The position numbers and the translations under genes are program-made. Below, one piece after another: positions 1-64,000 of a DNA stretch of 64,000 bases. Every line of letters begins with the position of its first letter. Within the stretch, counting starts at the first letter, position 1. The notes under the pieces were generated by a model. The model did not search any database, was not told the DNA's origin, and saw only the letters and a list, made by a program, of their open reading frames with translations. This DNA comes from Candidatus Zymogenus saltonus (lineage in GTDB: Bacteria > Desulfobacterota > Zymogenia > Zymogenales > Zymogenaceae): positions 1 through 64,000 of the forward strand of contig JAFGIX010000046.1 in assembly GCA_016929395.1 (NCBI GenBank). Direction: 5' to 3'.

Positions 1-97
1 AATAACCGTTATAATGATGATATATTCGAAATTGTAGTTTCTTATCTAACTAATTTGGTGGAAAATCGTTTATAATTCCCTAATTTTTAATAAATCC

Positions 98-126
98 TTG
101 ACACGCCGTCCATATTACATTAGTAT
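98..126 (+). promoter_or_regulatory. sigma70-type promoter of the marR gene
   Basis: A perfect -35 box TTGACA (98-103), a 17-bp spacer and a -10 box TAGTAT (121-126) lie about 65 bp before the marR start. The -10 region is embedded in inverted repeats (see the next entry), so promoter and operator overlap. Bases 1-97 are AT-rich and show no gene. Confidence 0.65.
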
Positions 127-148
127 ACATAATACTCGCATACGAGTA
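122..148. promoter_or_regulatory. probable MarR operator (two overlapping inverted repeats)
   Basis: Two inverted repeats sit on the -10/start region: AGTAT-N5-ATACT (122-136) and the perfect TACTCG-CATA-CGAGTA (133-148). MarR proteins commonly repress their own gene by binding such palindromes across the promoter. The operator assignment is inferred from position and symmetry only. Confidence 0.5.
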
Positions 149-189
149 ACTGTTATACAACTTATATTTTTTGGGGAAGGAGGTGAACC

Positions 190-609
190 ATGAAACCGAC
201 CGACTGCATCTGCTTCAAGCTGGCCAAGGCGAGCCAGACGGCCATACGCTTCTGGAGCCAAAAGGTGGCAAATCTAAATATCACCGTCGTCCAGGCGATG
301 ATACTGAGGTTTCTCCACGAACAGGATCAAATTACCTCCCGGGAGCTGGGGGAGAGAACGATGCTCGACAGCGCTACGCTCACCGGCGTCATAGACCGCC
401 TCGAATCGGTAGGGCATGTAAGGAGGGAGCATAACCCGAAGGACAGGCGGTCCATCCTCATTAGGCTGACGGCCAAAGGGAGGGAGGTGGGCGAAAGGCT
501 CGACGGGCTGATGGAGGAGGCGAACAGGGAGTTCCTGTCGGAGTTTACCGGCGAGGAGGGGGCCGCCCTGAGGGATTACCTCGACAGGATCCGCACGAGG
601 GACGACTGA
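190..609 (+). CDS. MarR-family transcriptional regulator
   Basis: A 139-residue winged-helix regulator of normal MarR length. A recognition-helix region (about 50-75, SRELGERTMLDSATLTGVID) is followed by the wing (about 75-95) with the family-typical D-R-R-S segment and a C-terminal dimerisation helix. A strong Shine-Dalgarno AAGGAGGTGA (177-186) fixes the ATG at 190; a longer frame that starts at 171 is a shadow. MarR dimers usually repress neighbouring and own genes and release DNA on binding phenolic or oxidant ligands. The gene is followed 79 bp downstream by an Fe-S protein gene, which may be its target. The ligand cannot be told from the sequence. Confidence 0.9.
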   Translation: MKPTDCICFKLAKASQTAIRFWSQKVANLNITVVQAMILRFLHEQDQITSRELGERTMLDSATLTGVIDRLESVGHVRREHNPKDRRSILIRLTAKGREVGERLDGLMEEANREFLSEFTGEEGAALRDYLDRIRTRDD

Positions 610-688
610 TTGGGGAGACAGGCAACGATCATTTGGATAATCAAACTTGTTTTACACTTTTAAGGTTTGAATTGAAAAGGAGGACGAG

Positions 689-1456
689 ATGGATAAAGAT
701 GAGATAAGGGACTACGGAATGGAGCTGGGGGCGGACGTTGTAGGCTTTGCGGACATAGCCGACTATCGGTCGGAGAGGTCGCCCGATCCGAAGACCATAT
801 TGCCCGGCGTAAGGTCGATGGTGGTCCTGGGCTATCGGGAGATTCACGGCGCGATAGAGAGCGAGAACAAGAGGATAAGCATGACGACCCGGATGGGGAT
901 GATGGAGCTGGGGCTCAAGAACAACTACCTTATGACCAGATACATCGAGAGGGGAACGGAAACAAAGGCTGTATCCGTCCCGCCGTCGTATCCGCTGGAC
1001 ATGGATCTCCCCTACATGGGAAGCGTGGGGGACGTCTCCCTGCGTCACGCCGCGGTGGCGGCGGGGTTGGGAGTCTTCGGCCGCCACAACATCGTCATCA
1101 ACCCGAGGTTCGGCACGAGGATCGTCTTCACGGCGATTCTATCGGAGCTCCCCTTAAGCTCCGACCCGAAGGTGGAGGAGGATCTCTGCAACGACTGCGG
1201 GCTCTGCGTCGAGGCGTGCCCGGCGGGTGCCCTCAACGAGGAGGGGAAGACCGATTTTATGAAGTGCCTCAAGATCTCCCAGCCGTACGGCATCGGCGGG
1301 CTGATAAGGTACCACTACAAGATGATAGACGCGACGGACGAGATGAAAAAGGAGATGTTGAGGGACCCGAAATTCCTGAATCTTTATCAGGCCCAATTCA
1401 TCGGCTTCCAGTACTTTTGCTTCAAGTGTATGGAAGCTTGCCCTGCGTGTATCTGA
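689..1456 (+). CDS. QueG-like 4Fe-4S double-cluster protein
   Basis: A 255-residue soluble protein with an N-terminal segment typical of epoxyqueuosine-reductase/reductive-dehalogenase relatives (GADVVGFADIADY, about 10-22) and two Cys groups. The first reads C-N-D-C-G-L-C-V-E-A-C-P near residues 170-181. The second, C-F-K-C-M-E-A-C-P-A-C, ends one residue before the stop. Eight-cysteine pairs of this type bind two [4Fe-4S] clusters. True QueG is about 330-390 residues with cobalamin and C-terminal HEAT parts; this protein is shorter, so I call it a relative, not queG. The RBS AAAAGGAGG lies just upstream of ATG 689. Co-transcription with marR is possible. The redox partner and substrate are unknown. 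Confidence 0.75.
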   Translation: MDKDEIRDYGMELGADVVGFADIADYRSERSPDPKTILPGVRSMVVLGYREIHGAIESENKRISMTTRMGMMELGLKNNYLMTRYIERGTETKAVSVPPSYPLDMDLPYMGSVGDVSLRHAAVAAGLGVFGRHNIVINPRFGTRIVFTAILSELPLSSDPKVEEDLCNDCGLCVEACPAGALNEEGKTDFMKCLKISQPYGIGGLIRYHYKMIDATDEMKKEMLRDPKFLNLYQAQFIGFQYFCFKCMEACPACI

Positions 1457-1525
1457 GATGGTTAAATTGCCGTCACGGGTGGGACCGGGGCCGTTTGAGG
1501 CGCGTGATTTGGGTTTTTATCTTAC

Positions 1526-1554
1526 TTGAAAATTTTTAAAAAATGATGTATTAT
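1526..1554 (+). promoter_or_regulatory. sigma70-type promoter before the V4R gene
   Basis: TTGAAA (1526-1531), 17-bp spacer, TATTAT (1549-1554) in an AT-rich intergenic stretch. The predicted start near 1561 gives a leader of about 65 nt to the preferred ATG at 1627. Confidence 0.55.
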
Positions 1555-1626
1555 GGTATTAACAATATCCGGGAATGATTTTACTGTGTGATCATATCCG
1601 TAAAAAAGAGCTTGCGGGGGAATCCT

Positions 1627-2250
1627 ATGCCACATCGCGGGAAACTGCCGAATATTCTCTTCTATATCACATTGCACGTATGTGAGGACATATTGGGCGA
1701 GAAGGGGATGTTCTCGATTCTAAAATACACCGGGCTGGAGAAATTCATCGACGAATTCCCCGCAAAAGACCTTGATCTTACGCATAACTACGAGGATTTC
1801 ACCACCATTACGACAGCACTGATAGAGGTTCTGGGGGAAAATGGGGCGGGGAGCATCATGCTTGAGGCGGGAAGAAGGGCGTTCGACTTGATGGTGGATG
1901 TGGCCCCATATCTCTTTAATATCGAAGGCGTCGAACCGGAGAAGATAGCTCCCGGAAGGAGGTTCGAGGAATTCCTCAAGATCTATAAGGTAATGACCGA
2001 CGCCGCCTCCAACATCTTCGGGGATGTATATACGATCCTGGAGCAGGAGGTGGGATTGATCTACGAGATATCTCCCTGCTATCTCTGTGAGGGACTGAGA
2101 ACCAAAAACGCTATTTGTTACATTCAGGTCGGTTTTATGGCCGGGGCCGCGGAGTGGATAATGGGAAAGAAAACCGTGGTCAAGGAGACGCTCTGTATCG
2201 CGAAGGGGGACGACAGGTGCCGGTTCGTCGTTGTGAGGCCGGAAGAGTGA
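1627..2250 (+). CDS. V4R-domain (4-vinyl reductase type) protein
   Basis: A 207-residue protein. An N-terminal helical part is followed by a C-terminal V4R-like domain (about 135-205) with C-Y-L-C near residue 155, a G-F-M-A-G-A segment and the closing G-D-D-R-C-R-F motif seen in V4R and related heme-NO-binding-like folds. Known V4R domains bind small hydrophobic molecules or metal and occur in regulators and in the BchJ/Bch reductase family. The frame is open from a GTG at 1588, but ATG 1627 follows the purine-rich GCGGGGGAA and gives the domain a conventional start. It stands alone with its own promoter, upstream of the acyl-carrier cassette. A role as ligand sensor is inferred. Confidence 0.7.
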   Translation: MPHRGKLPNILFYITLHVCEDILGEKGMFSILKYTGLEKFIDEFPAKDLDLTHNYEDFTTITTALIEVLGENGAGSIMLEAGRRAFDLMVDVAPYLFNIEGVEPEKIAPGRRFEEFLKIYKVMTDAASNIFGDVYTILEQEVGLIYEISPCYLCEGLRTKNAICYIQVGFMAGAAEWIMGKKTVVKETLCIAKGDDRCRFVVVRPEE

Positions 2251-2361
2251 GGAAGTGCCTGAAAAGGCGGCTTCCATTGCTGAATTGGACGGGATACACG
2301 GGGATTTGATGAATATAATGAAGTTGAATTTTTAACGGGAAGGCCGGAGGCTATTTATTCC

Positions 2362-2390
2362 TTGACTAAAGAAGTAAAGTGGGATAGTTT
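2362..2390 (+). promoter_or_regulatory. possible promoter of the SDR-ACP-dehydratase cassette
   Basis: TTGACT (2362-2367), 17-bp spacer, TAGTTT (2385-2390). The -35 is good, the -10 only fair. It lies 87 bp before the preferred SDR start at 2478. Confidence 0.4.
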
Positions 2391-2477
2391 GTACCCTTTT
2401 GAAAATATTGAATGCAATACAAGAAAGGCAAGATAAGCTCGAACGAAAAATCTTCTTTGTTGCCGCGGAGATGCGAT

Positions 2478-3242
2478 ATGTCCCCTAAAACACCGGGTGA
2501 TTTCGATTTTTCGGGGAGGACGGCCTTGATTACCGGAGGCTCCAAAGGGATTGGTAGGGCCGTAAGTCTCGCCCTCGCGGAGAGGGGGGCCGATGTAATC
2601 ATAAACTACTCGGCTGACGACGATGCCGCAAAAGGCGTGGTCTCGGAGATAGAGGCGATGGGGCGAAAGGCGACGGCGATAAAGGCCGATGTCTCGGATA
2701 CCGCTAAGGTGGAGGATATGTTCGGCATAATCAGAAAAGATCCGGGGAGACTTGACATCCTCGTCAACAACGCCGGGATCATTCGGGACAAGCTTCTGAT
2801 GTTCATGAACGAGGACGATTGGAACAGGGTGATCGATATAAACCTCAAGGGCGTCTATAACTGCTGCAAGACGGCGATACGTTTTATGATAGGGGAAAAA
2901 TACGGCAAGATCATCAACATGGTCTCCCCCTCAGCGATCCTCGGGAGGGCGGGCCAGACCAACTACGCCTCGTCCAAGGGGGGGGTTATAGGTTTTACGC
3001 GCTCACTGGCCCAGGAGTTAGCCCGCTTCAACATCTGCGTAAACGCCGTCTCGCCCGGTCTTATAGAGACGGAGATGATGGACAATCTGACCGAAGAGAC
3101 AAAGAAGGAGCTTCTGTCCGCCGTTCCCCTCGGCAGGCTGGGGACTCCCGAGGAGGTAACGGGGGCGGTCCTCTTTCTCGCCTCCGACAAGTCGGACTAC
3201 ATAACGGGACAGGTAATATCCGTGGACGGCGGATTGACCTAA
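2478..3242 (+). CDS. SDR-family 3-oxoacyl-ACP reductase-like protein
   Basis: A 254-residue classical short-chain dehydrogenase, the length of FabG. The Rossmann glycine motif TGGSKGIG is at about 19-26, NNAG at 97-100, and the catalytic triad fits Ser150, Tyr163 and Lys167 (N-Y-A-S-S-K). The C-terminal GRLGTPEEV and Y-I-T-G-Q-V-I-S-V-D-G-G segments are strongly FabG-like, predicting NADPH-dependent reduction of a 3-oxoacyl thioester. ATG 2478 follows GCGGAG; the frame is open further up to 2412. The next gene is an ACP, 52 bp downstream, which supports an ACP-bound substrate. It is not linked to other fab genes, so it is more likely a specialised paralogue than the housekeeping fabG. Confidence 0.85.
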   Translation: MSPKTPGDFDFSGRTALITGGSKGIGRAVSLALAERGADVIINYSADDDAAKGVVSEIEAMGRKATAIKADVSDTAKVEDMFGIIRKDPGRLDILVNNAGIIRDKLLMFMNEDDWNRVIDINLKGVYNCCKTAIRFMIGEKYGKIINMVSPSAILGRAGQTNYASSKGGVIGFTRSLAQELARFNICVNAVSPGLIETEMMDNLTEETKKELLSAVPLGRLGTPEEVTGAVLFLASDKSDYITGQVISVDGGLT

Positions 3243-3294
3243 AAAGGTTTTTAGAAATATATTTTTTGTTTTCACCTTAAGCGAGGAAGTACCT

Positions 3295-3567
3295 TTGGAA
3301 GACAAAGATAAACTGAAATTGAAACTTAAGACGCTTATTATTGAGAGCCTCCAACTGGAGGATATAGAACCTTCCGATATTGAGGATGATGATCCTCTTT
3401 TCGGAAACGGACTCGGCCTCGATTCCATCGACGCCCTGGAGCTTGTGGTGGCGCTGGAGAAGGAATTCGGAATCATTATCCCGGATGAAGAGGTGGGAAA
3501 AGAGGCCTTTGCTTCTCTTAACGCGCTGGCCGATTTTGTAGAGCGGGAGAGAAAAGACCTCTCATGA
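3295..3567 (+). CDS. acyl carrier protein
   Basis: A 90-residue acidic helical protein with the phosphopantetheine site L-D-S-I-D-A-L-E-L, the attachment serine being Ser44. Size, charge and motif match type II ACPs; DSID instead of DSLD is common in secondary-metabolite and specialised-lipid carriers. It starts at TTG 3295, preceded by GCGAGGAAG. Its ATGA end overlaps the start of the dehydratase-like gene by 4 bp, so the two are translationally coupled. It presumably holds the acyl chain processed by the flanking SDR and hotdog proteins. Confidence 0.9.
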   Translation: MEDKDKLKLKLKTLIIESLQLEDIEPSDIEDDDPLFGNGLGLDSIDALELVVALEKEFGIIIPDEEVGKEAFASLNALADFVERERKDLS

Positions 3568-4049
3568 GGTTTACCGCAGAAGATATTGTTAAAATAATCC
3601 CTCACCGTCCCCCTTTCTTGTTGATCGACTCGGTCGATATAATCGAGTTCGGGAAGAGCGGCGTCGGGATAAAAGAGCTTGTTCGGGACGACTCCTTCGG
3701 GGATTTCTTCGATGCCTACCTACCGGAGGAGCGGGTCATGCCCAGACCGATGATAATCGAGGCCGCGGCCCAGACGGGGGCTTTCATTGTTGCCGGCGGG
3801 GGCCTGTTGAACGAGGGGGGTGTCAACGAGGAGGATGTAGGGGGGCCGGCCGCAGGCTACCTTGTAAAGATCGGGGACTTCTCCTTCAGCGGAGATGCAA
3901 GGGAGGGGGATACGTTGAGGCTTAACGTAATGCTGGATAACGCCTTCGGCGCCCTCCACAGGTTCGGCGTTGTGGCCGAGGCTGGTGGGGCCGAGATCGC
4001 CCGGGGCGAACTCACCTTCTCGGTCGAGAGGGCCGGGGGCAGCGGTTAA
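3564..4049 (+). CDS. FabZ-like hotdog-fold 3-hydroxyacyl-ACP dehydratase
   Basis: A 161-residue hotdog protein. I-P-H-R-P-P-F-L-L-I-D (12-22) carries the FabZ catalytic His14, and M-P-R-P-M-I-I-E-A-A-A-Q (59-70) carries the FabZ-type catalytic Glu66. The reaction expected is dehydration of 3-hydroxyacyl-ACP to trans-2-enoyl-ACP. It differs from housekeeping FabZ by an insertion of about ten residues around 80-93. With SDR and ACP it forms a reduction/dehydration module, but no ketosynthase or enoyl reductase gene is adjacent. ATG overlaps the ACP stop (ATGA). Confidence 0.85.
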   Translation: MRFTAEDIVKIIPHRPPFLLIDSVDIIEFGKSGVGIKELVRDDSFGDFFDAYLPEERVMPRPMIIEAAAQTGAFIVAGGGLLNEGGVNEEDVGGPAAGYLVKIGDFSFSGDAREGDTLRLNVMLDNAFGALHRFGVVAEAGGAEIARGELTFSVERAGGSG

Positions 4050-4271
4050 GCTTGGATGGGGGCGGTTCTTGTTTAAGATCGGGCAATACTCGTCGGGCGT
4101 TTAAGTTGAGGAGGGCTCTAAAGCGAATCATTTCCTATGTTTCGTTTCATGCCGATGCATATTGATATTGTGGATATGGGCAATGGTGTAAAGGCTCGAT
4201 GGATCGGATAAGGTCACACGGGCGGATTCGAGATAAATAGGTATCTATATAAATGACAAGGAAAATATAAA

Positions 4272-4307
4272 AAGGCCGCCGATGTCCCGGCGGCCTTGCA
4301 GTTTTTT
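4272..4307 (+). terminator. intrinsic terminator after the acyl-carrier cassette
   Basis: Perfect 9-bp stem AAGGCCGCC (4272-4280) / GGCGGCCTT (4289-4297), 8-nt loop, followed after GCAG by TTTTTT (4302-4307). It lies 220 bp after the dehydratase stop. An A-rich stretch precedes the stem, so it may also act weakly on the minus strand, ending transcripts from the SH3 gene. Confidence 0.8.
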
Positions 4308-4432
4308 AATTTTACTTTCTCATCAACTGCTTTAGCGGCTTGGAGGAGCAATATTAGGTAATCCCCCAAATCCCCCTAACGCCAATTATCGAATGGGGAT
4401 TAGTCCCCGGTATACCCACTTAAACCAGATCA

Positions 4433-4622
4433 GCCGACCCCGCTTCCGATAAAAAGCTGACCCGCTTAACTTTCTAATCCTGAAGGAGTTTATCCCACCT
4501 TATCAGCACTGTTAAAAAAATTGGGCCAGTCCCGCTTTCAATAAAGAGCAGAACTGCTTAACGTCCTGAAGGTTTCTATCCAGCCTTGCCCGCCTTGCTA
4601 ATATAACTGGGCCAACCCCGCT
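4433..4622. repeat. degenerate tandem repeat of about 90 bp, two and a fraction copies
   Basis: The gap 4050-4620 has no gene. Beyond the terminator it holds an imperfect tandem repeat: copy 1 4433-4524 and copy 2 4525-4610, each beginning GCC-A/G-N-T/C-CCCGCTT and ending AACTGGG/AATTGGG, with CTGAAGG in the middle. A third truncated copy (4611-4622, GCCAACCCCGCT) runs into the stop codon of the SH3 gene. Copies diverge by small indels. I see no frame, promoter or terminator in them. Confidence 0.55.
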
Positions 4623-5286
4623 AATCGTACTCCAGCGTCTCCCCCGGGCCGAGCATGTGAAGCTCCGGAGGGAGGAGCTTCCCGTCTACGGTTAAGCTCG
4701 TTACGCCGTACTCCTTTTTAACGTAGAAGACGCTGCTCGTTCCGTCGTTCCAGTTAACCTGAATCGTCTTTCCGTCGAAGACGTAGCTCCCCCAGACCTC
4801 GGGTCTTTTAATGACCCTGTCTGTCCCCTCTTCAAAGTAGGAGGTAACGAACTTTGCCTTCCCGTCGTTGTAGAAAGAATAGATAATGTTGGGGGTGTCG
4901 AAATACATTGGCCAGTTCCCGAGTATATCCTTGAGGACGGCCTTGGTTCCGGTGGGCTTCGGCGGCGTGAACTCGCTCTCAGATGGAACCGGTGCCGCAA
5001 TATCGACCTGGATGTATTTACCGAAGACCCATCCGGAGAGGTCTTTGTAGACGATGTAGTACCAGTAGCCGGTAAATCCGTCGATGGAGTCGGTGCGGTT
5101 TGAGTGGGCCAACGCCTCCACCCTGTAGCCCTTATTGACGGTGCCGAGCTTTCTTCCATCGAGGGTCGGTTTCTCCCTCACCCTCAGTCCGTCGCCGGTT
5201 ATGGTGGCGTTTTCCACGGCCGTGGCGGGAAGGGCGAAGACGATAATCAGGCAGGCGGCCGCCAAAAGGTATAATGTCTTTTTCAT
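4621..5286 (-). CDS. exported SH3b-domain protein
   Basis: A 221-residue protein from ATG 5286, chosen because AAGAGGAA precedes it and M-K-K-T-L begins a clean signal peptide (about 1-23, ending P-A-T-A). A bacterial SH3 domain follows (about 27-95: G-L-R-V-R-E-K-P near the start, G-W-V-F-G-K-Y-I at the end). The C-terminal half (115-221) has the look of a small beta-barrel (W-G-S-Y-V-F-D-G-K-T). Bacterial SH3 domains in exported proteins often bind cell-wall peptides. A second SH3 protein lies at 11813-12511. The gene is probably monocistronic; function beyond periplasmic location is unknown. Confidence 0.75.
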   Translation of the reverse strand: MKKTLYLLAAACLIIVFALPATAVENATITGDGLRVREKPTLDGRKLGTVNKGYRVEALAHSNRTDSIDGFTGYWYYIVYKDLSGWVFGKYIQVDIAAPVPSESEFTPPKPTGTKAVLKDILGNWPMYFDTPNIIYSFYNDGKAKFVTSYFEEGTDRVIKRPEVWGSYVFDGKTIQVNWNDGTSSVFYVKKEYGVTSLTVDGKLLPPELHMLGPGETLEYD

Positions 5287-5500
5287 CTTGTATTCCTCTT
5301 TCAAAATTGATAACCGAGAAAATATATCAAGAAGCCGGGGAAATATCAAGCTAAAAGTTTTTGTCTGTCTACTCCGCTCGTCAGGTTGTTGGAGATATGA
5401 TTGGCGGGAAATATGTAATGTTATTTGAGAAGGTCTGTACAGGATTGTGATTTCTCTCTTTGCCGTTTCTTAAGGAGTCCTCTCAATCACGGGGATGTCA

Positions 5501-6604
5501 TTAGAGCCCCCTCACAATCTCGAGGTATCTCTCGAAGCTCTTTAGGGACACGTCGGGGGGGATGTTGTGGTCTATCGAAGGGATGTAGCCCCCCTTTCCA
5601 AGCATGAACCTTACCTTCCCGACGACCTCGTCTCTTATCCTGTCATCGTTGCCCAAAAGCGTCTTTTTGTCTATCCCACCCATTATGACGAGGTCCGGGT
5701 GCTCCTCCCTTACCTTGATGACGTCCATCCCCGCCTGGACCTCGAAGGGGAGCATCATGTTTATCCCTGTCTCGGTGAAGAGTGGGATGAGGAGCGTCAC
5801 GTCCCCGTCCGAGTCCACACAGAAGACCCTTATGTCCGTATCCGCCTTTATCGAGTCGACCAGCCTCGTATAATAGGGGGACATGAACTCCCTGAATGCC
5901 TTCGGCGATATCATTGGGCCGTTCTTGTACGACATGTCCTCGAATAAGAAGACCCAGTCTATCTTCGAGCGCTCCCTCATCTTCTTTATCGTGACTTCGT
6001 TGAGATATACCCAGTGTTCTGCAATTTTATGGAGGAGATTCGGGTCCCTCCTCGTGGCGACCGACAGACCCTTCAGTCCAAGGAGGAGCCTGAGCGTCCC
6101 GAAAAGGCCGCACTGGTGGGAGCAGGTGTAGGTGTCGTCGCCGTATGCGTTTGCCATTGCCGCCATGGCGTCCAGAAAGTCGGTGAAGCGCTCCGGCGTC
6201 TCCGGGTCGAGGCGCCATTTCAATTCCTCAAAGTCGCCGAGGGTTTTTACGGGGTGATCGAGGTACTGGGGGATCGTCGAGCGGCCGTCTGTGAATACCC
6301 TGACGGTGTTTCCCCCCACGTCCCGCTTGATGAGGTATTTGTCCACCTCTTCGATCACCTCCTCCTCGAAGGCGGGCCAGAAGCCTGGCTCATAGTCGGT
6401 GTTCGCCATGATGGGGAGCCAGCTCAGCTTGTCGAAGCCGAAGTGATCCGGCGCGGTGAACGCCGAGTCGACCACAGTCTCAGGAAGGCCCTCTGTGTGC
6501 CAGCGGGCCAGGGTCTCCTCCCAGAAACCCAGCGCCTCGTAGCGGACGGGCCTCGCGACCTTTTCAAAACTACACAGGGCGTGAAATCTCTCTCGCACGT
6601 TCAT
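5501..6604 (-). CDS. uroporphyrinogen decarboxylase-family protein (paralogue 1)
   Basis: A 367-residue TIM-barrel protein of the UROD superfamily, in the branch that includes corrinoid:coenzyme methyltransferases (MtaA, CmuA type) and not heme synthesis: it lacks the N-terminal R-Q-A-G-R motif of HemE. Visible landmarks are the N-terminal R-E-R-F-H-A, L-D-P-E-T-P-E-R-F (about 132-140) and I-M-G-G-I-D-K-K near 308. In known members a Zn site moves a methyl group between a corrinoid protein and a thiol; the acceptor is not predictable. About two thirds of the first 50 residues match the next gene. Same strand as its neighbour, 147 bp apart. No corrinoid protein or RamA-like activator is in the window. 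Confidence 0.75.
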   Translation of the reverse strand: MNVRERFHALCSFEKVARPVRYEALGFWEETLARWHTEGLPETVVDSAFTAPDHFGFDKLSWLPIMANTDYEPGFWPAFEEEVIEEVDKYLIKRDVGGNTVRVFTDGRSTIPQYLDHPVKTLGDFEELKWRLDPETPERFTDFLDAMAAMANAYGDDTYTCSHQCGLFGTLRLLLGLKGLSVATRRDPNLLHKIAEHWVYLNEVTIKKMRERSKIDWVFLFEDMSYKNGPMISPKAFREFMSPYYTRLVDSIKADTDIRVFCVDSDGDVTLLIPLFTETGINMMLPFEVQAGMDVIKVREEHPDLVIMGGIDKKTLLGNDDRIRDEVVGKVRFMLGKGGYIPSIDHNIPPDVSLKSFERYLEIVRGL

Positions 6605-6751
6605 CGGCTGTCCCGCATACGTTTGCAGTTTGATATGAGTCTCGGGCCTTTTAAAATCTCAATCTGAAAAAACAGAAAGACCGAGGGGCGGTTAAAACTT
6701 TCCCGGCGCTCCCTCAAATTTTCAGACGACCGTATCGATCCCGTTTCCGGG

Positions 6752-7858
6752 TTATTTTATCCCCCTCACAATCTCGAGGAATCTCTCGTAGTTCTTGAGA
6801 GAGACCTCAGGCGGTATGGTGTGGTCTACGGCGGGAATAAAACCCCCGCTCTTGAGAACGGGCGGCACCTTGTCCATGACCTCCTTCTCGATATGCTCGT
6901 CCTTGTCGAAGAGGGCCATCTTGTCGATCCCCCCCCAGATCACCATCTTCGGGAATTTCTCCCTCACCTCCCTTATGTCCATCCCCGCCTGCACCTCGAA
7001 TGGTAGGAACATATTTATTCCTACCTCGGAAAAGAGCTGGAGCAGTATCCAGAGGTTGCCGTCGGAGTCCACGCCGAAGACGCGGATGTCTGTGTCCGCC
7101 TTCAAGGAGTCGATAAGCCTCTTGTAGTATGGGGATATGAACTCCCTGAACGCCTTCGGAGAGATCATCGGCCCGTTCTTGTAGGACATATCTTCCCAGA
7201 AGTAGATGTAGTCGATTATCGCCTTCTCCCTCACCTTTTTCATGAGGGTCTCGTGCATGTAGACCCAGTTCTCAGCGACCGCGTGGAGGAGCTTCGGCTC
7301 CCTCTTCATCAGGACCGACATCCCCACAAGGCCCATGAGGTGGCGGTAAGTCCCGAAGAGGCCGCAACAGACGGCTGAGTTGAAGCAGTCGTCTCCGAAG
7401 CCGTTTGCGAGGTTTATCATGATGTCGAGGTTTTGCGTGAAGCGCTCCGGGGTCTCCGGGTCGAGGCGCCACTTCAGTCCCTCGAATTCCGCCATAGATT
7501 TTACAGGGTGATCGAAATCCTGGGGAAGGCCCGACTGCCCCTCGACGTGTACCTTGACCAGCTTCCCGGCCATATCCCTCTTCAAGACGTACCTCTCCGT
7601 CTCCTCTATTATCTCGATATCGAAGGCGGGGCAAAAGCTCGGGTCGCAGTCCGGCCCGGCCGCCACCGTCAGGTAGTTCATCTTGTCGAATCCGAAGTAG
7701 TCCGGGCCTGTAAATACGTTGTCGATGACCGTCTCGGGGAGGCCCTCCTTGTGCCAGCGGTCGAGGGTCTCGGTCCAGTACCCTATCGTCTCCCAGCGTA
7801 TCGGCCTGTCCGGCTTTTCAAAATTGCAGGTGGCGTGGAATCTCTCTCGAGTGTTCAT
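6752..7858 (-). CDS. uroporphyrinogen decarboxylase-family protein (paralogue 2)
   Basis: A 368-residue tandem paralogue of the preceding UROD-family gene. It shares R-E-R-F-H-A, G-L-P-E-T-V, L-K-W-R-L-D-P-E-T-P-E-R-F, E-D-M-S-Y-K-N-G-P-M-I-S-P-K-A-F-R-E-F and the closing L-E-I-V-R-G. The middle (residues 60-125) and the catalytic face near 165 (S-A-V-C-C-G-L-F-G here, C-S-H-Q-C-G-L-F-G in paralogue 1) differ, consistent with split substrate use. It lies 94 bp downstream of pyk. Gene duplication is evident; function as for paralogue 1. Confidence 0.75.
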   Translation of the reverse strand: MNTRERFHATCNFEKPDRPIRWETIGYWTETLDRWHKEGLPETVIDNVFTGPDYFGFDKMNYLTVAAGPDCDPSFCPAFDIEIIEETERYVLKRDMAGKLVKVHVEGQSGLPQDFDHPVKSMAEFEGLKWRLDPETPERFTQNLDIMINLANGFGDDCFNSAVCCGLFGTYRHLMGLVGMSVLMKREPKLLHAVAENWVYMHETLMKKVREKAIIDYIYFWEDMSYKNGPMISPKAFREFISPYYKRLIDSLKADTDIRVFGVDSDGNLWILLQLFSEVGINMFLPFEVQAGMDIREVREKFPKMVIWGGIDKMALFDKDEHIEKEVMDKVPPVLKSGGFIPAVDHTIPPEVSLKNYERFLEIVRGIK

Positions 7859-7952
7859 GGTCGGGTCTCTTTACAAAATGTACTCTGTGTCATCTATCAC
7901 CTTTCGTTTGCCATGTCAGCTTCTTTTAAAGGAAAAACCGTCAGGGTCGATT

Positions 7953-9362
7953 TCAGATGACCTCGACCCGGATGAGGTTTGTGGTTCCGGCGACCCCCGG
8001 CGGAAATCCCGCCGTGATGACGGCGATATCGCCGCTTTCCACGAATCCCGACTTCACGGCCTCCTCCTTGGCGGTTTTGATCAGGTCGTCCATGTTGTCG
8101 TTGAACTTAACGAGGCGGGGGAAAATGTTGAAGGAGATCGTCAGCCTCCTTATCGTGTCGATCTTCGGGGAGAGGGCGACGATCGGCTGCTTCGGCTTGT
8201 AGCGTGCCACCATCCTTGGGGTCGTTCCGGTGGAGGTGGGGGTGACTATCACCGCGGCGTTTAAGTCCTTCGCCGTGTGATATGCGGCATGGCATACGGC
8301 GTGTGTAACGCTCTCCTCCCGATACTTCTCGACCGCGCTCTCCCAGTCCTCGGAGTGAAGCCCGTCTTTTGCCGTATTAGCGATTTTCGCCATGGTTGCT
8401 GCCGCCTCGATCGGGTATTTCCCCATCGCCGTCTCACCGGACAGGAGGAGGGCGTCGCTCCCGTCGATCACGGCGTTTGCCACGTCGGACGCCTCGGCCC
8501 GTGTGGGGCGCTTCTCGTGTATCATGCTCTCCAGCATGTGCGTGGCCACAATCACCGGCTTTCCCACCTCGTTTGCCAGGCGAATCAGAATCTTCTGGAC
8601 CAACGGAACCTGCTCCAGGGGGGTTTCCACGCCCAGGTCTCCCCGGGCCACGAGTATCCCGTCCGAGACTTCGAGGATCGAGGCGATGTTGGTCAATGCC
8701 TCCGTCTTTTCGATCTTTGCGATAACCGGGATATCCTTTCCGGCCTTTACAATGATCTCCTTTATCTTGACGATGTCATCGGCGCTCCTCACGAAGGAGA
8801 GGGCGGCCCAGTCGATCCCGAGGCCGAGGCAGAAGGCTATGTCCTCCCTGTCCTTTTCTGTGATCGAGTCTATGGAGAGGCTCGTGTCGGGGAGGTTGAC
8901 CCCCTTCCCCGGCATTATCTCACCCCCGTTCTTCACGATTGCCGTTATCTCGTCCCCGTCGATTTTGGTTATCTTAAGTTCGATCGTCCCGTCCGATATG
9001 AATACCCTTTCGCCCGGCTTGGCCTCACGGGCGAGGTGGGGGTAGTTTATCGCGAGAAAACCTGGATCCTTTGTAGCGCTTCCCGTGAGCCTGATCGTTT
9101 CGCCTTCGTTTAACTGGAGCGTGCCGCCGGGGATGTCTTTCACCCTTATCTTCGGGCCTGCGAGGTCTGCGATTATCCCGATGGGCCTTCCTATCTCTTC
9201 CTCCACCTTTCGTACCGCCTCCACGGCCTTCTTGTGTCCTTCGTGGGTTCCGTGGGAGAAGTTGAGCCTGACCGCGTCCATCCCGGCCTCAGTCAGCGCC
9301 CTTATCATGTCGATCGACTCCGTGGCGGGGCCCAGCGTGCAAATGATCTTCGTGGGTCTCAT
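7953..9362 (-). CDS. pyk: pyruvate kinase
   Basis: A 469-residue protein of standard length. It begins T-K-I-I-C-T-L-G-P-A-T, has R-L-N-F-S-H-G (about 33-39), the signature V-I-A-K-I-E-K with the catalytic lysine (about 215-221), the metal/substrate segment A-R-G-D-L-G-V-E, and the highly conserved A-T-H-M-L-E-S-M (usually ATQMLESM). The reaction is PEP + ADP to pyruvate + ATP, in the cytosol. The C-terminal domain (about 350-469) is present. Start ATG overlaps the lgt stop by 4 bp, so pyk is translated with lgt. Confidence 0.97.
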   Translation of the reverse strand: MRPTKIICTLGPATESIDMIRALTEAGMDAVRLNFSHGTHEGHKKAVEAVRKVEEEIGRPIGIIADLAGPKIRVKDIPGGTLQLNEGETIRLTGSATKDPGFLAINYPHLAREAKPGERVFISDGTIELKITKIDGDEITAIVKNGGEIMPGKGVNLPDTSLSIDSITEKDREDIAFCLGLGIDWAALSFVRSADDIVKIKEIIVKAGKDIPVIAKIEKTEALTNIASILEVSDGILVARGDLGVETPLEQVPLVQKILIRLANEVGKPVIVATHMLESMIHEKRPTRAEASDVANAVIDGSDALLLSGETAMGKYPIEAAATMAKIANTAKDGLHSEDWESAVEKYREESVTHAVCHAAYHTAKDLNAAVIVTPTSTGTTPRMVARYKPKQPIVALSPKIDTIRRLTISFNIFPRLVKFNDNMDDLIKTAKEEAVKSGFVESGDIAVITAGFPPGVAGTTNLIRVEVI

Positions 9363-10207
9363 GGCTTGGCCTTTCCCCCTTCTTTCTTTTTGCCCTTATT
9401 TTTTTTATCGGAGGGACTTTCCCCCCTGACGAGGAGATATATTATCATTGCACCTCCAATAAGCATCATGGGAAGGGTAAGGAGCTGTCCCATGCTGAAG
9501 GGGCCAATGATAAAGCCGAGGTGCGGGTCGGGCTGGCGGAAAAACTCCATGGAGAAGCGGAACAATCCGTAAAATGCGATGAAAGACCAGGTGGGAATCC
9601 CCCGCCTGACGCCTCTGACGTTCATGGTAAAGATTATTAAAAAGAGGACAAGCCCCTCAAGTAACGATTCGTATAACTGGGACGGGTGGCGGCAGAGAGA
9701 CAACTCGTCCAGCGGGAACACCATGCACCAGGGCACGTCGGTGGCCCGCCCCCAGAGCTCGCCGTTGATGAAGTTTCCGATCCTCCCCAATCCTATACCT
9801 ATGGGGCCGGCGACGGCGGTGATGTCCGCTATGTCGTAAAAGGGTATCCCTTTTCTCCGGGAGCAATATATCACGGCGAGGATCACGCCGATGAAGCCTC
9901 CGTGAAAGGACATCCCCCCCAGCCAGACGGCGAAGATCATCAGGGGATTTGATAAGAGCGCCACCAACCCCCCCGGCCAGTAGAAGAGGCAGTAGCCGAG
10001 CCTCCCGCCTATTATCACCCCAAGCATAAGGTAGAAAATATAGTCCCAGAGGTCGTCGCCGGTGAGCTTTATGCCCCTTTTCTTTGCAAGGTGCCCGATG
10101 ACGAAAAAGGCCGTGATAAAGGCGAGGAGGTACATTATCCCGTACCAGCGTATCTCCAGCTTCCAAAACTTTATGACGACCGGATCGATGTTCGGGTATG
10201 GTATCAC
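9359..10207 (-). CDS. lgt: prolipoprotein diacylglyceryl transferase
   Basis: A 282-residue inner-membrane enzyme with about seven hydrophobic segments. It carries the Lgt signature G-R-I-G-N-F-I-N-G-E-L-W-G-R, the essential-histidine region M-S-F-H-G-G, and the H-P-S-Q-L-Y-E motif. It transfers diacylglycerol from phosphatidylglycerol to the lipobox cysteine of preprolipoproteins, the first step of lipoprotein maturation. A Lys/Gly-rich tail of about 20 residues (S-D-K-K-N-K-G-K-K-K) at the cytoplasmic end is an extra over the core family. It is the first gene of lgt-pyk (ATGA overlap). Confidence 0.96.
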   Translation of the reverse strand: MIPYPNIDPVVIKFWKLEIRWYGIMYLLAFITAFFVIGHLAKKRGIKLTGDDLWDYIFYLMLGVIIGGRLGYCLFYWPGGLVALLSNPLMIFAVWLGGMSFHGGFIGVILAVIYCSRRKGIPFYDIADITAVAGPIGIGLGRIGNFINGELWGRATDVPWCMVFPLDELSLCRHPSQLYESLLEGLVLFLIIFTMNVRGVRRGIPTWSFIAFYGLFRFSMEFFRQPDPHLGFIIGPFSMGQLLTLPMMLIGGAMIIYLLVRGESPSDKKNKGKKKEGGKAKP

Positions 10208-10317
10208 GATTATTTCCTAAAAAAGTCGTTTTCAAACATTTCAAATAAACCGGGCTCGACGCCCGCTTTGCATCAAGCCGAAGCACTGGATATAAAACAT
10301 ATCAATCTCCCCCCGGC

Positions 10318-11727
10318 TCAACTCTTTTCCTTAAATTCGCTGTATCTGTATAGGGAGGCCGCGGCCCTGACCATCCTCCCCGGGTCGGGGAAGACCGGGA
10401 TCTTCTTCTCCTCGAATTCTGAGTACCACCTCCTGTACATCGAAAGCTCCCCGGCCATGAAGCAGGCGAGGAAGACCTTGTCCGGATTTTCGTCCCTGAT
10501 CTTAGAGATGACCTCGACGGCGTCGAAGTCGGACTCCGGGATGAGGGTAAAGATAATCAGGATGATATCGAATCTGTCGTCCGCCGCGAGCTTTTTTATC
10601 AGCACCTCGTAGGCCTTCTTCGGCCCCACGTTCTCGATGGCAAACCACATGTCGACCGGATTCCCCACCGAGGCCCAGTCCGGGAAGACCTCTCTCATCT
10701 CCTTCTTTGCAGAATCTGAGAGGGATGGGATGACGAGGCCGTGGGCGCCGGCGTAGTCCGCCGTGAGCACGCACCCTACGCCCGTAATCGAGACCACGCC
10801 GAGCCTGTTCCCCATAGGCAAGGGCACGTAGGAGAAGGCCTTGAGGGCATCGTAGAAGTGGTCGAAGTCCTCCACCCGGACAAGCCCCGATGCCCCGAAG
10901 ACGCCGTCGTATATCTTGTCGCTTCCGGCAAGGGTCCCCGTGTGGGAGGATATGGCTCTGGCACCCGTCTCGGTCCTCCCCGATTTCAAGACCACGACCG
11001 GCTTCTTCCTTGTCACCTCCCTTGCCGTGTCGATAAATCTCCTCCCGTCCCTCACCCCCTCGAAGTATATTCCCACAACGTCGGTCTCAGTGTCCCTTCC
11101 CAGATACTCGAGGATATCGCACTCGTCAATGTCGGCCTTGTTCCCAAGGCAGGCCACCTTCGCAATAGAAAAATTTTGGGAGGAGGTTATCCATCTGAAG
11201 AAGCCGCTGGCGAACATTCCGGTCTGGCCGAAGAACGAGACCGATCCCCTTTTCTTCGGCTTGTCGAGGGTCGTTATAGAAGTGACGAAGGAGTCCTTTA
11301 CGTTTATCGTGCCGATGCTGTTCGGCCCCATGATCCTGAGGTTGTATTTTGAAATCGATTTCTTTATCTCCGCCTCGAGGTTTACCCCCGCCTCCTCGCC
11401 GGAGTCGGAAAACCCGGCGGTGGAGATGATGATCCCCTTGACCCCCGCCTCGCCGCATTCGGAGACCGCCTTCGGCACAAGGTCCCTCGGGATAACGATC
11501 ATGGCGAGCTCCGGGCCCTCGGGGATGGACGCGACGGAGTCGTAGGCCGTAAGGCCCAGAATCTCGCCGCCGGCCGATCCCACCTTCGGGTTTACGGGAT
11601 AGATTTTACCCTTGTAGCCGAAATCGAGGAGGTTTCTTATTACTATGTTTCCGCCCTTCCTCGGATTTTCGGAGGCGCCTATAACCGCCATGCTCTTTGG
11701 ATTGAAGAATATGTCCACGTCTGTCAT
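10318..11727 (-). CDS. ADP-forming acyl-CoA synthetase alpha subunit (CoA-binding)
   Basis: A 469-residue protein matching the alpha half of NDP-forming acetate/acyl-CoA ligases. An N-terminal CoA-binding Rossmann domain (A-V-I-G-A-S, 14-19) leads to a CoA-ligase domain with the phosphohistidine loop I-S-S-H-T-G-T-L-A-G (His262). The family converts acyl-CoA + ADP + Pi to acid + CoA + ATP. The ATP-grasp beta subunit is neither fused nor adjacent in the window, so the partner must be elsewhere or the protein acts differently. It is preceded by an 85-bp gap and followed by a 110-bp gap without visible signals; likely monocistronic. Confidence 0.85.
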   Translation of the reverse strand: MTDVDIFFNPKSMAVIGASENPRKGGNIVIRNLLDFGYKGKIYPVNPKVGSAGGEILGLTAYDSVASIPEGPELAMIVIPRDLVPKAVSECGEAGVKGIIISTAGFSDSGEEAGVNLEAEIKKSISKYNLRIMGPNSIGTINVKDSFVTSITTLDKPKKRGSVSFFGQTGMFASGFFRWITSSQNFSIAKVACLGNKADIDECDILEYLGRDTETDVVGIYFEGVRDGRRFIDTAREVTRKKPVVVLKSGRTETGARAISSHTGTLAGSDKIYDGVFGASGLVRVEDFDHFYDALKAFSYVPLPMGNRLGVVSITGVGCVLTADYAGAHGLVIPSLSDSAKKEMREVFPDWASVGNPVDMWFAIENVGPKKAYEVLIKKLAADDRFDIILIIFTLIPESDFDAVEVISKIRDENPDKVFLACFMAGELSMYRRWYSEFEEKKIPVFPDPGRMVRAAASLYRYSEFKEKS

Positions 11728-11812
11728 TTTCTAGCTTCTCTTAATGATGTCGGGGAGATTTCCAGAATCCGTCGCCCAGATTTTATTGCAAAAGCATGAA
11801 CCCCTGAAACCG

Positions 11813-12511
11813 TCAGTCCGCTCCGCCGTTCCCGCCCTTTCCCTCGTCGATGAGGCTCTTCAGCTCGAAAATGAGGTCTCCCGTTCTCCTCCCGTCCGGA
11901 AGCGTAATATTGGGAAATACCTTTGTTATCTTTTCCGTCAGCTCCGCCGCCGCTTTCTTGTCACCGGCGCCGAGGTACCCGAGGGCGAGGTAGTATGCGT
12001 CAAGTACCCTATAGCCGTCAAGCTCCCCGTAGTGGGGCGACAGGATCGGGTCGGTCGAGATATCGTTGAGGTCTTTCAGGAAGGCCCTGGAAAACTCGAT
12101 CAACGCCTCGTGGGCGCCCGCCTCCCTCGTCCTCTTGAGGTTCGCCGTCTCGATCTCGCAGTACTCGATTAGCTCCTTCAGCGTGAATACACGGGTAAGT
12201 CCCCTCTTGTTCGAGTCGAGGTTCAAAAACTGGCCGAACACCCAGCCGGTCTTGCCCCTGTAGCTTATCTTGTACCAGTACTCCATGACCTTGACGACAC
12301 GGGTGGGGGCATCCTCCCTTCCGACCACGTCCACGATCACCCCCCGGTTGACGTGGGCGATCGCCTTCGTGTCGGCATTCGGGACTTCGTGGATCGCCAC
12401 CCGGGACCCCAGTATCTCCGCCTTCCGCTCGAACGCGAAGAGGGGATAGGCCGCGAAGGTCAAGGCGACAATCGCGAGAATCAGCGCTCTAAAAAAGCTT
12501 CTAAGTCTCAT
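11813..12511 (-). CDS. exported SH3-domain protein with helical C-terminus
   Basis: A 232-residue protein. Signal peptide about 1-26 (ending L-F-A-F), SH3b-like domain about 28-98 (closing G-K-T-G-W-V-F-G-Q-F-L), and a helical C-terminal region (105-232) that resembles a tetratricopeptide-type helical hairpin (A-Y-Y-L-A-L-G-Y-L-G-A-G-D). It is the last gene of a minus-strand operon; its start overlaps the stop of the EI24-domain gene by 4 bp. The G-W-V-F-G signature is shared with the SH3 protein at 4621-5286, although the rest differs. Periplasmic location is predicted; the role is unknown. Confidence 0.7.
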   Translation of the reverse strand: MRLRSFFRALILAIVALTFAAYPLFAFERKAEILGSRVAIHEVPNADTKAIAHVNRGVIVDVVGREDAPTRVVKVMEYWYKISYRGKTGWVFGQFLNLDSNKRGLTRVFTLKELIEYCEIETANLKRTREAGAHEALIEFSRAFLKDLNDISTDPILSPHYGELDGYRVLDAYYLALGYLGAGDKKAAAELTEKITKVFPNITLPDGRRTGDLIFELKSLIDEGKGGNGGAD

Positions 12512-13356
12512 TTTTTTAGTTCCTTTCTTTTTTTACCCCGAGGTGATATGTCCCTGTACTCCATCTCCCCGTACCATTTTTGTATCTCGAAAAAGAGCTT
12601 TGTTCCCCCAATGACGTTCAGCGGAATCAGGATCAGGTTCAGAAACGGGACGTAGAGGAACAGAAACGCCGCCGCCCCGAAGCCGAGGGAGGAGGGAAGG
12701 TTCTTGTATACAAATCTCATCTTGTCCGCGAAGGGGATTCTCCTCCTTCCCAGAGGGTGGTCGAAATAGTCGTAAGCCAAAAACATCCACGTAATTATAT
12801 TGAAAATGACGGTAAATATTATGGAGACGACCACCGTAAAGAGCCCGATGAAAAAGAGGGGCAGGATGAATACCAGGATAAAGAGATAGATAGTGCTCTT
12901 CAATATCTCGTGGGTCAGGGCGTAGCCGATGTCCTTTGTTATTACTCGGAAGGAAAAAGGCTCTTCGTGGGCTTTGCCAAGGACGATAGCCTCCACCCTC
13001 TGGGAGAGGAGCTCGTTGAACGGCAGGCAGATGATCCCCCCGATGATGTAGAAAATTATGGCGGTGACGAGAAGGAAGAGGATCACGGTGAAGACCGCCG
13101 CAATCCAGAAAAGAACCATCCAGTACCATGCCTTTTCATCAGGGATGAGCCTGTCCATGTAGCCGAGGAGGAGCTTCGTGCCGAAAATGTATATGATGAC
13201 GACAAGGATGGCGTTGATAATCATCGGAAAGACCGCATACCTGATGAGCCCGAAATTTTTCAACAAAAAGCCGAGCCCCCTGATCGGCGCCGTAAATCCC
13301 CCAAGCGCCCTGAAGATGAAGTTCGGCTTTTTGTATTGTTTCTTTACCTTTTTCAT
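12508..13356 (-). CDS. EI24-domain (CysZ-like) membrane protein
   Basis: A 282-residue integral membrane protein. A basic N-terminus is followed by hydrophobic segments at about 40-60, 78-108, 150-195 and 225-250, and a Lys/Arg-rich C-terminus. Spacing and the segments L-P-F-N-E-L-L-S-Q-R-V-E and F-D-H-P-L-G-R-R fit the EI24/CysZ family; CysZ of enterobacteria is a sulfate permease. With no sulfur genes nearby, sulfate transport is only a possibility. It overlaps both neighbours by 4 bp (glycerate kinase upstream, SH3 protein downstream). Confidence 0.75.
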   Translation of the reverse strand: MKKVKKQYKKPNFIFRALGGFTAPIRGLGFLLKNFGLIRYAVFPMIINAILVVIIYIFGTKLLLGYMDRLIPDEKAWYWMVLFWIAAVFTVILFLLVTAIIFYIIGGIICLPFNELLSQRVEAIVLGKAHEEPFSFRVITKDIGYALTHEILKSTIYLFILVFILPLFFIGLFTVVVSIIFTVIFNIITWMFLAYDYFDHPLGRRRIPFADKMRFVYKNLPSSLGFGAAAFLFLYVPFLNLILIPLNVIGGTKLFFEIQKWYGEMEYRDISPRGKKRKELKK

Positions 13357-14678
13357 CTTTCATCCTCCTTTATGACGAAAACGAGGCGGATGTCCATGAC
13401 GTTGTTCTTGGTCGGCCCCGTGATGACGAGGTCGCCCAGGAGTTCAAAGAAATTGTACGATTCGCATTCCTTCAGGTATCGCTCCGCGTCGAGGTCCATA
13501 CTTCTCGCCCTCGAGATCGTGTCCGGAGCCGAGAAGGCCCCGGCGGCGTTCGTTGGGCCGTCGGTGCCGTCGCTCCCGAGAAAGAGGCCGTAGGTCCCCT
13601 TTGCTCCCTCCGTCAGGGCCGCGAAACAGAGCGCGAAGTGGGTGTTTCTTCCCCCCTTTCCGGGGCCGGTCACCCTGACCGTGCTCTCTCCCCCGGAGAT
13701 GATGCAGGCCGGGGGTGGTACGGGCCTCCCTTGGGCCGCAACCTCCGCCGCCACCCCCTTGTGGAAGAGGGCGAGCTCCTCGGTGTCCCCGGCGAAGGCC
13801 GACGAGAGAACGACGGCGTTAAAGCCCTCCTCCTTGGCCTTTTTCTCGGCCCCGGTCATGGCCGCCGCCGCGCTCCCCACGATTACGTTTTCGACGTCGG
13901 CAAAGATCGGGTCTCCCCCCTTCGGCGTCTCCTCCACATCGCCCCTCGCTCCCGCGGACAGATGTTCTATGACCGATCTCGGGATCTTCCCCCTTAAGTC
14001 ATATCTTTCGATCACGGCCATTGCGTCTTCGAAGGTTGTGGGGTCGAAGGTTGTGGGGCCCGACGCTATTGTCGATATGTCGTCTCCGACGACGTCCGAG
14101 ATGATGAGGGAGAGGACTGCCGCCGGATGGGCGATCCTGGCTAGCCATCCCCCCTTGAGCTTGGACAGGTGCTTCCTCACACAGTTTATCTCGTGGATGT
14201 CGGCGCCGGAGGCGATAAGCCCCTCGTTTACAGACTTGAGGTCGCCTAATGTGATGCCGTCCGCAGGAGCCGTCATGAGGGCCGATCCGCCGCCGGAAAT
14301 CAGGACGATCACGATGCTCTCCTTTCCATCTCCGGCACCCGCCTTTAACGCGATCTCGTAGATCCTTCCGGCCCCCGTCACTCCCCGCTCGTCCGGTATA
14401 GGGTGTCCGGCCTGAATTACTTCTATTTTTTTCAAACTGTCTCCGTGGCCGTACTTGGTAACGACGACACCCCCGGTAATCCTGTCCCCAAAAAAATCTT
14501 CTGCGGCCCTAGTCATCGGGTGGGCGGCCTTGCCTATGCCGATGACGTAGATGTTCTTGAAGCTTCTCAGCGCCTCTCGGCGGCCTTCGAGCTCTCCTGT
14601 CGTCACCGAGTAGGGGTCCACGCTTTTCGTAGCCGCCCTGAATATGGCGATCCCCTTTTCCTTTATCTCTTCGTGCAT
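13353..14678 (-). CDS. glycerate 2-kinase (MOFRL/GckA family)
   Basis: A 441-residue two-domain protein. The N-terminal DUF4147 domain shows V-I-G-I-G-K-A-A (about 46-53), G-H-P-I-P-D and I-S-G-G-G-S-A-L; the C-terminal MOFRL domain carries S-G-G-E-S-T-V and L-G-S-D-G-T-D-G-P-T. The family phosphorylates D-glycerate to 2-phosphoglycerate with ATP, feeding enolase and pyruvate kinase; some members accept other hydroxy acids. It is the first gene of a three-gene overlapping operon with EI24 and SH3 genes. Short degenerate direct repeats lie immediately upstream of its start. Confidence 0.9.
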   Translation of the reverse strand: MHEEIKEKGIAIFRAATKSVDPYSVTTGELEGRREALRSFKNIYVIGIGKAAHPMTRAAEDFFGDRITGGVVVTKYGHGDSLKKIEVIQAGHPIPDERGVTGAGRIYEIALKAGAGDGKESIVIVLISGGGSALMTAPADGITLGDLKSVNEGLIASGADIHEINCVRKHLSKLKGGWLARIAHPAAVLSLIISDVVGDDISTIASGPTTFDPTTFEDAMAVIERYDLRGKIPRSVIEHLSAGARGDVEETPKGGDPIFADVENVIVGSAAAAMTGAEKKAKEEGFNAVVLSSAFAGDTEELALFHKGVAAEVAAQGRPVPPPACIISGGESTVRVTGPGKGGRNTHFALCFAALTEGAKGTYGLFLGSDGTDGPTNAAGAFSAPDTISRARSMDLDAERYLKECESYNFFELLGDLVITGPTKNNVMDIRLVFVIKEDER

Positions 14679-14687
14679 ATTGTCTTT

Positions 14688-14731
14688 AGAACGTGTCCTT
14701 AAAACGTGTCATTAAAATGCGTCCTTGAAAC
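14688..14731. repeat. short degenerate direct repeats upstream of the glycerate kinase
   Basis: Three tandem units of about 13-14 bp, AACGTGTCCTTAA, AACGTGTCATTAA and ATGCGTCCTTGAA, the last running into AACGC, lie 10-50 bp before the minus-strand start at 14678. Position suggests a regulator site or slippage-derived repeat; this is not proven. Confidence 0.45.
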
Positions 14732-14790
14732 GCTTTTTCGATCTGGGGCATCGAGACCAAAACGGTGTCAAATGGAGCCCCTAAAAATCC

Positions 14791-14819
14791 TTGATTATTT
14801 AGCAGAAAAAATATATAAT
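14791..14819 (+). promoter_or_regulatory. sigma70-type promoter of the zinc-ribbon gene
   Basis: TTGATT (14791-14796), 17-bp spacer, perfect TATAAT (14814-14819). The predicted start is around 14826, giving a leader of about 148 nt to ATG 14974 that begins exactly at the structured element described next. Confidence 0.65.
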
Positions 14820-14827
14820 TAAAATTC

Positions 14828-14898
14828 TTACACAAAAGGCGGATGAAATCAAGGTCAAACGGCAAATATTATTTGAAGCATCCCCTTTTGATGTGTAA
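14828..14898 (+). ncRNA. long imperfect stem-loop, structured 5' leader
   Basis: Bases just after the predicted transcription start can pair with bases 50-70 nt downstream in four blocks: TTACAC (14828-14833) with GTGTAA (14893-14898), AAAAGG (14834-14839) with CCTTTT (14884-14889), GGATG (14841-14845) with CATCC (14879-14883), and TCAAA (14855-14859) with TTTGA (14872-14876). That is 22 bp interrupted by small bulges. No T-tract follows, so it is not a terminator. It could stabilise the mRNA, act as a cis-regulatory leader, or be a small palindromic element. Confidence 0.45.
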
Positions 14899-14973
14899 AG
14901 GCGCCGGATTATAATTTAGATAGTCACAGATTTTAAATATTCAAATTCGATAAATTTCCACTGGGGGGTAGAG

Positions 14974-16260
14974 ATGAATATAACCTGCCCGCACTGCAAT
15001 CTTAACGGCAAGATATCGGAAGATAAGCTGAAGGCCTCGGCGGGGAAGATACGGTGTCCCCGCTGCAAGAAGACCTTCTCGCCGGAGACGGTTGTCGGCC
15101 GGGAACATGAAGCCGAAGTCGTTGTCGAGGAGATAAAGCTGGAGAGAGACATCGGCGGAGACGATTTGAGGTTTCTCGAGGACGACGAGCTTGGTTACGT
15201 CGAGGGAGGTGGTGCCGGCGACATATCCCTCGTGAGCGAACTGAATGATATTGGCTCCCTCGACGAGGATGACATCCTTGGTCCCATGGAGGGGGATGTC
15301 CTGGAAGACATCATTGATGAGCCGCTGGAGGTGGTGGAGCCCCTTGATGAGGATGAGGATGAGGAGATAGAGATCAGAGGCAAAAAGGGAATTGGATTAA
15401 AGGAGAAGAAGCCGAAAAAGGAGCCGAAAGATAAGGTGGTTGAATCTATTCCCGTCGGTGACAAGGCGGGGAAGGTCCCCTGGAAAAGGGGCGGGGCCGA
15501 GGCGGTCAGATGGGGGGGATTCAGGCTCTTGTTGCTGGGAGTCTTTTTGGCGGCATCAATTTATGTCGTATTCTACAGCTGGAGTGCTTACTATAAGCCG
15601 TTTCTCGAGGAAAAGGAATTTTTGGAGGATTCAAAGGCCCTCCTCGCGAAGTACCGGGAGCTCAAGACGATATTGGAGGAGGGCATTTCCGATCCCGTTT
15701 ATATAGTCAAGGCCGTCGAGCTGGCGTATCCCTATAACATGTATGTTGAAAAATACGACGTTATAAAGAAAGATAACAAAAAAGGCGCCAAAGATGCCGG
15801 TGCAGAGGTTAAGGGAAACAAGCGTTTCAACGATCCCCTCTACGGCTCTCTCGCAATCACGGGGAGGCTCTTTCTTGCAAGCAAGGAGCTTCTCAGGAGA
15901 AATCTGAAGCCGGAGGATTACTTTAACGTGGAGTGGGGCGGCGAGCTTCCCATCAAGACCAGAGAACAATATATCGATGAGGTGAAGGCCGGACTCGCTG
16001 CGTGCCTCGACTTGATGGACGACAACGTCAATTATGCCATAACGCTTACGGATATAAGCGAGGATTTTTCCTTCTTTGACAGGATCGTCGATCATGGACT
16101 CAGAATTGTCGGGAAAAATGACGTGACGAAATATAGAAGCTTCTACACAAAGAACCTCAAAAAGGTAAACAAGAAAAAGCTGAAGAAATTTAATAAAAGC
16201 ATTCCCATCATGAAACAGACCGTCGAAGAGATAGAGTTATTCATCGGCAGGCTTAGATAA
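14974..16260 (+). CDS. zinc-ribbon (MJ0042-type) single-pass membrane protein
   Basis: A 428-residue protein. The N-terminal zinc ribbon has Cys5, Cys8, Cys28 and Cys31 (C-P-H-C ... C-P-R-C), the MJ0042 motif common in Desulfobacterota and Myxococcota. A strongly acidic linker (about 45-135) is followed by a basic stretch, one membrane helix (about 184-206) and a 220-residue helical C-terminal domain with many lysines, probably periplasmic. No enzymatic motif is seen. ATG 14974 follows GGGGGTAGAG. In other bacteria this ribbon opens many unrelated membrane or regulatory proteins, so it gives no specific function. Confidence 0.65.
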   Translation: MNITCPHCNLNGKISEDKLKASAGKIRCPRCKKTFSPETVVGREHEAEVVVEEIKLERDIGGDDLRFLEDDELGYVEGGGAGDISLVSELNDIGSLDEDDILGPMEGDVLEDIIDEPLEVVEPLDEDEDEEIEIRGKKGIGLKEKKPKKEPKDKVVESIPVGDKAGKVPWKRGGAEAVRWGGFRLLLLGVFLAASIYVVFYSWSAYYKPFLEEKEFLEDSKALLAKYRELKTILEEGISDPVYIVKAVELAYPYNMYVEKYDVIKKDNKKGAKDAGAEVKGNKRFNDPLYGSLAITGRLFLASKELLRRNLKPEDYFNVEWGGELPIKTREQYIDEVKAGLAACLDLMDDNVNYAITLTDISEDFSFFDRIVDHGLRIVGKNDVTKYRSFYTKNLKKVNKKKLKKFNKSIPIMKQTVEEIELFIGRLR

Positions 16261-16411
16261 ATTAACGGGGAGCTGTACCGGTTATTTTTGTCTTGACAAA
16301 AGGAAGATATTTTGATTTTCTACGTTGATTTGACGACGACCGGGGATGCGAAAGTGAGATGAAATTTGGGCACGTGGGGGCCAAATGTCCATACCCTGGA
16401 GTATCGATTGA

Positions 16412-16440
16412 TTGGTTCCGCCTTTGTCGATACATATAAT
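16412..16440 (+). promoter_or_regulatory. possible promoter of the SUMF1-like gene
   Basis: TTGGTT (16412-16417), 17-bp spacer, TATAAT (16435-16440). It lies in the gene-free gap 16261-16622. The leader would be about 200 nt. The rest of the gap shows only a weak GC hairpin followed by ATTTTTG (16262-16290), possibly ending the upstream transcript. Confidence 0.35.
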
Positions 16441-16649
16441 TTCTTGTACCTTTGGTGATTATTGAAGACAGTGACAGGACGGGGGAGATAGACTGATCGG
16501 AGATTTTAGGAGCGGTCGGGAGCGGTTTTTCTAAATGAACTGCTGGGAGTCGGGAGGCGAAAGTAGATTCCCTTATTTTTTAAGCATCTCGACGCTCTTT
16601 TGATTTAAATTCGACTTAAAAAATGAAAAGAAATATTAAGAGAGGGATT

Positions 16650-17471
16650 ATGCGGGTGAGGTGCTTAAAGCTGTTGCTTGGTATATTCATAGCGATCATT
16701 TCTATATCTCTTTTCACGGCGGCCGCTGTGGTTTCGACCGCGGGGGAGTATGAGGATATGATCCTCGTCCCGGAGGGGCCGTTCGTCATGGGAGACGACA
16801 TGGGAGGGGCCGACGCAAAACCGGCCCACACCGTTTATCTCAAGGCCTTCTTCATCGACAGGTACGAGGTTACCAATGCCGATTTCGCAAAGTTCCTGAA
16901 CGAAAAGGGGAACAGGATGGAGGGTGGCGCGAATTGGATATATATCGGCAGGGAGGGGTGCAAGATCGAAAAGGTGGGCCGTGGTTTCAAGCCCGTTTTG
17001 GGTTGCGAAAACCACCCCGTGGTGATGGTGACCTACTACGGGGCCAAGGCCTATGCGGATTGGATGAAAAAGAGGCTCCCCACGGAGGCGGAATGGGAAA
17101 AGGCGGCCAGGGGCGGTCTCTCTTCGATGAAATATCCCAGGGGGGACGATATAAACACGATCAACGCCAACTATGGGCGAAGAAAGATGGGAACCGCCCC
17201 TGTGGGCAATTATCCCCCGAACGGATTCGGCCTTTACGACGTGGCGGGAAACGCGGCGGAGATGGTAAATGATTTTTACGCGGCTAATTACTACAGGAAT
17301 TCTCCCGAGATGAATCCCGGGGGTCCGGAGGTCGGGGAGAATCACGTAATCAGGGGCGGGGACTACCTCTCTCATTCAGAGGGGCTCTCCGTTTATAAAA
17401 GATGCGAGGGTCCGTCCCCATATGTGGCCCTCCCTAATGTGGGCTTTCGTCTTGTCAAGGACTTGAAATAA
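16650..17471 (+). CDS. exported formylglycine-generating-enzyme-like (SUMF1/FGE-sulfatase fold) protein
   Basis: A 273-residue protein from ATG 16650 (preceded by AGAGAGGG; the frame opens at 16623). The signal anchor is about 1-30. The FGE-sulfatase domain covers about 32-273: M-I-L-V-P-E-G-P-F-V-M-G-D, the hallmark R-L-P-T-E-A-E-W-E-K-A-A-R-G-G, G-L-Y-D-V-A-G-N-A-A-E-M-V, and the final N-V-G-F-R-L-V. True aerobic FGE carries a Cys pair in the C-terminal R-C-x-R/S-x-C region; here that segment has a single C-E-G-P-S-P-Y. So formylglycine formation is unlikely and a structural, lectin-like or EgtB-like role is as probable. Exported, function unknown. Confidence 0.8.
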   Translation: MRVRCLKLLLGIFIAIISISLFTAAAVVSTAGEYEDMILVPEGPFVMGDDMGGADAKPAHTVYLKAFFIDRYEVTNADFAKFLNEKGNRMEGGANWIYIGREGCKIEKVGRGFKPVLGCENHPVVMVTYYGAKAYADWMKKRLPTEAEWEKAARGGLSSMKYPRGDDINTINANYGRRKMGTAPVGNYPPNGFGLYDVAGNAAEMVNDFYAANYYRNSPEMNPGGPEVGENHVIRGGDYLSHSEGLSVYKRCEGPSPYVALPNVGFRLVKDLK

Positions 17472-17564
17472 GCTTTAGGCCGATAAAACCGTTGGATGGC
17501 GTCGTTGCGACTTTTAGAACCTTTAAACATTTAAGGGAAAACGGGTATGCAATAGGGCAGGTTT

Positions 17565-17588
17565 AACTGGCCTTATTAGGGCAGTTTT
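17565..17588 (+). terminator. probable intrinsic terminator after the SUMF1-like gene
   Basis: AACTGGCC (17565-17572), loop TTATTA, GGGCAGTT (17579-17586) pair at seven of eight positions and run into TTTTC. It lies 93 nt after the stop. The rest of the gene-free gap 17472-17866 is AT-rich and shows no gene; it includes the 12-bp palindrome ACAATATATTGT at 17808-17819. Confidence 0.4.
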
Positions 17589-17866
17589 CAGACATCTTGT
17601 CTCATTTATCACGAGGCTGTAAAATACTCGGGGAAATCTATTCAAGATACCTTACTCCACTTTTTTAGGTGAAGATTGCGGCTCACGTTAATATATACCA
17701 ATTCTTTTTCCGCCTCAGAGAAATCGCTTTAAGAAACAAATCCTGAATGAAAATCTTTTTGCGGAAAATATGGATAAATATATAGGATTAGCATCCAACG
17801 AAAGTTCACAATATATTGTCTATGTCGCTTATCTTTTTTTTTCCATTGGAAGCTTGAAAATCGGTT

Positions 17867-18589
17867 TTGAAGAGGATAGGAATAATAGCGGCCCTTAAAC
17901 GGGAAGTCAAATATTTAATAAAGGATATGGAGGAGGTTCGGTCCGTCGGAAAGGGCGTTGTTTCTTCTAATCCGATATACGAGTGGACGGTCAACGGGCG
18001 GGAAATAATCGTCGTTATTTCCGGCGTGGGGAAAAAAGGCTCCGAACGGGCGATCAGGCTGCTCATCGACTCGTATAATCCGGAGCTGATAATCATAACC
18101 GGTTATGCCGGTTCCCTCACACCCGATCTCGTGGTGGGGGATGTTGTGGTGTACTCCCGGGCCTTGTCGGAATCGGGTGAACATGTCGACTTCATCAAGC
18201 CGGAGCCGCTGTTTTCAACCCGCTTTGGGAATGATGGAACGGTCCTTACCGTTGACAAATTTATTGGATCGGTAGACGGAAAAAGGGAGATCGGAGAGAG
18301 GCTGGGCGCCCCGATAGTCGACATGGAGAGCCTTTACATCGGAAGGATTGCGGCAGAGAAGGGCCTCCCGTGCATCGGAATTAGGGTCATATCGGACGAC
18401 CTGGTTATGGAAATACCGAACCTTTCCGGATTGCTAAACAGGGAGGGAGAGGCGGAGATAGTGAGGGCTATAAGGTTTTTTATGAGTCATCCGGGGACGG
18501 TGGTTCCGCTGTTTTTTTTCTTGTATAATATGCGAAGGGCGACCCTAATACTTGACGGATATATCAGGGAAAACCTGCATTTGCTATGA
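17867..18589 (+). CDS. MTA/SAH nucleosidase-like purine phosphorylase-superfamily protein
   Basis: A 240-residue protein of the nucleoside phosphorylase fold. The start I-G-I-I-A-A-L-K-R-E-V, I-S-G-V-G-K-K-G-S-E-R-A (about 51-62), I-T-G-Y-A-G-S-L and the ribose-binding V-D-M-E-S (about 150-154), then R-V-I-S-D-D with the catalytic Asp, match MTA/SAH nucleosidases. The hopanoid-cluster phosphorylase HpnG belongs here and has a similar C-terminal extension; no hopanoid genes are in view, so that is a possibility only. The start is TTG 17867 without a visible Shine-Dalgarno, so the start is uncertain. It stands between AT-rich gaps, upstream of the exopolysaccharide locus. Confidence 0.75.
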   Translation: MKRIGIIAALKREVKYLIKDMEEVRSVGKGVVSSNPIYEWTVNGREIIVVISGVGKKGSERAIRLLIDSYNPELIIITGYAGSLTPDLVVGDVVVYSRALSESGEHVDFIKPEPLFSTRFGNDGTVLTVDKFIGSVDGKREIGERLGAPIVDMESLYIGRIAAEKGLPCIGIRVISDDLVMEIPNLSGLLNREGEAEIVRAIRFFMSHPGTVVPLFFFLYNMRRATLILDGYIRENLHLL

Positions 18590-18626
18590 AAAATAGATAA
18601 ATTAAGAGAAATTATTTAAAATTATG

Positions 18627-18655
18627 TTGATATATTATAAAATTTAGTATATATT
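18627..18655 (+). promoter_or_regulatory. candidate promoter of the exopolysaccharide locus
   Basis: TTGATA (18627-18632), 17-bp spacer, TATATT (18650-18655), in the very AT-rich gap before the first gene of the locus; leader about 180 nt. An imperfect hairpin (AAGGC 18707-18711 with GCCTT 18726-18730, nested GCAC/GTGC) lies in this leader and precedes a T-rich stretch, so some attenuation is conceivable. AT richness lowers certainty. Confidence 0.4.
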
Positions 18656-18842
18656 GTGAATAACTTGATGTTTTTAGTCCGATTCTGCAAAAATATTAGG
18701 CGATATAAGGCGTTTAGCACGTAGTGCCTTTTGTTGTTTTGTTATTTCTATTAAGGCAAATAACTGAAAGCCAATATATATTTTTTCTGATGCAGGGACA
18801 GAACAGAGAAAAGTATATAACAGATAAGTTTGAATTTGAAAG

Positions 18843-19646
18843 ATGTATAAGTCATACTGGGGATTAATAGACGCTCCTTTCGAGAATGTTCCCGATCCGT
18901 CCTTTCTCTATGAATCCCCGCAGCACAAGGAGGCCCTTTCGAGGATGCTCTACGGCATCTCCCGAAGGAAGGGGTGTGTAATGCTTACGGGAGAGATCGG
19001 AAGCGGGAAGACCACCCTTTCCAGGACGCTCATCCAGCGTCTTCCGAGGGAAAATTTTGAAGTTGCGCTCATTGAGAATCCTAAATTGACCCCCCTACTC
19101 TTTATACAGGAGATTATATATCAATTTACCGGAGAGAATGTCGATCAGAAGAAGACAAACATGCTTCACCATTTGAACCGTATCCTTTACAAGAACGTCT
19201 CCGATGACAAGGAGTCCGTAATTGTCATTGACGAGGCGCAGCTGATTGAGACCAAAGAGACATTTGAGGAGTTAAGACTCCTTCTGAACTTTCAGCTTAA
19301 CGACCGCTTCCTCCTGACTCTAATACTCATCGGTCAGCCGGAGTTAAAACAGATTGTGAATTCGATACCTCAGTTCGAGCAGCGGGTGGCTATAAAGTAT
19401 CACCTTCAGAACCTCTCTTATGAGGAGATGGTAAAGTATATTGAATTTCGTCTGAAGAGGGCGGGTTTAAACAGAAACGTCTTCACTATCGAGTCTATGG
19501 AAAAGATCTTCAATTACTCCGGCGGAACACCAAGAAAGATAAACAATATCTGCGATATGGGTCTGCTTGTGGGATGGAACATGAAGAGTAAATATGTGGA
19601 TTCATCCATTATTAGTAATTTATTAAGTGAGAATAAAAATTGGTAA
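18843..19646 (+). CDS. ExeA-like AAA ATPase of the exopolysaccharide locus
   Basis: A 267-residue P-loop ATPase. N-terminal Y-W-G-L-I-D-A-P-F and the Walker A G-E-I-G-S-G-K-T-T (about 49-57), Walker B V-I-V-I-D-E-A-Q (about 125-132), and L-I-L-I-G-Q-P-E-L (sensor region) match the ExeA/GspA-like group that is a standard member of XrtA/PEP-CTERM-associated and related exopolysaccharide loci. It lacks the C-terminal peptidoglycan-binding part of GspA. It is the first gene of the locus and overlaps the next gene by 7 bp. Its partner in export is unknown; no exosortase gene is present in the window. Confidence 0.85.
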   Translation: MYKSYWGLIDAPFENVPDPSFLYESPQHKEALSRMLYGISRRKGCVMLTGEIGSGKTTLSRTLIQRLPRENFEVALIENPKLTPLLFIQEIIYQFTGENVDQKKTNMLHHLNRILYKNVSDDKESVIVIDEAQLIETKETFEELRLLLNFQLNDRFLLTLILIGQPELKQIVNSIPQFEQRVAIKYHLQNLSYEEMVKYIEFRLKRAGLNRNVFTIESMEKIFNYSGGTPRKINNICDMGLLVGWNMKSKYVDSSIISNLLSENKNW

Positions 19647-20701
19647 AAATATCAGATATCATAAGGGGTCAGGATATCTTTGAAGATAAAAAGCAGAAGG
19701 GCGGGTTAAACAGTCAGGGTAAAGATGTTGCAATCAGCGATATTCTCACTCCCGACGATATTCTAGGCGAGAAGATCTCGCAGTATTTGAGAGCCCCGAC
19801 GGAAGTCGAAAAGAAGGAAGCGCTTCTAATCTTGTCGGAGCTTAACGAGCTTCTCGACAATATGTTTTCTTCCATGCGAAAAGGCGAAAAATTTGATATT
19901 ATTCCGCTAAGCCTGCACGCCAAGAGATTGGTAAACTCCATTGATAAATACCAGAATATCTTCATGGCCCAGATGTATAACAGCTATGATTACACAAATC
20001 TTTCTTATAACTCCCTCTGGACGACGATTATCGCGATAAAGATCGGAAGGAGGATCGGGATGAGCGGGGCGGAGCTCAATGAGCTTGCACTGGCCGGACT
20101 TACCCACGATGTGGGTCTGGGTCTGATACCCGAAGATATTTTAAGTAATGAAAAGGAGCTCTTAAGGAGCGAGGTGAGGGAGATAGAGTCCCATCCGGAT
20201 AAGGGGAGCGAGTTTCTCAAGAAGTTCGGAAACGGGTATCAGCACCTGTCCTTGATCGCCCTTCAGGAGCATGAGAGGGAGGACGGTTCCGGCTATCCCA
20301 AGGGATTGACCGGAAAAGATATTCATCAACATGCAAAGATAATCGGCCTCGCGGACACTTACGAGGCGATGACCCAGGACAGACCTTACAGGAAGCGGAT
20401 CTTGCCCCTTTACGTTATGAAGGACATCGTCGAGAATATGAAGGGTAAATACAACAGCGAAATAATTAAGGCGCTCCTTGAGGAGGTAACCCTTTTCCCC
20501 GTAGGCAGTTATGTAAGACTCAACAGTAAAGAAGTCGGGAGGGTAATCGCGGGAACGGGGGAAACGCATTTTCGGCAGATTGTGCAGATACTTTACGACA
20601 GCGACGGTAAAAAACTTAAAACCCCGAAGATCGTTAATCTTATGGAGGCCCATCTTATACATATTGTAGAGCCCGTCGACGAAAATCAGTTGGAGGGTTA
20701 A
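19640..20701 (+). CDS. HD-GYP domain phosphodiesterase-like protein
   Basis: A 353-residue cytosolic protein starting at TTG 19640. An N-terminal helical region (about 40-130) leads to the HD-GYP domain (about 125-290): L-T-H-D-V-G-L (HD near 155) and H-E-R-E-D-G-S-G-Y-P-K-G-L (GYP near 220), with D-T-Y-E-A-M-T-Q-D-R-P-Y-R. These residues match active HD-GYP enzymes, which hydrolyse cyclic di-GMP. The C-terminal part (about 300-345) looks like the small domain often following HD-GYP. The overlap with the ATPase gene and position inside the locus suggest local c-di-GMP control of polysaccharide production. Confidence 0.9.
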   Translation: MVKISDIIRGQDIFEDKKQKGGLNSQGKDVAISDILTPDDILGEKISQYLRAPTEVEKKEALLILSELNELLDNMFSSMRKGEKFDIIPLSLHAKRLVNSIDKYQNIFMAQMYNSYDYTNLSYNSLWTTIIAIKIGRRIGMSGAELNELALAGLTHDVGLGLIPEDILSNEKELLRSEVREIESHPDKGSEFLKKFGNGYQHLSLIALQEHEREDGSGYPKGLTGKDIHQHAKIIGLADTYEAMTQDRPYRKRILPLYVMKDIVENMKGKYNSEIIKALLEEVTLFPVGSYVRLNSKEVGRVIAGTGETHFRQIVQILYDSDGKKLKTPKIVNLMEAHLIHIVEPVDENQLEG

Positions 20702-20710
20702 TAGAGCTAA

Positions 20711-21436
20711 ATGAAATCATATATAAAAAGAAAAAGTTTTACAGAGATATTTTGTAAGATCGGAATCATTTGTTCTTCCGTATTGCTTGTTTTTTCGGCC
20801 GCCGTGTCGTGTACGCCGATGGGAAGCACGTCTGCCGGCCCCGTTCACTCGTTGCCGACGGAGGCGAGCCGTTACGAACACAGGGTTCAGCCCGGGGATT
20901 TTATCGATATAAACCTCTGGGAGGAGGGGGAGCTGAAGGAGTACAAGGTTCAGGTCACAAAGAGGGGAACGATAAGCTTTTTGTTCTTCGAGGACATCAA
21001 CGTGTTGGGAATGACAAATAAGGAGCTGGACAAGCACCTGACACAGGTCCTGTTGGAATATTACGTTTCTCCCATGCTTACTGTAAAGATAAGGGAAGTT
21101 GTGTACCTCTTGGGGGAGGCCAAAAACCCGGGGGCATATACCTTTGAAGACGGCTTGACCCTCGCCGCAATACTCGCTTCGGCGGGTGGGCCGACAAAGG
21201 ACGCAAAGCTTAAGAATGTCCTGGTGATCAGGGGTTACAACAAAGACCCGGAGGTGGTTGTTGCGAATTTCAGAAAGATGTTGAAAAAGGGCGACCTGAC
21301 CCAGAACATCTATCTTAAGGGCGGAGACATCATCTTTCTGCCTTCCACAACGATCGCAAACGTCAACTATTTTGTAAGGCAGATTATGCCCATACTTGAA
21401 TTCTTGATGTTTCCGACAAGAGTTGTATTTCCTTAA
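20711..21436 (+). CDS. Wza-like polysaccharide export lipoprotein
   Basis: A 241-residue protein with an N-terminal signal and lipobox-like A-V-S-C (lipidation at Cys34). The mature part has a Poly_export domain (about 55-135: Y-R-V-Q-P-G-D-F-I-D-I-N-L-W is represented as H-R-V-Q-P-G-D-F-I-D-I-N) and a SLBB-type domain (Y-L-L-G-E-A-K-N-P-G-A-Y, about 137-148). It ends with a hydrophobic helix (about 218-238) comparable to the outer-membrane helix of Wza. It should form the outer-membrane exit pore. The next gene is its usual partner, a Wzc-like kinase, 23 bp downstream. Confidence 0.9.
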   Translation: MKSYIKRKSFTEIFCKIGIICSSVLLVFSAAVSCTPMGSTSAGPVHSLPTEASRYEHRVQPGDFIDINLWEEGELKEYKVQVTKRGTISFLFFEDINVLGMTNKELDKHLTQVLLEYYVSPMLTVKIREVVYLLGEAKNPGAYTFEDGLTLAAILASAGGPTKDAKLKNVLVIRGYNKDPEVVVANFRKMLKKGDLTQNIYLKGGDIIFLPSTTIANVNYFVRQIMPILEFLMFPTRVVFP

Positions 21437-21459
21437 AGACTACGAAAAGGGAATTTTTT

Positions 21460-23727
21460 ATGGCTCAATATGAGATACAACTGAAAGACCTGATCAGGAT
21501 AGTAAGAAAGCGCAAGAACATAATTATTTTTTCGACCGTTACCCTTTCCGTCCTGAGCTTTTTATTTGCCTTGATTCAATCGCCCCCTCCCATGTACAAG
21601 GCGGTGGCGAAGGTTAAATACGACAGCAGTCGGTCTCTTGTAGGGATGATGCCCAGCTTCTACTACTCGCCTTACAGCAATATCAAGTCTCAAACGAAGA
21701 TCATTACCAGTTTCCCTGTATTAAAGGAGGCCGCAAAAGAGGTCGGACTTATAAGTATTGGGGATATGAGCGAGGAACAGGAAAATGACACGATCCTGCA
21801 CTCCAAGGAGCATATGAGCAATATCTCCATGATCGAGGCGGCAGTGAAGGCCGAGCCGGAAGAGGGCACGGATATAATAAATATTACTGTAATATACAAA
21901 GATCCGGTTATGGCCGCCGATATTGCAAATGCCCTGGCCAAAAGCTACAAAGAGTACAATATAAAGTTAAAAAATGAGCAAACCATCAAGACAAAGGAGT
22001 TCATCGAGAAACAGTTGAAAGAGCTTTCAAGAAGATTAAATAAGGCCGAAGATGAGCTGAAGGATTTTCAAAACAAAAAGGAAATCGTTTCTCTGGACAG
22101 TCAGGCCTTGATGGATTTGAAAGCTCTCGATGACCTCCAAAGGAAACATGAGGCCCTTAATCGTGAAAACCAGACCCTGGTCTATTACAGGAGTAATCTC
22201 TCGTCGAAGGGCTCATCGGGGAACATGTTTCAGCTCAGAGAAATTGACAGGGACAGCACCCTCAACAGGTATAATCTGGAGCTTCAGGAGCTTCTGATAG
22301 AGCGGGACAAGTATCTCACGACGTACACGGAGCGTCACCCGAAGGTCGTGGACGTAAACAATAAAATCTCAAAATTGAGAGGCTCGATCCGTTCGGATAT
22401 TTATGCAAGGATAGAGACGAACAAGAAGGACATGGAGATACTGAAGAAGGATATCGAAAAGTATAAAGAGAAGACAGCGGAATATCCGAACGACAGCCTG
22501 ACCCTCGTCAGGCTCGAGAGGGAGGTGGAGCTTCAGAGCGGTCTCTTTTCCGAGCTGAATTCAAAATACCAGGAGATTCTAATCCAGGAATCCGGCAAGA
22601 TTGTGGAGGTATCCGAGGTGACGCCGGCCCTTGTCAATGAAAAGAGGGTCAATCCACCGAAGATCGGATCCTCGTTTTTTATGGGCCTTTTTATCGGATT
22701 GTTTCTCGGCATCTTTTTCGCGATCGTAAGAGAAAACATGGACACCTCCATAGGGACCATCGAAGATGTTGAGAGCTATCTTGAGATTCCGGTTCTCGGG
22801 GTCATTCCGTATGTTGCATCGATTAAGGGCGTTCCGGGGGAAGAGGAGGCAAAAGAAAAGGAGGGGGATTCGGAGCCCCCGCTCGTCTTTTTAATGAACC
22901 CGAAGTCCCAGGTTGTGGAGGCGTACAGGAGTCTTCGCACGAACATCCTCTTTATTAATCAGGAAAAGGGGACGAAAACATTCATGGTGACAAGCTCCTC
23001 CCTCCAGGAGGGGAAAACGATAAACTGCATCAATATTGCCGTCACCCTTGCCCAGGGTGGGTATCGTACCCTTTTGGTCGAGGCGGACATGCGCCGGGGC
23101 ACCATAGGCAAGATCTTTGGAATAGAGAAGTCCCCGGGGTTGTCGGACATCATCCTTTCCAGCCGGAACTGGAAGGAAGTGAAAAGGGACATCAACGATA
23201 TACTGCTGGGCGGCATCGATATGGACGTTCTTATAAAATCTCCCGAGCTGTCGAATTTCAACATAATTACTTCAGGGACCTTCCCCATCAATCCATCGGA
23301 ACTGATCAACTCCCAGCAGATGTCCAAGTTCATAGAAGAGGTAAAGGAAAGCTACGACTTTGTGATTTTCGATTCTACTCCGGTGCTCCCCGTGACGGAT
23401 GCGGTCCTCCTGAGCCAAAAGATCGAAGGAGTCATCTTGCTCTACGAGGTGGGCAAGATCGCAAGGGGCGTTCTCAAGCGCTCCAAACTGCATCTGGAGG
23501 CGGTCAAAGCGAATGTGGTAGGGGTGATCTTAAACGGCGTGAGGCCGGAATACGGCCCGGATTATTACGAATATCACTATCAGTACTATTACAGCGAAGA
23601 GAAAGAGAGCCCCAAGCCGAAAGATCTTGCGGCCTTGAAGGAGATGATTACAAAGGAGAACATGATGTATCTTTTGAACTCCGCAAAAAATGGGATCTCA
23701 AATCTCTTCAAGAGGAAAACGAAATAG
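21460..23727 (+). CDS. Wzc-like polysaccharide co-polymerase / BY-kinase
   Basis: A 755-residue inner-membrane protein. First membrane helix about 18-40, a long periplasmic coiled-coil (Wzz-type, about 170-380), second helix about 403-425, then a cytosolic BY-kinase domain (about 485-715): Walker A S-S-S-L-Q-E-G-K-T (lysine near 521), Walker A' L-L-V-E-A-D-M-R-R and Walker B V-I-F-D-S-T-P-V. The C-terminal region holds the tyrosine-rich cluster Y-G-P-D-Y-Y-E-Y-H-Y-Q-Y-Y-Y, the usual autophosphorylation tail, here internal and followed by a further 50 residues. It controls chain length and export with the Wza-like protein. Confidence 0.93.
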   Translation: MAQYEIQLKDLIRIVRKRKNIIIFSTVTLSVLSFLFALIQSPPPMYKAVAKVKYDSSRSLVGMMPSFYYSPYSNIKSQTKIITSFPVLKEAAKEVGLISIGDMSEEQENDTILHSKEHMSNISMIEAAVKAEPEEGTDIINITVIYKDPVMAADIANALAKSYKEYNIKLKNEQTIKTKEFIEKQLKELSRRLNKAEDELKDFQNKKEIVSLDSQALMDLKALDDLQRKHEALNRENQTLVYYRSNLSSKGSSGNMFQLREIDRDSTLNRYNLELQELLIERDKYLTTYTERHPKVVDVNNKISKLRGSIRSDIYARIETNKKDMEILKKDIEKYKEKTAEYPNDSLTLVRLEREVELQSGLFSELNSKYQEILIQESGKIVEVSEVTPALVNEKRVNPPKIGSSFFMGLFIGLFLGIFFAIVRENMDTSIGTIEDVESYLEIPVLGVIPYVASIKGVPGEEEAKEKEGDSEPPLVFLMNPKSQVVEAYRSLRTNILFINQEKGTKTFMVTSSSLQEGKTINCINIAVTLAQGGYRTLLVEADMRRGTIGKIFGIEKSPGLSDIILSSRNWKEVKRDINDILLGGIDMDVLIKSPELSNFNIITSGTFPINPSELINSQQMSKFIEEVKESYDFVIFDSTPVLPVTDAVLLSQKIEGVILLYEVGKIARGVLKRSKLHLEAVKANVVGVILNGVRPEYGPDYYEYHYQYYYSEEKESPKPKDLAALKEMITKENMMYLLNSAKNGISNLFKRKTK

Positions 23728-23751
23728 CTCCCCAAAAAACCCATCGCCCAA

Positions 23752-25167
23752 ATGGGTCCTGTCATGAAAGCGCCTAAAATGGACAATTCAACGGGGGAAT
23801 TGAACACTCCCACGATATTGTTGTTCGGGGTAATGATTTTTTTCATCGCTATCCTGGCGTTTTTTCTCTCCGGCCAGATTGAGCTCAAGATGATGATTCT
23901 GCTCCTCGGGATCATCTCTTCGGCGATATGTTTCTTCAACACGGAGATGGCTCTCTATTTGATAATCTTCGCGATGCTCTTTTCGCCGGAGTTTTCAGTG
24001 GGAGGGGGACTCGAAGAGGAGCGAAGCCTCGTAATCAGGATTGAGGACGTGGTTATAGTAATAGTATTCCTTTCATGGATACTCAAAACCACAATATATA
24101 AGGGGCTCGGACTTATAGTCAAGACCCCCCTCAACAACTCGATACTGATCTACATTTTCGCCACCCTCTTCTCTACCCTTTGGGGGTCGCTGGTCGGAGA
24201 GGTCAGCCTCCTCTCGGGCCTCCTCTATGTATTCAAATATATGGAATACTTCCTCGTCTTTTTTCTGTTCGTCAGCAGTTTAGAGGACAAAAGCCAAATA
24301 CAGCGTTTCATAGTGGTGGCGTTTATTGTCGCGATATTTACCGCCCTTTACGCAATGATCCAGATCCCCCAGGGGGTGAGGGTGAGCGCCCCGTTCGAGG
24401 GGACATCGGGAGAGCCGAACACCCTTGGAGGCTATCTGATTCTTATTATCTCCGTCTCGGCCGGGCTTTTAATGACACTTGAGGACAGGAAGATCAAGAG
24501 GTATCTCATCGGCGTGATCGCCCTCCTCTCGGTCCCCTTTATCTTCACCCTGTCACGAAGCTCGTATATCGCGGTGATACCGATGTTTGTAACCCTGTTT
24601 TTCTTTTCAAAGAAGAAGGTCATCCTTGCCGCTCTTCTGTTGGTCTTTTTGGTGTTTTCGCCCTTTGTACTCCCGGAAAAGGTCAAGGGACGGGTGACCG
24701 AGACCTTCGTCCCTTATCCCGGTTATGAGGGCACCGAGACCCTTCTGGGCAAAGGGCTGGATCCTTCTACATCCGCCAGGATCACTTCCTTTAGGTATGC
24801 AATTTCAAAATGGGCGGAAAAACCGCTCTTGGGCTGGGGCGTTACGGGGGTCGGGATAATCGACAGCATGTATTTCAGGGTACTGGCGGAGACGGGCCTT
24901 TTGGGGATTACCGCCTTTTTTTACCTGATCTATAGGATAATAGTCTTTCTCTACTTCACATTCAAGGAGGCTCAGGACAAGTTTCTCAAGGGCCTTTCAT
25001 TTGGGATGCTCTTGGCAACGCTGGCCCTTCTCGCCCATTCCATAGGGGCTGCGACCTTCATTATCGTCAGGATCATGGAGCCGTTCTGGTTCTTTATGGC
25101 GACGATCTTTCTGCTGTCAAAGATCGAGAAGTCCAAAGATGAGATTACTGTCAAGGAAAAGCGGTGA
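23752..25167 (+). CDS. O-antigen ligase/polymerase-like (Wzy/WaaL) membrane protein
   Basis: A 471-residue protein with about eleven to twelve hydrophobic segments and a large periplasmic loop (about 310-365) before the motif L-L-G-W-G-V-T-G-V-G-I, as in Wzy_C/O-antigen ligase proteins. The N-terminus could begin at 23752, 23764 or 23779; none has a clear Shine-Dalgarno. Position directly after wza/wzc-like genes makes the polymerase of the repeat unit the best call. It overlaps the following glycosyltransferase by 4 bp (GTGA). Confidence 0.85.
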   Translation: MGPVMKAPKMDNSTGELNTPTILLFGVMIFFIAILAFFLSGQIELKMMILLLGIISSAICFFNTEMALYLIIFAMLFSPEFSVGGGLEEERSLVIRIEDVVIVIVFLSWILKTTIYKGLGLIVKTPLNNSILIYIFATLFSTLWGSLVGEVSLLSGLLYVFKYMEYFLVFFLFVSSLEDKSQIQRFIVVAFIVAIFTALYAMIQIPQGVRVSAPFEGTSGEPNTLGGYLILIISVSAGLLMTLEDRKIKRYLIGVIALLSVPFIFTLSRSSYIAVIPMFVTLFFFSKKKVILAALLLVFLVFSPFVLPEKVKGRVTETFVPYPGYEGTETLLGKGLDPSTSARITSFRYAISKWAEKPLLGWGVTGVGIIDSMYFRVLAETGLLGITAFFYLIYRIIVFLYFTFKEAQDKFLKGLSFGMLLATLALLAHSIGAATFIIVRIMEPFWFFMATIFLLSKIEKSKDEITVKEKR

Positions 25168-26360
25168 AGATTGCGTACTTCCTCAAGAGCCTCCCTGAAA
25201 AATCAACCACATTCATTTGCACGGAGATAGAGTTTTTGAGGAAGAGGGGCGATGATGTCTACATCTTTCCCATATGGGATATGGACAGCTCGAACGTCCC
25301 AAGCTCCATTGCCGAGCTGGGCGATTACAATTACAGGCGGTTTTCCCTCTTGTATCCTGGCTGGATTTTTGCCGCCGTCCTTTTTCTTTTCCTCAAGCCG
25401 AAGGTTGTCCTCGGCCTTTTCTCTGAATATCGTAAGCTCTACGGGATAAGGTTCGTTTTTAAATCGCTGGAGGCGGCTCTTGTTCTGAAGACCATCGGTA
25501 TAAAGCGCATCCACGCCCATATGTTGTCCATATCAGTAACGAGGGCCCGGATCGCCTCGATACTCGTAGACACCCCCTACACCTTTACGGCCCACGGCTC
25601 CGACCTCCTTCTACTTTCCCCCAAAGACTCCGCCGAGCTATTGAGGGGTGCCGAGGGCGTAATAACGCCGACAGAATACAACAGGAAGAAGATCGTGGAG
25701 ATTGCGGGAAATCAAGCGGGGGAGTCGGTAAAGGTGATACCGTACGGCGTGGACACGGACTTCTTTTCTCCCCACCAAGGAGGAAGGAACAAAAAAGGGG
25801 TCGTCGATATAGTCATTGTGGGGAGACTGCACCCTGTTAAGGGGCACCCCTATCTGTTGGAGGCGTTGAGCATCCTCAAAAAGAGGGGGGTCAAATTTCA
25901 TTTGACCGTTGTGGGTGAAGGGGAAGAGAGGGGGAACCTGGAAAGACTGGCAGATGATCTGGACCTTGTGAAATTCGTCACCTTTGCGGGGAGCCTATAC
26001 GGGAGACCGCTTAGGGATCGACTGAGGGGTTCCGATATATTCGTGCTTTCGAGCCTGTCGGAAGGGCTTCCCGTCTCGATGCTCGAGGCGATGTCGGTGG
26101 GTCTCACCGTCGTGGTGCCAGAGATTACGGGTATAACGGAGGTGATAATTCCTCAAGGAAGGGGAGGGGGCAGGGGAAACGGTATCATCTTTGAGGCGAA
26201 GAATCCCGAAGACCTCGCCCAAAAGCTTGAACCGGCGATCAGGGATCGGGACTTGAGGGATAGGCTCGGCCGGGCGGCGAGAGAGACGGTGATTCTCAAA
26301 TGCTCGCATGACGCCGCGTACCGGAAAATCGCGGAGGTTATCGAGGGGAGTGCGCGGTAG
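25164..26360 (+). CDS. GT4-family glycosyltransferase A
   Basis: A 398-residue GT-B fold glycosyltransferase. N-terminal acceptor domain with A-H-G-S-D-L (near 138); donor domain with V-I-P-Y-G-V-D-T-D-F-F, I-V-G-R-L-H-P-V-K-G-H and the E-x7-E motif E-G-L-P-V-S-M-L-E. These retaining enzymes add a hexose or related residue from a nucleotide sugar to the lipid-linked repeat unit at the inner-membrane face. GTG start overlaps the upstream stop. Donor and linkage cannot be predicted. Confidence 0.9.
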   Translation: MKIAYFLKSLPEKSTTFICTEIEFLRKRGDDVYIFPIWDMDSSNVPSSIAELGDYNYRRFSLLYPGWIFAAVLFLFLKPKVVLGLFSEYRKLYGIRFVFKSLEAALVLKTIGIKRIHAHMLSISVTRARIASILVDTPYTFTAHGSDLLLLSPKDSAELLRGAEGVITPTEYNRKKIVEIAGNQAGESVKVIPYGVDTDFFSPHQGGRNKKGVVDIVIVGRLHPVKGHPYLLEALSILKKRGVKFHLTVVGEGEERGNLERLADDLDLVKFVTFAGSLYGRPLRDRLRGSDIFVLSSLSEGLPVSMLEAMSVGLTVVVPEITGITEVIIPQGRGGGRGNGIIFEAKNPEDLAQKLEPAIRDRDLRDRLGRAARETVILKCSHDAAYRKIAEVIEGSAR

Positions 26361-26473
26361 TCTTTCGCGAAACCTGTCGATATATTCTTTATCGAGGTTG
26401 ATTTTCCCTGGACAGTGTGTGAAGATTTAATTGATGGCTGGGATTTCAAATTCCCTTTTTTTGAGGTGTTTTG

Positions 26474-27748
26474 TTGAGGCATGTCCTTTTTCTGTCGTAT
26501 AACTTCCCGCCGATGGGCGGGGGCGGAGTCCAGAGGACGGTCAAGTTCGTCAAGTACCTCCCCGAGTTCGGGTGGGAAGGGCTGGTTATTGCCGCGGACG
26601 ACAAGAACTACTGGGCCCGGGACGAGACGCTCCACGAAGATATACCGGAATCTACGATTGTAAGGCGGTCTTCGCCCTTGAGGCCCGGATTTTTCATCTC
26701 CGCCCTCGAAAGGATCACCTCGAGGGGATTTGCCCAGGGATTGATGGAAAACGTCTTCATCCCGGACGACAAGATTTTCTGGGCGTTATCGATACTATTC
26801 GGCGCTCTTCGGATGGTCAAAAAACATGACATCCGGTTGATCTATTCCACATCGCCACCCCACAGCACCCATCTTGCGGCCCTCCTGTTGAAGAGAATTA
26901 CCCGGCTCCCCTGGGTCTCCGACTTCAGGGATCCGTGGACTAAGAATTATCTCTACAAACCCTCCAACGGATGGATCGAGTCGATCAATCGAATGATGGA
27001 GAGGGCGGTGATGAGGGACGCCGATCGTACGATATGCATCACCGAGAGGGCAAAGGAGAGTTACGGGGAGCTCCCTTGGGTTGATCCAGATCGCCTCGTC
27101 ACGATATATAACGGCTATGACCCGGATGACTTCGGCGGAGACGGCGCCCGGGAGGTGGATTCAGACAAATTAATCATCACGCACTCCGGCTCCATTTACG
27201 GCGGAAATTACCCGAAGGATTTCTTTTTGGCGGTAAGGCGCATCCTAAGGGAAGAGCCATCTCTCAGGGAGAGGCTGCTCTTCAGGTTTGTGGGGGTGAT
27301 GGATAAGGAGATAGAAGCGGAGATCAGGAGCTTCCTCGGCGATAATGTCCAATTTCTGGGGTACCTGACCCACCGCGAGGCTGTCGATGTCGTCACCCGA
27401 TCGGACTGCAACCTTGTGGTGGTGACGGCCGATGAGAAAGCCTCGTATCACGTCACAGGGAAGCTCTTCGAATATATGGCGGCGGGGCGTCCCATCCTGG
27501 CCGTCGTTCCCCCCGGTGAGGCCGCTGACCTCGTGAGGTCGACGGAAACGGGGATTGTAATCAGCGAGGACAACCCTGAAGCCCTCCGCCGCAAGTTCAG
27601 AGGGGCGATTGAGGAGATAGCCGAGATGAAGGGTAAGGGCACTTTTTCGCCGAATATCGAGGCCGTCAGGCGTTTCGAAAGGCGGAGACAGGCCGAAAGG
27701 CTCGCCGGGATATTTGACCAATTGACGGCGGAGACAGGAAAAAGATGA
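26474..27748 (+). CDS. GT4-like glycosyltransferase B
   Basis: A 424-residue GT-B fold protein starting with L-F-L-S-Y-N-F-P-P-M-G-G-G-G-V-Q-R, the start typical of the GT4-like group with a glycine-rich first loop. It has D-F-R-D-P-W (near 150), I-Y-N-G-Y-D-P-D-D-F and K-L-F-E-Y-M-A-A-G-R-P-I, and lacks the plain E-x7-E motif of neighbour A. TTG 26474 is preferred over TTG 26471 because GAGGTG lies 5-6 bases upstream. A gap of 113 bp separates it from gene A; its end overlaps gene C by 4 bp (ATGA). Confidence 0.88.
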   Translation: MRHVLFLSYNFPPMGGGGVQRTVKFVKYLPEFGWEGLVIAADDKNYWARDETLHEDIPESTIVRRSSPLRPGFFISALERITSRGFAQGLMENVFIPDDKIFWALSILFGALRMVKKHDIRLIYSTSPPHSTHLAALLLKRITRLPWVSDFRDPWTKNYLYKPSNGWIESINRMMERAVMRDADRTICITERAKESYGELPWVDPDRLVTIYNGYDPDDFGGDGAREVDSDKLIITHSGSIYGGNYPKDFFLAVRRILREEPSLRERLLFRFVGVMDKEIEAEIRSFLGDNVQFLGYLTHREAVDVVTRSDCNLVVVTADEKASYHVTGKLFEYMAAGRPILAVVPPGEAADLVRSTETGIVISEDNPEALRRKFRGAIEEIAEMKGKGTFSPNIEAVRRFERRRQAERLAGIFDQLTAETGKR

Positions 27749-28917
27749 AGGTCGCGTACATATTGGAGGGGATCAAGCCGGGCTGGCTGACCTACGAGAT
27801 GGATGCCCTGAGGAATATCGGAGTCGAAATAGACATCAACCCGAATAATCCCGCGGTGTATAATGATTTTTCGCCCTACGCGGGACCGAAGAAGAGATCT
27901 CTCGGCCGCGACATTCTGAATCTCACGGGGCGGTTTTTCGGGGGACCCTTTGTGATCCGTCCCCACTTCGGTCGAATGAGGAGGTACGCCGGATGGCGGA
28001 TTGCGATCTCGACCATCGCCATGGCAAGGGGGATAAAGGAGAGGAATGCTGTGATCATCCACGCCCACTTCGCCACGGGGCCCGCGGCCTCGGCGATGGT
28101 TGTGTCTGAGCTGACCGGGATTCCCTTCGCCTTTACCGGCCACGGCTACGACCTCTACAGGGAGCCGATAGACTGGGGGTTTCAAGCCGAGAAGTGTCGA
28201 AGGGCGGCCTTCGTCAGGTGCATATCCGAGTTCAACAGGAGGCACCTGATGGGAAAGACCGGCCTTGACGGCGGGAACTTCCACGTCGTTCCCTGCGGTG
28301 TGGACACGGAGCGCTTTCGCCCGGACGGGGGGGCCGATTCGACGCCGGACGGGGACCGGATCATCCTTACGGTTGCGGCCCTCGTTCCCCCGAAGGGTAT
28401 ACCCTTCCTGCTGAAGGCGTGCTCCAGCGATAAGGTTAAAAGGCTGAATAGGAAGCTCGTGATCGTCGGCGACGGCCCGATGAGGGACCTGCTGACGAGG
28501 GAGGCCTCAAGGCTTAATATCGATGTGGAGTTTGCCGGGGAGGTAAAAAACAGCGAGATAATGGAATATTACCGGAGGGCCGATCTATTTGTCCTTCCGT
28601 GCATCACTGCGCCGGACGGCCACCACGACGGCATCCCGGTTGCCATGATGGAGGCGATGGCGGCTGGCGTCCCCGTTATATCGACAAACATATCCGGGAT
28701 CCCGGAGCTGGTTGATAACGAGAAAAGCGGGATACTGGTCGGGGAAAAGGACACAAAGGCGTTGGCGGAAGCTATAGAGAGGCTCCTTACGGACGGCGAC
28801 CTTAGGAGGAGGTTTTCCGTTGAGGGGAGAAAAAGGGTCGTTGAGAAGTTCAATATCGTGGATGTGGCGGGGAGGCTTAAAAATCTTTTTATGAAACACT
28901 CGGTGAGGGGAGCGTGA
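27745..28917 (+). CDS. GT4-family glycosyltransferase C
   Basis: A 390-residue GT4 protein: H-A-H-F-A-T-G-P (near 110), F-T-G-H-G-Y-D-L-Y, C-G-V-D-T-E-R-F, and D-G-I-P-V-A-M-M-E in the place of E-x7-E, with aspartate as the first acid. This form (H-H-D-G-I-P-V) is common among colanic-acid-type GT4 enzymes. The start overlaps gene B (ATGA) and the end overlaps gene D (GTGA), so genes B, C and D are translationally coupled. Confidence 0.9.
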   Translation: MKVAYILEGIKPGWLTYEMDALRNIGVEIDINPNNPAVYNDFSPYAGPKKRSLGRDILNLTGRFFGGPFVIRPHFGRMRRYAGWRIAISTIAMARGIKERNAVIIHAHFATGPAASAMVVSELTGIPFAFTGHGYDLYREPIDWGFQAEKCRRAAFVRCISEFNRRHLMGKTGLDGGNFHVVPCGVDTERFRPDGGADSTPDGDRIILTVAALVPPKGIPFLLKACSSDKVKRLNRKLVIVGDGPMRDLLTREASRLNIDVEFAGEVKNSEIMEYYRRADLFVLPCITAPDGHHDGIPVAMMEAMAAGVPVISTNISGIPELVDNEKSGILVGEKDTKALAEAIERLLTDGDLRRRFSVEGRKRVVEKFNIVDVAGRLKNLFMKHSVRGA

Positions 28918-30104
28918 GGAGAAAAGTCAAAGAGGGCGGTCATATATTCTACGCCTGTTACGAGGATTTGACCAAGGAGGTGGCGTGGACCGTCCACATT
29001 CGGGAGGTGGTGAACAACTGGGTCGATATGGGCAGATCGGTCACGCTCTTTTGCCCGTCCAGATTTCCATTTAAGATTCCGCCCGAATGCCGGGTGGTTT
29101 ACGTTCCCTCCTTAAATGTCAGGATCGTCGGCGAGTACCTGTACTTCCTCCTGTTGCCCGTGTATATTCTCTTTTACGGCATAAAACTCAAGCCGAGGGC
29201 GCTCTACTGCCGCGAGATGAGCCTTATATTTTTCCTGTTTGTCGCCTGCAAGCTTGTCGGAATACCACTGATTGTCGAGATTAACGGATTTCTTGTGGAT
29301 GATCTCAGGATCATCGGCACCTCAAGGCTGAAGATACGATTCTTCAGCCTCATGCAGAGGATAAACTTCGGGCTGGCCGACGCCCTCGTTTTCGCCTCCA
29401 GCGAGCTCAAAGAGAGACACGTCGAGATGTACAATCTCGATGTAGAGAGAACGTATGTGGTGCCCAACGGCGTTGATACGGACCTCTTTTCGCCTGGAGA
29501 AAAGGGCCGCGTAATTAAAAATATCTCTCGGCTTGGGGGGATTAAGCTCGATCCGAAGAGGAGCTACGTCACGTTCGTCGGCTCGTTCTATCCCCACTCC
29601 TCCACCAGATCAATAGTGGAGGCTTCTAAATACGTAGCATGGGAGCGCGGCGACGTCGATTTTCTCATGATAGGTGACGGCCACGACCTCCCCCTCTGCC
29701 GGAAGATCGCCGAAGAAAATCGGCTTTTGGAGAGGGTCTTCTTTCTCGGCGTCAGGCCTCACAGTGAGATACCGGACTTCGTTCGGGCCTCTTCGGTACT
29801 GATCTTCGTGACGACGGATCCGAAGAGGTGGGGAAACAGCATGAAGATACTTGAATACATGTCTTCGGGGGGTGCGGTGATAAGAAACTACAAGACCCTC
29901 TTCGACGTGCCGCTGACCCACGGCGAGGATTTCTTCTTCATAGAGGATGTTAGCCCTAAAAAACTGGCCGGTGCGATAGCGGCCCTTATCGACGACTATG
30001 AATTGAGGGAGAGGATAGGGAGAGGGGCGAGGAGGCTGATCTTAAAGAACTTCAGCTGGAGGCGGACGGCAACGAGGCTCCTTGAGATCATAGACGGACA
30101 GTAA
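28914..30104 (+). CDS. GT4-like glycosyltransferase D
   Basis: A 396-residue GT-B protein with a membrane-associated hydrophobic segment (about 75-95: Y-L-Y-F-L-L-L-P-V-Y-I-L-F). Donor-site landmarks are V-V-P-N-G-V-D-T-D-L-F, F-V-G-S-F-Y-P-H-S-S and K-I-L-E-Y-M-S-S-G-G-A-V-I. E-x7-E is degenerate. GTG start 28914 follows GAGGGGAGC. Expected role as for the other GT4 genes of this locus; the hydrophobic patch suggests it works on the lipid-linked chain. Confidence 0.87.
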   Translation: MRRKVKEGGHIFYACYEDLTKEVAWTVHIREVVNNWVDMGRSVTLFCPSRFPFKIPPECRVVYVPSLNVRIVGEYLYFLLLPVYILFYGIKLKPRALYCREMSLIFFLFVACKLVGIPLIVEINGFLVDDLRIIGTSRLKIRFFSLMQRINFGLADALVFASSELKERHVEMYNLDVERTYVVPNGVDTDLFSPGEKGRVIKNISRLGGIKLDPKRSYVTFVGSFYPHSSTRSIVEASKYVAWERGDVDFLMIGDGHDLPLCRKIAEENRLLERVFFLGVRPHSEIPDFVRASSVLIFVTTDPKRWGNSMKILEYMSSGGAVIRNYKTLFDVPLTHGEDFFFIEDVSPKKLAGAIAALIDDYELRERIGRGARRLILKNFSWRRTATRLLEIIDGQ

Positions 30105-30138
30105 TGCTTCAGTTTTTTGGAAAGAAGACGGGTTAGAC

Positions 30139-31302
30139 GTGAAGACGATTCTCTTGACAAACGATTACCCGCCGACGATAAGCGGGATATCGACCCTCTT
30201 TTATCGGATCTGGCTCTTCCTCCCCGATGGTGAAGACCTGATATTGGCGCCTGGGGTGGAAGGGGGAAGGGACTTTGACGAAGAGAGCGGCAGGGGCGCG
30301 ATCAGGTATCCCGCGATTCCCGTGAACTCGCTTTTTATAAAGGCCGTCAATTTCGCCATCCAGTTTTTTTACGCCCTCCGTCTCGCGCTGCGCCACAGGG
30401 TAAGGCTGATCCATGCGGGGCAGATACTTAACGGCGGAGCCATCGGGTATGTTTTAAAAAAGATATTCGGCATCCCCTACGTAATTTGGGTCTACGGGGA
30501 CGAGACCAAGCCGATCTACATGAGAAGCCCCGTCCACAGGTATTTAATCGACCGACTGATCAGGGGCGCCGACCGAATCATCTCCGTCAGCCCCGTGATC
30601 ACGGAGGAGTTTTTAGACTACGGTGTGTCGGCAGAGAAGATCGTAGAGATAATCCCTGGGGTGGATACCGAGACCTTCTCCCCCGGGGAGCCGCCGATGG
30701 AGATGATGGAGAGGTACGGGGTTAAGGGGAAGACTGTGCTTATGACCGTGGCCCGCCTGACGCCGAGGAAGGGTCAGGACACGGTGATCTCGGCCCTCCC
30801 CGGTATTTTAAAGAAGCACCCCGACGTAGTCTATCTAATCGTCGGGGACGGGCCCTACCGAAGGTCCCTTGAAAAGCTCTCCGTGGACAAGGGCGTTTAT
30901 GACAGCGTGATATTTGCGGGGAGGGTTGTGGATTCAGAGCTGCCGGATCACTACAGGCTCTCCGACATCTACGTGATGCCGAACAGGGAGGTGAAGGATT
31001 CCACCGACTCGATCGAGGGATTCGGGATATCGTTCATCGAGGCGGGGGCGTCGGCAAAGCCGGTGGTGGGTGGGAGGAGCGGCGGGGCGGTGTTCGCCGT
31101 CGAGGACGGCGGGAGCGGGATACTCGTCGACCCGGAAGACGCCGGGGGGCTAACTGATGCGGTAATCGGGCTTATCGATGATCCAAGGAGGGCCGAGGAT
31201 ATGGGGAGGCGGGGTCTTGAGAGGGCGCGCACGTTCGACTGGAGGCTGAGAGCCGAGGAGATCTCCGAACTTCACCGGGAGTATGAGGAGTCGAGGAAGT
31301 GA
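30139..31302 (+). CDS. GT4-family glycosyltransferase E
   Basis: A 387-residue GT4 protein from GTG 30139. The N-terminus L-L-T-N-D-Y-P-P-T-I-S-G-I-S resembles PimB-like mannosyltransferases. It has I-P-G-V-D-T-E-T-F-S-P, V-A-R-L-T-P-R-K-G-Q-D and the complete E-x7-E motif E-G-F-G-I-S-F-I-E. It probably uses a GDP- or UDP-sugar at the cytoplasmic face. A 97-bp gap with a possible new promoter separates it from the GT2 gene. Confidence 0.9.
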   Translation: MKTILLTNDYPPTISGISTLFYRIWLFLPDGEDLILAPGVEGGRDFDEESGRGAIRYPAIPVNSLFIKAVNFAIQFFYALRLALRHRVRLIHAGQILNGGAIGYVLKKIFGIPYVIWVYGDETKPIYMRSPVHRYLIDRLIRGADRIISVSPVITEEFLDYGVSAEKIVEIIPGVDTETFSPGEPPMEMMERYGVKGKTVLMTVARLTPRKGQDTVISALPGILKKHPDVVYLIVGDGPYRRSLEKLSVDKGVYDSVIFAGRVVDSELPDHYRLSDIYVMPNREVKDSTDSIEGFGISFIEAGASAKPVVGGRSGGAVFAVEDGGSGILVDPEDAGGLTDAVIGLIDDPRRAEDMGRRGLERARTFDWRLRAEEISELHREYEESRK

Positions 31303-31383
31303 TCTCGCTGGATTTTCAATACTTTTCCGCGCACCTTTTGAGGTCTACGGTCGAATCGATTTTTAATCATCGGTTTAAAATGA

Positions 31384-31389
31384 TATAAT
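31384..31389 (+). promoter_or_regulatory. possible internal -10 element before the GT2 gene
   Basis: A perfect TATAAT lies 11 bp before ATG 31400 in the largest gap inside this part of the locus, but the hexamer 17 bp upstream (TTTTAA, 31361-31366) is a poor -35. A transcript from here would be nearly leaderless. Confidence 0.25.
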
Positions 31390-31399
31390 ACTTGTCATA

Positions 31400-32290
31400 A
31401 TGACTTTAGATGTTCCAAAAGTTTCGGTGGTGATCCCGACTATCGGTAGGGGAGAGCTTCTGATCGGCACCGTAAGCCGTCTCCTATCGAGCGGCTGCGG
31501 CGACTGCGAGATTATAGTGGTCGACCAGACCCCCGATCCGGACGACTCCGTAATCGAGTTTGTCGAGGCGAATCGGGACAAAATCATCTACGTCAAGATC
31601 GACGAGCCGGGGCTTACAAACGCCAGAAACGTTGGGATAAAGAGGGCGAGGGGGGATGTCGTGGTCTTTTTGGACGACGATGTAGTCCCGGACAACCGGC
31701 TTGTCTCCGCCCATGTGGCGGCCTACGAAGGCGAGGGCGTGGATAACGTGGGGGGGGTCGCAGGAAGGATTCTGCCGCCGGGGGAGCCGCCATCCGAAGT
31801 GGAGAAAAACCCGGAGAGGATCGCGAAGATCAGACTCTTCGGCCTTTTGATCCGCGAGAACTTCGATTCCGACGTCCCAACGATCGCCCATCACGCCAGG
31901 GGGTGCAACATGTCGTTTCTTAAGAAAGCCCTTGTAGAGGCGGGGGGATTTGACGTGGGCTTCGGGGGGACGGCCCACCTGGAGGACGCGGATATGTCCT
32001 TGAGGATTCGGAGGCTGGGGTACGGGATGCTGTTTTGCCCTCATGCCTCCCTGGTCCACCTGCTGGAGCCTGTGGGAGGGTGCAGGCCCAAGGACACGAG
32101 GGATTGGTTCTTCTGGTACGGGCACAACCTGTGCCGCTTCTACAGGAAGAACTTTCCGGCGTATGTCTTTCCCCTTCAATGCCTCCACTTCGTTTTGAGG
32201 CTTCCCATCCAGGCGGTGAAGAGGGGAAACTTGAAGATAATTTTGTGGGGGATCTCCGGCTTTACGAAGTCCCTTTTCGAGGAAATTTGA
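31400..32290 (+). CDS. GT2-family glycosyltransferase
   Basis: A 296-residue GT-A fold protein: V-S-V-V-I-P-T-I-G-R-G (7-17), V-V-D-Q-T-P-D, N-A-R-N-V-G-I-K, the metal-binding D-D-D (F-L-D-D-D-V-V-P) near 95, and A-H-L-E-D-A-D-M-S-L-R, the ED-type catalytic segment near 195. These inverting enzymes transfer a sugar (often rhamnose, galactose or GlcNAc) in repeat-unit assembly. A hydrophobic C-terminal segment (about 250-270) may touch the membrane. Confidence 0.9.
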   Translation: MTLDVPKVSVVIPTIGRGELLIGTVSRLLSSGCGDCEIIVVDQTPDPDDSVIEFVEANRDKIIYVKIDEPGLTNARNVGIKRARGDVVVFLDDDVVPDNRLVSAHVAAYEGEGVDNVGGVAGRILPPGEPPSEVEKNPERIAKIRLFGLLIRENFDSDVPTIAHHARGCNMSFLKKALVEAGGFDVGFGGTAHLEDADMSLRIRRLGYGMLFCPHASLVHLLEPVGGCRPKDTRDWFFWYGHNLCRFYRKNFPAYVFPLQCLHFVLRLPIQAVKRGNLKIILWGISGFTKSLFEEI

Positions 32291-32338
32291 GATTTGTTTG
32301 TTTGATATTCGATTGGATTTGACGGGAGCCTTCAGGGG

Positions 32339-33034
32339 GTGGGTATTTCAAGCTTGATTTCAAGGATATTTCTGAGGTTTCGGGGGGACGTGGGAAAAGA
32401 CATCTCCAGCGGCCCCCTCTCCGATAGGATAAGGGAGTGCGCGGCAGGGCTCGCCCGCGGGAAATCGTGCGACGTCGCCTTAGAGGTCGGGGTGGGGGAG
32501 GGGCTTCTGGCAAAGTCGGTAATCGACGGGGGTTCCGTAAGGACGCTGGTCGGGGTGGATGTCCTCAAGCAGCAGCTTATCGAGGCGGGATTGAGGATAA
32601 GGGGCGACAATCCCTCAAAAGACGGCGGGATTTTTTCCGGGAGGCTCAAGGTTGTAGTGGCGAGGGGGGAGACGCTGCCATTCAAAGAAGGGGCCTTCAA
32701 CCTTGCGATTACCGTAAACACCCTCCACAACCAGCCGTCCTGGGACGAGGCCTCTGTCATTTTGGGGGCGGTCTGCAATGTTGTCCGTTTTGGGGGTAGC
32801 GTCATCTTTGATATAAGGAATCGCAGGGACCCGTTGATCTATACGGCCTACAGGTTTTCCACGATCATCGATCCCTCGACAAGAAGGCTCCCCGTAAACG
32901 CATATTCCATATCCAGGGTCAAGGGGAGGCTTACGGAGCTCGGATTTGACGTGGTAAAGAAGGTCCCGATTAGGTACAGGTTCTGGCCGATTCCGAGCGG
33001 TTTTTTGATAGAGGCGGTTAGGATCAAGAAATGA
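32339..33034 (+). CDS. class I SAM-dependent methyltransferase
   Basis: A 231-residue protein starting at GTG 32339. Motif I is A-L-E-V-G-V-G-E-G (about 46-54), followed by V-G-V-D-V (motif post I), L-P-F-K-E-G-A-F-N-L-A-I (motif IV region) and G-G-S-V-I-F-D-I-R (motif VI). In this setting it most likely methylates a sugar residue or chain end, which in some systems terminates chain growth. Its end overlaps the DegT gene by 4 bp (ATGA). Confidence 0.8.
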   Translation: MGISSLISRIFLRFRGDVGKDISSGPLSDRIRECAAGLARGKSCDVALEVGVGEGLLAKSVIDGGSVRTLVGVDVLKQQLIEAGLRIRGDNPSKDGGIFSGRLKVVVARGETLPFKEGAFNLAITVNTLHNQPSWDEASVILGAVCNVVRFGGSVIFDIRNRRDPLIYTAYRFSTIIDPSTRRLPVNAYSISRVKGRLTELGFDVVKKVPIRYRFWPIPSGFLIEAVRIKK

Positions 33035-34218
33035 GAAGAGCGCCCACAAACTCCTTTTACAACAGCCAGGGGGGACTCCTGCGCTCTGCGCTCTCTCTTG
33101 GAGGGGAAAAAGACATTTCCGCCTTCGAGGAGGCCTTCGCCGATTACATCGGGGTGAGGCGGGCCTTTTTGGTGGGTTCGGGAACCTCCGCCCTCTATAT
33201 CATCTTAAAGGCGTTGAAAAACCTCTATCGAGGAAGCGAGGTCGTCCTCCCCGCCTATACCGTTCCCACGCTGACGTTGGCGATAGAGAGGGCCGGATTG
33301 AAGACGAGGCTTTCCGATATTGACATAAAGACCTTCAACCTTGACCCGAAGCGCCTTGGTGATGTAACATCTGGCGACACCCTTTCCGTGGTGCCCGTAC
33401 ATATGTTCGGATTTCCGATGGATCTCTCGGAAATAAAAAGGCAGGCCGAGAGGGAGGGATTTTGCGTGATCGAGGACTGCGCCCAGGCACCAGGGGCCGA
33501 GCTGTTCGGGAAGAGGGTTGGCGGGGGGAGCGGCGTTGGATTCTTTTCCATGTGCAAGGGTAAGATCATCTCGACCTTCAGGGGAGGCGTCATAACGGCG
33601 AGCGATCCTGATATCGCACGGGAAATCGGGAGGGAGATCGAATCCCTGCCGACACCGGGCGTCTTATTCAACCCGATGCTCTTTGTCACGCTCTTTCTAA
33701 TGCACTACGCCACGAATCCCGCGATATACGGCCCTCTCTTCAGGCTGATAGAGCCCTTCAAGTCCACTGTGGTGCACGAGCACTTCGAGCCGACTCTTGC
33801 GACATCCTTTGTTGCGAGGCTTGGGAAAATCCAGATCGAGGCGATCGGCGGCCAAATAGAGCGGAGGGTCGAAAACGGAAAAGCCCTTTACAGCGCCTTG
33901 AAAGGGATCGAGGGGATAACGCTTCCCGCGATCGTTGACGGGGCATCCCCAGCCTACAATCACCTCCCGGTGATGATAGAGGAAAAAGATAAGATTGACC
34001 ACATAGCCCGGCTCCTCTTCAAAAGGGGGATAGATACCGCCCGGATGTACGGGCGGCCGATTCATAAAATATACGACCTCGGGTATTCCGCTTCCCACGA
34101 TCCCTTCCCCGAAGCGACGAGGCTATCCGAGCGCCTTCTTGTGCTGCCGGTTCATCCGGGGGTGACGGGGAGGGATTTGGAAATCGTAATAAAAACCTTC
34201 AGGGAGATATTTGTTTAA
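33031..34218 (+). CDS. DegT/DnrJ/EryC1-family PLP aminotransferase 1
   Basis: A 395-residue fold-type I PLP protein. Cofactor landmarks are V-G-S-G-T-S-A-L (about 46-53), V-I-E-D-C-A-Q-A-P-G and F-F-S-M-C-K-G-K, where the lysine expected to form the Schiff base falls. The usual S-F-x-x-x-K is altered (S-M-C-K-G-K), so which lysine is catalytic is not certain. The family aminates keto-sugars such as 3- or 4-keto-6-deoxyhexoses. No sugar dehydratase (RmlB-like) is in the window, so its substrate would be made elsewhere. Overlaps the methyltransferase gene. Confidence 0.87.
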   Translation: MRRAPTNSFYNSQGGLLRSALSLGGEKDISAFEEAFADYIGVRRAFLVGSGTSALYIILKALKNLYRGSEVVLPAYTVPTLTLAIERAGLKTRLSDIDIKTFNLDPKRLGDVTSGDTLSVVPVHMFGFPMDLSEIKRQAEREGFCVIEDCAQAPGAELFGKRVGGGSGVGFFSMCKGKIISTFRGGVITASDPDIAREIGREIESLPTPGVLFNPMLFVTLFLMHYATNPAIYGPLFRLIEPFKSTVVHEHFEPTLATSFVARLGKIQIEAIGGQIERRVENGKALYSALKGIEGITLPAIVDGASPAYNHLPVMIEEKDKIDHIARLLFKRGIDTARMYGRPIHKIYDLGYSASHDPFPEATRLSERLLVLPVHPGVTGRDLEIVIKTFREIFV

Positions 34219-34222
34219 AGCC

Positions 34223-34420
34223 ATGCCGATATCCAAAGGTAAGAAAGTAAAAACGAGAAAGAGGTTTTATCTCACAATCCTTCTTGTTGCGGTGGTTTTA
34301 GGGCTCTTGATACCCATTATATGCGAGAAGCTCTCAAGCGTGGGAGAGCCGGACTACTATTACCCCCACGATGTCGACCGGGAGGATTACCTTAAAGAGA
34401 AGAAGCAAGAGGTAAAATGA
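34223..34420 (+). CDS. small single-pass membrane protein
   Basis: A 65-residue protein from ATG 34223 (the frame opens at TTG 34211, overlapping the DegT stop). Basic N-terminus (K-G-K-K-V-K-T-R-K-R), one membrane helix (about 15-34), and a charged tail D-Y-Y-Y-P-H-D-V-D-R-E-D-Y-L-K. It is coupled by a 4-bp overlap (ATGA) to the radical SAM gene, so it is likely its partner or anchor. No family recognised; too short for secure homology. Confidence 0.6.
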   Translation: MPISKGKKVKTRKRFYLTILLVAVVLGLLIPIICEKLSSVGEPDYYYPHDVDREDYLKEKKQEVK

Positions 34421-35577
34421 TCCCGATAAGAAACATCGGAAGGGCGCTCAAAAAGGCTAAGGAATTTCCGGGATATGCCCTGAAGGCCCTCATTCAAAGG
34501 TCCCGCTCCGGCCTCAGCTACTTCCTCTTTCGGGGAAGGAGCGCCCCGCCGGAGACTGTCTCCCTTCTCTTGACCTACAGGTGCAACCTCCGCTGCAAGA
34601 TGTGCGGCCAGTGGGGAGAGACCGGCTCATCGAAGTTTTATACGCCAGAGGTCTTGAGGGAGGAGCTTGACGTTAAAGAGGTGGGCGTGCTCGTCGATCA
34701 TCTCAAGCGGGCATACGCATTTCCTCCGGCGATCACTCTTTTCGGCGGGGAGCCGCTTCTCTACAGTGGGATTATCGAGGTCATCGAGCGGATAAAGAAA
34801 AACGGGATGCGGTTGAACATCATCACTAATGCGACGCTCCTTAAAAAATACGCAAAAGACCTCGTGCGCGCAAAACTGGACGAGATCATTTTTTCCCTTG
34901 ACGGCCCCCCCGATGTGCACGACATGGTTAGGGGGAGGAAGGGGGTCTTCGATGACGCGAAGGAGGGATTTTTGATCCTGGACGAGGAGAAGAGGCGCCT
35001 CAAGACGACACGTCCCGTGGTCAACGTAAACAGCACGATCTTCGACTTCAACTACCTCGCAATCCCAGAGACCGTTAAGAGTGCCCGCTCCCTCGGGGCG
35101 AGGGAGGTGACCTTTCACCACCTCATATTTATAGACGGCGGAAGGCTCAAAAGCCACAACATGGAGATGAGGGAGCAGTACGGCTGCGAGAGTCACGACT
35201 GGGCGGGCTTCGTACTGGGCAGGCTTCCGGCCATAGACACGAAACTGCTCAGGGAAAAGCTAAATGAGGCTAAGTCGATGGGGGCGACGGTCTACCCGAA
35301 CCTGACCGACGACGAGATCGAGGTCTACTACACGAACTTCACCTTCTCCCCGAGGAGCTACTCGGGGAGGTGCAAGAGCCCGTGGATGGTGGCCTACATC
35401 TTCCCGGACGGCACCGTGCGGCCGTGTCTCTCCCTGGGGGTTAAGATCGGAAACATCAGGGAGCGCCCCTTCGCCGAGATCTGGAACGACCACCTCTACA
35501 GGCGCTTCAGGAGACGCGTAAAGGAGAGGGGGCGGTTTGACGTGTGCGATCGATGCACGGAGCTGTATCGATTTTAG
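34417..35577 (+). CDS. radical SAM protein with SPASM-like C-terminus
   Basis: A 386-residue protein. The radical SAM cluster is C-N-L-R-C-K-M-C (Cys56, Cys60, Cys63), followed by the GGEP-like G-G-E-P-L-L-Y (near 110) and the TIM-barrel core. The C-terminal SPASM-like region has Cys at R-C-K-S-P-W, V-R-P-C-L-S-L-G, and V-C-D-R-C-T, enough to bind an auxiliary [4Fe-4S] cluster. Such enzymes modify peptides or sugars by radical chemistry. In a polysaccharide locus it might alter a sugar or lipid precursor. No peptide-precursor gene is evident, apart from the 65-residue membrane protein just upstream. Confidence 0.88.
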   Translation: MIPIRNIGRALKKAKEFPGYALKALIQRSRSGLSYFLFRGRSAPPETVSLLLTYRCNLRCKMCGQWGETGSSKFYTPEVLREELDVKEVGVLVDHLKRAYAFPPAITLFGGEPLLYSGIIEVIERIKKNGMRLNIITNATLLKKYAKDLVRAKLDEIIFSLDGPPDVHDMVRGRKGVFDDAKEGFLILDEEKRRLKTTRPVVNVNSTIFDFNYLAIPETVKSARSLGAREVTFHHLIFIDGGRLKSHNMEMREQYGCESHDWAGFVLGRLPAIDTKLLREKLNEAKSMGATVYPNLTDDEIEVYYTNFTFSPRSYSGRCKSPWMVAYIFPDGTVRPCLSLGVKIGNIRERPFAEIWNDHLYRRFRRRVKERGRFDVCDRCTELYRF

Positions 35578-35621
35578 TTGATACAAATTCGGGCTGTGCA
35601 GAATTGGAGGAACGGACGGCA

Positions 35622-36806
35622 ATGGGGGGAATAGTCAATGAGAACGGGGGAAGGATAAAGGTTCTTCACGTAATCACGCGTATGGAGGAGGGGGGCGCGC
35701 CGAGGGCGCTACTCTCGCTCCTTGACGGGATTGACGGCCGGGAGTTCGATCAGTCCCTTGCGGCGGCGGCGGGCCCTATGGGAAGCGACCTGCTGGGCTG
35801 CGGGAGGGCCCTCGGGATCGACGTTTGCGAAATCAGGACGTTTACGAGGGAGGTAAGCCCGGTCAAGGACGTCCTGAGTCTCCTCTCGCTGGTTGCTTTG
35901 ATGAGGAAAAACAGGTATGATATTATACATACGCATACATCGAAGGCGGGCTTCTTGGGGAGGCTGGCGGGGAGGCTTGCCGGCCACCGGAGGGTGATAT
36001 ACTCCCCCCACGGGAACATCTTTACCGGCTACTTCCCCCGGTGGGAGGCCGAGTTCTACACGTTGATGGAGAGGATTGCGGCCGGATGGTGTCAGAGGAT
36101 CGTTACCCTCTCGGATGCGGGGAGGCGCGAGTTTCTCGAGAGAGGCATAGGCACCGAAGACAGATACAGGACGATATATAACGGCATCGACTTGGAGGCC
36201 TTTGGGAGCGCGGCGGACCGAAGGGGGGTTCGCAATGAGCTCGGATTTGGGGATAAAGACCTTGTAATTGTCTGCGTGGGGAGGATGGTGCCGATCAAGG
36301 GTTACGACACCGTCGTCAAGGCGTCCCAAAAGATCATCTCCGGCATGGCCCCGAGGGCGGTTCGCTTCCTGATGGTGGGGGAGGGGCCGCTGAAGGTGGA
36401 GTTAACGGAAAAGGCAAGGGCGCTGGAAGTCGGGGGAAATTTTACGTTTCCGGGCTTTCGCGACGACGTTTCCCGGCTCCTCTCCGCCAGCGACCTTATG
36501 GTAATGCCATCGCTCAACGAGGGGCTGGGGATGAGCATAGTGGAGGCGATGGCCCTCTCTCTTCCGGTGGTGGCTTCCCGCGTGGGGGGGATAGTGGAAG
36601 TGGTCGAAGACGGCGTTACCGGGATGCTCGTCCCCCCATCGAGCCCCGTTGATCTGGCCAAGGCCTGTGTCGGTATCCTCCGGGATAAGGAGAGGGCGGA
36701 AAGGATGGGAAGAGCCGGGAGGGTCAGGGCGGAGTCGCTCTTCGACATCAAGAGCATGGTCAAGAACACCGAGGCCCTCTACAGGGAGTTGATGGAGGAA
36801 GGATAA
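35622..36806 (+). CDS. GT4-family glycosyltransferase F
   Basis: A 394-residue GT4 protein. ATG 35622 is chosen because TTGGAGGAACGG precedes it and the core K-V-L-H-V-I-T-R-M-E-E-G-G-A starts soon after; the frame is open from 35544, overlapping the radical SAM gene. Landmarks: H-T-H-T-S-K-A-G-F-L-G-R (near 95), H-G-N-I-F-T-G-Y-F, Y-N-G-I-D-L-E-A-F and the E-x7-E motif E-G-L-G-M-S-I-V-E. Similar to WecF/capsular GT4 enzymes of the HTHTSKAG type. Confidence 0.9.
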   Translation: MGGIVNENGGRIKVLHVITRMEEGGAPRALLSLLDGIDGREFDQSLAAAAGPMGSDLLGCGRALGIDVCEIRTFTREVSPVKDVLSLLSLVALMRKNRYDIIHTHTSKAGFLGRLAGRLAGHRRVIYSPHGNIFTGYFPRWEAEFYTLMERIAAGWCQRIVTLSDAGRREFLERGIGTEDRYRTIYNGIDLEAFGSAADRRGVRNELGFGDKDLVIVCVGRMVPIKGYDTVVKASQKIISGMAPRAVRFLMVGEGPLKVELTEKARALEVGGNFTFPGFRDDVSRLLSASDLMVMPSLNEGLGMSIVEAMALSLPVVASRVGGIVEVVEDGVTGMLVPPSSPVDLAKACVGILRDKERAERMGRAGRVRAESLFDIKSMVKNTEALYRELMEEG

Positions 36807-36875
36807 ATTGAGATTGATAAAATCGGGATATGACAGAGGCGGGGGAAGGGGAAGGGGTATCGTCGAGGGGGTCGA

Positions 36876-37559
36876 ATGATAGTCGCCATTCACCAGCCGC
36901 AGTATCTGCCCTGGCTCGGGTACTTCGACAAGATCGACAGGGCCGACGCCTTTGTATTTCTCGATACTGTACAGTTCAAGAAGAACGAGTTTCAAAACAG
37001 GAACAGGATAAAGGGAACGGGCGGCGCCCAGTGGCTTACCGTGCCGGTCTTTCAAAGGCACGGGCAGAGGATCAGCGAGGTCGCGATCAACAATACCGAC
37101 AAATGGCAAAAAAAGCATGTCATGGCCGTGCTCTCCTGCTATGGAAAGGCCCCCTTTTTCGGCGAGTATTTCGGGGCCTTTGAAGAGCTCCTCTCGAGGC
37201 CCTGGGAGGGGCTCTCATCCCTCAACATGGAGACTGTGAGGCTTATCGCCTCGATCCTCAAGATCGAAACGGAATTTTACACCGCTTCGGAGCTGGGGGA
37301 TTTTCCGGAAGAGAGGGACGGGCGTCTCGTTCAGATCGTCAAGGAGCTCGGCGCGGACACCTACCTCGCCGGCGCGGGGGGGAGGGAGTATATGGATACT
37401 GATATTTACGCCGACTCCGGGATAGAGGTCGTCTTTCAGGATTTCAAGCATCCCGCCTATCCCCAGCTCTTCGGAGAGTTTGTGCCGTATCTTTCTGTTG
37501 TGGACCTTATATTCAATGCGGGCAAATCGAGTCTTGATTACATTCGGGGGAATACATGA
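36876..37559 (+). CDS. WbqC-family protein
   Basis: A 227-residue protein. N-terminal I-H-Q-P-Q-Y-L-P-W-L-G-Y-F, N-R-N-R-I-K and the later Y-L-A-G-A-G-G-R-E-Y-M are the WbqC signature. WbqC proteins are common in O-antigen and capsule loci next to DegT aminotransferases and are thought to help acylate amino sugars; no mechanism is firmly established. GAGGGGG precedes ATG 36876; the stop overlaps the deacetylase start (ATGA). Confidence 0.88.
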   Translation: MIVAIHQPQYLPWLGYFDKIDRADAFVFLDTVQFKKNEFQNRNRIKGTGGAQWLTVPVFQRHGQRISEVAINNTDKWQKKHVMAVLSCYGKAPFFGEYFGAFEELLSRPWEGLSSLNMETVRLIASILKIETEFYTASELGDFPEERDGRLVQIVKELGADTYLAGAGGREYMDTDIYADSGIEVVFQDFKHPAYPQLFGEFVPYLSVVDLIFNAGKSSLDYIRGNT

Positions 37560-38176
37560 ACATGAACATACTGGCGTTGGGGGCGCATCCGGACGACATA
37601 GAGTTCGGCTGTGCCGGAACCCTCGCGAAGTACGCGAGGAAGGGCCATGTTATATATTATATGATATTGACGAAGGGAGAGAGGGGCGGCGTCGGAAAGG
37701 TTAGGGCGAAGGAGCAGAAGGATGCCCAGTATACCGTATTGGCCAAGAAGATCTTCTGGGGGGAATTCGAGGACACCGCCCTTCCACCGCAAAAGGACCT
37801 GATAAAGGCGGTGGAGGACGTAATCATCGAGGTTAATCCTGATATGGTATTGGTGAACTACCACGAGGACACCCATCAGGATCACAGGGAGCTCGCCATG
37901 GCGCTGAATTCCTCCGCGAGACACATAAGGAACGTCCTATATTACGAGGTTCCCTCGACCCAGAATTTTTCGCCGACCGTTTTCGTGGACATCGAAAAAT
38001 TTATGGACGTAAAGATGCAGGCGCTCATGGCCCATAAGTCCCAGATAATGAAGACCAACGTGGAGGGGATCTCGATTTTGGAGATCGCCCGCTCCCTGGC
38101 GAATTTTCGCGGGATACAGGCGAAGATGAAATACGCCGAGGCCTTCATGCCCCAGCGCTTGGCCATTAACGTCTGA
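37556..38176 (+). CDS. PIG-L/LmbE-family deacetylase
   Basis: A 206-residue protein. The zinc motif A-H-P-D-D-I-E-F-G (near 9-17) and the second H-E-D-T-H-Q-D-H (about 101-108) match PIG-L N-acetylglucosamine deacetylases. In this locus it should remove an N-acetyl group from an activated or lipid-linked amino sugar, which the WbqC protein could then re-acylate. Overlaps the WbqC gene by 4 bp. Confidence 0.92.
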   Translation: MNMNILALGAHPDDIEFGCAGTLAKYARKGHVIYYMILTKGERGGVGKVRAKEQKDAQYTVLAKKIFWGEFEDTALPPQKDLIKAVEDVIIEVNPDMVLVNYHEDTHQDHRELAMALNSSARHIRNVLYYEVPSTQNFSPTVFVDIEKFMDVKMQALMAHKSQIMKTNVEGISILEIARSLANFRGIQAKMKYAEAFMPQRLAINV

Positions 38177-38189
38177 AGTTGATATTAAA

Positions 38190-39317
38190 ATGTCGATTGG
38201 ATCGATAAATAAGGGCGGGAAGGGCAAGGGGATTATCCCCCACTCCCGGCCGTCCATAGACGAGGAAGACGCCTTAAGGGCGGCCGAGGTGATCAGGTCG
38301 GGGATGTTGACCGTGGGCGATGAGAGGGGAGCCTTCGAGAGGGCGTTTGAAAAGAGGATCGGGATATCCCCCGAAGGCGCCGTCTCGGTCGATTCCGGGA
38401 CCGCCGCAATCCACCTGGCGCTTCTGGCGCTTAAGGTCGGGGTAAACGACAGGGTGATACTCCCCGCCTACTTGTGCGCGGCGCCCTTAAACGCCGTGAG
38501 ATACGTGGGCGCGGCGCCGGTCCTCGCCGATGTAGATCCCGATACCGGGATTGCCGGCGAGAGAGAGTTTGCCGAGGCCCTTGAGTCGATTAAGGATGAG
38601 AGGGGGGGTAGGACGATTATTATAGCCGTCCACCCTTTCGGGAGATCGGCCCCGGTGGACGAGATCAAGTCTCTCGGCCCACCCGTAATCGAGGACTGCG
38701 CCCAGGCGACGGGGGGCGCGCTGAAGGGGAATCCCTTGGGAACCTTCGGCGACCTGTCGGTCTTCTCCTTTTACGCCACGAAGGTGATGACCACCGGCCG
38801 GGGGGGGATGGTCTGCTCGGAAAGCGAGGAGATCGCGTACAGGATTCGAGACCTCGTCAGATACGACGAGAGGGAGGAGGACGGGGTGAGGTTCAACTAC
38901 GCGATGACCGAGTTTCAGGCGGCGCTCGGAAGGAGCCAGCTTAAGAGGCTCGATGCCTTCATCTCGAGGAGGAGGGAGATAACAGCCTACTACAGTGGGG
39001 AGTTCGAGAGGGCCTCGATTCCGATGCCCCGAAAGGCTCCTGTTGGGGACGACATAAATTTCCGCTTTATCGTAAAGGTAAGGGGGGCGGTCGATAAGGT
39101 AATAAAGGGGCTCAATAAAAGGGGGATAGGAGCGAGGAGGCCCGTCTTCAAGCCCCTGTATGAATACACAGGGGACGAGGAGCTCCCGGGGACGAAGTGG
39201 GCCTTCGATGAGGACGTCTCGATCCCCATATATCCCGCATTGACCGACGGCGAGATTGAGATGATTGCCTGGGCCGTAGTCGACGTGATGGCCGAGGTAA
39301 GACCATCGAAAGTCTGA
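38190..39317 (+). CDS. DegT/DnrJ/EryC1-family PLP aminotransferase 2
   Basis: A 375-residue protein with V-D-S-G-T-A-A-I-H (about 69-77), V-I-E-D-C-A-Q-A-T-G and the PLP-lysine segment F-S-F-Y-A-T-K-V-M-T-T-G-R-G-G, which is a standard DegT active site (unlike aminotransferase 1). It likely makes an amino sugar from a nucleotide keto-sugar. Directly follows the deacetylase gene (13 bp). Together with WbqC and PIG-L it outlines an amino-sugar branch. Confidence 0.92.
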   Translation: MSIGSINKGGKGKGIIPHSRPSIDEEDALRAAEVIRSGMLTVGDERGAFERAFEKRIGISPEGAVSVDSGTAAIHLALLALKVGVNDRVILPAYLCAAPLNAVRYVGAAPVLADVDPDTGIAGEREFAEALESIKDERGGRTIIIAVHPFGRSAPVDEIKSLGPPVIEDCAQATGGALKGNPLGTFGDLSVFSFYATKVMTTGRGGMVCSESEEIAYRIRDLVRYDEREEDGVRFNYAMTEFQAALGRSQLKRLDAFISRRREITAYYSGEFERASIPMPRKAPVGDDINFRFIVKVRGAVDKVIKGLNKRGIGARRPVFKPLYEYTGDEELPGTKWAFDEDVSIPIYPALTDGEIEMIAWAVVDVMAEVRPSKV

Positions 39318-39339
39318 TAAGAAAGGAATTTATAGAAAT

Positions 39340-40500
39340 ATGGCTCTGAAGAAAAAAATAAGGGAGATAGAGCTTTTTTGGTTCTTATCCCTTTTGTACT
39401 TTATAGTTCTTCTTCTCCCCCCCGTTTTCAGGTTTTTTGTCGAAATAGGAGAGCGGTGGATATGGATACTCCTCTTTTCATGCGCCACTTCCTATATGCT
39501 TATGCCGGCTTTCATTAAGATATCCAAACACAGAAACTACATGGATGTTCCAGGGGGCAGGAAGGATCACGAAGCAGCCACCCCAATTTTGGGGGGAGTT
39601 CCCATAGCCGTCGCCTTTATCGTCTCCCTTATAATAAACGGTGTCATCAGCCCGGCGCTCATTTCGGTTATGGCGGCCTCGCTGATAATCCTTGTCGTCG
39701 GAATCCTGGAAGATATTTTCGGGGTCAAGGAGTGGATCAGGCTGCTATTGCAGGCGGCCGCCTTCGGCATTGTGGCCGTGGCTGGGGTTGTCCTGAAGCT
39801 TTTTCCTCCGACACCTCTGGGGAATGTGCTGAACTGCATTCTGACGTTTATCTGGATCGTCGGGATAACAAACGCCATGAACTTTATTGACGGCCTCGAC
39901 GGCCTATGCGGGGGGATAACGATAGTCATCTCCTTTTTCCTTGGGGTGATCGCATTCCAGACGGATCAGCCCGACCTGGGATGGCTCTCGGTCGCCCTTT
40001 TGGGCGGCGTGCTCGGCTTTATTCCCTTCAACTTCATCCCGAAGAAGAGTGCGAGGATATTTTTGGGCGATGCCGGAAGCTCCTTTCTCGGATTCGTGCT
40101 GGCGTCGCTGGCTGTCCTGGGGGAGTGGTCCGAAAACAATCCCCTCGTTTCGTTTTCCACTCCCCTTATAATCTTCGGCGTTCTCATATACGACATAGTC
40201 TATACGAACGTCGCCAGGATATTAAAGAAGCAGGTGAAGAGCTTCAAGGAGCTCCTCTCCTTTGTGGGAAGGGATCATATCCACCACAGGATCGCGGCCC
40301 AGATAGGGGACAGGAAGCTCGCCGTTGTCTTTATAGTTCTGATAAATGTGGTCTTCGGCCTGGGGACTATCGCCCTGAGAAACGCCGATTTCATCGTTGC
40401 GTTCGTCCTGGTCGTTCAGACGCTTCTGATATTTCTGCTCATTACGATCCTTGAGGTGAGCTCCAAACAGAGGAACAGGAGAAAGGAGGACAGGAAATAG
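39340..40500 (+). CDS. WecA/MraY-like polyprenyl-phosphate sugar-1-phosphate transferase
   Basis: A 386-residue protein with ten or more hydrophobic segments. It has the family motifs P-I-L-G-G-V-P (usually PTPxxGG), N-A-M-N-F-I-D-G-L-D-G-L (catalytic Asp pair, near 180-190), F-L-G-D-A-G-S-S-F-L-G-F and G-R-D-H-I-H-H-R. The first aspartate pair (usual D-D) reads L-E-D-I-F-G. It moves a HexNAc-1-phosphate from UDP-sugar onto undecaprenyl phosphate and so starts the repeat unit of the locus. A basic C-terminal tail ends it. Confidence 0.92.
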   Translation: MALKKKIREIELFWFLSLLYFIVLLLPPVFRFFVEIGERWIWILLFSCATSYMLMPAFIKISKHRNYMDVPGGRKDHEAATPILGGVPIAVAFIVSLIINGVISPALISVMAASLIILVVGILEDIFGVKEWIRLLLQAAAFGIVAVAGVVLKLFPPTPLGNVLNCILTFIWIVGITNAMNFIDGLDGLCGGITIVISFFLGVIAFQTDQPDLGWLSVALLGGVLGFIPFNFIPKKSARIFLGDAGSSFLGFVLASLAVLGEWSENNPLVSFSTPLIIFGVLIYDIVYTNVARILKKQVKSFKELLSFVGRDHIHHRIAAQIGDRKLAVVFIVLINVVFGLGTIALRNADFIVAFVLVVQTLLIFLLITILEVSSKQRNRRKEDRK

Positions 40501-40541
40501 ACCGATAGGGGCGCGAATTTATACGGGGGCTTCAAAAGATA

Positions 40542-40778
40542 TTGGAAACAACGGAAAAATATTATAAAATACGAAGGGACGGGATCGCCCTATTAAAATA
40601 TATCATTGAGTCTTATGATGGGGCGGCGGCCGTTAGGACCGTGGACAGGGAAGGGATGATTCTGGAGATTATGATAGCCCCCGGTTTTGAGGGAGTGGTG
40701 GACGGTGTTATCGAAGAGCTTTCGGATGAGCTGGGGATAGTGGCGGTTGAAAGGCCGGACAATATCGATCCGCTGTAA
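40542..40778 (+). CDS. DUF4911-like small protein
   Basis: A 78-residue acidic protein starting at TTG 40542, with Y-Y-K-I-R-R-D-G-I-A-L-L-K-Y-I-I-E-S-Y-D-G and I-A-P-G-F-E. The layout fits the DUF4911 family, known only from conserved occurrence in Desulfobacterota-like and Firmicute genomes. No catalytic motif. It sits between the WecA-like gene and the AMMECR1 gene with short gaps (41 and 52 bp). Confidence 0.65.
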   Translation: METTEKYYKIRRDGIALLKYIIESYDGAAAVRTVDREGMILEIMIAPGFEGVVDGVIEELSDELGIVAVERPDNIDPL

Positions 40779-40830
40779 TTGAGAGGTCGGAGCAAGGAGA
40801 TTTAACAAGGTAGTTTGCGGGGAGGTCTTT

Positions 40831-41409
40831 ATGGTTGAGATAAGCTTGACTGAAGAGGAAAAGGTAAAGCTGCTTCGGATTGCGAGAGAGAGTGTCAAAA
40901 ATGCCGCCTCCGGGTCAAAAAAGGAAAAGGCCGATTCAAAAGAGGCTTCGGGAACAAAAATAACCGAAGAGAATCTAAAGATGGAGGCGGGGGCGTTCGT
41001 CTCCCTCCATAAAAAAGGAAAGCTCAGGGGGTGTATCGGGAGGTTCGAGGCGGAGGGGCCGCTCTTCGAAACGGTGGAAAGAATGGCAAGGGCCGCCTCC
41101 ATAAGCGATTTTCGCTTCAGCAAGGTCACCCCCGATGAGGTGGAAGATCTCGATATCGAGATATCCGTTTTGAGCCCCCTAAAGAGGATCAGGGACGTAT
41201 CGGAGATAGAGGTGGGGAGGCACGGTTTGTATATCATCAGGGGATTGAGTCGGGGAACCCTTCTGCCCCAGGTCGCCTCGGAGCGGGGTTGGGACAGGGA
41301 CACGTTTTTGGAGCAGACCTGTATCAAGGCCGGGCTTGACAGGGATGCGTGGGAGGACAAGAAGACGGAGATCTACACCTACGAGGCGCTGGTTTTCGGC
41401 GAGGAGTGA
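40831..41409 (+). CDS. AMMECR1-domain protein (AmmeMemoRadiSam protein A type)
   Basis: A 192-residue protein with the AMMECR1 core: A-F-V-S-L-H-K-K-G-K-L-R-G-C-I-G (about 51-66), a middle S-D-F-R-F and V-T-P-D-E-V-E-D-L-D-I-E-I-S-V-L-S-P, and L-L-P-Q-V-A. In bacteria this domain is one of three parts of the AmmeMemoRadiSam group, with a Memo-like protein and a radical SAM protein. Neither companion is adjacent. The function is not known; GGGGAGG precedes ATG 40831. Last gene of the plus-strand run. Confidence 0.88.
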   Translation: MVEISLTEEEKVKLLRIARESVKNAASGSKKEKADSKEASGTKITEENLKMEAGAFVSLHKKGKLRGCIGRFEAEGPLFETVERMARAASISDFRFSKVTPDEVEDLDIEISVLSPLKRIRDVSEIEVGRHGLYIIRGLSRGTLLPQVASERGWDRDTFLEQTCIKAGLDRDAWEDKKTEIYTYEALVFGEE

Positions 41410-41934
41410 GGGTCACCGGGGAGCCTTTGTAATTATCTAATTATCGACGCTCGATGGATGTTCTCAAAGCGGGACAAAAAAGGTGGGTTTGTCGTTGAGA
41501 CTAAACGGAAGCTTTTTCAATAAACGGTATCGGTTGTGATTGGATTCTAAAAAATCTTTCGAGACCCTTCCCTTTTTGTCGTGACGATTTTTCGATGGCT
41601 TTTCTAATCCATAGCCGACTCATCACTAACCGCATCCGTGGTCGGCATCCCGCAACCGGCACTGTTCAGGTTTACAAAAAAGCAGTGTCATGTCGGGCGT
41701 TTAACCGTCGGCTCCTATGAGGTGAAAGTCTTTATGCGCTCCCGGTCGTTCGATTTTTAAAGCCGAGTGAGGCCGCGCGGTGTTTAACGTCCCGTCTCCA
41801 TAAGGTGAAAATTCGCCGCCCCCCCCAGATAAAACAGCCTAAATGTCGATCAATTAGAACCAATCAATTTCAAAATTCCAATCCAACAGATATTGACCCG
41901 GCTCCACGAAGGTCGATCGGTCGAAATTTGGGGA
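41410..41934. other. gene-free gap between convergent genes
   Basis: No coding frame is credible in these 525 bp. A hairpin GGCACTGTT (41658-41666) / AGCAGTGTC (41681-41689) has nine pairs, two of them G-T. Two copies of a degenerate segment of about 35 bp follow (about 41699-41730 and 41782-41812), each with GTTTAAC-GTC...CC-AT-AGGTGAAA. No clear intrinsic terminator for either flanking gene was found. Confidence 0.4.
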
Positions 41935-43134
41935 TCAGGAAAGCCTCGACACCGCCTCCTTGATCCTCTTCATGCCACCCATTATATCCTCGATGGAAGA
42001 GGCGTAGGAGAGGCGGATGCAGTTGTCGTCTCCGAAGGGCGCCCCGGGGACCAGGGCCACCTTCACCTCCGAGAGGAGGTAGGAGGCGAAATCCAATGAC
42101 CCGCCGATTTTTCCGCCGGAATGGGATTTCCCGTACAGACCGGAGACATCCGGAAAGGCGTAGAACGCCCCCTGAGGCCAGTTGCAGCGCACCCCCTCGA
42201 TCTCGTTCAGCCCCTCGATCATGATGGAGCGGCGCTCCTCGAAGGTGCTCCTCATCTTTTCAACCTCGTCCTGGGGGCCCGAGAGGGCCTCGATCGCCGC
42301 CCACTGGGAGATCGTGGTCGGATTCGATGTGCTCTGGCTTTGGATTCTGGTCATTGCGGAGACCAGCTCCTTGGGGCCGGCGGTGTAGCCGATGCGCCAC
42401 CCGGTGGTGGCGTAGGTCTTGGAGATGCCGTTTACGACTATTGTGAGATCCTTTATCTCGTTTCCCAAAGAGGCGATGCTCACGTGCTCGAATCCCCCGT
42501 AGATCAGCTTTTCGTATATCTCGTCGGAAATCACATAGATCTCGTTTTCAACGGCGAACTCGGCTATCTTTTCTATCTCCTCTTTTGTGTACCCGGCTCC
42601 AGTGGGGTTTGAGGGGGAGTTGAAGATAATCGCCTTAGTCTTCTTCGTGACCGCCTTTTTGAGGTCGCCGACCGTTATCTTGAAGTCCTTTTCCACCCCT
42701 GCATATATGATTACCGGCTTGGCCCCGGAGAGCTCCACCATGGGCGGGTAGGAAACCCAGTAGGGCGCGGGTATGATCACCTCGTCCCCTGGCTCGAAAA
42801 ACGCCAGGCAGAGGTTGAACAAAGAGTGTTTTCCCCCGCAGGAGACGACTATCTCCGACGGCTCGTAGGTCAGGCCGGCGTCTCTCTTGAATTTTTCCAC
42901 TATCGCCTTTTTGAGCTCAATGATTCCCCCGACATCTGTATAACCGGTCTTGCCGTCGTTTATCGCCCGGATCGCCGCCTCCTTTATGTTTGCCGGCGTG
43001 TCAAAATCGGGCTCCCCGGCGCCGAAGCCGATTACGTCCTCACCCTTCGCCTTGAGCTCCTTGGCCTTCGCCGAGATCGCCAAGGTCGCGGAGGGGGCGA
43101 GCCCCAAGGCCCTGTCGGAAAGCTTTTTCTTCAT
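41935..43134 (-). CDS. aspC: class I aspartate aminotransferase
   Basis: A 399-residue fold-type I aminotransferase of the thermophile/Firmicute-like AspAT subgroup. Landmarks: F-G-A-G-E-P-D-F-D-T-P, N-S-P-S-N-P-T-G-A, Y-V-I-S-D-E-I-Y-E, and the PLP lysine segment N-G-I-S-K-T-Y-A-T-T-G-W-R-I-G-Y. The reaction is likely aspartate + 2-oxoglutarate to oxaloacetate + glutamate; relatives accept prephenate or aromatic substrates. One base separates it from coaD, so it is in the rsmD-coaD-aspC operon. Confidence 0.92.
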   Translation of the reverse strand: MKKKLSDRALGLAPSATLAISAKAKELKAKGEDVIGFGAGEPDFDTPANIKEAAIRAINDGKTGYTDVGGIIELKKAIVEKFKRDAGLTYEPSEIVVSCGGKHSLFNLCLAFFEPGDEVIIPAPYWVSYPPMVELSGAKPVIIYAGVEKDFKITVGDLKKAVTKKTKAIIFNSPSNPTGAGYTKEEIEKIAEFAVENEIYVISDEIYEKLIYGGFEHVSIASLGNEIKDLTIVVNGISKTYATTGWRIGYTAGPKELVSAMTRIQSQSTSNPTTISQWAAIEALSGPQDEVEKMRSTFEERRSIMIEGLNEIEGVRCNWPQGAFYAFPDVSGLYGKSHSGGKIGGSLDFASYLLSEVKVALVPGAPFGDDNCIRLSYASSIEDIMGGMKRIKEAVSRLS

Positions 43135-43135
43135 A

Positions 43136-43642
43136 CTATTTTCTCCTGCTTTCGTATGCCTTTGAGTATTTCTCCATCAACTTTCTTTCCACACATTTGG
43201 GCACCAGATCGGTGACGGGCCCCCCTGCTATGGCGGCGGCTTTGATGATGTTGGAGCTGACGTACAGGTATCTGTACCCGGTCATCAAAAAGAATGTCTC
43301 GATGTTGCGGTTCAATTTGCGGTTCATCAGGGCAAGCTGAAGCTCGAACTCGAAGTCGGACACCGCCCGAAGCCCCCGGATGATCGCCCTGGCGTTTACC
43401 TTTTCGGCGTAATCGACGAGGAGCCCCTCAAAGGAATCTACCACGACGGAATCGTCGTAGTCCTTGAGCGCTTCCTTTATCATCTCGATCCTTTCTTTTA
43501 CCGTAAAAAGGGTCTCTTTGTAGGGATTTATCCCGATGGCCATAATTACCTTATCAAAGACCGTCAGGGCCCTTTCGGCCAAATCGACGTGACCCATCGT
43601 GATTGGGTCGAAGGTGCCTGCGAGAACAGCGAGACTGGGCAT
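43136..43642 (-). CDS. coaD: phosphopantetheine adenylyltransferase
   Basis: A 168-residue nucleotidyltransferase. The T-x-G-H nucleotide motif G-T-F-D-P-I-T-M-G-H (9-18), F-E-G-L-L-V-D-Y, R-G-L-R-A-V-S-D-F-E-F-E and the C-terminal V-S-S-N-I-I-K (usually S-S-T-x-V-R/K) mark CoaD. It makes dephospho-CoA from 4'-phosphopantetheine and ATP. Position next to rsmD (3 bp) is the standard bacterial arrangement. Confidence 0.96.
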   Translation of the reverse strand: MPSLAVLAGTFDPITMGHVDLAERALTVFDKVIMAIGINPYKETLFTVKERIEMIKEALKDYDDSVVVDSFEGLLVDYAEKVNARAIIRGLRAVSDFEFELQLALMNRKLNRNIETFFLMTGYRYLYVSSNIIKAAAIAGGPVTDLVPKCVERKLMEKYSKAYESRRK

Positions 43643-43645
43643 TTT

Positions 43646-44206
43646 TTACCTCACTTGTTTGGAAAAAAAGGATATACTTGTATCACCGTAACGCTTCGTA
43701 TTTTCCCTTTTTAAAGATCCGTAGAGGTCTTCCGGAGACCTCTTTGAATCGTGCTCCCAGATAAGAATCCCCGACTGATTTACTATATCTTCGGAGGAGA
43801 TGGAGAGGATGAGCTCTTGAGTCTGGTTGAATTGCCGATAGGGGGGGTCCAAAAAGACTATGTCGAATTTTTCGCCGTTCCTTTTGACCATTTTTATCGC
43901 CTTTGCGGCATCAAGGGGGATAATGGACGTCCTTTCCCTGATTCCCAATTCTCTGATGTTCCTTTTAAGGACTTCGAGGGCCTTTTCGCTTTTATCAACG
44001 AAGGTGCAGCGATCCGCCCCCCGGCTCAACGCCTCGATCCCGATGGTACCCGCACCGGAGAAGAGGTCAAGAACCAGGGCATCGGTGACCGCATCTCCGA
44101 TGATCGAAAAGAGGGCCTCCCTTACTCTGGCCCCGGTGGGCCTGACCGACCTATCCTTCGGGGTGAAGAGCTTTCTCCCCTTGAGTTCCCCCGCCGTAAT
44201 ATTCAC
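43646..44206 (-). CDS. rsmD: 16S rRNA (guanine966-N2)-methyltransferase
   Basis: A 186-residue RsmD. G-E-L-K-G-R-K-L near the start, R-P-T-G-A-R-V-R-E-A-L-F, the SAM motif V-L-D-L-F-S-G-A-G-T-I-G, and the catalytic D-P-P-Y (near 118-121) are diagnostic. It methylates G966 of 16S rRNA in the 30S subunit. First gene of rsmD-coaD-aspC, 113 bp after hisF, with no clear promoter in between. Confidence 0.95.
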   Translation of the reverse strand: MNITAGELKGRKLFTPKDRSVRPTGARVREALFSIIGDAVTDALVLDLFSGAGTIGIEALSRGADRCTFVDKSEKALEVLKRNIRELGIRERTSIIPLDAAKAIKMVKRNGEKFDIVFLDPPYRQFNQTQELILSISSEDIVNQSGILIWEHDSKRSPEDLYGSLKRENTKRYGDTSISFFSKQVR

Positions 44207-44319
44207 AATTTACTCACGTCACAATATCCTCACGATATATCCGCTCCCAATCAATTGACCTTTTGTCGAAGTCCCCTCTGTCCCTCCCCCTGCTGATAAG
44301 GGCCTTGGTGCAGATTCTG

Positions 44320-45144
44320 TCAGAGCCTTACCGGCACACCGCGGTCCCTCAGGTACTCCTTGGCCTCCCTTATGGAGTACTCCCTGAAGTGAAAAATGGA
44401 GGCCGCCAGGGCGGCATCCGCCCCGGTCTTCGTGAAGCCCTCGTAGATGTGCTCCAGGTTTCCCACCCCCCCCGAGGCGATTATCGGGATCGTCACAGAG
44501 TCAGAGACTTTCTTCGTCAGGGCGAGATCGTATCCCTCCTTCGTGCCGTCGAAGTCCATGCTGGTTAGCATGATCTCGCCTGCGCCCATCTCCTCCATCC
44601 TGATTACCCACTTAATCGCGTCTATCCCCGTGACCTCCCTTCCCCCGTGGGTCACCACTTCCCATGTGAGGTCGTCATCGCCCTCCTTCCCGGGTATCCT
44701 CCTCGTGCTCTCCTTTATCTTGACGCCCCAGTCGCCCGTCTTTCTCCTCTTCGCGTCGACGGCCACTACGATGCACTGGGAGCCGAAGCGCTTTGCGGCG
44801 TCTCGGACGAACTCGGGGTTTTTCACCGCCGCGGTGTTGATGGATACCTTGTCCGCCCCGGCGTTCAGAAGCCCCCGGATGTCCTCCAGAGTCCTTATCC
44901 CCCCGCCGACGGTAAGGGGCATGAACACCTGCTCGGCCGTCCGCCTCACCACGTCGATGATGATGTCCCTCTTGTCCGAGGAGGCCGTAATGTCCAGAAA
45001 CGTCAGCTCGTCCGCCCCCTCGCCGTCGTAGATGGAGGCGTTCTCCACCGGGTCGCCCGCGTCGGTGAGGTCGATAAAATTTATGCCCTTTACAACGCGC
45101 CCGTCCTTTACGTCAAGGCATGGAATGATTCTCTTTGCCAGCAT
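44320..45144 (-). CDS. hisF: imidazole glycerol phosphate synthase subunit HisF
   Basis: A 274-residue TIM barrel, about 20 residues longer than common HisF through an insertion around 150-170 ([10 protein letters not shown]). [14 protein letters not shown] with the catalytic Asp11, V-G-G-G-I-R-T-L, and I-A-S-G-G-V-G are present. It condenses PRFAR with ammonia delivered by HisH into IGP and AICAR. Downstream of hisA (112-bp gap) in the same direction. Confidence 0.96.
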
Positions 45145-45256
45145 CTAAAAGGCTTTATGCTCCGAATAATAATATCTTCCGAACTCTTTTACAACCGTGC
45201 GTTACAGTAAAGTTGCGGCGAAAAATAGGGAAGCTTTTTCACTTAACGCCGCGGTT

Positions 45257-46009
45257 TTAACCGCCCGCCGTTGCTTTCTTCCCATCCGCCTCCCGGATGG
45301 CCTCGGCGAGGTCGAGGGTGCCCTCGTAGAGGGACCTCCCTGCGATGACCCCGATAACGCCGTCCTTTTCGAGGGGGATGACCGCCCTGATGTCGTCTAT
45401 GTACTTTATCCCCCCCGAGGCGATTGTGGGGATTTTCCCGTCAACCGCGAGCCTTCTCGTCCCCTCGATATCGACCCCGCCCCCGACCCCGTCCTTTGCG
45501 ATGTCTGTGTAGATCACCGCCGCTATCCCGGTGTTTATGTATGAGCGGGCGAGTTCCACCGCCGTGAGCGCGGTCCCCTCGGTCCACCCCTTAGTTTTGA
45601 CGAGTCCGTCCCTGGCGTCTATTCCGAGGATGATCCTATCGGGGAAGCGGGAGGCCGCCGTAAGGACGAAATCGCGGTCGTCCACCGCGGCCGTTCCTAC
45701 GATGACCCAGCCGACTCCAATCCCGAGGTATTTCTCGACTATGTCCATCGATCTTATCCCGCCGCCGATCTCCACCGGGACACGAAGCTCCCTTACGATC
45801 CTTGCGACCGTATCCATATGGGCCGGGGCGCCTTTTTTCGCGGCGTCGAGATCGACCAGGTGGAGCCTTTTTGCCCCGCACTCCACCCAGTTCCTGGCGG
45901 CGTCGAAGGAGTCTTCAAAGTAGCGGGTCTCCTTGTTGAAGTCGCCCTGGGAAAGCCGGACGGCCCTTCCCCCCATCATGTCCACCGCCGGTATTACTAC
46001 GATTCCCAT
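45257..46009 (-). CDS. hisA: phosphoribosylformimino-5-aminoimidazole carboxamide ribotide isomerase HisA
   Basis: A 250-residue TIM barrel: V-I-P-A-V-D-M-M-G-G-R-A-V-R-L with the catalytic Asp, V-E-I-G-G-G-I-R-S, and the second catalytic aspartate in Y-T-D-I-A-K-D-G. It isomerises ProFAR to PRFAR, the substrate of HisF. Its start overlaps the hisH end by 13 bp. M-M-G-G replaces the more usual D-L-x-x-G after the catalytic Asp. Confidence 0.94.
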   Translation of the reverse strand: MGIVVIPAVDMMGGRAVRLSQGDFNKETRYFEDSFDAARNWVECGAKRLHLVDLDAAKKGAPAHMDTVARIVRELRVPVEIGGGIRSMDIVEKYLGIGVGWVIVGTAAVDDRDFVLTAASRFPDRIILGIDARDGLVKTKGWTEGTALTAVELARSYINTGIAAVIYTDIAKDGVGGGVDIEGTRRLAVDGKIPTIASGGIKYIDDIRAVIPLEKDGVIGVIAGRSLYEGTLDLAEAIREADGKKATAGG

Positions 46010-46644
46010 CTGTTCACGTACTCCCCGAAGGCCTTCAAGATTTCGAGCCCCTTCTCCTGGCTCTTCTCCGGGTGGAACTGGGTGGCAAAGATATTTTCCC
46101 GGCCGACCGCAGAGACGAACTCAACCCCGTAATCGGTCGTGCCTGCCGTATATTTATCGTCTTCCGGGACAACGTAATAGGAGTGGACGAAGTAAAAGTA
46201 ATCGCCGTTCACTAATGTGTCGAAGGGGGTGAATGCCCCCTCTCTTTTCTTCCAATTGACCTGGTTCCAACCCATGTGGGGGACCTTGAGCTTGTTATCT
46301 CCAGAAAACTCCTTTCCCTCGAAGCGGACCACCCTTCCCGGAATTATCCCCAGACCGTCGTGACGGCCGAATTCGTAACCCTCGGTGAACAGGAGCTGAA
46401 GCCCGAGACAGATCCCGAAGAAGGGCCTGCCTCCTTTGATGAAGTCGACGACCGGATCGGCGAGGCCCTTGTCCACGAGATTTCTCATGCAGTCGGGAAA
46501 GGCGCCCACGCCCGGCAGCACCATCCCCGCGGCGTCGTCGATCAGAGCGGGATCGGACGTCACCACGACGTCCTGGCCGAGGCGCTCCAACGCCTTGCTT
46601 ACGCTCCTCAGGTTTCCCATTCCGTAGTCGACTACCGCAATCAA
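45997..46644 (-). CDS. hisH: imidazole glycerol phosphate synthase glutaminase subunit HisH
   Basis: A 215-residue class I glutamine amidotransferase. The start is placed at TTG 46644 because I-A-V-V-D-Y-G-M-G-N-L-R-S-V follows immediately, as in other HisH proteins, and GAGGAA lies five bases upstream; an open frame reaches back to 46782 but its added residues look unrelated. Catalytic residues are Cys in F-F-G-I-C-L-G-L-Q and His/Glu in Q-F-H-P-E-K-S. It supplies ammonia to HisF. Transcribed with hisA and hisF. Confidence 0.93.
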   Translation of the reverse strand: MIAVVDYGMGNLRSVSKALERLGQDVVVTSDPALIDDAAGMVLPGVGAFPDCMRNLVDKGLADPVVDFIKGGRPFFGICLGLQLLFTEGYEFGRHDGLGIIPGRVVRFEGKEFSGDNKLKVPHMGWNQVNWKKREGAFTPFDTLVNGDYFYFVHSYYVVPEDDKYTAGTTDYGVEFVSAVGRENIFATQFHPEKSQEKGLEILKAFGEYVNRWES

Positions 46645-46796
46645 AGGTTGTTCCTCAAACTTTCTTTTTAAAAAGCGGCGGCGCCGTGCCCTTTCGGGGC
46701 CGTGGCTGAGTGTGAAAACGGTCATCTTTGATCCCCCCGTCTTGGAAAACGAAGGACGACGACCGATATTGAACGTCTTCACCTTGTGCCGAAAGA

Positions 46797-46896
46797 CCCT
46801 CTCCCCCCATCCCCCTCTCCTTCTCCCCCTCCCACCTCATTACTTCTCAACTCCCTAAACCCCCTTTTCCCCTTCTCCTCCCCGAAATCGGGGAGG
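46797..46896 (-). other. G-rich intergenic tract with G-quadruplex motif and alternative hairpin
   Basis: Between the wbpE-like stop (46914) and hisH (46644) the minus strand is very purine rich. At 46853-46883 it reads GGGG-N7-GGGG-AAAA-GGGGG-TTTA-GGG, a canonical four-tract quadruplex pattern. A second, looser one is at 46797-46833. The perfect palindrome CCTCCCCGA-AA-TCGGGGAGG (46877-46896) shares one G-tract with the quadruplex, so the two structures exclude each other. There is no T-tract, so this is not an intrinsic terminator. Confidence 0.5.
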
Positions 46897-46913
46897 CAGC
46901 CCTCATAAATATT

Positions 46914-48098
46914 CTACTTATAAAACTCCGCGATCGTATCCACCACGTAATCGATCATCTTACGGGTAAGCTCGGGATATACCGGGAGGGCGAGGCTCGT
47001 CAGGGCTCCCCTCTCGGACTCCGGAAAGTCCCCCTTGCTGTAGCCGAGGTCTTTGTAGCACTCCTGGATGTGCAACGGCAGGGGGTAGTATATCTCCGTG
47101 CCTATGCCGTTATCTGCGAGGCACGCCCTCAGCCCGTCCCTATCCTCAACCGTGATGACGAACTGGTTATAGATATGGTGGTAGCCGTCGACCTCGACCG
47201 GCAGGGTAACGACCGGATTTTTTCCGGCCGCAATGCCCGAGGATGTGATGAGCTCCCTGTATATGTCGGCGTTTTTTCTCCTCCCCTCCGACCATTTGTC
47301 CAGATGCTTAAGCTTTACCCTCAATATGGCTCCCTGGAGGGCGTCCAGGCGGCTGTTCAATCCCACGATCTTGTGGTAATACTTCGGCTTGCTCCCGTGA
47401 TTTCTCAGTATCCTGGCCCGCTCTGCAAGGTCTGCGTTGTTTGTGGTCAGCATACCGCCGTCCCCGTAGCCCCCAAGGTTCTTCGATGGGAAGAATGAGA
47501 AGCAGCCGAAGTCGCCCATCGAGCCGGCGCCCCTCCCCTTGTATTTTGAGCCGATGGCCTGGGCCGCGTCCTCGACTACCGAGAGGCCGTATTTTACGGC
47601 CAGCTCCAGAATCGGGTCCATGTCGGCCGTCTGGCCGTAGAGATGGACCGGCATTATCGCCTTAATTTTCAAGCCGTCCTTCGTCTTCAGGGAGTCCCCG
47701 CTCGATTTTAGCCCAGAGAGAAAAGATTTAAGCTTTTCCGGGTCGATGTTGAAGGTGGCCGGATCGATGTCGATGAAGATCGGGACGGCGCCTACTCTCG
47801 TAATGGAGCCCGCCGTGGCGAAAAAGGAGTACGGGGTCGTGACGACGGCGTCTGTGGCCTCTCCCCCGCTCATGCTGCCTATTTTAAGGGCCATCAGCGC
47901 CACCAGGATGGCGTCGCTTCCCGAGGCCACGCCCACGGCGAAGTCCGCCCCCACGTATCGGGCGACCTCCCCCTCCAGCGCCTCCACCTCCGGCCCAAGG
48001 ATGAAGTACTGGGACTCCAACACCCCTTCAACCGCCTCTTTTATCTCGCCCCTTATCGCGGCGTACTGGGCCTTTAGATCCAACAGTGGAACCTTCAT
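46914..48098 (-). CDS. DegT-family aminotransferase, WbpE/WlbC-like
   Basis: A 394-residue PLP enzyme: V-P-L-L-D-L-K-A-Q-Y (3-12), V-A-S-G-S-D-A-I, V-V-E-D-A-A-Q-A-I-G and the lysine segment F-S-F-F-P-S-K-N-L-G-G-Y-G-D-G-G, which is the form seen in WbpE-type aminotransferases. These convert UDP-2-acetamido-3-keto-glucuronate to the 3-amino sugar, with glutamate as donor. The gene upstream is a WbpD-like acetyltransferase with a 4-bp overlap, the next enzyme of that route. WbpA and WbpB homologues are not in the window. Confidence 0.88.
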   Translation of the reverse strand: MKVPLLDLKAQYAAIRGEIKEAVEGVLESQYFILGPEVEALEGEVARYVGADFAVGVASGSDAILVALMALKIGSMSGGEATDAVVTTPYSFFATAGSITRVGAVPIFIDIDPATFNIDPEKLKSFLSGLKSSGDSLKTKDGLKIKAIMPVHLYGQTADMDPILELAVKYGLSVVEDAAQAIGSKYKGRGAGSMGDFGCFSFFPSKNLGGYGDGGMLTTNNADLAERARILRNHGSKPKYYHKIVGLNSRLDALQGAILRVKLKHLDKWSEGRRKNADIYRELITSSGIAAGKNPVVTLPVEVDGYHHIYNQFVITVEDRDGLRACLADNGIGTEIYYPLPLHIQECYKDLGYSKGDFPESERGALTSLALPVYPELTRKMIDYVVDTIAEFYK

Positions 48099-48700
48099 TT
48101 TTTCTCGTTTTCTCCTCTATATGCTGGGCTTACGCCGCTCTCACTCTTGATGTAGTTCCTGCCGCAGGCGGGACATGATGTTTTGTCCTCGCCTCCAAAT
48201 TCGATATTCACCCCGCAGGCACAGATCCACCCCATGTGCCTCGCCGGGGTTCCGTAAACAAGGGAGAAGTCTCCGACGTCCCTGGTCACAACCGCTCCGG
48301 CCCCGATGAAGCACGACCTGCCAAGCGTCACCCCGCATACTATCGTGGCGTTGGCGCCTACGGTTGCCCCGTCCTTTATGATCGTCTTCCTGTATTCGTC
48401 CTTCCTCGGAAATTCGCTCCTCGGATTGAAGACGTTCGTGAGAACGGCGGAGGGTCCGAGAAAGACGTAGTCACCCACCTCCACCCCCTCGTATACCGAG
48501 ACGTTGTTCTGAATCTTCACCCCGTTTCCTATCTTCACCCCCTGGCCTACGTAGACATTCTGGCCGATGTTGCATCTCTCCCCGATCTTCGCCCCTTCCC
48601 GGATGTGGGTGAAATGCCAGACGCTGGTGCCTTCGCCTATCTCCGCGCCGTCGTCTACGAAGGCGGAATCGTGGACGAAGACCTCATCTTTTTTTGACAA
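48095..48700 (-). CDS. WbpD/WlbB-like hexapeptide N-acetyltransferase
   Basis: A 201-residue left-handed beta-helix protein: V-D-D-G-A-E-I-G-E-G-T-S-V-W-H-F-T-H-I and successive hexads to G-A-G-A-V-V-T-R-D-V, then Y-G-T-P-A-R-H-M-G-W and a C-terminal zinc-ribbon-like C-A-C-G ... C-P-A-C-G, as in WbpD relatives. It acetylates the 3-amino group of UDP-2-acetamido-3-amino-glucuronate with acetyl-CoA. Start is TTG 48700 with GAGGGG upstream. It overlaps the aminotransferase gene. Confidence 0.9.
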   Translation of the reverse strand: MSKKDEVFVHDSAFVDDGAEIGEGTSVWHFTHIREGAKIGERCNIGQNVYVGQGVKIGNGVKIQNNVSVYEGVEVGDYVFLGPSAVLTNVFNPRSEFPRKDEYRKTIIKDGATVGANATIVCGVTLGRSCFIGAGAVVTRDVGDFSLVYGTPARHMGWICACGVNIEFGGEDKTSCPACGRNYIKSESGVSPAYRGENEKK

Positions 48701-48739
48701 ATCGCATTCCCCTCAATGGAAAAACGTTAAAGTATATTC

Positions 48740-49600
48740 CTATCCCTTCCTTCCGCGAAACATCGCCGGGACCACAAACGCAATCCAGAAGCCTATGAGG
48801 GCGTAACGGACGGCGGTGTAGATGTCCAACTCCCCGGGCATAAGGGCGAAAAGCTTTTTGACGAATATCTTGATAATCACCACGCCGGCAACCCCGACGA
48901 GTATCTTCAGGACTTGATACCACCAGACTGAGCGGGGCGTAAAATTGATGTATTCCTTCTCAAGAAAATACCCTATGGCGAGTCCCACGTATGTTCCGAC
49001 CATTAACGACGACTCCGGGCTCAGGAAGTAAAAAAAGGCGCCGCTTATGAGAATCAGTATGATCTTGGGAACCAGTTTGATGTTGTATTCCCTCTTGGAG
49101 ACCTTGGCGTCGTAAAGGATGTAGACGCCGATAATTATCGCGCCGATGAGCCAACCCCCCAGGACATCGATGGGCCAGTGCACTCCGAGGAAGGGACGGG
49201 AGATCCCTATTAGAATCATCAAGATAATCGCAACGATGGTCAGCCACGTCTTTTTCAGCTCCCAGGCGACCGCCCCCCAGAACACCACGGCGCCCTGGGC
49301 GTGTCCGCTGGGGAACGCATAGTTCATTTCCTCTATCAGGATTTTCACGCCGTCGGAAATGGCTGGGCGTGGTGTCTGAAATATGTATTTAAGGAAGTTG
49401 TTTATATAGGCGCTCAGCAGAAAGACGATGCCGAGCTTCACGCCGAATTTCTTATCGATACACCAATACGTTAAGGGAATCGCTAAAAGATAAAAATTTT
49501 CATTGCCCAAAAAGGTTATCGCCTTGAAAAAAATAACTAATGCCGGGTTTGCAAACTGCTGAATGAACTTGATGATTTCGGGGCCTGATAGGAACTCCAT
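48740..49600 (-). CDS. PAP2-family membrane phosphatase
   Basis: A 286-residue protein with about seven to eight hydrophobic segments. The three phosphatase motifs are K-Y-I-F-Q-T-P-R-P (K-x6-R-P, near 70-78), P-S-G-H (near 97-100) and S-R-x5-H-x3-D as S-R-P-F-L-G-V-H-W-P-I-D. This is the lipid-phosphatase/undecaprenyl-pyrophosphatase fold on the periplasmic side; such enzymes recycle undecaprenyl carrier or hydrolyse phosphatidate. The C-terminal extension (about 190-286) adds further membrane segments. It is 39 bp upstream of wbpD-like, same strand. Confidence 0.9.
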   Translation of the reverse strand: MEFLSGPEIIKFIQQFANPALVIFFKAITFLGNENFYLLAIPLTYWCIDKKFGVKLGIVFLLSAYINNFLKYIFQTPRPAISDGVKILIEEMNYAFPSGHAQGAVVFWGAVAWELKKTWLTIVAIILMILIGISRPFLGVHWPIDVLGGWLIGAIIIGVYILYDAKVSKREYNIKLVPKIILILISGAFFYFLSPESSLMVGTYVGLAIGYFLEKEYINFTPRSVWWYQVLKILVGVAGVVIIKIFVKKLFALMPGELDIYTAVRYALIGFWIAFVVPAMFRGRKG

Positions 49601-49640
49601 CGCTACACCTCATTTAGATTAATTAAATAATTGACAGACT

Positions 49641-49669
49641 CTTATACTAAATTTTTTTACTATAATCAA
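49641..49669 (-). promoter_or_regulatory. promoter of the PAP2 gene
   Basis: On the minus strand TTGATT (49664-49669), 17-bp spacer, TATAAG (49641-49646), about 40 bp before the ATG at 49600. Confidence 0.5.
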
Positions 49670-49691
49670 CGAATTTTTTCATGCAGGGGTA

Positions 49692-50672
49692 TTATCTGAC
49701 GCCGAAAATGGAGTTGATGTACTCGAAACTGGCGGTTATATTGAGCCTTTCCACACCGATCGACTCCGGAATTGGATTAAAGGGCGAGGCGAAGTTTATC
49801 GCATCGATTGCGGCGTCGTCCAGGACTTCGTGGCCGGAGGAAGATATAAGAATAACCCGGGAAACCCTCCCGTCCTTCTCCACCGTAAAAATGACGGAGA
49901 GGAGCCCGCCCCACTGATTTTTCTGCGCCTCGAGGGGGTAGTCCCACGCCATCTCTATCTGCGTTTTTATATGGTGAAAATAGCCGTAGTATTTGAACTC
50001 CCTCGTGTTTAAGGAGACGTCCTCCTCCTCCTTTATCCCCGGAGAAGTTGTGCCGGGGGGCTTGTTCAAGCGGGCGATGGTGTTGTCGTCGGGAAAGAGG
50101 TCGGTCGCAGTAAGCCTGTCGTTACTATATTTTTTTTCTGTGTCCTCTTCGGTCTTCTTCGGCTTTCCCGTCTTCTTGGCAATCTCCTTTTTCGGGGAGA
50201 CCACATCGGTTTTCGGCTCTTTCTCGGCCTTGGGTTTCGGAGGGGTGGGATTTACCGGGGGTGACGGAGTTATCGGCTTTGAAGGAGTTTTCGGCGTCCC
50301 CCCGCCGAGGGGGCTCCCCTTCTTTACGGATTCCTCTTCGAACTTCCTGTTCTTGTCGGAGAGCCTGTGGGTGTCCACCTCTTCGTCCGTTTCCTTGTCT
50401 TGGGGAAAATCGTTGAACTCGTACTTCTCCTTATCGTTGAACTCTATGACGAGGGGCTCCTTCTTTGCCTGTGTGAGGTCTATGGTTATGAGGGAGAAGA
50501 TGAAAAGGAGTATGAGGTGAAAGACGATCGAGGACATAATGAAGTACTCCACCCTTCGGTCCTGCCGTCTTCGACCTCTCCCCTTGATCGGGGGAATTTC
50601 TGATAAGCCCGGCGGATTTTTAGGCTTTCCGAAAAAACGAAATCCCTTTCCCTTATTGATTATCAGCTTCAT
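49692..50672 (-). CDS. TonB-like energy-transducing protein
   Basis: A 326-residue protein. A basic N-terminal stretch of about 45 residues, one membrane helix (about 46-68), a long Pro/Lys/Glu-rich periplasmic spacer (about 90-200), and a TonB C-terminal domain (about 240-320: A-W-D-Y-P-L-E-A-Q, F-T-V-E-K-D-G-R-V, S-S-S-G-H-E-V-L-D-D-A-A). TonB couples the inner-membrane proton motive force to outer-membrane receptors. No ExbB/ExbD genes are adjacent, and no receptor gene is in the window. The long cytosolic N-terminus resembles gliding or AgmX/TonB hybrids more than E. coli TonB. Confidence 0.85.
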   Translation of the reverse strand: MKLIINKGKGFRFFGKPKNPPGLSEIPPIKGRGRRRQDRRVEYFIMSSIVFHLILLFIFSLITIDLTQAKKEPLVIEFNDKEKYEFNDFPQDKETDEEVDTHRLSDKNRKFEEESVKKGSPLGGGTPKTPSKPITPSPPVNPTPPKPKAEKEPKTDVVSPKKEIAKKTGKPKKTEEDTEKKYSNDRLTATDLFPDDNTIARLNKPPGTTSPGIKEEEDVSLNTREFKYYGYFHHIKTQIEMAWDYPLEAQKNQWGGLLSVIFTVEKDGRVSRVILISSSGHEVLDDAAIDAINFASPFNPIPESIGVERLNITASFEYINSIFGVR

Positions 50673-50734
50673 TATCTCGTATGTTAAAAATAGCTACTTT
50701 TATCTCTTTTACCCAAGATTTATCCCTGATGGCA

Positions 50735-50763
50735 ATTTTAGGTCAAAAAGTACTGATTGTCAA
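50735..50763 (-). promoter_or_regulatory. promoter of the TonB-like gene
   Basis: Minus strand TTGACA (50758-50763), 17-bp spacer, TAAAAT (50735-50740), about 65 bp before the start at 50672. It lies back to back with the sirtuin promoter. Confidence 0.6.
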
Positions 50764-50804
50764 TGAAAACCTCTGTCTTCTATCCCTCAATCGGGCGATG
50801 GTTC

Positions 50805-50833
50805 TTGACAATGAGTTATCGATTTCATACAAT
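50805..50833 (+). promoter_or_regulatory. promoter of the sirtuin operon
   Basis: TTGACA (50805-50810), 17-bp spacer, TACAAT (50828-50833); predicted start near 50840, leader about 60 nt to ATG 50902. Confidence 0.65.
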
Positions 50834-50901
50834 CCAAAAATGTGCTGTCTTTGACTTTGATGATTGAATTGGTCGTAACAGGGGAGGGAGGATAGACATT
50901 G

Positions 50902-51663
50902 ATGGAGAAGATAAGGAGGGCGGCGGAGCTTTTGTATTTCTCTAAAAGCGCCGTCGCCCTGACCGGCGCCGGGGTCTCCACCGAGTCGGGGATTCCCGAC
51001 TTCAGGAGCCCGAAGAGCCTTCTCTGGGAGAGGATTCACGCCTACCAGTTTATGCCGATGGAGGCCTATACCGACGGCAAATTCGATTACATCGAGATGT
51101 TCTACCGCTTCTGGTTTCCGCTCCTCTTTCCTATGATATCGAGCAGACCGAACGTAAATCACTACTTCTTGAGAGATATGGAGAAAAGGGGGCTTCTCTC
51201 CGGGGTGATTACCCAGAACACCGACGGACTCCATCGAAAGGCGGGGAGCGAAAGGATCTTCGAGATTCACGGGAACCTCGAGGGGGGGCACTGCTTCGGC
51301 TGCGGCGAAGAGTGCGGGATGGGGCAGATATTGAGCGAGATAGAGTTTTTGAATATCCCGCCCCTCTGCCAGAAATGCGGGGGGATATTGGGACCGAATA
51401 TAGTCTTCGCCTTCGAGCGGACCGATGACTACGACCGGGGGTTGGAGCTTGCCGAGGGCGCTGATCTCCTCCTTACGATGGGGTCGTCGCTCCTCGTCGA
51501 TCACGTAAAGGAGATCGTCATGGGATGCTTGGGGGGCGGCGGAAGGCTCGTTGTCATCAACGCGCAGCCAACGCCCTTTGACGACGTGGCGGACGTGGTG
51601 ATCAAGGAGAGGCTCTCTCTGGTGATCCGCCCCCTCTGGGATACGATCGAGAGCTATTTTTAA
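50902..51663 (+). CDS. Sir2-family NAD-dependent protein deacylase
   Basis: A 253-residue sirtuin. T-G-A-G-V-S-T-E-S-G-I-P-D-F-R (21-35), Q-N-T-D-G-L-H (105-111), the catalytic His123 in F-E-I-H-G-N, and a zinc site Cys131/Cys134 with Cys156/Cys159. It removes acyl groups from lysines using NAD. Substrate preference is not clear: a short N-terminus and F-E-R-T-D-D-Y near 177 are seen. TTG 50899 is directly before ATG 50902; GGGAGGAT upstream favours the ATG. First gene of an operon with an acyltransferase and a WG-repeat protein (gaps 21 and 26 bp). Confidence 0.93.
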   Translation: MEKIRRAAELLYFSKSAVALTGAGVSTESGIPDFRSPKSLLWERIHAYQFMPMEAYTDGKFDYIEMFYRFWFPLLFPMISSRPNVNHYFLRDMEKRGLLSGVITQNTDGLHRKAGSERIFEIHGNLEGGHCFGCGEECGMGQILSEIEFLNIPPLCQKCGGILGPNIVFAFERTDDYDRGLELAEGADLLLTMGSSLLVDHVKEIVMGCLGGGGRLVVINAQPTPFDDVADVVIKERLSLVIRPLWDTIESYF

Positions 51664-51684
51664 ACTCTTTAAAGGTCAAAAGTT

Positions 51685-52416
51685 ATGGGAGAGAAGAAGG
51701 TATTGTCCGCCTACCTCAACAAACACTCTCTGAAATACGACGCCAGGGAGCTTTCGAGGTGGCCCATGAAGATACTGATAAACCACCTGATATTCCCCCG
51801 CCGCTCCTATTGGGCCGCCGCCCTGAGGGGGACGATAATAAACAGGGTGGGTGGGAGGAAGGGGGTATCGTATGTCTTCAAGGACGTTTTAACAAGCTCT
51901 TACAAAGACATGATTTTAAGCAGGGATTCTATAATTGAGGAGGGCGCTGTCCTCGACCTCATTGACGGCCCCCTGACAATGGGGGAGCTTGCCGTAATCG
52001 GGCCGGGAGTCTTAATAGAAGGGCCTGTGAGCATGGGATTTGCGTCAAGCTTAAGACAGGGATGCATCGCCCTGAAACACACCACCCTCGAGGACTGGGT
52101 GGGAGTCTCCTCCAACGTTCACTTTATCACTTTTGCCCACGATATCGGAGATGAGAACTACCGGGTCGGGAAGATTAGGTTCGAGCCGATCCTAGTGAAG
52201 AGGGGGACGTGGATCGGGACCCGGGCCACGATCATGCCGGGGGTGACCATAGGCAAGGCGTGCGTCATCGGGGCGGGGTCCCTCGTTACCAAGGACGTGC
52301 CGGACTACTCCTTGGCCGTCGGCTCCCCCGCAAAGGTGGTGAGAAAGATAGGCCCGGAGTACGGCGGCGGGCTTCCGCCGGAGATGCAGAAGACCTGGAA
52401 ATATGAAAAGTGGTAG
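51685..52416 (+). CDS. hexapeptide-repeat acyltransferase
   Basis: A 243-residue protein. A helical N-terminal part (about 1-90) is followed by a left-handed beta-helix domain (about 90-225) with H-I-T-F-A-H-D-like F-I-T-F-A-H-D-I-G, T-W-I-G-T-R-A-T-I-M-P-G-V-T-I-G-K and A-V-G-S-P-A-K-V-V. This is the O-acetyltransferase (WbbJ/LacA-like) family, moving acetyl or succinyl from CoA to a sugar or similar acceptor. The N-terminal extension is not from a family I know. The neighbouring sirtuin suggests an acyl-CoA theme, but a direct link is not evident. Confidence 0.82.
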   Translation: MGEKKVLSAYLNKHSLKYDARELSRWPMKILINHLIFPRRSYWAAALRGTIINRVGGRKGVSYVFKDVLTSSYKDMILSRDSIIEEGAVLDLIDGPLTMGELAVIGPGVLIEGPVSMGFASSLRQGCIALKHTTLEDWVGVSSNVHFITFAHDIGDENYRVGKIRFEPILVKRGTWIGTRATIMPGVTIGKACVIGAGSLVTKDVPDYSLAVGSPAKVVRKIGPEYGGGLPPEMQKTWKYEKW

Positions 52417-52442
52417 GAGAAGTGGTGAGGAGGGATTGATAA

Positions 52443-53432
52443 ATGATACGTAAGATAACGGCCTTTTTTCTGCTCATCCTTGTTTCGACCGGTTTCGGAA
52501 CTGCGGTGATTGGCCAGAAATTCCCCGTTGAGCCCAGGTTCGCAGTTCAACCCCGGTTTACGAGCGCCATGTCCTTTTCCGAGGGGCTGGCGTCGGTTAA
52601 GGTTGACGGCAAATGGGGGTATATCGATCACAACGGGAAGATCGTAATAAAGCCGGCCTACGACCTGGCCTGGAGGTTCTCCGAGGAGCTGGCGCCGGTA
52701 AACAGCGGCGGCATCTGGGGCTTTATCGACAAAAAGGGGAAATACAGGATTGAGCCCGTCTTCGGCTGGGCCCTGTCGTTCACGGAGGGACTGGCGGCGG
52801 TCAACATCGGCGGACTCGGGATAGGCAGGTGGGGATTCATCGACAGGGAGGGTGGTGTGGTAATCGAACCGAGGTTCGATATTGCGTGGCCCTTTTCGGA
52901 GGGCGCGGCCATAGTCGAGATTGACGGGAAAACTCTGTTTATCGACAAGGCGGGGAATGTTTTGAAGGAGGAGAGGCGCTTCACCGATGGGGTTTCTCCG
53001 GTTCTCTCAAGGGGTAAATGGGGGTACATCGGCAGGGACGGGAAGATCGCAATCGAGCCCCGCTTCGATACGGCCTTTCCGTTTAAAGATGGGATTGCCG
53101 TGGTGGTTATGGGAGGCAGGTGGGGATATATCGAAAGGTTGGGCGAAAGATCGGGCGACTTCATTTTGAAGCCGGGGTTTGCCGAGATAGACTTCGCCCT
53201 GAACTTCTCCGAGGGGCTTTCGAGGGTCGGCGTGGACGACGACGGGGACATGAAGAGCTTCACCGATGACATGGCGATCGACAGGTGGGGTTATATAGAC
53301 AAGACTGGAAGGTTGATAATCGACATTCGCTACGAAAAGGCCTACGATTTTTCCGAAGGGGTCGCCGCAGTTATGGTTGACGGAAAGTGGGGGTATATTG
53401 AAAATCCCCTGAAGGGAAACATCAAGAGGTGA
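52443..53432 (+). CDS. exported WG-repeat protein
   Basis: A 329-residue protein with a signal peptide (about 1-25). The rest is built of about seven WG-type repeats of 35-45 residues, each with W-G-Y-I/F-I-D-x-x-G-x-x-V/I-I-E/K-P and F-S/T-E-G-x-A-x-V. WG-repeat proteins are likely extracellular or envelope beta-propeller-like scaffolds with unknown partners. Third gene of the sirtuin operon; the terminator follows at 53503-53536. One repeat (about 255-285) is expanded by an acidic insertion (V-D-D-D-G-D). Confidence 0.85.
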   Translation: MIRKITAFFLLILVSTGFGTAVIGQKFPVEPRFAVQPRFTSAMSFSEGLASVKVDGKWGYIDHNGKIVIKPAYDLAWRFSEELAPVNSGGIWGFIDKKGKYRIEPVFGWALSFTEGLAAVNIGGLGIGRWGFIDREGGVVIEPRFDIAWPFSEGAAIVEIDGKTLFIDKAGNVLKEERRFTDGVSPVLSRGKWGYIGRDGKIAIEPRFDTAFPFKDGIAVVVMGGRWGYIERLGERSGDFILKPGFAEIDFALNFSEGLSRVGVDDDGDMKSFTDDMAIDRWGYIDKTGRLIIDIRYEKAYDFSEGVAAVMVDGKWGYIENPLKGNIKR

Positions 53433-53502
53433 TTGTTACAGGGCCGGCGGATTTTGTCTCCCTCGTCGGTACCTCGACTTCGGCGGGGCGGTCGATTCCA
53501 TA

Positions 53503-53536
53503 AAAAAAGGGGCTATATTGAATGCGCCCCTTTTTT
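53503..53536. terminator. bidirectional intrinsic terminator between convergent genes
   Basis: AAAAAAGGGGC (53503-53513) pairs perfectly with GCCCCTTTTTT (53526-53536), 12-nt loop. The A and T runs make it work both for the WG-repeat operon (plus) and for the transglutaminase gene (minus, stop at 53564). Confidence 0.85.
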
Positions 53537-53563
53537 CATTGTTATTTCAGAAGTAGATAATCG

Positions 53564-54811
53564 CTATTCCAGCTCCCTTCCCTCAACCTTATATTCGTCC
53601 CAAATGTTCGGCTCAATATCACCATCAAACCACCAGTTGTATGTGTACTCTTCCCAATCGGGGTGTTTAAATAGTGATGGGTTTTCACCAACATAGTTGT
53701 ATAAATAAATGGGAGGTCTTTTTACAAAACAACATAGAGTAGGATCTGCAACAGACCAGCCGAGGCCGGGCAAATAGACTTCCGGGAAGGCGTGTGATTC
53801 AAGGTGGTTCTCTTCAAAGTAGGCGAAGCCGTTTCCCTTCCTCGCGGGTATTCCAGACGCCCTTGAGAGGGCGATTATTGCGTCTGTGAACTCGTTGCAG
53901 TCCCCCTTTCCGCTTTTTAAGGCCTTTAACGCCCCAACCATGGGAGTTTGGAATTCATAGCTGATATTCTGCAAAGCGTAACGATATATAGATTCAGCCT
54001 TCTCGCAGTCCGTGATGTCGTCTTTTACTATTTCTCTCGCGAGGTTGATTATATAAGGATGGTTCGATTCTATCAGCGGCTCCGGGTTTAAAAAACCGGA
54101 GATTTTCCCTCCTTCACATACCATTGGATCGGGATAATCGGCCTTTAGCATAATTTTGTAGTTCATTGCAATCTCAACCGAGCTGTTTGGCCTGAGATTA
54201 AGTATTTCAAAAACGTAATAGTTGTTGCCAAGATTATCTGTACCAATATCTCTGTACGCAATATTTGTAGAACTTTCTAATACCTCCTGATATTTTTCAA
54301 AAGTCTTAAATATGGGGACCTTAACCTCTACTTTTGTTGCGGTCACATTTTTGCTTTTATTGCCTATCGTTATTGTCCATGTAAAATCGATGAGTCTTTT
54401 ATCTTTCTCCGCGTATCTAAACGACCATCCGCCCGAGCCCCTTTTCGAGTAGATCTTTAGATACATGCCGCCCAAATAACCTGGAGTAATATATTTTATG
54501 CTGTTCAGCTGATACTTAATGTTTGTAGTGCTTCCGTTGCCCCAGAACAGTTCTGCCCAAAAATCGGTGCCGGGGGGCGGATATTCAAAATCGATGGAAA
54601 ATATTTTTGAATCAGACAAAAGGTAAACCGTATCCGAGTCGCCCTTTCCCTCGAGACGGCCGGAAACCGTAACGACATTTCCCTCTCTGCCTATTGAAAC
54701 CTCGGAATCGTTGAGCTCTTCCCAGGCCCTCTCCGCGGCGAATGAGTTTGTGTATATAAGCGAAAGGCAACATGCTAAAATGATAAGAAGTAAGAAGTTC
54801 CTTTTTCTCAT
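53564..54811 (-). CDS. exported transglutaminase-like protein
   Basis: A 415-residue protein from ATG 54811 (GGGGGAG upstream; open frame from 54841). Signal peptide about 1-26 (N-S-F-A-A-E). The N-terminal half (30-230) is beta-rich; the transglutaminase core at about 270-375 carries Cys in G-K-G-D-C-N-E-F, His in S-H-A-F-P-E-V-Y-L and Asp in V-A-D-P-T. These are the catalytic residues, so the enzyme could be an active transamidase or cysteine protease outside the cytoplasm. Own promoter; monocistronic. Confidence 0.85.
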   Translation of the reverse strand: MRKRNFLLLIILACCLSLIYTNSFAAERAWEELNDSEVSIGREGNVVTVSGRLEGKGDSDTVYLLSDSKIFSIDFEYPPPGTDFWAELFWGNGSTTNIKYQLNSIKYITPGYLGGMYLKIYSKRGSGGWSFRYAEKDKRLIDFTWTITIGNKSKNVTATKVEVKVPIFKTFEKYQEVLESSTNIAYRDIGTDNLGNNYYVFEILNLRPNSSVEIAMNYKIMLKADYPDPMVCEGGKISGFLNPEPLIESNHPYIINLAREIVKDDITDCEKAESIYRYALQNISYEFQTPMVGALKALKSGKGDCNEFTDAIIALSRASGIPARKGNGFAYFEENHLESHAFPEVYLPGLGWSVADPTLCCFVKRPPIYLYNYVGENPSLFKHPDWEEYTYNWWFDGDIEPNIWDEYKVEGRELE

Positions 54812-54841
54812 TTGCTCCCCCTTTTTCAAATAATCGGGCAT

Positions 54842-54870
54842 ATATTAACAATTACTTTAAATTATGTCAA
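54842..54870 (-). promoter_or_regulatory. promoter of the transglutaminase gene
   Basis: Minus strand: perfect TTGACA (54865-54870), 17-bp spacer, TAATAT (54842-54847), about 30 bp before the ATG at 54811. Confidence 0.75.
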
Positions 54871-54944
54871 GGTTTTTAAAGATTGTCGGGGAGAAGTAAG
54901 TATATTCGAAGGGGAAAATCCTTGGTGATCTTGAATTGAAAAGG

Positions 54945-54981
54945 GTAAAAAAGAAGAAAAAAAAGGGGGGAAATACCCCCC
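54945..54981 (-). terminator. intrinsic terminator of the small exported protein gene
   Basis: Read on the minus strand, GGGGGG (54976-54981), loop TATTT, CCCCCC (54965-54970) are followed by a run of eight T's and a further T-rich stretch (down to about 54945). It lies about 45 bp after the stop at 55028. Confidence 0.8.
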
Positions 54982-55027
54982 ATTTTTTAGGCCGTTAGGC
55001 TGTTTGCCGTAATGCCCCATAAACATT

Positions 55028-55375
55028 CTACCAATACGCGCTCCAGTTTCCCTGTCCGTTTATTGAGTATACAATAAAATAGAACTGTCCTCCGCCTGTC
55101 AGGACTATTGAAGTAGAATTAATAAGTTGATAATTCCCCAATGCATTATCTGCACGTCCTCTTAATTCTACTCCAAACGTCGCTCCTGGAGGGCCGTAAA
55201 ATGTGATAGTTTCACGACCTGTTGGGGCGAGAAAACTATACTTGGGTGATGATTGCCCCGGATAAAGGTATCCGCTTGCAATTTCACCCGCGCTGACATC
55301 GGTTACCGAAAGGAAGATAGCCGGCAGGAGGAGGGCCGCAATTACGGCAATATTTACGTATTTCACTTTTCTCAT
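55028..55375 (-). CDS. small exported beta-rich protein
   Basis: A 115-residue protein with a signal peptide (about 1-29, cleavage after V-S-A), giving a mature part of about 86 residues. The sequence pattern G-Y-L-Y-P-G-Q-S-S-P-K-Y-S-F-L-A-P and I-T-F-Y-G-P-P-G-A-T-F-G-V-E-L resembles the PPC-type (pre-peptidase C-terminal) beta-sandwich, but this is a weak match by eye. GGAGAAC precedes the ATG. Own promoter and own strong terminator; presumably an abundant single-gene transcript. Confidence 0.65.
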   Translation of the reverse strand: MRKVKYVNIAVIAALLLPAIFLSVTDVSAGEIASGYLYPGQSSPKYSFLAPTGRETITFYGPPGATFGVELRGRADNALGNYQLINSTSIVLTGGGQFYFIVYSINGQGNWSAYW

Positions 55376-55416
55376 TTTTGTTCTCCTGACTAAAAATATA
55401 ACTACTCCACTTCTAT

Positions 55417-55446
55417 ATTATCACTTCAGTGGACTGTCTATGTCAA
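55417..55446 (-). promoter_or_regulatory. promoter of the small exported protein gene
   Basis: Minus strand: TTGACA (55441-55446), 18-bp spacer, GATAAT (55417-55422), leader about 35 nt. An inverted repeat TCCACT...AGTGGA (55406-55411 and 55428-55433) spans the -10, a possible operator. Confidence 0.6.
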
Positions 55447-55548
55447 GAAAATAGTATTAGGCAAGGGGGAAAAATGGTCGAAAAATGTAATAAATTGCGA
55501 TATGAAATATTATAGACAATGGAAATTTTCTCGTAATTCTGGAAAATT

Positions 55549-56703
55549 TCATCTCTTTCTTAACAGCGCCATTACCTCCATGGGGATCGGATCCGAAGGG
55601 GGGTCGTTTATGTGGGAAAAGTGGTTGAGCTCGACCAGTTCTAACCTGGCCTTTTCGGCCATCTTCTCTATTTTTTCATCCGAGAAGAACCTTATATGCA
55701 GTAGAAACGGGAAGGTGAGGCCGCTTTGGTACTCCATCGCCCTTTGGCCTATTCCATTCGCCTCCGTGGGGACGGTGAGTATGAGGGGCGCGCCGGGCCT
55801 TAGACTGTTTGCCACCTCGGTGAGAACGCCTTCGGGGTCCGTTGTGTGCTCCAGCACATCGGTCACTATCGCCCCATCGAAGGGGCCGAGCTGTTTCGAC
55901 AGAGAGATCAGATCCCCCGACTCGTGGCGGAGGTTTCCCTCGATCTCTCCTGTCAGATCGGGAATAAGGCTTCTGTCAAGCTTCAGGCCGAAGGTGTCCG
56001 ATTCGAGGTCAATTAGGTCGAGGATGTCTTTGAAGAATCGTTCGTTCCTTATCGACATATCGGAAACGGCCGCGGCCCGCCTTGCCCTAAAGGGTGAAAA
56101 ATCGATATAGGTCGTCTTCCCCCTCGTTGCGATCATAAGCCCGGCGAATCCCGACCCACCTCCGGCGTCCAGGATGTGGCCCTTCCATCCCCTGACTGTG
56201 GGGAAGACCCTAGTCAGAAACGAGGCCTCCCCCCCGGACGAGAATCCCATCAAGTAGACCATCGAGTAGAGAAACGAGAGGACGGGGCCGCCGATGTTTT
56301 CGAGAAAGGTCAGCCTGAAGGAGTTTCTCAAAGACCTCGATTCTTTCATCGATTCGACAAGGCCGTCCGCCGATTTGCACCCGGCTTCTTTCAAAAGGCC
56401 GTCCCTTCTCTTTTCGTCGAACATGTCAAGTATCGACCTAACCACGAAGGGGTATATTCCGGCCTCCGTGTCGTTGTAGGAGAGGCGAAGCTCCTCCTCG
56501 GCGCTTATCTCCCTCAATACCCTATAGTAACGAAACGACTCGATTATTCCATCCTCCCCGTCTGTTATGAGGGCGCCCTCCCACCCCTTTGCCAGAGATT
56601 CCGGGTCGCTCCTTTCTCCTATGGCAAACTTCGCCCGCACCCCCTCCGGAAGCGATGAGAAGTATGCACGAAGTATATCCGTTATCGAGAAGGTCTTTTC
56701 CAT
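55549..56703 (-). CDS. SAM-dependent methyltransferase (long form)
   Basis: A 384-residue protein. About 175 residues precede the methyltransferase domain and match no family I recognise. Motif I is L-D-A-G-G-G-S-G (about 178-185), then T-Y-I-D-F-S-P-F, and D-V-L-E-H-T-T-D-P-E-G-V-L-T-E-V-A (about 277-293) with L-R-P-G-A-P-L-I-L-T-V-P. This is a Methyltransf_11-like fold with an additional N-terminal domain. Five bases separate it from the preceding methyltransferase gene; last gene of the operon starting with the GH57 gene. Confidence 0.78.
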   Translation of the reverse strand: MEKTFSITDILRAYFSSLPEGVRAKFAIGERSDPESLAKGWEGALITDGEDGIIESFRYYRVLREISAEEELRLSYNDTEAGIYPFVVRSILDMFDEKRRDGLLKEAGCKSADGLVESMKESRSLRNSFRLTFLENIGGPVLSFLYSMVYLMGFSSGGEASFLTRVFPTVRGWKGHILDAGGGSGFAGLMIATRGKTTYIDFSPFRARRAAAVSDMSIRNERFFKDILDLIDLESDTFGLKLDRSLIPDLTGEIEGNLRHESGDLISLSKQLGPFDGAIVTDVLEHTTDPEGVLTEVANSLRPGAPLILTVPTEANGIGQRAMEYQSGLTFPFLLHIRFFSDEKIEKMAEKARLELVELNHFSHINDPPSDPIPMEVMALLRKR

Positions 56704-56708
56704 TTTCG

Positions 56709-57596
56709 TTACTTTTTTACGTAGATCACGGCCTGAAAGTAGAGGGTCTCCGGGACAATCTTCTTCAGGATTCCCTCGTCCAGCCGGGAGAGGATTTTTA
56801 TGATACAGTCAAGGGCGAGCTTTATCGGCCTGATTTTCCTGAAGGAGTGGGCGAAGAATTTCATGAGGTTCCCAAGAAAACCGTAGGTGGTGACATCGGC
56901 CTCGGCGAAGGGTATATCCCTGACGATTTTCCGAAGCTCCTTGGGATGAAACGTGGTGATATCCACGGGCGAATCGAGGGTCTCCACGTACTTCTCCTCC
57001 AAAACCCAGATCGGCTTTTTCCCCTTAAGCCGCTCCCTGATCGTGTAGGGGATGCCCCAGGTGTAGCGCATTATCTTGAAGACCAGCTCGGTGCCGTGTC
57101 TTGTCGGCTCGAAGACGAGGGCCCTCCCCCCCGGTTTCAGAAGCCGGAAGACCTCTTTCATGACCGCCTCCGGGTGCGGGACGTGGTGGAGGATGGCGTG
57201 GCAGGTGATGAAGTCGAAGCTCTCGTCCTTGTATGGGAGCCTCTGGGCGTCTGAAAGGGTCAGCCTTACTCTGCCGCCGGCGCCAGCCGCGTTTTTCCCG
57301 CATACCTTGAGCATACCCATCGATATGTCGGAGCCGTGGGCCTCCCCTATTTTGTTAAAGAGGGAGAGGTTTGCCACCGCGGCCCCCGTTCCGCATCCGA
57401 CGTCGAGGTATTTCTCGATCCTCCCCAGCTCCCCCTTTAGGTATGTGCGGTAATCGGAGACGATCCTCTCCATCTCCTCGATCCCGTACTGTTTGCCCCA
57501 CTTCCAGTCGTAGATTTCGGCGTCGAACTCGTCGTGGAATACGATGTTTGAGCCGGTTATCTCCTCATCGGTGTAGTGTCTGTTCCCTTTTTCCAT
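56709..57596 (-). CDS. SAM-dependent methyltransferase (class I)
   Basis: A 295-residue protein. L-D-V-G-C-G-T-G-A-A (about 63-72), G-S-D-I-S-M-G-M-L, L-P-Y-K-D-E-S-F-D-F-I-T-C and H-H-V-P-H-P-E-A-V-M-K-E-V-F-R-L-L-K-P-G-G form a full Methyltransf_11 domain. The C-terminal 100 residues hold amphipathic helices, suggesting a lipid or membrane-bound substrate. AAAGGAC precedes ATG 57596. Thirty-four base pairs after the histidine kinase. Confidence 0.82.
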   Translation of the reverse strand: MEKGNRHYTDEEITGSNIVFHDEFDAEIYDWKWGKQYGIEEMERIVSDYRTYLKGELGRIEKYLDVGCGTGAAVANLSLFNKIGEAHGSDISMGMLKVCGKNAAGAGGRVRLTLSDAQRLPYKDESFDFITCHAILHHVPHPEAVMKEVFRLLKPGGRALVFEPTRHGTELVFKIMRYTWGIPYTIRERLKGKKPIWVLEEKYVETLDSPVDITTFHPKELRKIVRDIPFAEADVTTYGFLGNLMKFFAHSFRKIRPIKLALDCIIKILSRLDEGILKKIVPETLYFQAVIYVKK

Positions 57597-57630
57597 GTGT
57601 CCTTTTTAAGTTTTCATTTTGACAGGATAT

Positions 57631-60285
57631 TCAGCCTCTGCTCGACCGCCTTACGGGGATTTCAACGATGAAGGACGCGCCGCCCTCGGGTTTGTTGATA
57701 ATGTCAATATTTCCGCCGTGGCTTGTGACGATCTTGTGGGTTATTGCAAGACCCAATCCCGTGCCGGAGCTCTTCGTGGTGAAGAAGGGCTTAAAGATCT
57801 CTCCTATTATCTCCGCGGGGACCCCCTCTCCGGTGTCGCTGACTACGACCTTTACGTATTTTTTGCCGGAGATATCTTCGGCGGAGGTGGCAACGCCGAG
57901 GCTCCCCCCGTTTCTCATCGCCTGAATCGCGTTGTAGAAGAGGTTCAAAAATACCTGCCTCATCTGGGCACCGTCCGCCTCGATTATCGGGAGAGATTCC
58001 TCGAGGTGAATCTCCATCTCGATCCCCCTGGGCATCAGATCGTCTTCTACGAGGTTCAGTGTGTCGTGGATGATGGAGTTCAGGTCCACCTCCTCAAAGC
58101 TCGGCGGTATGTCCTTCGGCAGAGACAGGATATTCAGAAGGGTGTGCTCGAGCTTCAAAACCTCTTTCACTATAATGTCGCTGTACATTTTGAGTTTGTT
58201 GTCCTCCCCTGCCTGCTCCGAGAGCTTTCTTGCAAATCCACCGATGGAGACGAGAGGGTTTCTTATCTCGTGGGCTACCTCCGTGGCCATCTCGCCTAGC
58301 CCCACCAGCTTCGCCTGCTGGAGGAGCTTGGCCTGGGCCTCTCTAAGCTCGCGGTTGATCTTCGCCTGGTTCGTGTACATCATCGAGTTCTGGATGGCGA
58401 GTCCCGCCTGGTTTGCGAACGCCCACAGGAGATTTACGTCCTCCTCGACAATCGGTTTTCTGTTAAAGACGTTGTCCACCAGAAGCACTCCCAGGGGTCT
58501 TTCCATGGCGACGATCGGGACGCAGGCGAACTCCCTGTCCCCCATCAGGATTCTGGTCATCCTTTTGTCCACGTGGGGATTGTTCTCTATGTCGCGGACG
58601 ATTATCGGCCTGTTTCCCTTGAGCGATTTTACAATTACGTCATCGCTGCGGCTCAGGGGTATATTTATCTTCCTCAAGATCCTGTTTTGAATCGCATCGG
58701 CCGATCCGTGCTCCTTAAATCCCCTTTCGACCAGCTCCTGAAGCTGGTATTTTTCCCTCTCCAGCTCCGACCATATCCTCCCGGCATCTTCCATGCTTAT
58801 CGGCCCTACCCCCATCCTTCCCACGATTGCCTTTTCGTTCTCGTCTACGAGAAAGAGGGCGGCCCTGTTGAATCCGAAGCTCTCGCCCATGGTCACCGTT
58901 GTAAGGACGATATAGAGTAGTCTGTCCAGCTCTATTGTTGTCATGAGGGCGTGGGAGAGGTCGGAGAGGAGAGTCAGCTCAACGACCTTGACCGCCTTCT
59001 CCTTTGCGAGCATATCCGCCCTCTCGAAGATGAGGGAGTTTTCTATTGCCACACCGAAGAGGCTCCCGATGGAGGTGAGGAGCTTTATGTCCTGAAAGGT
59101 CGACGTGCGGGGGTTGTAGCCCCCCACGGACATCGTGCCCAGAGTCCTGTCCTTGGAACGGAGCGGTATTATGATAACCTGGCGAAGCCCCTCCTGCATC
59201 AGGGCCACATCCTTTTCGGGATCGCTGTCGGTTTCTTTGTCTGCCAGATACGGGACCCCCGTTTTTGCCACCCTTCCCGAGACGCTCCCCTCCATGGGCA
59301 TATGCTCGTATCTCTCGATGTATTCGGGGGAGATGCCCATGTGGGCCTTCAGCGCCAGATCCTCCCTCTCCATATCGGCGATCCTTACAATCCCCTTATC
59401 CATCCCCATAACTTTCAGCACCTTGGAAAGGCTTATGTTCAGCAGCTCATCGAGCTCTATCGATTCGGAGAGGGTGGTGGATATTGCATAGAGGACGGAG
59501 AGCTCCTTGTTGATGTGGATCATCTCATTTCGCATCTCCATCTCTTTTGTTATATCGTGGATCAGAAATATTATAAAGGATATATTTCCGTTGTTGTCCC
59601 TGACGATTAGGGTTGCAATCCTGATGTTGACCTTTTTACCGCTCCTTTTCAGCGCAACGAGTTCTCCCTCCCAGCCGCCCCCTCTCTCTCTATCTATGAT
59701 CTTCGAGAAGAGATCATCCCCTCCATCGGAGACGAGCAAGGCCCTGATGTTCAATCCTGACAGCCCATTGGGCGTGGAGGCGAAGATAGACTCCATCCTC
59801 GGATTGGCATATAAGATGACACCCTTCAGGTCGGTGACGACTATCCCCTCCTTGAGGGCGTTGAGGGTGGATACCAGAAAGTCAAACAGGCTTTTATCCG
59901 TGGCGGAAAGAGTAATGGGTGAAACCCCCTTTGCGAAGAAGAGACAGGCCCTTTCCCCCTCTTCCTCCCCCTCGTCGGCGAATATCGGGGAGAGGGAAAA
60001 GCTTACCCGTAGCTCCTCCCCGTCCTTCTTTAAAAGGAGGAGGCTAATGGTCGAAGGGCCTTCCTCGGAGATGACCTTTAAAAGAGAATCTTTGAGGACT
60101 CCCTTGTCCCCCTCCGACACAAACCTGAACAGGGGGAGTCCCAGGATCTCGCTTGACGAGTATCCGATCAGATTCTCGGATGCGGGATTGATATACAGGA
60201 CGAATCCCTCGCCGTCCGTGACAAAAACGGGCTCGGGAAATCTCTGCAAGGCCCCGGCAATCTTAAGGGACCGGATGTCCGTCAT
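57631..60285 (-). CDS. cytosolic PAS-PAS-GAF-GAF histidine kinase
   Basis: An 884-residue sensor kinase with no membrane segment. Two PAS domains (about 12-125 and 135-250), two GAF domains (about 262-415 and 430-625), a HisKA domain with the phospho-acceptor His672 (V-A-H-E-I-R-N-P-L), and an HATPase domain: N box L-F-Y-N-A-I-Q-A-M, G1 D-T-G-E-G-V, F box/G2 K-S-S-G-T-G-L-G-L-A-I. No response regulator gene lies next to it. It is the only regulator in the glucan operon, so energy or redox signals may be read together with polyglucan metabolism; this is inferred. Confidence 0.9.
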   Translation of the reverse strand: MTDIRSLKIAGALQRFPEPVFVTDGEGFVLYINPASENLIGYSSSEILGLPLFRFVSEGDKGVLKDSLLKVISEEGPSTISLLLLKKDGEELRVSFSLSPIFADEGEEEGERACLFFAKGVSPITLSATDKSLFDFLVSTLNALKEGIVVTDLKGVILYANPRMESIFASTPNGLSGLNIRALLVSDGGDDLFSKIIDRERGGGWEGELVALKRSGKKVNIRIATLIVRDNNGNISFIIFLIHDITKEMEMRNEMIHINKELSVLYAISTTLSESIELDELLNISLSKVLKVMGMDKGIVRIADMEREDLALKAHMGISPEYIERYEHMPMEGSVSGRVAKTGVPYLADKETDSDPEKDVALMQEGLRQVIIIPLRSKDRTLGTMSVGGYNPRTSTFQDIKLLTSIGSLFGVAIENSLIFERADMLAKEKAVKVVELTLLSDLSHALMTTIELDRLLYIVLTTVTMGESFGFNRAALFLVDENEKAIVGRMGVGPISMEDAGRIWSELEREKYQLQELVERGFKEHGSADAIQNRILRKINIPLSRSDDVIVKSLKGNRPIIVRDIENNPHVDKRMTRILMGDREFACVPIVAMERPLGVLLVDNVFNRKPIVEEDVNLLWAFANQAGLAIQNSMMYTNQAKINRELREAQAKLLQQAKLVGLGEMATEVAHEIRNPLVSIGGFARKLSEQAGEDNKLKMYSDIIVKEVLKLEHTLLNILSLPKDIPPSFEEVDLNSIIHDTLNLVEDDLMPRGIEMEIHLEESLPIIEADGAQMRQVFLNLFYNAIQAMRNGGSLGVATSAEDISGKKYVKVVVSDTGEGVPAEIIGEIFKPFFTTKSSGTGLGLAITHKIVTSHGGNIDIINKPEGGASFIVEIPVRRSSRG

Positions 60286-60316
60286 CTTGGTGCCTTTCTC
60301 TTAAAGGTAAGTCCTT

Positions 60317-61792
60317 CTATACTGCCGAATCGGCAAGGGAGGTCTTCTTTATCGCCCTCATGTACAGCTTCTCATATTTTTTTGCCGAGGCCCGCCAGGA
60401 GAAGTCGGCCGCCATGCCGTTTTTCACCATCTTTCCCCAGAGGTTGCCCTTCCCGAAGAGGGAAAGCCCCCTCTTTACGGCGGCCGTCAGGGAGGGGGCG
60501 TCATAGTCGGCGAATTTGACGCCGTTTCCCTTCCCGTCCTTCTCGTTGAACTCGATGATGGTGTCATCCAGGCCTCCGGTCGCCCTTACCACCGGCACCG
60601 TGCCGTAGCGCATGCTCATCATCTGGTTCAGTCCGCACGGTTCGTAACGGGATGGCATGAGGAACATATCTGATCCCGCCTCTATGAGATGGGCCAGGCG
60701 GTTGTCGTAGGCAAGCTTAACGCCCAGCTTTGTGGGGTACTTCTTTCCGAGGGTGGTCAGAAGCTCGTGGAACTTCTTCTCCCCGGTGCCGAGGATTACC
60801 ATCATAAGCTCCATCGACATGAGCTCTTGCATCGATTCCGCGAGGATGTCGAAGCCCTTTTGCTCGGCCAGCCGGGAGATTATCCCGATCAATGGGGTGT
60901 CCATCTTCTCGGGGAGGTAAAATTCGTTCAGGAGGACCTTTTTGTTCTCGGCCTTCCCCGAGGTGTCCTTTGCCGAGTAGTTTTTGGCGATGAGTTTGTC
61001 CGTCTCAGGGTTCCACTCCTCGGTGTCTATACCGTTTACGATCCCGAAGAGGTCTTTTTCCCTCTTCCTCAAGATGCCGTCGAGGCCGAACCCGTCATCC
61101 GCCGTCTGTATCTCTTCGGCGTACCTCTCGCTCACGGTGTTTATCACGTCGGCGAAGACTATCCCCGCCTTTAGGAAGTTTATCTTGTCGTAGAACTCGA
61201 TCCCCTCCGGGGTGAAGTGCTCCCAGCCAACGCCGACAAGGGGCATGTCGTGATGCCAGAAGAGTCCCTGATAGCCGAGGTTGTGGATGGTCAGCACCGA
61301 AGATGTCTTGTTAAAATAGGCGTCGTCCCTGTACAGGCTTTTCAGATAAAGGGGGATCAGGGCCGTCTGCCAGTCGTTGACGTGGATTATGTCCGGCTTA
61401 AAATCGGTGAGCTTTAAGGCCTCGAGGACGCTTCGGGAGAAAAAGACAAACCTCGACGCGTTGTCAAGGTAGTCGGCCCCAGTTTTGGCGTCCCGGTAGA
61501 GCTCGTCTCTCAGGAAAAACCAGTCGTTCTCGATAAGGAGAACTTTGACGCCGTTGTGGGCCGTTTCGAGAACGCCCCCCTTTTCCGTCCTTTCCCCCAG
61601 GGGGATTGACAGTTCCCCGTTGACCCTCTTCAACTCGAATCCCTTTTCAACGACGGACTTGTATTTCGGTATGATGAGCCTGACCTCGTGTCCCATCTCG
61701 GAAAGCTCTGCGGGCAGCGCCCCGGCGACGTCCGCAAGGCCGCCCGTCTTGGCGAAGGGAACCGCCTCGGGAGATACGATAGCTATCTTCAT
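60317..61792 (-). CDS. glgA: glycogen/starch synthase, GT5
   Basis: A 491-residue GT5 enzyme: A-V-P-F-A-K-T-G-G-L-A-D-V (ADP-glucose-binding K-T-G-G-L with Lys15), H-V-N-D-W-Q-T-A, T-I-H-N-L-G-Y-Q-G, and the C-terminal R-Y-E-P-C-G-L-N-Q with the conserved Glu, followed by G-T-V-P-V-V-R-A-T-G-G-L. It extends alpha-1,4-glucan from ADP- or UDP-glucose. The start overlaps the galT stop by 4 bp; downstream is the histidine kinase (31 bp). Confidence 0.95.
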   Translation of the reverse strand: MKIAIVSPEAVPFAKTGGLADVAGALPAELSEMGHEVRLIIPKYKSVVEKGFELKRVNGELSIPLGERTEKGGVLETAHNGVKVLLIENDWFFLRDELYRDAKTGADYLDNASRFVFFSRSVLEALKLTDFKPDIIHVNDWQTALIPLYLKSLYRDDAYFNKTSSVLTIHNLGYQGLFWHHDMPLVGVGWEHFTPEGIEFYDKINFLKAGIVFADVINTVSERYAEEIQTADDGFGLDGILRKREKDLFGIVNGIDTEEWNPETDKLIAKNYSAKDTSGKAENKKVLLNEFYLPEKMDTPLIGIISRLAEQKGFDILAESMQELMSMELMMVILGTGEKKFHELLTTLGKKYPTKLGVKLAYDNRLAHLIEAGSDMFLMPSRYEPCGLNQMMSMRYGTVPVVRATGGLDDTIIEFNEKDGKGNGVKFADYDAPSLTAAVKRGLSLFGKGNLWGKMVKNGMAADFSWRASAKKYEKLYMRAIKKTSLADSAV

Positions 61793-62799
61793 AACTGTAC
61801 CTCCCTCAAAAAGCGGGCGGCGTCCTCAGGGGGTGTGGGGTTTATGTAGAAGCCCGATCCCCACTCAAAGCCCGCGACCTTGGTCACCCTCGGCATCACC
61901 TCGATGTGCCAGTGATAGATTTGGCTCACGTCGCCGGTGTGGGGGTCGTTGAAGGGCGAGGTGTGGAGGATGTAGTTGAAGGGGGGGTCTTTCAGGGATT
62001 TTTTGAGCCGTCTCAGCGTCTCCGACATTATCTGCGCCAGGGATTCATACGTCTCTCTGTCGCCCTCCTCGTAGCGGGGCATATGTTTCTTCGGCAGTAT
62101 CCACGTCTCGAAGGGGAAGCGGGGCGCGTACGGGGCTATGGCAACGAATATCGGGTTTTCCGACACCAGCCTTGCCCTCTGGGAGAGCTCCTGGGAGACA
62201 ATGTCGCAGAAGATGCACCGCTCCTTGTAGGAGTAGTAGCGCCTTGCCCCCTCTATCTCCCTCTCCAGCCTGCTGGGCACCTCCGGCAACGCGATAAGCT
62301 GGCTGTGAGAGTGCTCCAGGGACGCCCCCGCGACGCTCCCCTGGTTCTTGAAGACCATGACGAAGCGGAAGCGCAAATCCTTCTTCAGGTCGCTTATCCT
62401 TTCCTTGTAGGCGACCATCACGTCGGTGACCCTGTTCAGGGGCATATCGGCCAAGTCCTCGTCGTGGTTGGGCGTCTCGATGATGACTTCGTGGGCGCCC
62501 ACGCCGTTCATCTTGTCGTAGAGGCCGTCTCCGCTCCGGTCGAGGTCTCCCTCCACGACCAGCGCCGGGAATTTGTTCGGGACAACCCTCAGCGACCAGC
62601 CGGTACTGTTCGGGGCGGTTCCCCCTTCCCTGAACGCCATGATCTCCCTGGGCGTCTTGTCCTCGTTTCCGGGATCGAAGGGGCAGAATCCCCCCTTTCG
62701 CTCGTTGTTCTCCTCCATAAAGTCGATGGGCCTCTTTCCCCGCTCCGTGGATATGATTACCCACCTCTCCACTATCGGGTCTTTCCTCAGCTCCGGCAT
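61789..62799 (-). CDS. galT: galactose-1-phosphate uridylyltransferase
   Basis: A 336-residue HIT-superfamily protein. ATG 62799 is preferred: AAGGAGGGGATTA lies just before and the conserved L-R-K-D-P-I-V-E-R-W-V-I-I-S starts there; a frame opens 27 bases earlier. The active site is H-S-H-S-Q (nucleophilic His, about 170) and a later H-W-H-I-E-V; zinc Cys pair in F-C-P-F and C-I-F-C-D-I. It exchanges UDP between glucose-1-P and galactose-1-P; in this bacterial subgroup (with GH57/glgA) it may act as a glucose-1-P nucleotidyltransferase. TAATG overlap with the GH57 gene. Confidence 0.92.
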   Translation of the reverse strand: MPELRKDPIVERWVIISTERGKRPIDFMEENNERKGGFCPFDPGNEDKTPREIMAFREGGTAPNSTGWSLRVVPNKFPALVVEGDLDRSGDGLYDKMNGVGAHEVIIETPNHDEDLADMPLNRVTDVMVAYKERISDLKKDLRFRFVMVFKNQGSVAGASLEHSHSQLIALPEVPSRLEREIEGARRYYSYKERCIFCDIVSQELSQRARLVSENPIFVAIAPYAPRFPFETWILPKKHMPRYEEGDRETYESLAQIMSETLRRLKKSLKDPPFNYILHTSPFNDPHTGDVSQIYHWHIEVMPRVTKVAGFEWGSGFYINPTPPEDAARFLREVQL

Positions 62800-64000
62800 T
62801 AATCCCCTCCTTTTTTCTCTTCCCATAGGGAGAAGTCGAGATCGGGAAACGGGGTGTCCTTCTTCTCAAGATCCCCAAGAAGCTCCCAATCCCCGGTGGT
62901 CGGCTCATTGCCTCCGACTATCAACTCCGCGATCCTCAAAAGCTTCTTGAAATCGTTGAAGTGCTCCGAGAAGCGCATCTCCGCGTAGTCCCTGGCCGCC
63001 CATGTGGAGATCAGAAACTGCCAGTCGGAGCTCTCCATAAGAAGAAGCTCCCTCCCCATCTGGTTCAAAACCCTTTTCAGGCCCGGGTCTTTCGTGTCAA
63101 CGCAGGTGTCCACAAGCTCGATCATCTTCCACTCCGCCTCGTAGATATGCTTCCACGTCCAGCGGGTCCAGTCGTTGAACCATATCCAATGAAATCCCCC
63201 CTCGCCCCAAGACCCCTCCGGAAGGGAGATCGCCTTTTCCGGGGGGTGATCGCTGCAGTATTCGGAGAGGGTCGTGAGCCCGACGTCAGGGTCTTCCGAG
63301 ATCTCTCTCAGCACGTGGTATATGAAGTTCGGCCCCTCGAACCACCAGTGGCCGAACAGCTCCGTGTCGTAGGGGGCGGTGATTATCCCCGGCCTGCCGA
63401 AATTGTCCCTGAAATTTTTCAGCGTTCCCTTAACGAGACTCACGAAGTGGGAGGCGTTCTCCTTTACCCTCTCCGGGATGATGTCCGGATTGTATACCTC
63501 CTTGTCTCCGAGATCCACCTTCGGGCCGGTGACCTTCCAGTAGCGGTTTCCGCCTGGGAAGTGTTTCTTGTGAAAGTCGAGGTAGTTGCCGTCCCCGGGG
63601 TAGCCGTGCTCTCCGCTCCAGACGACTATGGCCGTCTTAGGATCCCGGGTGAAGACCGCGGCCCCCTTGTCCGTAGTGTCTCCTCCGGGGGATACGACCA
63701 TGTAAGGCTCGTAGGGGGTGCGGGGTTCGTCCACCTTTGTCTCCTTGTACTCCGAGGCGAACCGCTCCCATATCTCCCTCAGTCCCCCGAACCGGTCGAG
63801 GTAGGCCCCGATCGCCTTCCCCCCCTCGAGGAGATGGGAGTCGATGATGAAGTAGTCGATCCCCTCCTCGCTCAAGACCTCCTCGACGCCCGCCCTCTTG
63901 TATCCCTGCCCCATCCCCTCCACCGGGAACTCCCAGAAGTAGGAGGGCCGATAGGCGCACTCCGGAAGCCAGATGCCGGAGGGGGGCCTCCCGAAATGCT
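62799..64000 (-). CDS. GH57-family 1,4-alpha-glucan branching-type enzyme (5' partial)
   Basis: The frame continues upstream to the window edge, so the true N-terminus is missing; about 400 C-terminal residues are visible. The beginning of the visible part contains the GH57 nucleophile region G-I-W-L-P-E-C-A-Y-R-P (edge-proximal, on bases around 63940-63970), followed by the acid/base region A-P-Y-D-T-E-L-F-G-H-W-W-F-E-G and the C-terminal W-Q-F-L-I-S region of the DUF1957 part. The DUF1957 C-terminus identifies the branching-enzyme/AmyC branch rather than amylopullulanases. First visible gene of the glucan operon. Confidence 0.9.
   Translation of the reverse strand, partial: HFGRPPSGIWLPECAYRPSYFWEFPVEGMGQGYKRAGVEEVLSEEGIDYFIIDSHLLEGGKAIGAYLDRFGGLREIWERFASEYKETKVDEPRTPYEPYMVVSPGGDTTDKGAAVFTRDPKTAIVVWSGEHGYPGDGNYLDFHKKHFPGGNRYWKVTGPKVDLGDKEVYNPDIIPERVKENASHFVSLVKGTLKNFRDNFGRPGIITAPYDTELFGHWWFEGPNFIYHVLREISEDPDVGLTTLSEYCSDHPPEKAISLPEGSWGEGGFHWIWFNDWTRWTWKHIYEAEWKMIELVDTCVDTKDPGLKRVLNQMGRELLLMESSDWQFLISTWAARDYAEMRFSEHFNDFKKLLRIAELIVGGNEPTTGDWELLGDLEKKDTPFPDLDFSLWEEKKGGD

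Follow-up and report, generated by a model that had tools for sequence, protein, structure and literature searches.

A small membrane protein gene in a polysaccharide locus

The window (the whole 64,000-nucleotide stretch of Candidatus Zymogenus saltonus contig JAFGIX010000046.1 that was analysed) carries the genes listed in Table 1. A Wzy-type set lies together at 20711-25167, with Poly_export (PF02563), Wzz/Wzc-type (PF02706/PF13807) and Wzy_C (PF04932) domains, and the PF00953 protein is presumably the initiating WecA-type enzyme. No Wzx flippase was found among the 30 window ORFs scanned; a flippase-like ORF in the related genome G001 (locus L171) was recognized by eye only. An earlier, sequence-only reading had placed the genes studied here in a sugar locus, and the polysaccharide genes recognized by Pfam bear this out.

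Table 1. Features of the window, with coordinates in nucleotides of the 64,000-nucleotide stretch.
Feature	Coordinates	Strand	Basis
Poly_export/SLBB export protein (Wza type)	20711..21436	+	PF02563, PF10531
Wzc-like co-polymerase with kinase domain	21460..23727	+	PF02706, PF13807, PF13614; TIGR01007 above cut-off
Wzy_C / O-antigen-ligase-like protein	23752..25167	+	PF04932; homologs flank small single-helix proteins elsewhere
DegT/DnrJ/EryC1 aminotransferase (DegT1)	33031..34218	+	Pfam; synteny; K178
Small bitopic membrane protein (predicted), 65 aa	34223..34420	+	ORF; three other Zymogenaceae genomes; hydropathy and charge; low-confidence AF2
Tail block Y45-Y56, codons YYYPHDVDREDY	34355..34390	+	Alignments; core motif [YF]xPxDxxR is residues 46-53
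Radical SAM enzyme (rSAM), SPASM-type C-terminal domain, 386 aa	34417..35577	+	Pfam; Cys alignment; AF2; BlsE nearest
GT4 glycosyltransferase, start codon uncertain	35544..36806	+	Pfam; downstream of rSAM
WbqC-like protein	36876..37559	+	PF08889
PIG-L-type deacetylase	37556..38176	+	PF02585
Second DegT-family aminotransferase	38190..39317	+	PF01041
PF00953 glycosyl transferase family 4	39340..40500	+	Pfam

The small open reading frame ends at 34420 and starts at ATG 34223 (65 aa, the likelier start) or TTG 34211 (69 aa). The TTG start was rejected: it overlaps the DegT1 stop, and the ATG codon and the related frames favor 34223. The gene shares four base pairs (ATGA) with the rSAM gene, and in Zymogenaceae it is probably translationally coupled to the DegT and rSAM genes between which it lies. 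Its product has a basic head, a single membrane helix (residues 15-33 by hydropathy; residues 9-41 in an AF2 model with a mean pLDDT of just 70) and a Tyr/Asp-rich tail, DYYYPHDVDREDYLKEKKQEVK. It matched no family in Pfam, NCBIfam or PHROGs. The single helix, the tail composition and the 4-bp overlap had all been pointed out before, and each is evident from the ORFs and hydropathy.

Net charge is +7 in the head and -3 in the tail, and ranges from +4 to +10 and from 0 to -3, respectively, across all four Zymogenaceae proteins, whose heads place 9-18 residues ahead of the helix. By the positive-inside rule, the tail is predicted to be periplasmic in all four.

Conservation of the small gene

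The same small frame, encoding 60-71 aa, occupies the same position in three related genomes (G001, G002 and G003), and it lies immediately upstream of rSAM in 4/4 Zymogenaceae. The four proteins are 38-53% identical and share M1, K10, Y16, I19, L21, Y45, Y46, Y47, P48, D50, R53 and Y56; the tail is the best-conserved part and the head is poorly conserved. Codon position 3 was the most divergent in all six gene pairs, with 24/12/38 differences at positions 1/2/3 between the window and G001 and, in the narrowest case, 32/25/33 between G003 and G002. Because the frame recurs at the same size and position in three relatives and diverges mostly at codon position 3, sequence comparison confirms it as a real conserved gene rather than a chance frame.

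When a profile of the small protein was run against 395 genomes of the window's phylum, 12 genomes matched at E <= 0.01. Four were the Zymogenaceae (E <= 5.5e-29). The other eight scored 3e-4 or weaker, covered only model positions up to 38 and lay mostly within long open frames.

The radical SAM enzyme and its orthologs

The neighboring gene had been called radical SAM/SPASM-like, and matches to PF04055 (E 1.2e-20) and, over residues 319-381, to PF13186 (SPASM, E 4.7e-15) agree with that assignment. The CxxxCxxC motif (C56/C60/C63) is kept in 55/55 aligned orthologs. SPASM domains with seven Cys residues hold two auxiliary clusters. The window enzyme falls short of that number and has one auxiliary-cluster site (C319/C337/C377/C380), in which C319, C377 and C380 are conserved in 55/55 orthologs and C337 in 40/55; the remaining 15 have Tyr or Phe, then His, at that position. 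The AF2 model (pLDDT 94) and its structural matches show the radical SAM fold, a partial TIM barrel. An N-terminal helix pair is conserved with its basic residues, also in orthologs that lack the small gene.

The solved structure nearest to the model was BlsE (PDB 7vob; Foldseek E 3.6e-16; VIA Z 26.1, rmsd 2.9, 291 residues aligned), the next-best Z being 23.1. The peptide enzymes SkfB and SuiB were second and third by structure and DesII was fourth (VIA Z 22.0), while SkfB was the top PDB match by sequence profile. No RRE-type (PqqD-like) Pfam match was found at E 0.001 in rSAM or in 28 other window ORFs, a search that a divergent RRE would escape. A search of viral contigs gave 70 rSAM pattern matches, none of them a relative.

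We found 146 rSAM ortholog loci and kept 80, which with the window and G003 make 82. The small gene was present at 4/82, all Zymogenaceae, and absent from the stretch examined in the other 78. The expectation that it would be kept beside homologous rSAM genes therefore largely fails, since only 2 of the 80 scanned loci have it, both of them in Zymogenaceae. What stands of the proposed conserved pair is its retention, tail included, in 4/4 Zymogenaceae.

The surroundings of the enzyme are more widely shared. A DegT1 homolog lies upstream of rSAM at 45/80 loci, within 300 bp at 33 of them, and the PLP lysine position (K178) was conserved in 42/42 aligned sequences. Downstream of rSAM we found relatives of the GT4 gene within 2 kb (41/80 loci), the WbqC-like gene within 9 kb (41/80) and the PIG-L gene within 9 kb (28/80). 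The enzyme is collinear with its orthologs in other phyla.

The DegT1-rSAM pair also occurs in glycosyltransferase-bearing loci of many phyla.

Similar small proteins adjoin O-antigen-ligase-like genes

Among 75 genomes of the class to which genome G404 belongs, 15 had matches to the small protein at E 0.001: seven of a Scalindua type and eight of a group with the tail YYEPRDLER. Every small-protein genome found (19/19: four Zymogenaceae and these 15) also carries rSAM. In six Scalindua-type genomes, a small protein with the same build and motif is encoded directly downstream of an O-antigen-ligase-like gene; the seventh (G410) is shorter and has no motif. The seven Scalindua-type stretches (9.9-19.9 kb read) gave no match to rSAM, DegT1, WbqC or PIG-L. 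Genes of the YYEPRDLER group adjoin aspartokinase- and ferritin-like genes rather than a ligase.

E-values from a combined profile for G401, G404 and G407 (1e-21 to 3e-30) are inflated, as all three are in its alignment; homology was therefore judged from separate and Zymogenaceae-only profiles. The Zymogenaceae profile matched the Scalindua type at E 5e-6 to 9e-4 and the reverse search gave 1.5e-4 to 0.012, these mutual matches ranking ahead of nearly all 19,417 ORFs. The YYEPRDLER group was equally near (5e-7 to 0.024; reverse 3e-7 to 0.7). With the Zymogenaceae-only profile, G407, G404 and G401 scored 2.5e-5, 2.4e-4 and 1.2e-3, and two YYEPRDLER proteins 5.1e-7 and 1.1e-5. By these profiles, homology outside Zymogenaceae is weak. 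In 14 aligned relatives the P, D and R of the tail motif are invariant and no single Tyr is; one of them has Phe in place of the Tyr at P-2. Among 294 genomes of G404's phylum there were three matches, all in rSAM-bearing genomes, and 27 genomes from rSAM loci outside G404's class gave none in a search that had no positive control.

Small proteins of Neomarinimicrobiota with GSAVRxET tails were considered as homologs and set aside as analogous (best E 0.005, helix only). They and the Brocadiaceae-type small neighbors of the ligase are similar in build to the window protein, with homology that is not demonstrable.

The window ligase is 37-40% identical to its Scalindua-type and Neomarinimicrobiota homologs. 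In this subfamily a small, basic-headed, single-helix gene adjoins the ligase gene in 16/25 cases, compared to 17/709 control genes of at least 250 aa and 0/58 control genes with at least five helices; without the seven Scalindua-type loci, originally found via the small protein, the count is 10/18. A small single-helix gene is also visible at L097, where the head charge is +3, and at L191 and L200, all three of which failed the strict filter; none was found beside the ligase at L196, L201, L099, L101, L129 and L170. The window's own ligase is outside the 25 and would be one more miss: neither it nor that of G002 has a small neighbor, and the window's small gene is 9 kb away.

Within the 75 genomes, all 15 with the ligase fall among the 21 with rSAM at E 1e-95 or better. 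This cut-off was set after viewing the results and 1e-60 passes 28/75, but the 15 small-protein and 15 ligase genomes fall in both sets. Inside the 21 rSAM genomes, the small protein and the ligase showed no extra association (11 shared, P 0.58); for the Scalindua type alone the overlap was 7/7 (P 0.055). The genomes represent few clades, and these counts are non-independent.

A proposed role in polysaccharide assembly

The comparison with other genomes points to polymer assembly as the setting of the small protein and to sugars as the substrates of rSAM, and makes a peptide substrate improbable. We propose that the small protein is a bitopic accessory in a Wzy-like pathway of polysaccharide assembly, and that an unusual sugar is made by rSAM together with DegT. 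The small protein would span the inner membrane, its short head in the cytoplasm and its [YF]xPxDxxR-bearing tail in the periplasm, and act as an accessory subunit at or near the ligase-like protein (23752-25167) and the Wzc-like co-polymerase. rSAM would not act on its small neighbor; it and the upstream DegT would alter a sugar carried on a nucleotide or lipid, by radical deamination, decarboxylation, epimerization or dehydrogenation (compare DesII, BlsE and BtrN), and the product may enter the polymer via the downstream glycosyltransferase, WbqC-like and PIG-L genes. The gene itself, its conservation, the synteny and the co-occurrence are observed, and from them we infer the function, with the topology, the partner and all of the chemistry. 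As the homology is weak and even-handed between contexts, we lowered the proposal from slightly above an even chance to slightly below one.

A broader version is unlikely, and was lowered a little for the same reason from an only somewhat better standing. It holds that the locus belongs to an undescribed polysaccharide system of deep-branching phyla, in which a DegT/rSAM sugar goes with a dedicated small bitopic partner, its periplasmic tail [YF]xPxDxxR or another, of a particular Wzy/O-ligase-like protein, as regulator or glycan acceptor.

It could also be that the small protein has a general membrane function and was merely carried along with the operon. The motif family occurs in three genomic contexts, one of them with no recognized polysaccharide assembly gene alongside, and the even-handed homology raised this explanation from improbable to rather unlikely; in the other two contexts, however, the gene belongs to polysaccharide loci that have a ligase of one and the same subfamily.

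Quite unlikely is a role as anchor, in which the basic head would bind rSAM or DegT1 and tether the sugar-modifying step to the membrane, close to lipid-linked intermediates. Tight gene coupling in Zymogenaceae and the conserved basic helix pair of rSAM would suit such a role. Against it, the head is short and, unlike the tail, poorly conserved, and the similar small proteins adjoin the ligase, away from rSAM.

The sequence-only reading took the two genes for a precursor and its modifying enzyme, with tail residues modified, perhaps before membrane insertion. The 4-bp overlap, the adjacency in 4/4 Zymogenaceae, the conservation of the tail above the rest of the protein, the presence of rSAM in 19/19 small-protein genomes, and the nearness of SkfB and SuiB by structure and of SkfB by profile all speak for it, and the even-handed homology raised it slightly. 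Nevertheless we regard it as improbable. The small gene is missing at 78/82 orthologs of an enzyme that is collinear across phyla, the tail is predicted to be periplasmic, Pfam showed no RRE match in rSAM or the 28 other ORFs scanned, rSAM shows a single auxiliary-cluster site and lacks the seven-Cys SPASM arrangement, and the P-2 Tyr can be Phe. The nearest structure is that of a sugar enzyme, with the peptide enzymes close behind, and the small proteins encoded beside a ligase, where the 9.9-19.9 kb read showed no rSAM, weaken it further.

Very improbable is that the small protein is the polymer's membrane anchor, with glycan attached to its tail by the O-ligase-like protein: similar proteins lie directly downstream of the ligase-like gene, the Tyr/Asp-rich tail is adjacent to the membrane and the window ligase weakly resembles the putative O-glycosylation ligase TIGR03097 (40 bits against a cut-off of 188), but no Tyr is invariant in the 14 relatives, whereas P, D and R are.

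If the accessory role is correct, Wzy-type polysaccharide assembly has a small component that had gone unrecognized, and the tempting but probably wrong reading as a new peptide-modifying pair falls away. The rSAM/aminotransferase pair recurs in many uncultured phyla, accompanied there by the same glycosyltransferase and WbqC genes, and its putative sugar product is directly testable.

Comparison with known systems

In the library of open-licence papers searched we found no description of a DegT/rSAM polysaccharide pair or of a small ligase-side protein; the one mention of a small membrane protein in connection with an O-antigen ligase concerned GtrA flippases, which have 3-4 helices. Window rSAM resembles the SkfB and SuiB maturases in fold, in Pfam domains and in having a small gene beside it. 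Unlike them, it has a single auxiliary-cluster site and no RRE match, and its small neighbor is missing beside 78/82 orthologs and has a tail predicted to be periplasmic.

BlsE is described in PMC3715490 as cytosylglucuronate decarboxylase, a radical SAM enzyme that acts on the sugar moiety of a nucleoside in an antibiotic pathway. Both it and window rSAM are radical SAM enzymes and it is the nearest structure, at 22% identity over aligned residues. The window enzyme differs in its setting, a polysaccharide locus, and in a helical N-terminal part some 40 residues long.

In the DesI/DesII system, a DegT-family aminotransferase and a radical SAM enzyme act sequentially on one NDP-sugar. The window and 45/80 loci likewise link a DegT-family aminotransferase gene to the rSAM gene. 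DesII is named as a desosamine biosynthesis enzyme in PMC11434129. It is 15% identical to window rSAM, and what the window pair shares with DesI/DesII is the gene linkage and the rSAM fold.

BcsF and PgaD are further short proteins of the membrane, which help a polymer synthase or a secretion complex to work. They belong to different assembly systems, and the window protein would resemble them in size, membrane location and a putative assisting role. In its gene content the window locus resembles Wzx/Wzy-type assembly, having Wza-, Wzc-, Wzy_C- and PF00953-type genes. To our knowledge, that scheme includes no small bitopic protein as a regular neighbor of the Wzy_C protein, and such a neighbor sets the loci that have one apart from it.

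A conserved small gene between an aminotransferase and a radical SAM enzyme

The sequence-only reading had described a 65-residue membrane protein whose gene overlaps that of a radical SAM enzyme by 4 bp. Both points were borne out, but the proposed start was not: a TTG at 34211 was set aside because it would overlap the DegT stop, and the ATG at 34223 yields the 65 residues. Its product consists of a basic head, a single membrane helix and the tail DYYYPHDVDREDYLKEKKQEVK, and searches of Pfam, NCBIfam and PHROGs gave no family match.

Positions of the features discussed, in the window and in Scalindua-type loci
Feature	Sequence	Coordinates	Strand	Remarks
DegT-type aminotransferase (DegT1)	window	33031-34218	+	5' of small gene
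Small gene	window	34223-34420	+	65 codons, ATG start; between DegT1 and radical SAM gene
Radical SAM enzyme	window	34417-35577	+	start overlapped 4 bp by small-gene stop
Third DegT/DnrJ/EryC1 aminotransferase	window	46914-48098	-	PF01041, E 3.8e-107; off main operon, near His_biosynth genes
Second small single-helix protein	L139	9216-9566		this type of protein also beside ligase in L194, L195
Second small single-helix protein	L140	3883-4302
Second small single-helix protein	L160	9209-9634
Second small single-helix protein	L161	9380-9769
Second small single-helix protein	L163	9839-10186

Three Zymogenaceae relatives (G001, from the window's own genus, G002, from its family, and G003) carry a homologous small gene, each time directly 3' of the DegT gene and 5' of the radical SAM gene, and the proteins are 38-53% identical. 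When the four were aligned, 7 of the 12 invariant residues fell in a 12-residue block (Y45-Y56), and codon position 3 was the most variable in all six pairs, in one only narrowly. Full-length matches were limited to these four of the 395 genomes of the phylum searched. The small gene is genuine.

A profile scan of genome contigs with the radical SAM alignment found 146 relatives. The best 80 of these (38-73% identity, full length or almost) came from Latescibacterota, Planctomycetota (Scalindua, Brocadiaceae), Omnitrophota, Neomarinimicrobiota, KSB1, Elusimicrobia, Deltaproteobacteria and others. Each locus was searched for the small gene, both immediately 5' of the enzyme and across the surrounding sequence, at most 10 kb and frequently less on each side; it was present at 2 of these best 80, both from Zymogenaceae. 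With the window and G003 added, the count is 4 of 82, and among these loci the pairing with homologous radical SAM genes did not extend beyond Zymogenaceae. A DegT1 homolog stood upstream of the enzyme in 45 of the 80 loci (33 within 300 bp, 23 of these within 40 bp), a GT4 gene lay at most 2 kb downstream in 41, and WbqC and PIG-L genes lay within 9 kb downstream in 41 and 28, respectively, all lower bounds as many contigs stop early. All 42 aligned DegT1 homologs have Lys at the PLP lysine position. The recurrence of DegT1 and the restriction of the small gene to Zymogenaceae at these loci suggest that the DegT/radical SAM pair is old and that a single family acquired the small gene by insertion between the two. 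That the small membrane protein is a passenger is unlikely; that it anchors the radical SAM enzyme is slightly less likely still.

In Scalindua and relatives (L061-L063, L066, L068, L071, L072) the DegT1 homolog and the radical SAM gene are separated by a gene of 562-567 aa, the C-terminal part of which resembles, by eye, a NodU-type carbamoyltransferase. At L084, L086, L087, L090-L094, L097 and L098, mostly Neomarinimicrobiota, a gene of about 250-270 aa directly upstream looks by eye like a cyclic-nucleotide-binding and FHA protein, and L092 and L097 have a response-regulator-like gene 3' of the radical SAM gene.

The radical SAM enzyme

All 55 aligned orthologs keep C56, C60 and C63, together with C319, C377 and C380 of the SPASM-type domain. 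C337 was Cys in 40; in the other 15 (L057, L058, L065, L073, L079, L080, L082, L083, L086, L089, L091, L096, L099, L102, L129) it was Tyr or Phe, then His, which may indicate a His-ligated cluster. Seven-Cys SPASM peptide enzymes have two auxiliary clusters; by its residues, this enzyme has room for one, not two.

An AF2 model (pLDDT 94), with two helices in its N-terminal 40 residues, was closest to BlsE (Foldseek E 3.6e-16, VIA Z 26.1), followed by SkfB (23.1), SuiB (22.4) and DesII (22.0). BlsE decarboxylates cytosylglucuronic acid at its sugar moiety (PMC3715490). The peptide enzymes SkfB and SuiB follow BlsE closely, and by sequence profile the top PDB matches were practically equal, with SkfB at 7e-19, 5wgg, a sactipeptide enzyme, at 1.2e-18 and BlsE at 1.7e-18. 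A common fold does not establish function. The Pfam search of the enzyme gave no RRE-type hit, and no NCBIfam family reached its cut-off among the matches listed (25 of 68). That the small protein is a precursor modified by the enzyme is improbable.

Similar small proteins beside O-antigen-ligase-like genes

When a profile built from the Zymogenaceae proteins only, four in number, was run on 40 genomes bearing the radical SAM enzyme, it retrieved two YYEPRDLER proteins (E 5.1e-7, 1.1e-5) and three Scalindua-type proteins (2.5e-5, 2.4e-4, 1.2e-3). Three separate profiles were then run against 19,417 ORFs. That of the Zymogenaceae found 6/6 Scalindua-type proteins with the motif (5e-6 to 9e-4) and 7/7 YYEPRDLER proteins (5e-7 to 0.024), both groups outranking all remaining non-Zymogenaceae ORFs; in the reverse searches the Scalindua-type profile recovered the Zymogenaceae proteins with E values of 1.5e-4 to 0.012, the YYEPRDLER profile with 3e-7 to 0.7. 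Kinship to the two groups is thus weak and favours neither. P48, D50 and R53 were invariant in 14 aligned sequences, and Y45 and Y46 almost so.

The Scalindua-type proteins (six genomes, 94-110 aa, tail GYGYVPRDxERxEKL or like) lie directly 3' of an O-antigen-ligase-like gene; G410 has a 61-aa version without the motif. Neighbours were named through BLAST to ORFs labelled by eye (co-polymerase, export protein, flippase), and the seven stretches (9.9-19.9 kb) held no radical SAM, DegT1, WbqC or PIG-L homolog. Their ligases are 37-40% identical to that of the window, and one Neomarinimicrobiota ligase 39%. Scalindua-type loci also have another small protein with one helix near the ligase (motif like HRKTGxTDxDVExL...WExTWDRxRW), alongside or in place of the YxPRDxxR one. 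Eight YYEPRDLER-type proteins (E 2e-9 to 1e-4 with A3, the alignment joining Zymogenaceae with other small proteins) adjoin genes that by eye resemble those of aspartokinase and/or ferritin. In Brocadiaceae-type genomes (L134, L162 and L164-L168) the proteins in this setting are 109-180 aa long and have one helix and a YYEPRDLER-like tail.

Using a fixed filter (adjacent, same strand, at most 220 aa, one helix, head charge at least +4, tail at least 12 residues), we found a small bitopic neighbour at 16 of 25 genes of the ligase subfamily, which represent few clades, or 10 of 18 excluding the seven Scalindua-type loci first found through the small protein. Controls in the 80 radical SAM loci gave 17 of 709 other genes of at least 250 aa and none of 58 multi-helix genes. 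In Neomarinimicrobiota the small protein is directly 5' of the ligase (5/6 by the filter, 6/6 by a looser list) and resembles that of the window in build, not demonstrably in sequence. At L087, L091, L092, L094, L096 and L097 it has a conserved GSAVRxETxxRxxYE tail and lies about 6-7 kb downstream of the radical SAM gene. Four Brocadiaceae-type loci, L197-L200, encode a protein of 161-206 aa 5' of the ligase-like gene; its head is long, basic and charged, and its single helix is followed by a stretch resembling TGGLPNxxxKxxSKNIEKAIQ. The ligases of the window and G002 have no small neighbour; their small gene adjoins the radical SAM gene.

Co-occurrence and a possible role

Among 75 genomes from the class to which G404, a Scalindua-type genome, belongs, 28 had the radical SAM enzyme at E 1e-60 and 21 had it at 1e-95, a cut-off chosen afterwards. 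The ligase and the small protein were each present in 15, both sets wholly inside the 21 (P 2.4e-11 for each, kinship ignored). This can be read either way, as the small protein needing the enzyme or as a shared system. Among the 21 themselves, the small protein showed no additional association with the ligase (P 0.58; P 0.055 for the Scalindua type alone). Because most radical SAM genes have no small gene beside them and the Scalindua-type proteins lie beside the ligase, the evidence tips the balance, not decisively, towards a shared system.

As the likeliest reading, at a little short of even chances, we propose that the small protein aids polymer assembly. By the charge rule its head would be cytoplasmic and its tail, beyond the single helix, periplasmic, where we infer that it would help the Wzy/ligase-like protein and the Wzc-like co-polymerase; the radical SAM enzyme and DegT1 would make a sugar for the polymer. 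The gene, its conservation and the gene order rest on direct observation, whereas topology, partner and chemistry are deduced. That the small protein is a glycan acceptor is very improbable.

In the open-licence papers searched we found neither this family of small proteins nor its possible association with the ligase subfamily. The parts belong to known kinds: a Wzy-type locus, DegT and radical SAM sugar chemistry, and a small accessory membrane protein.
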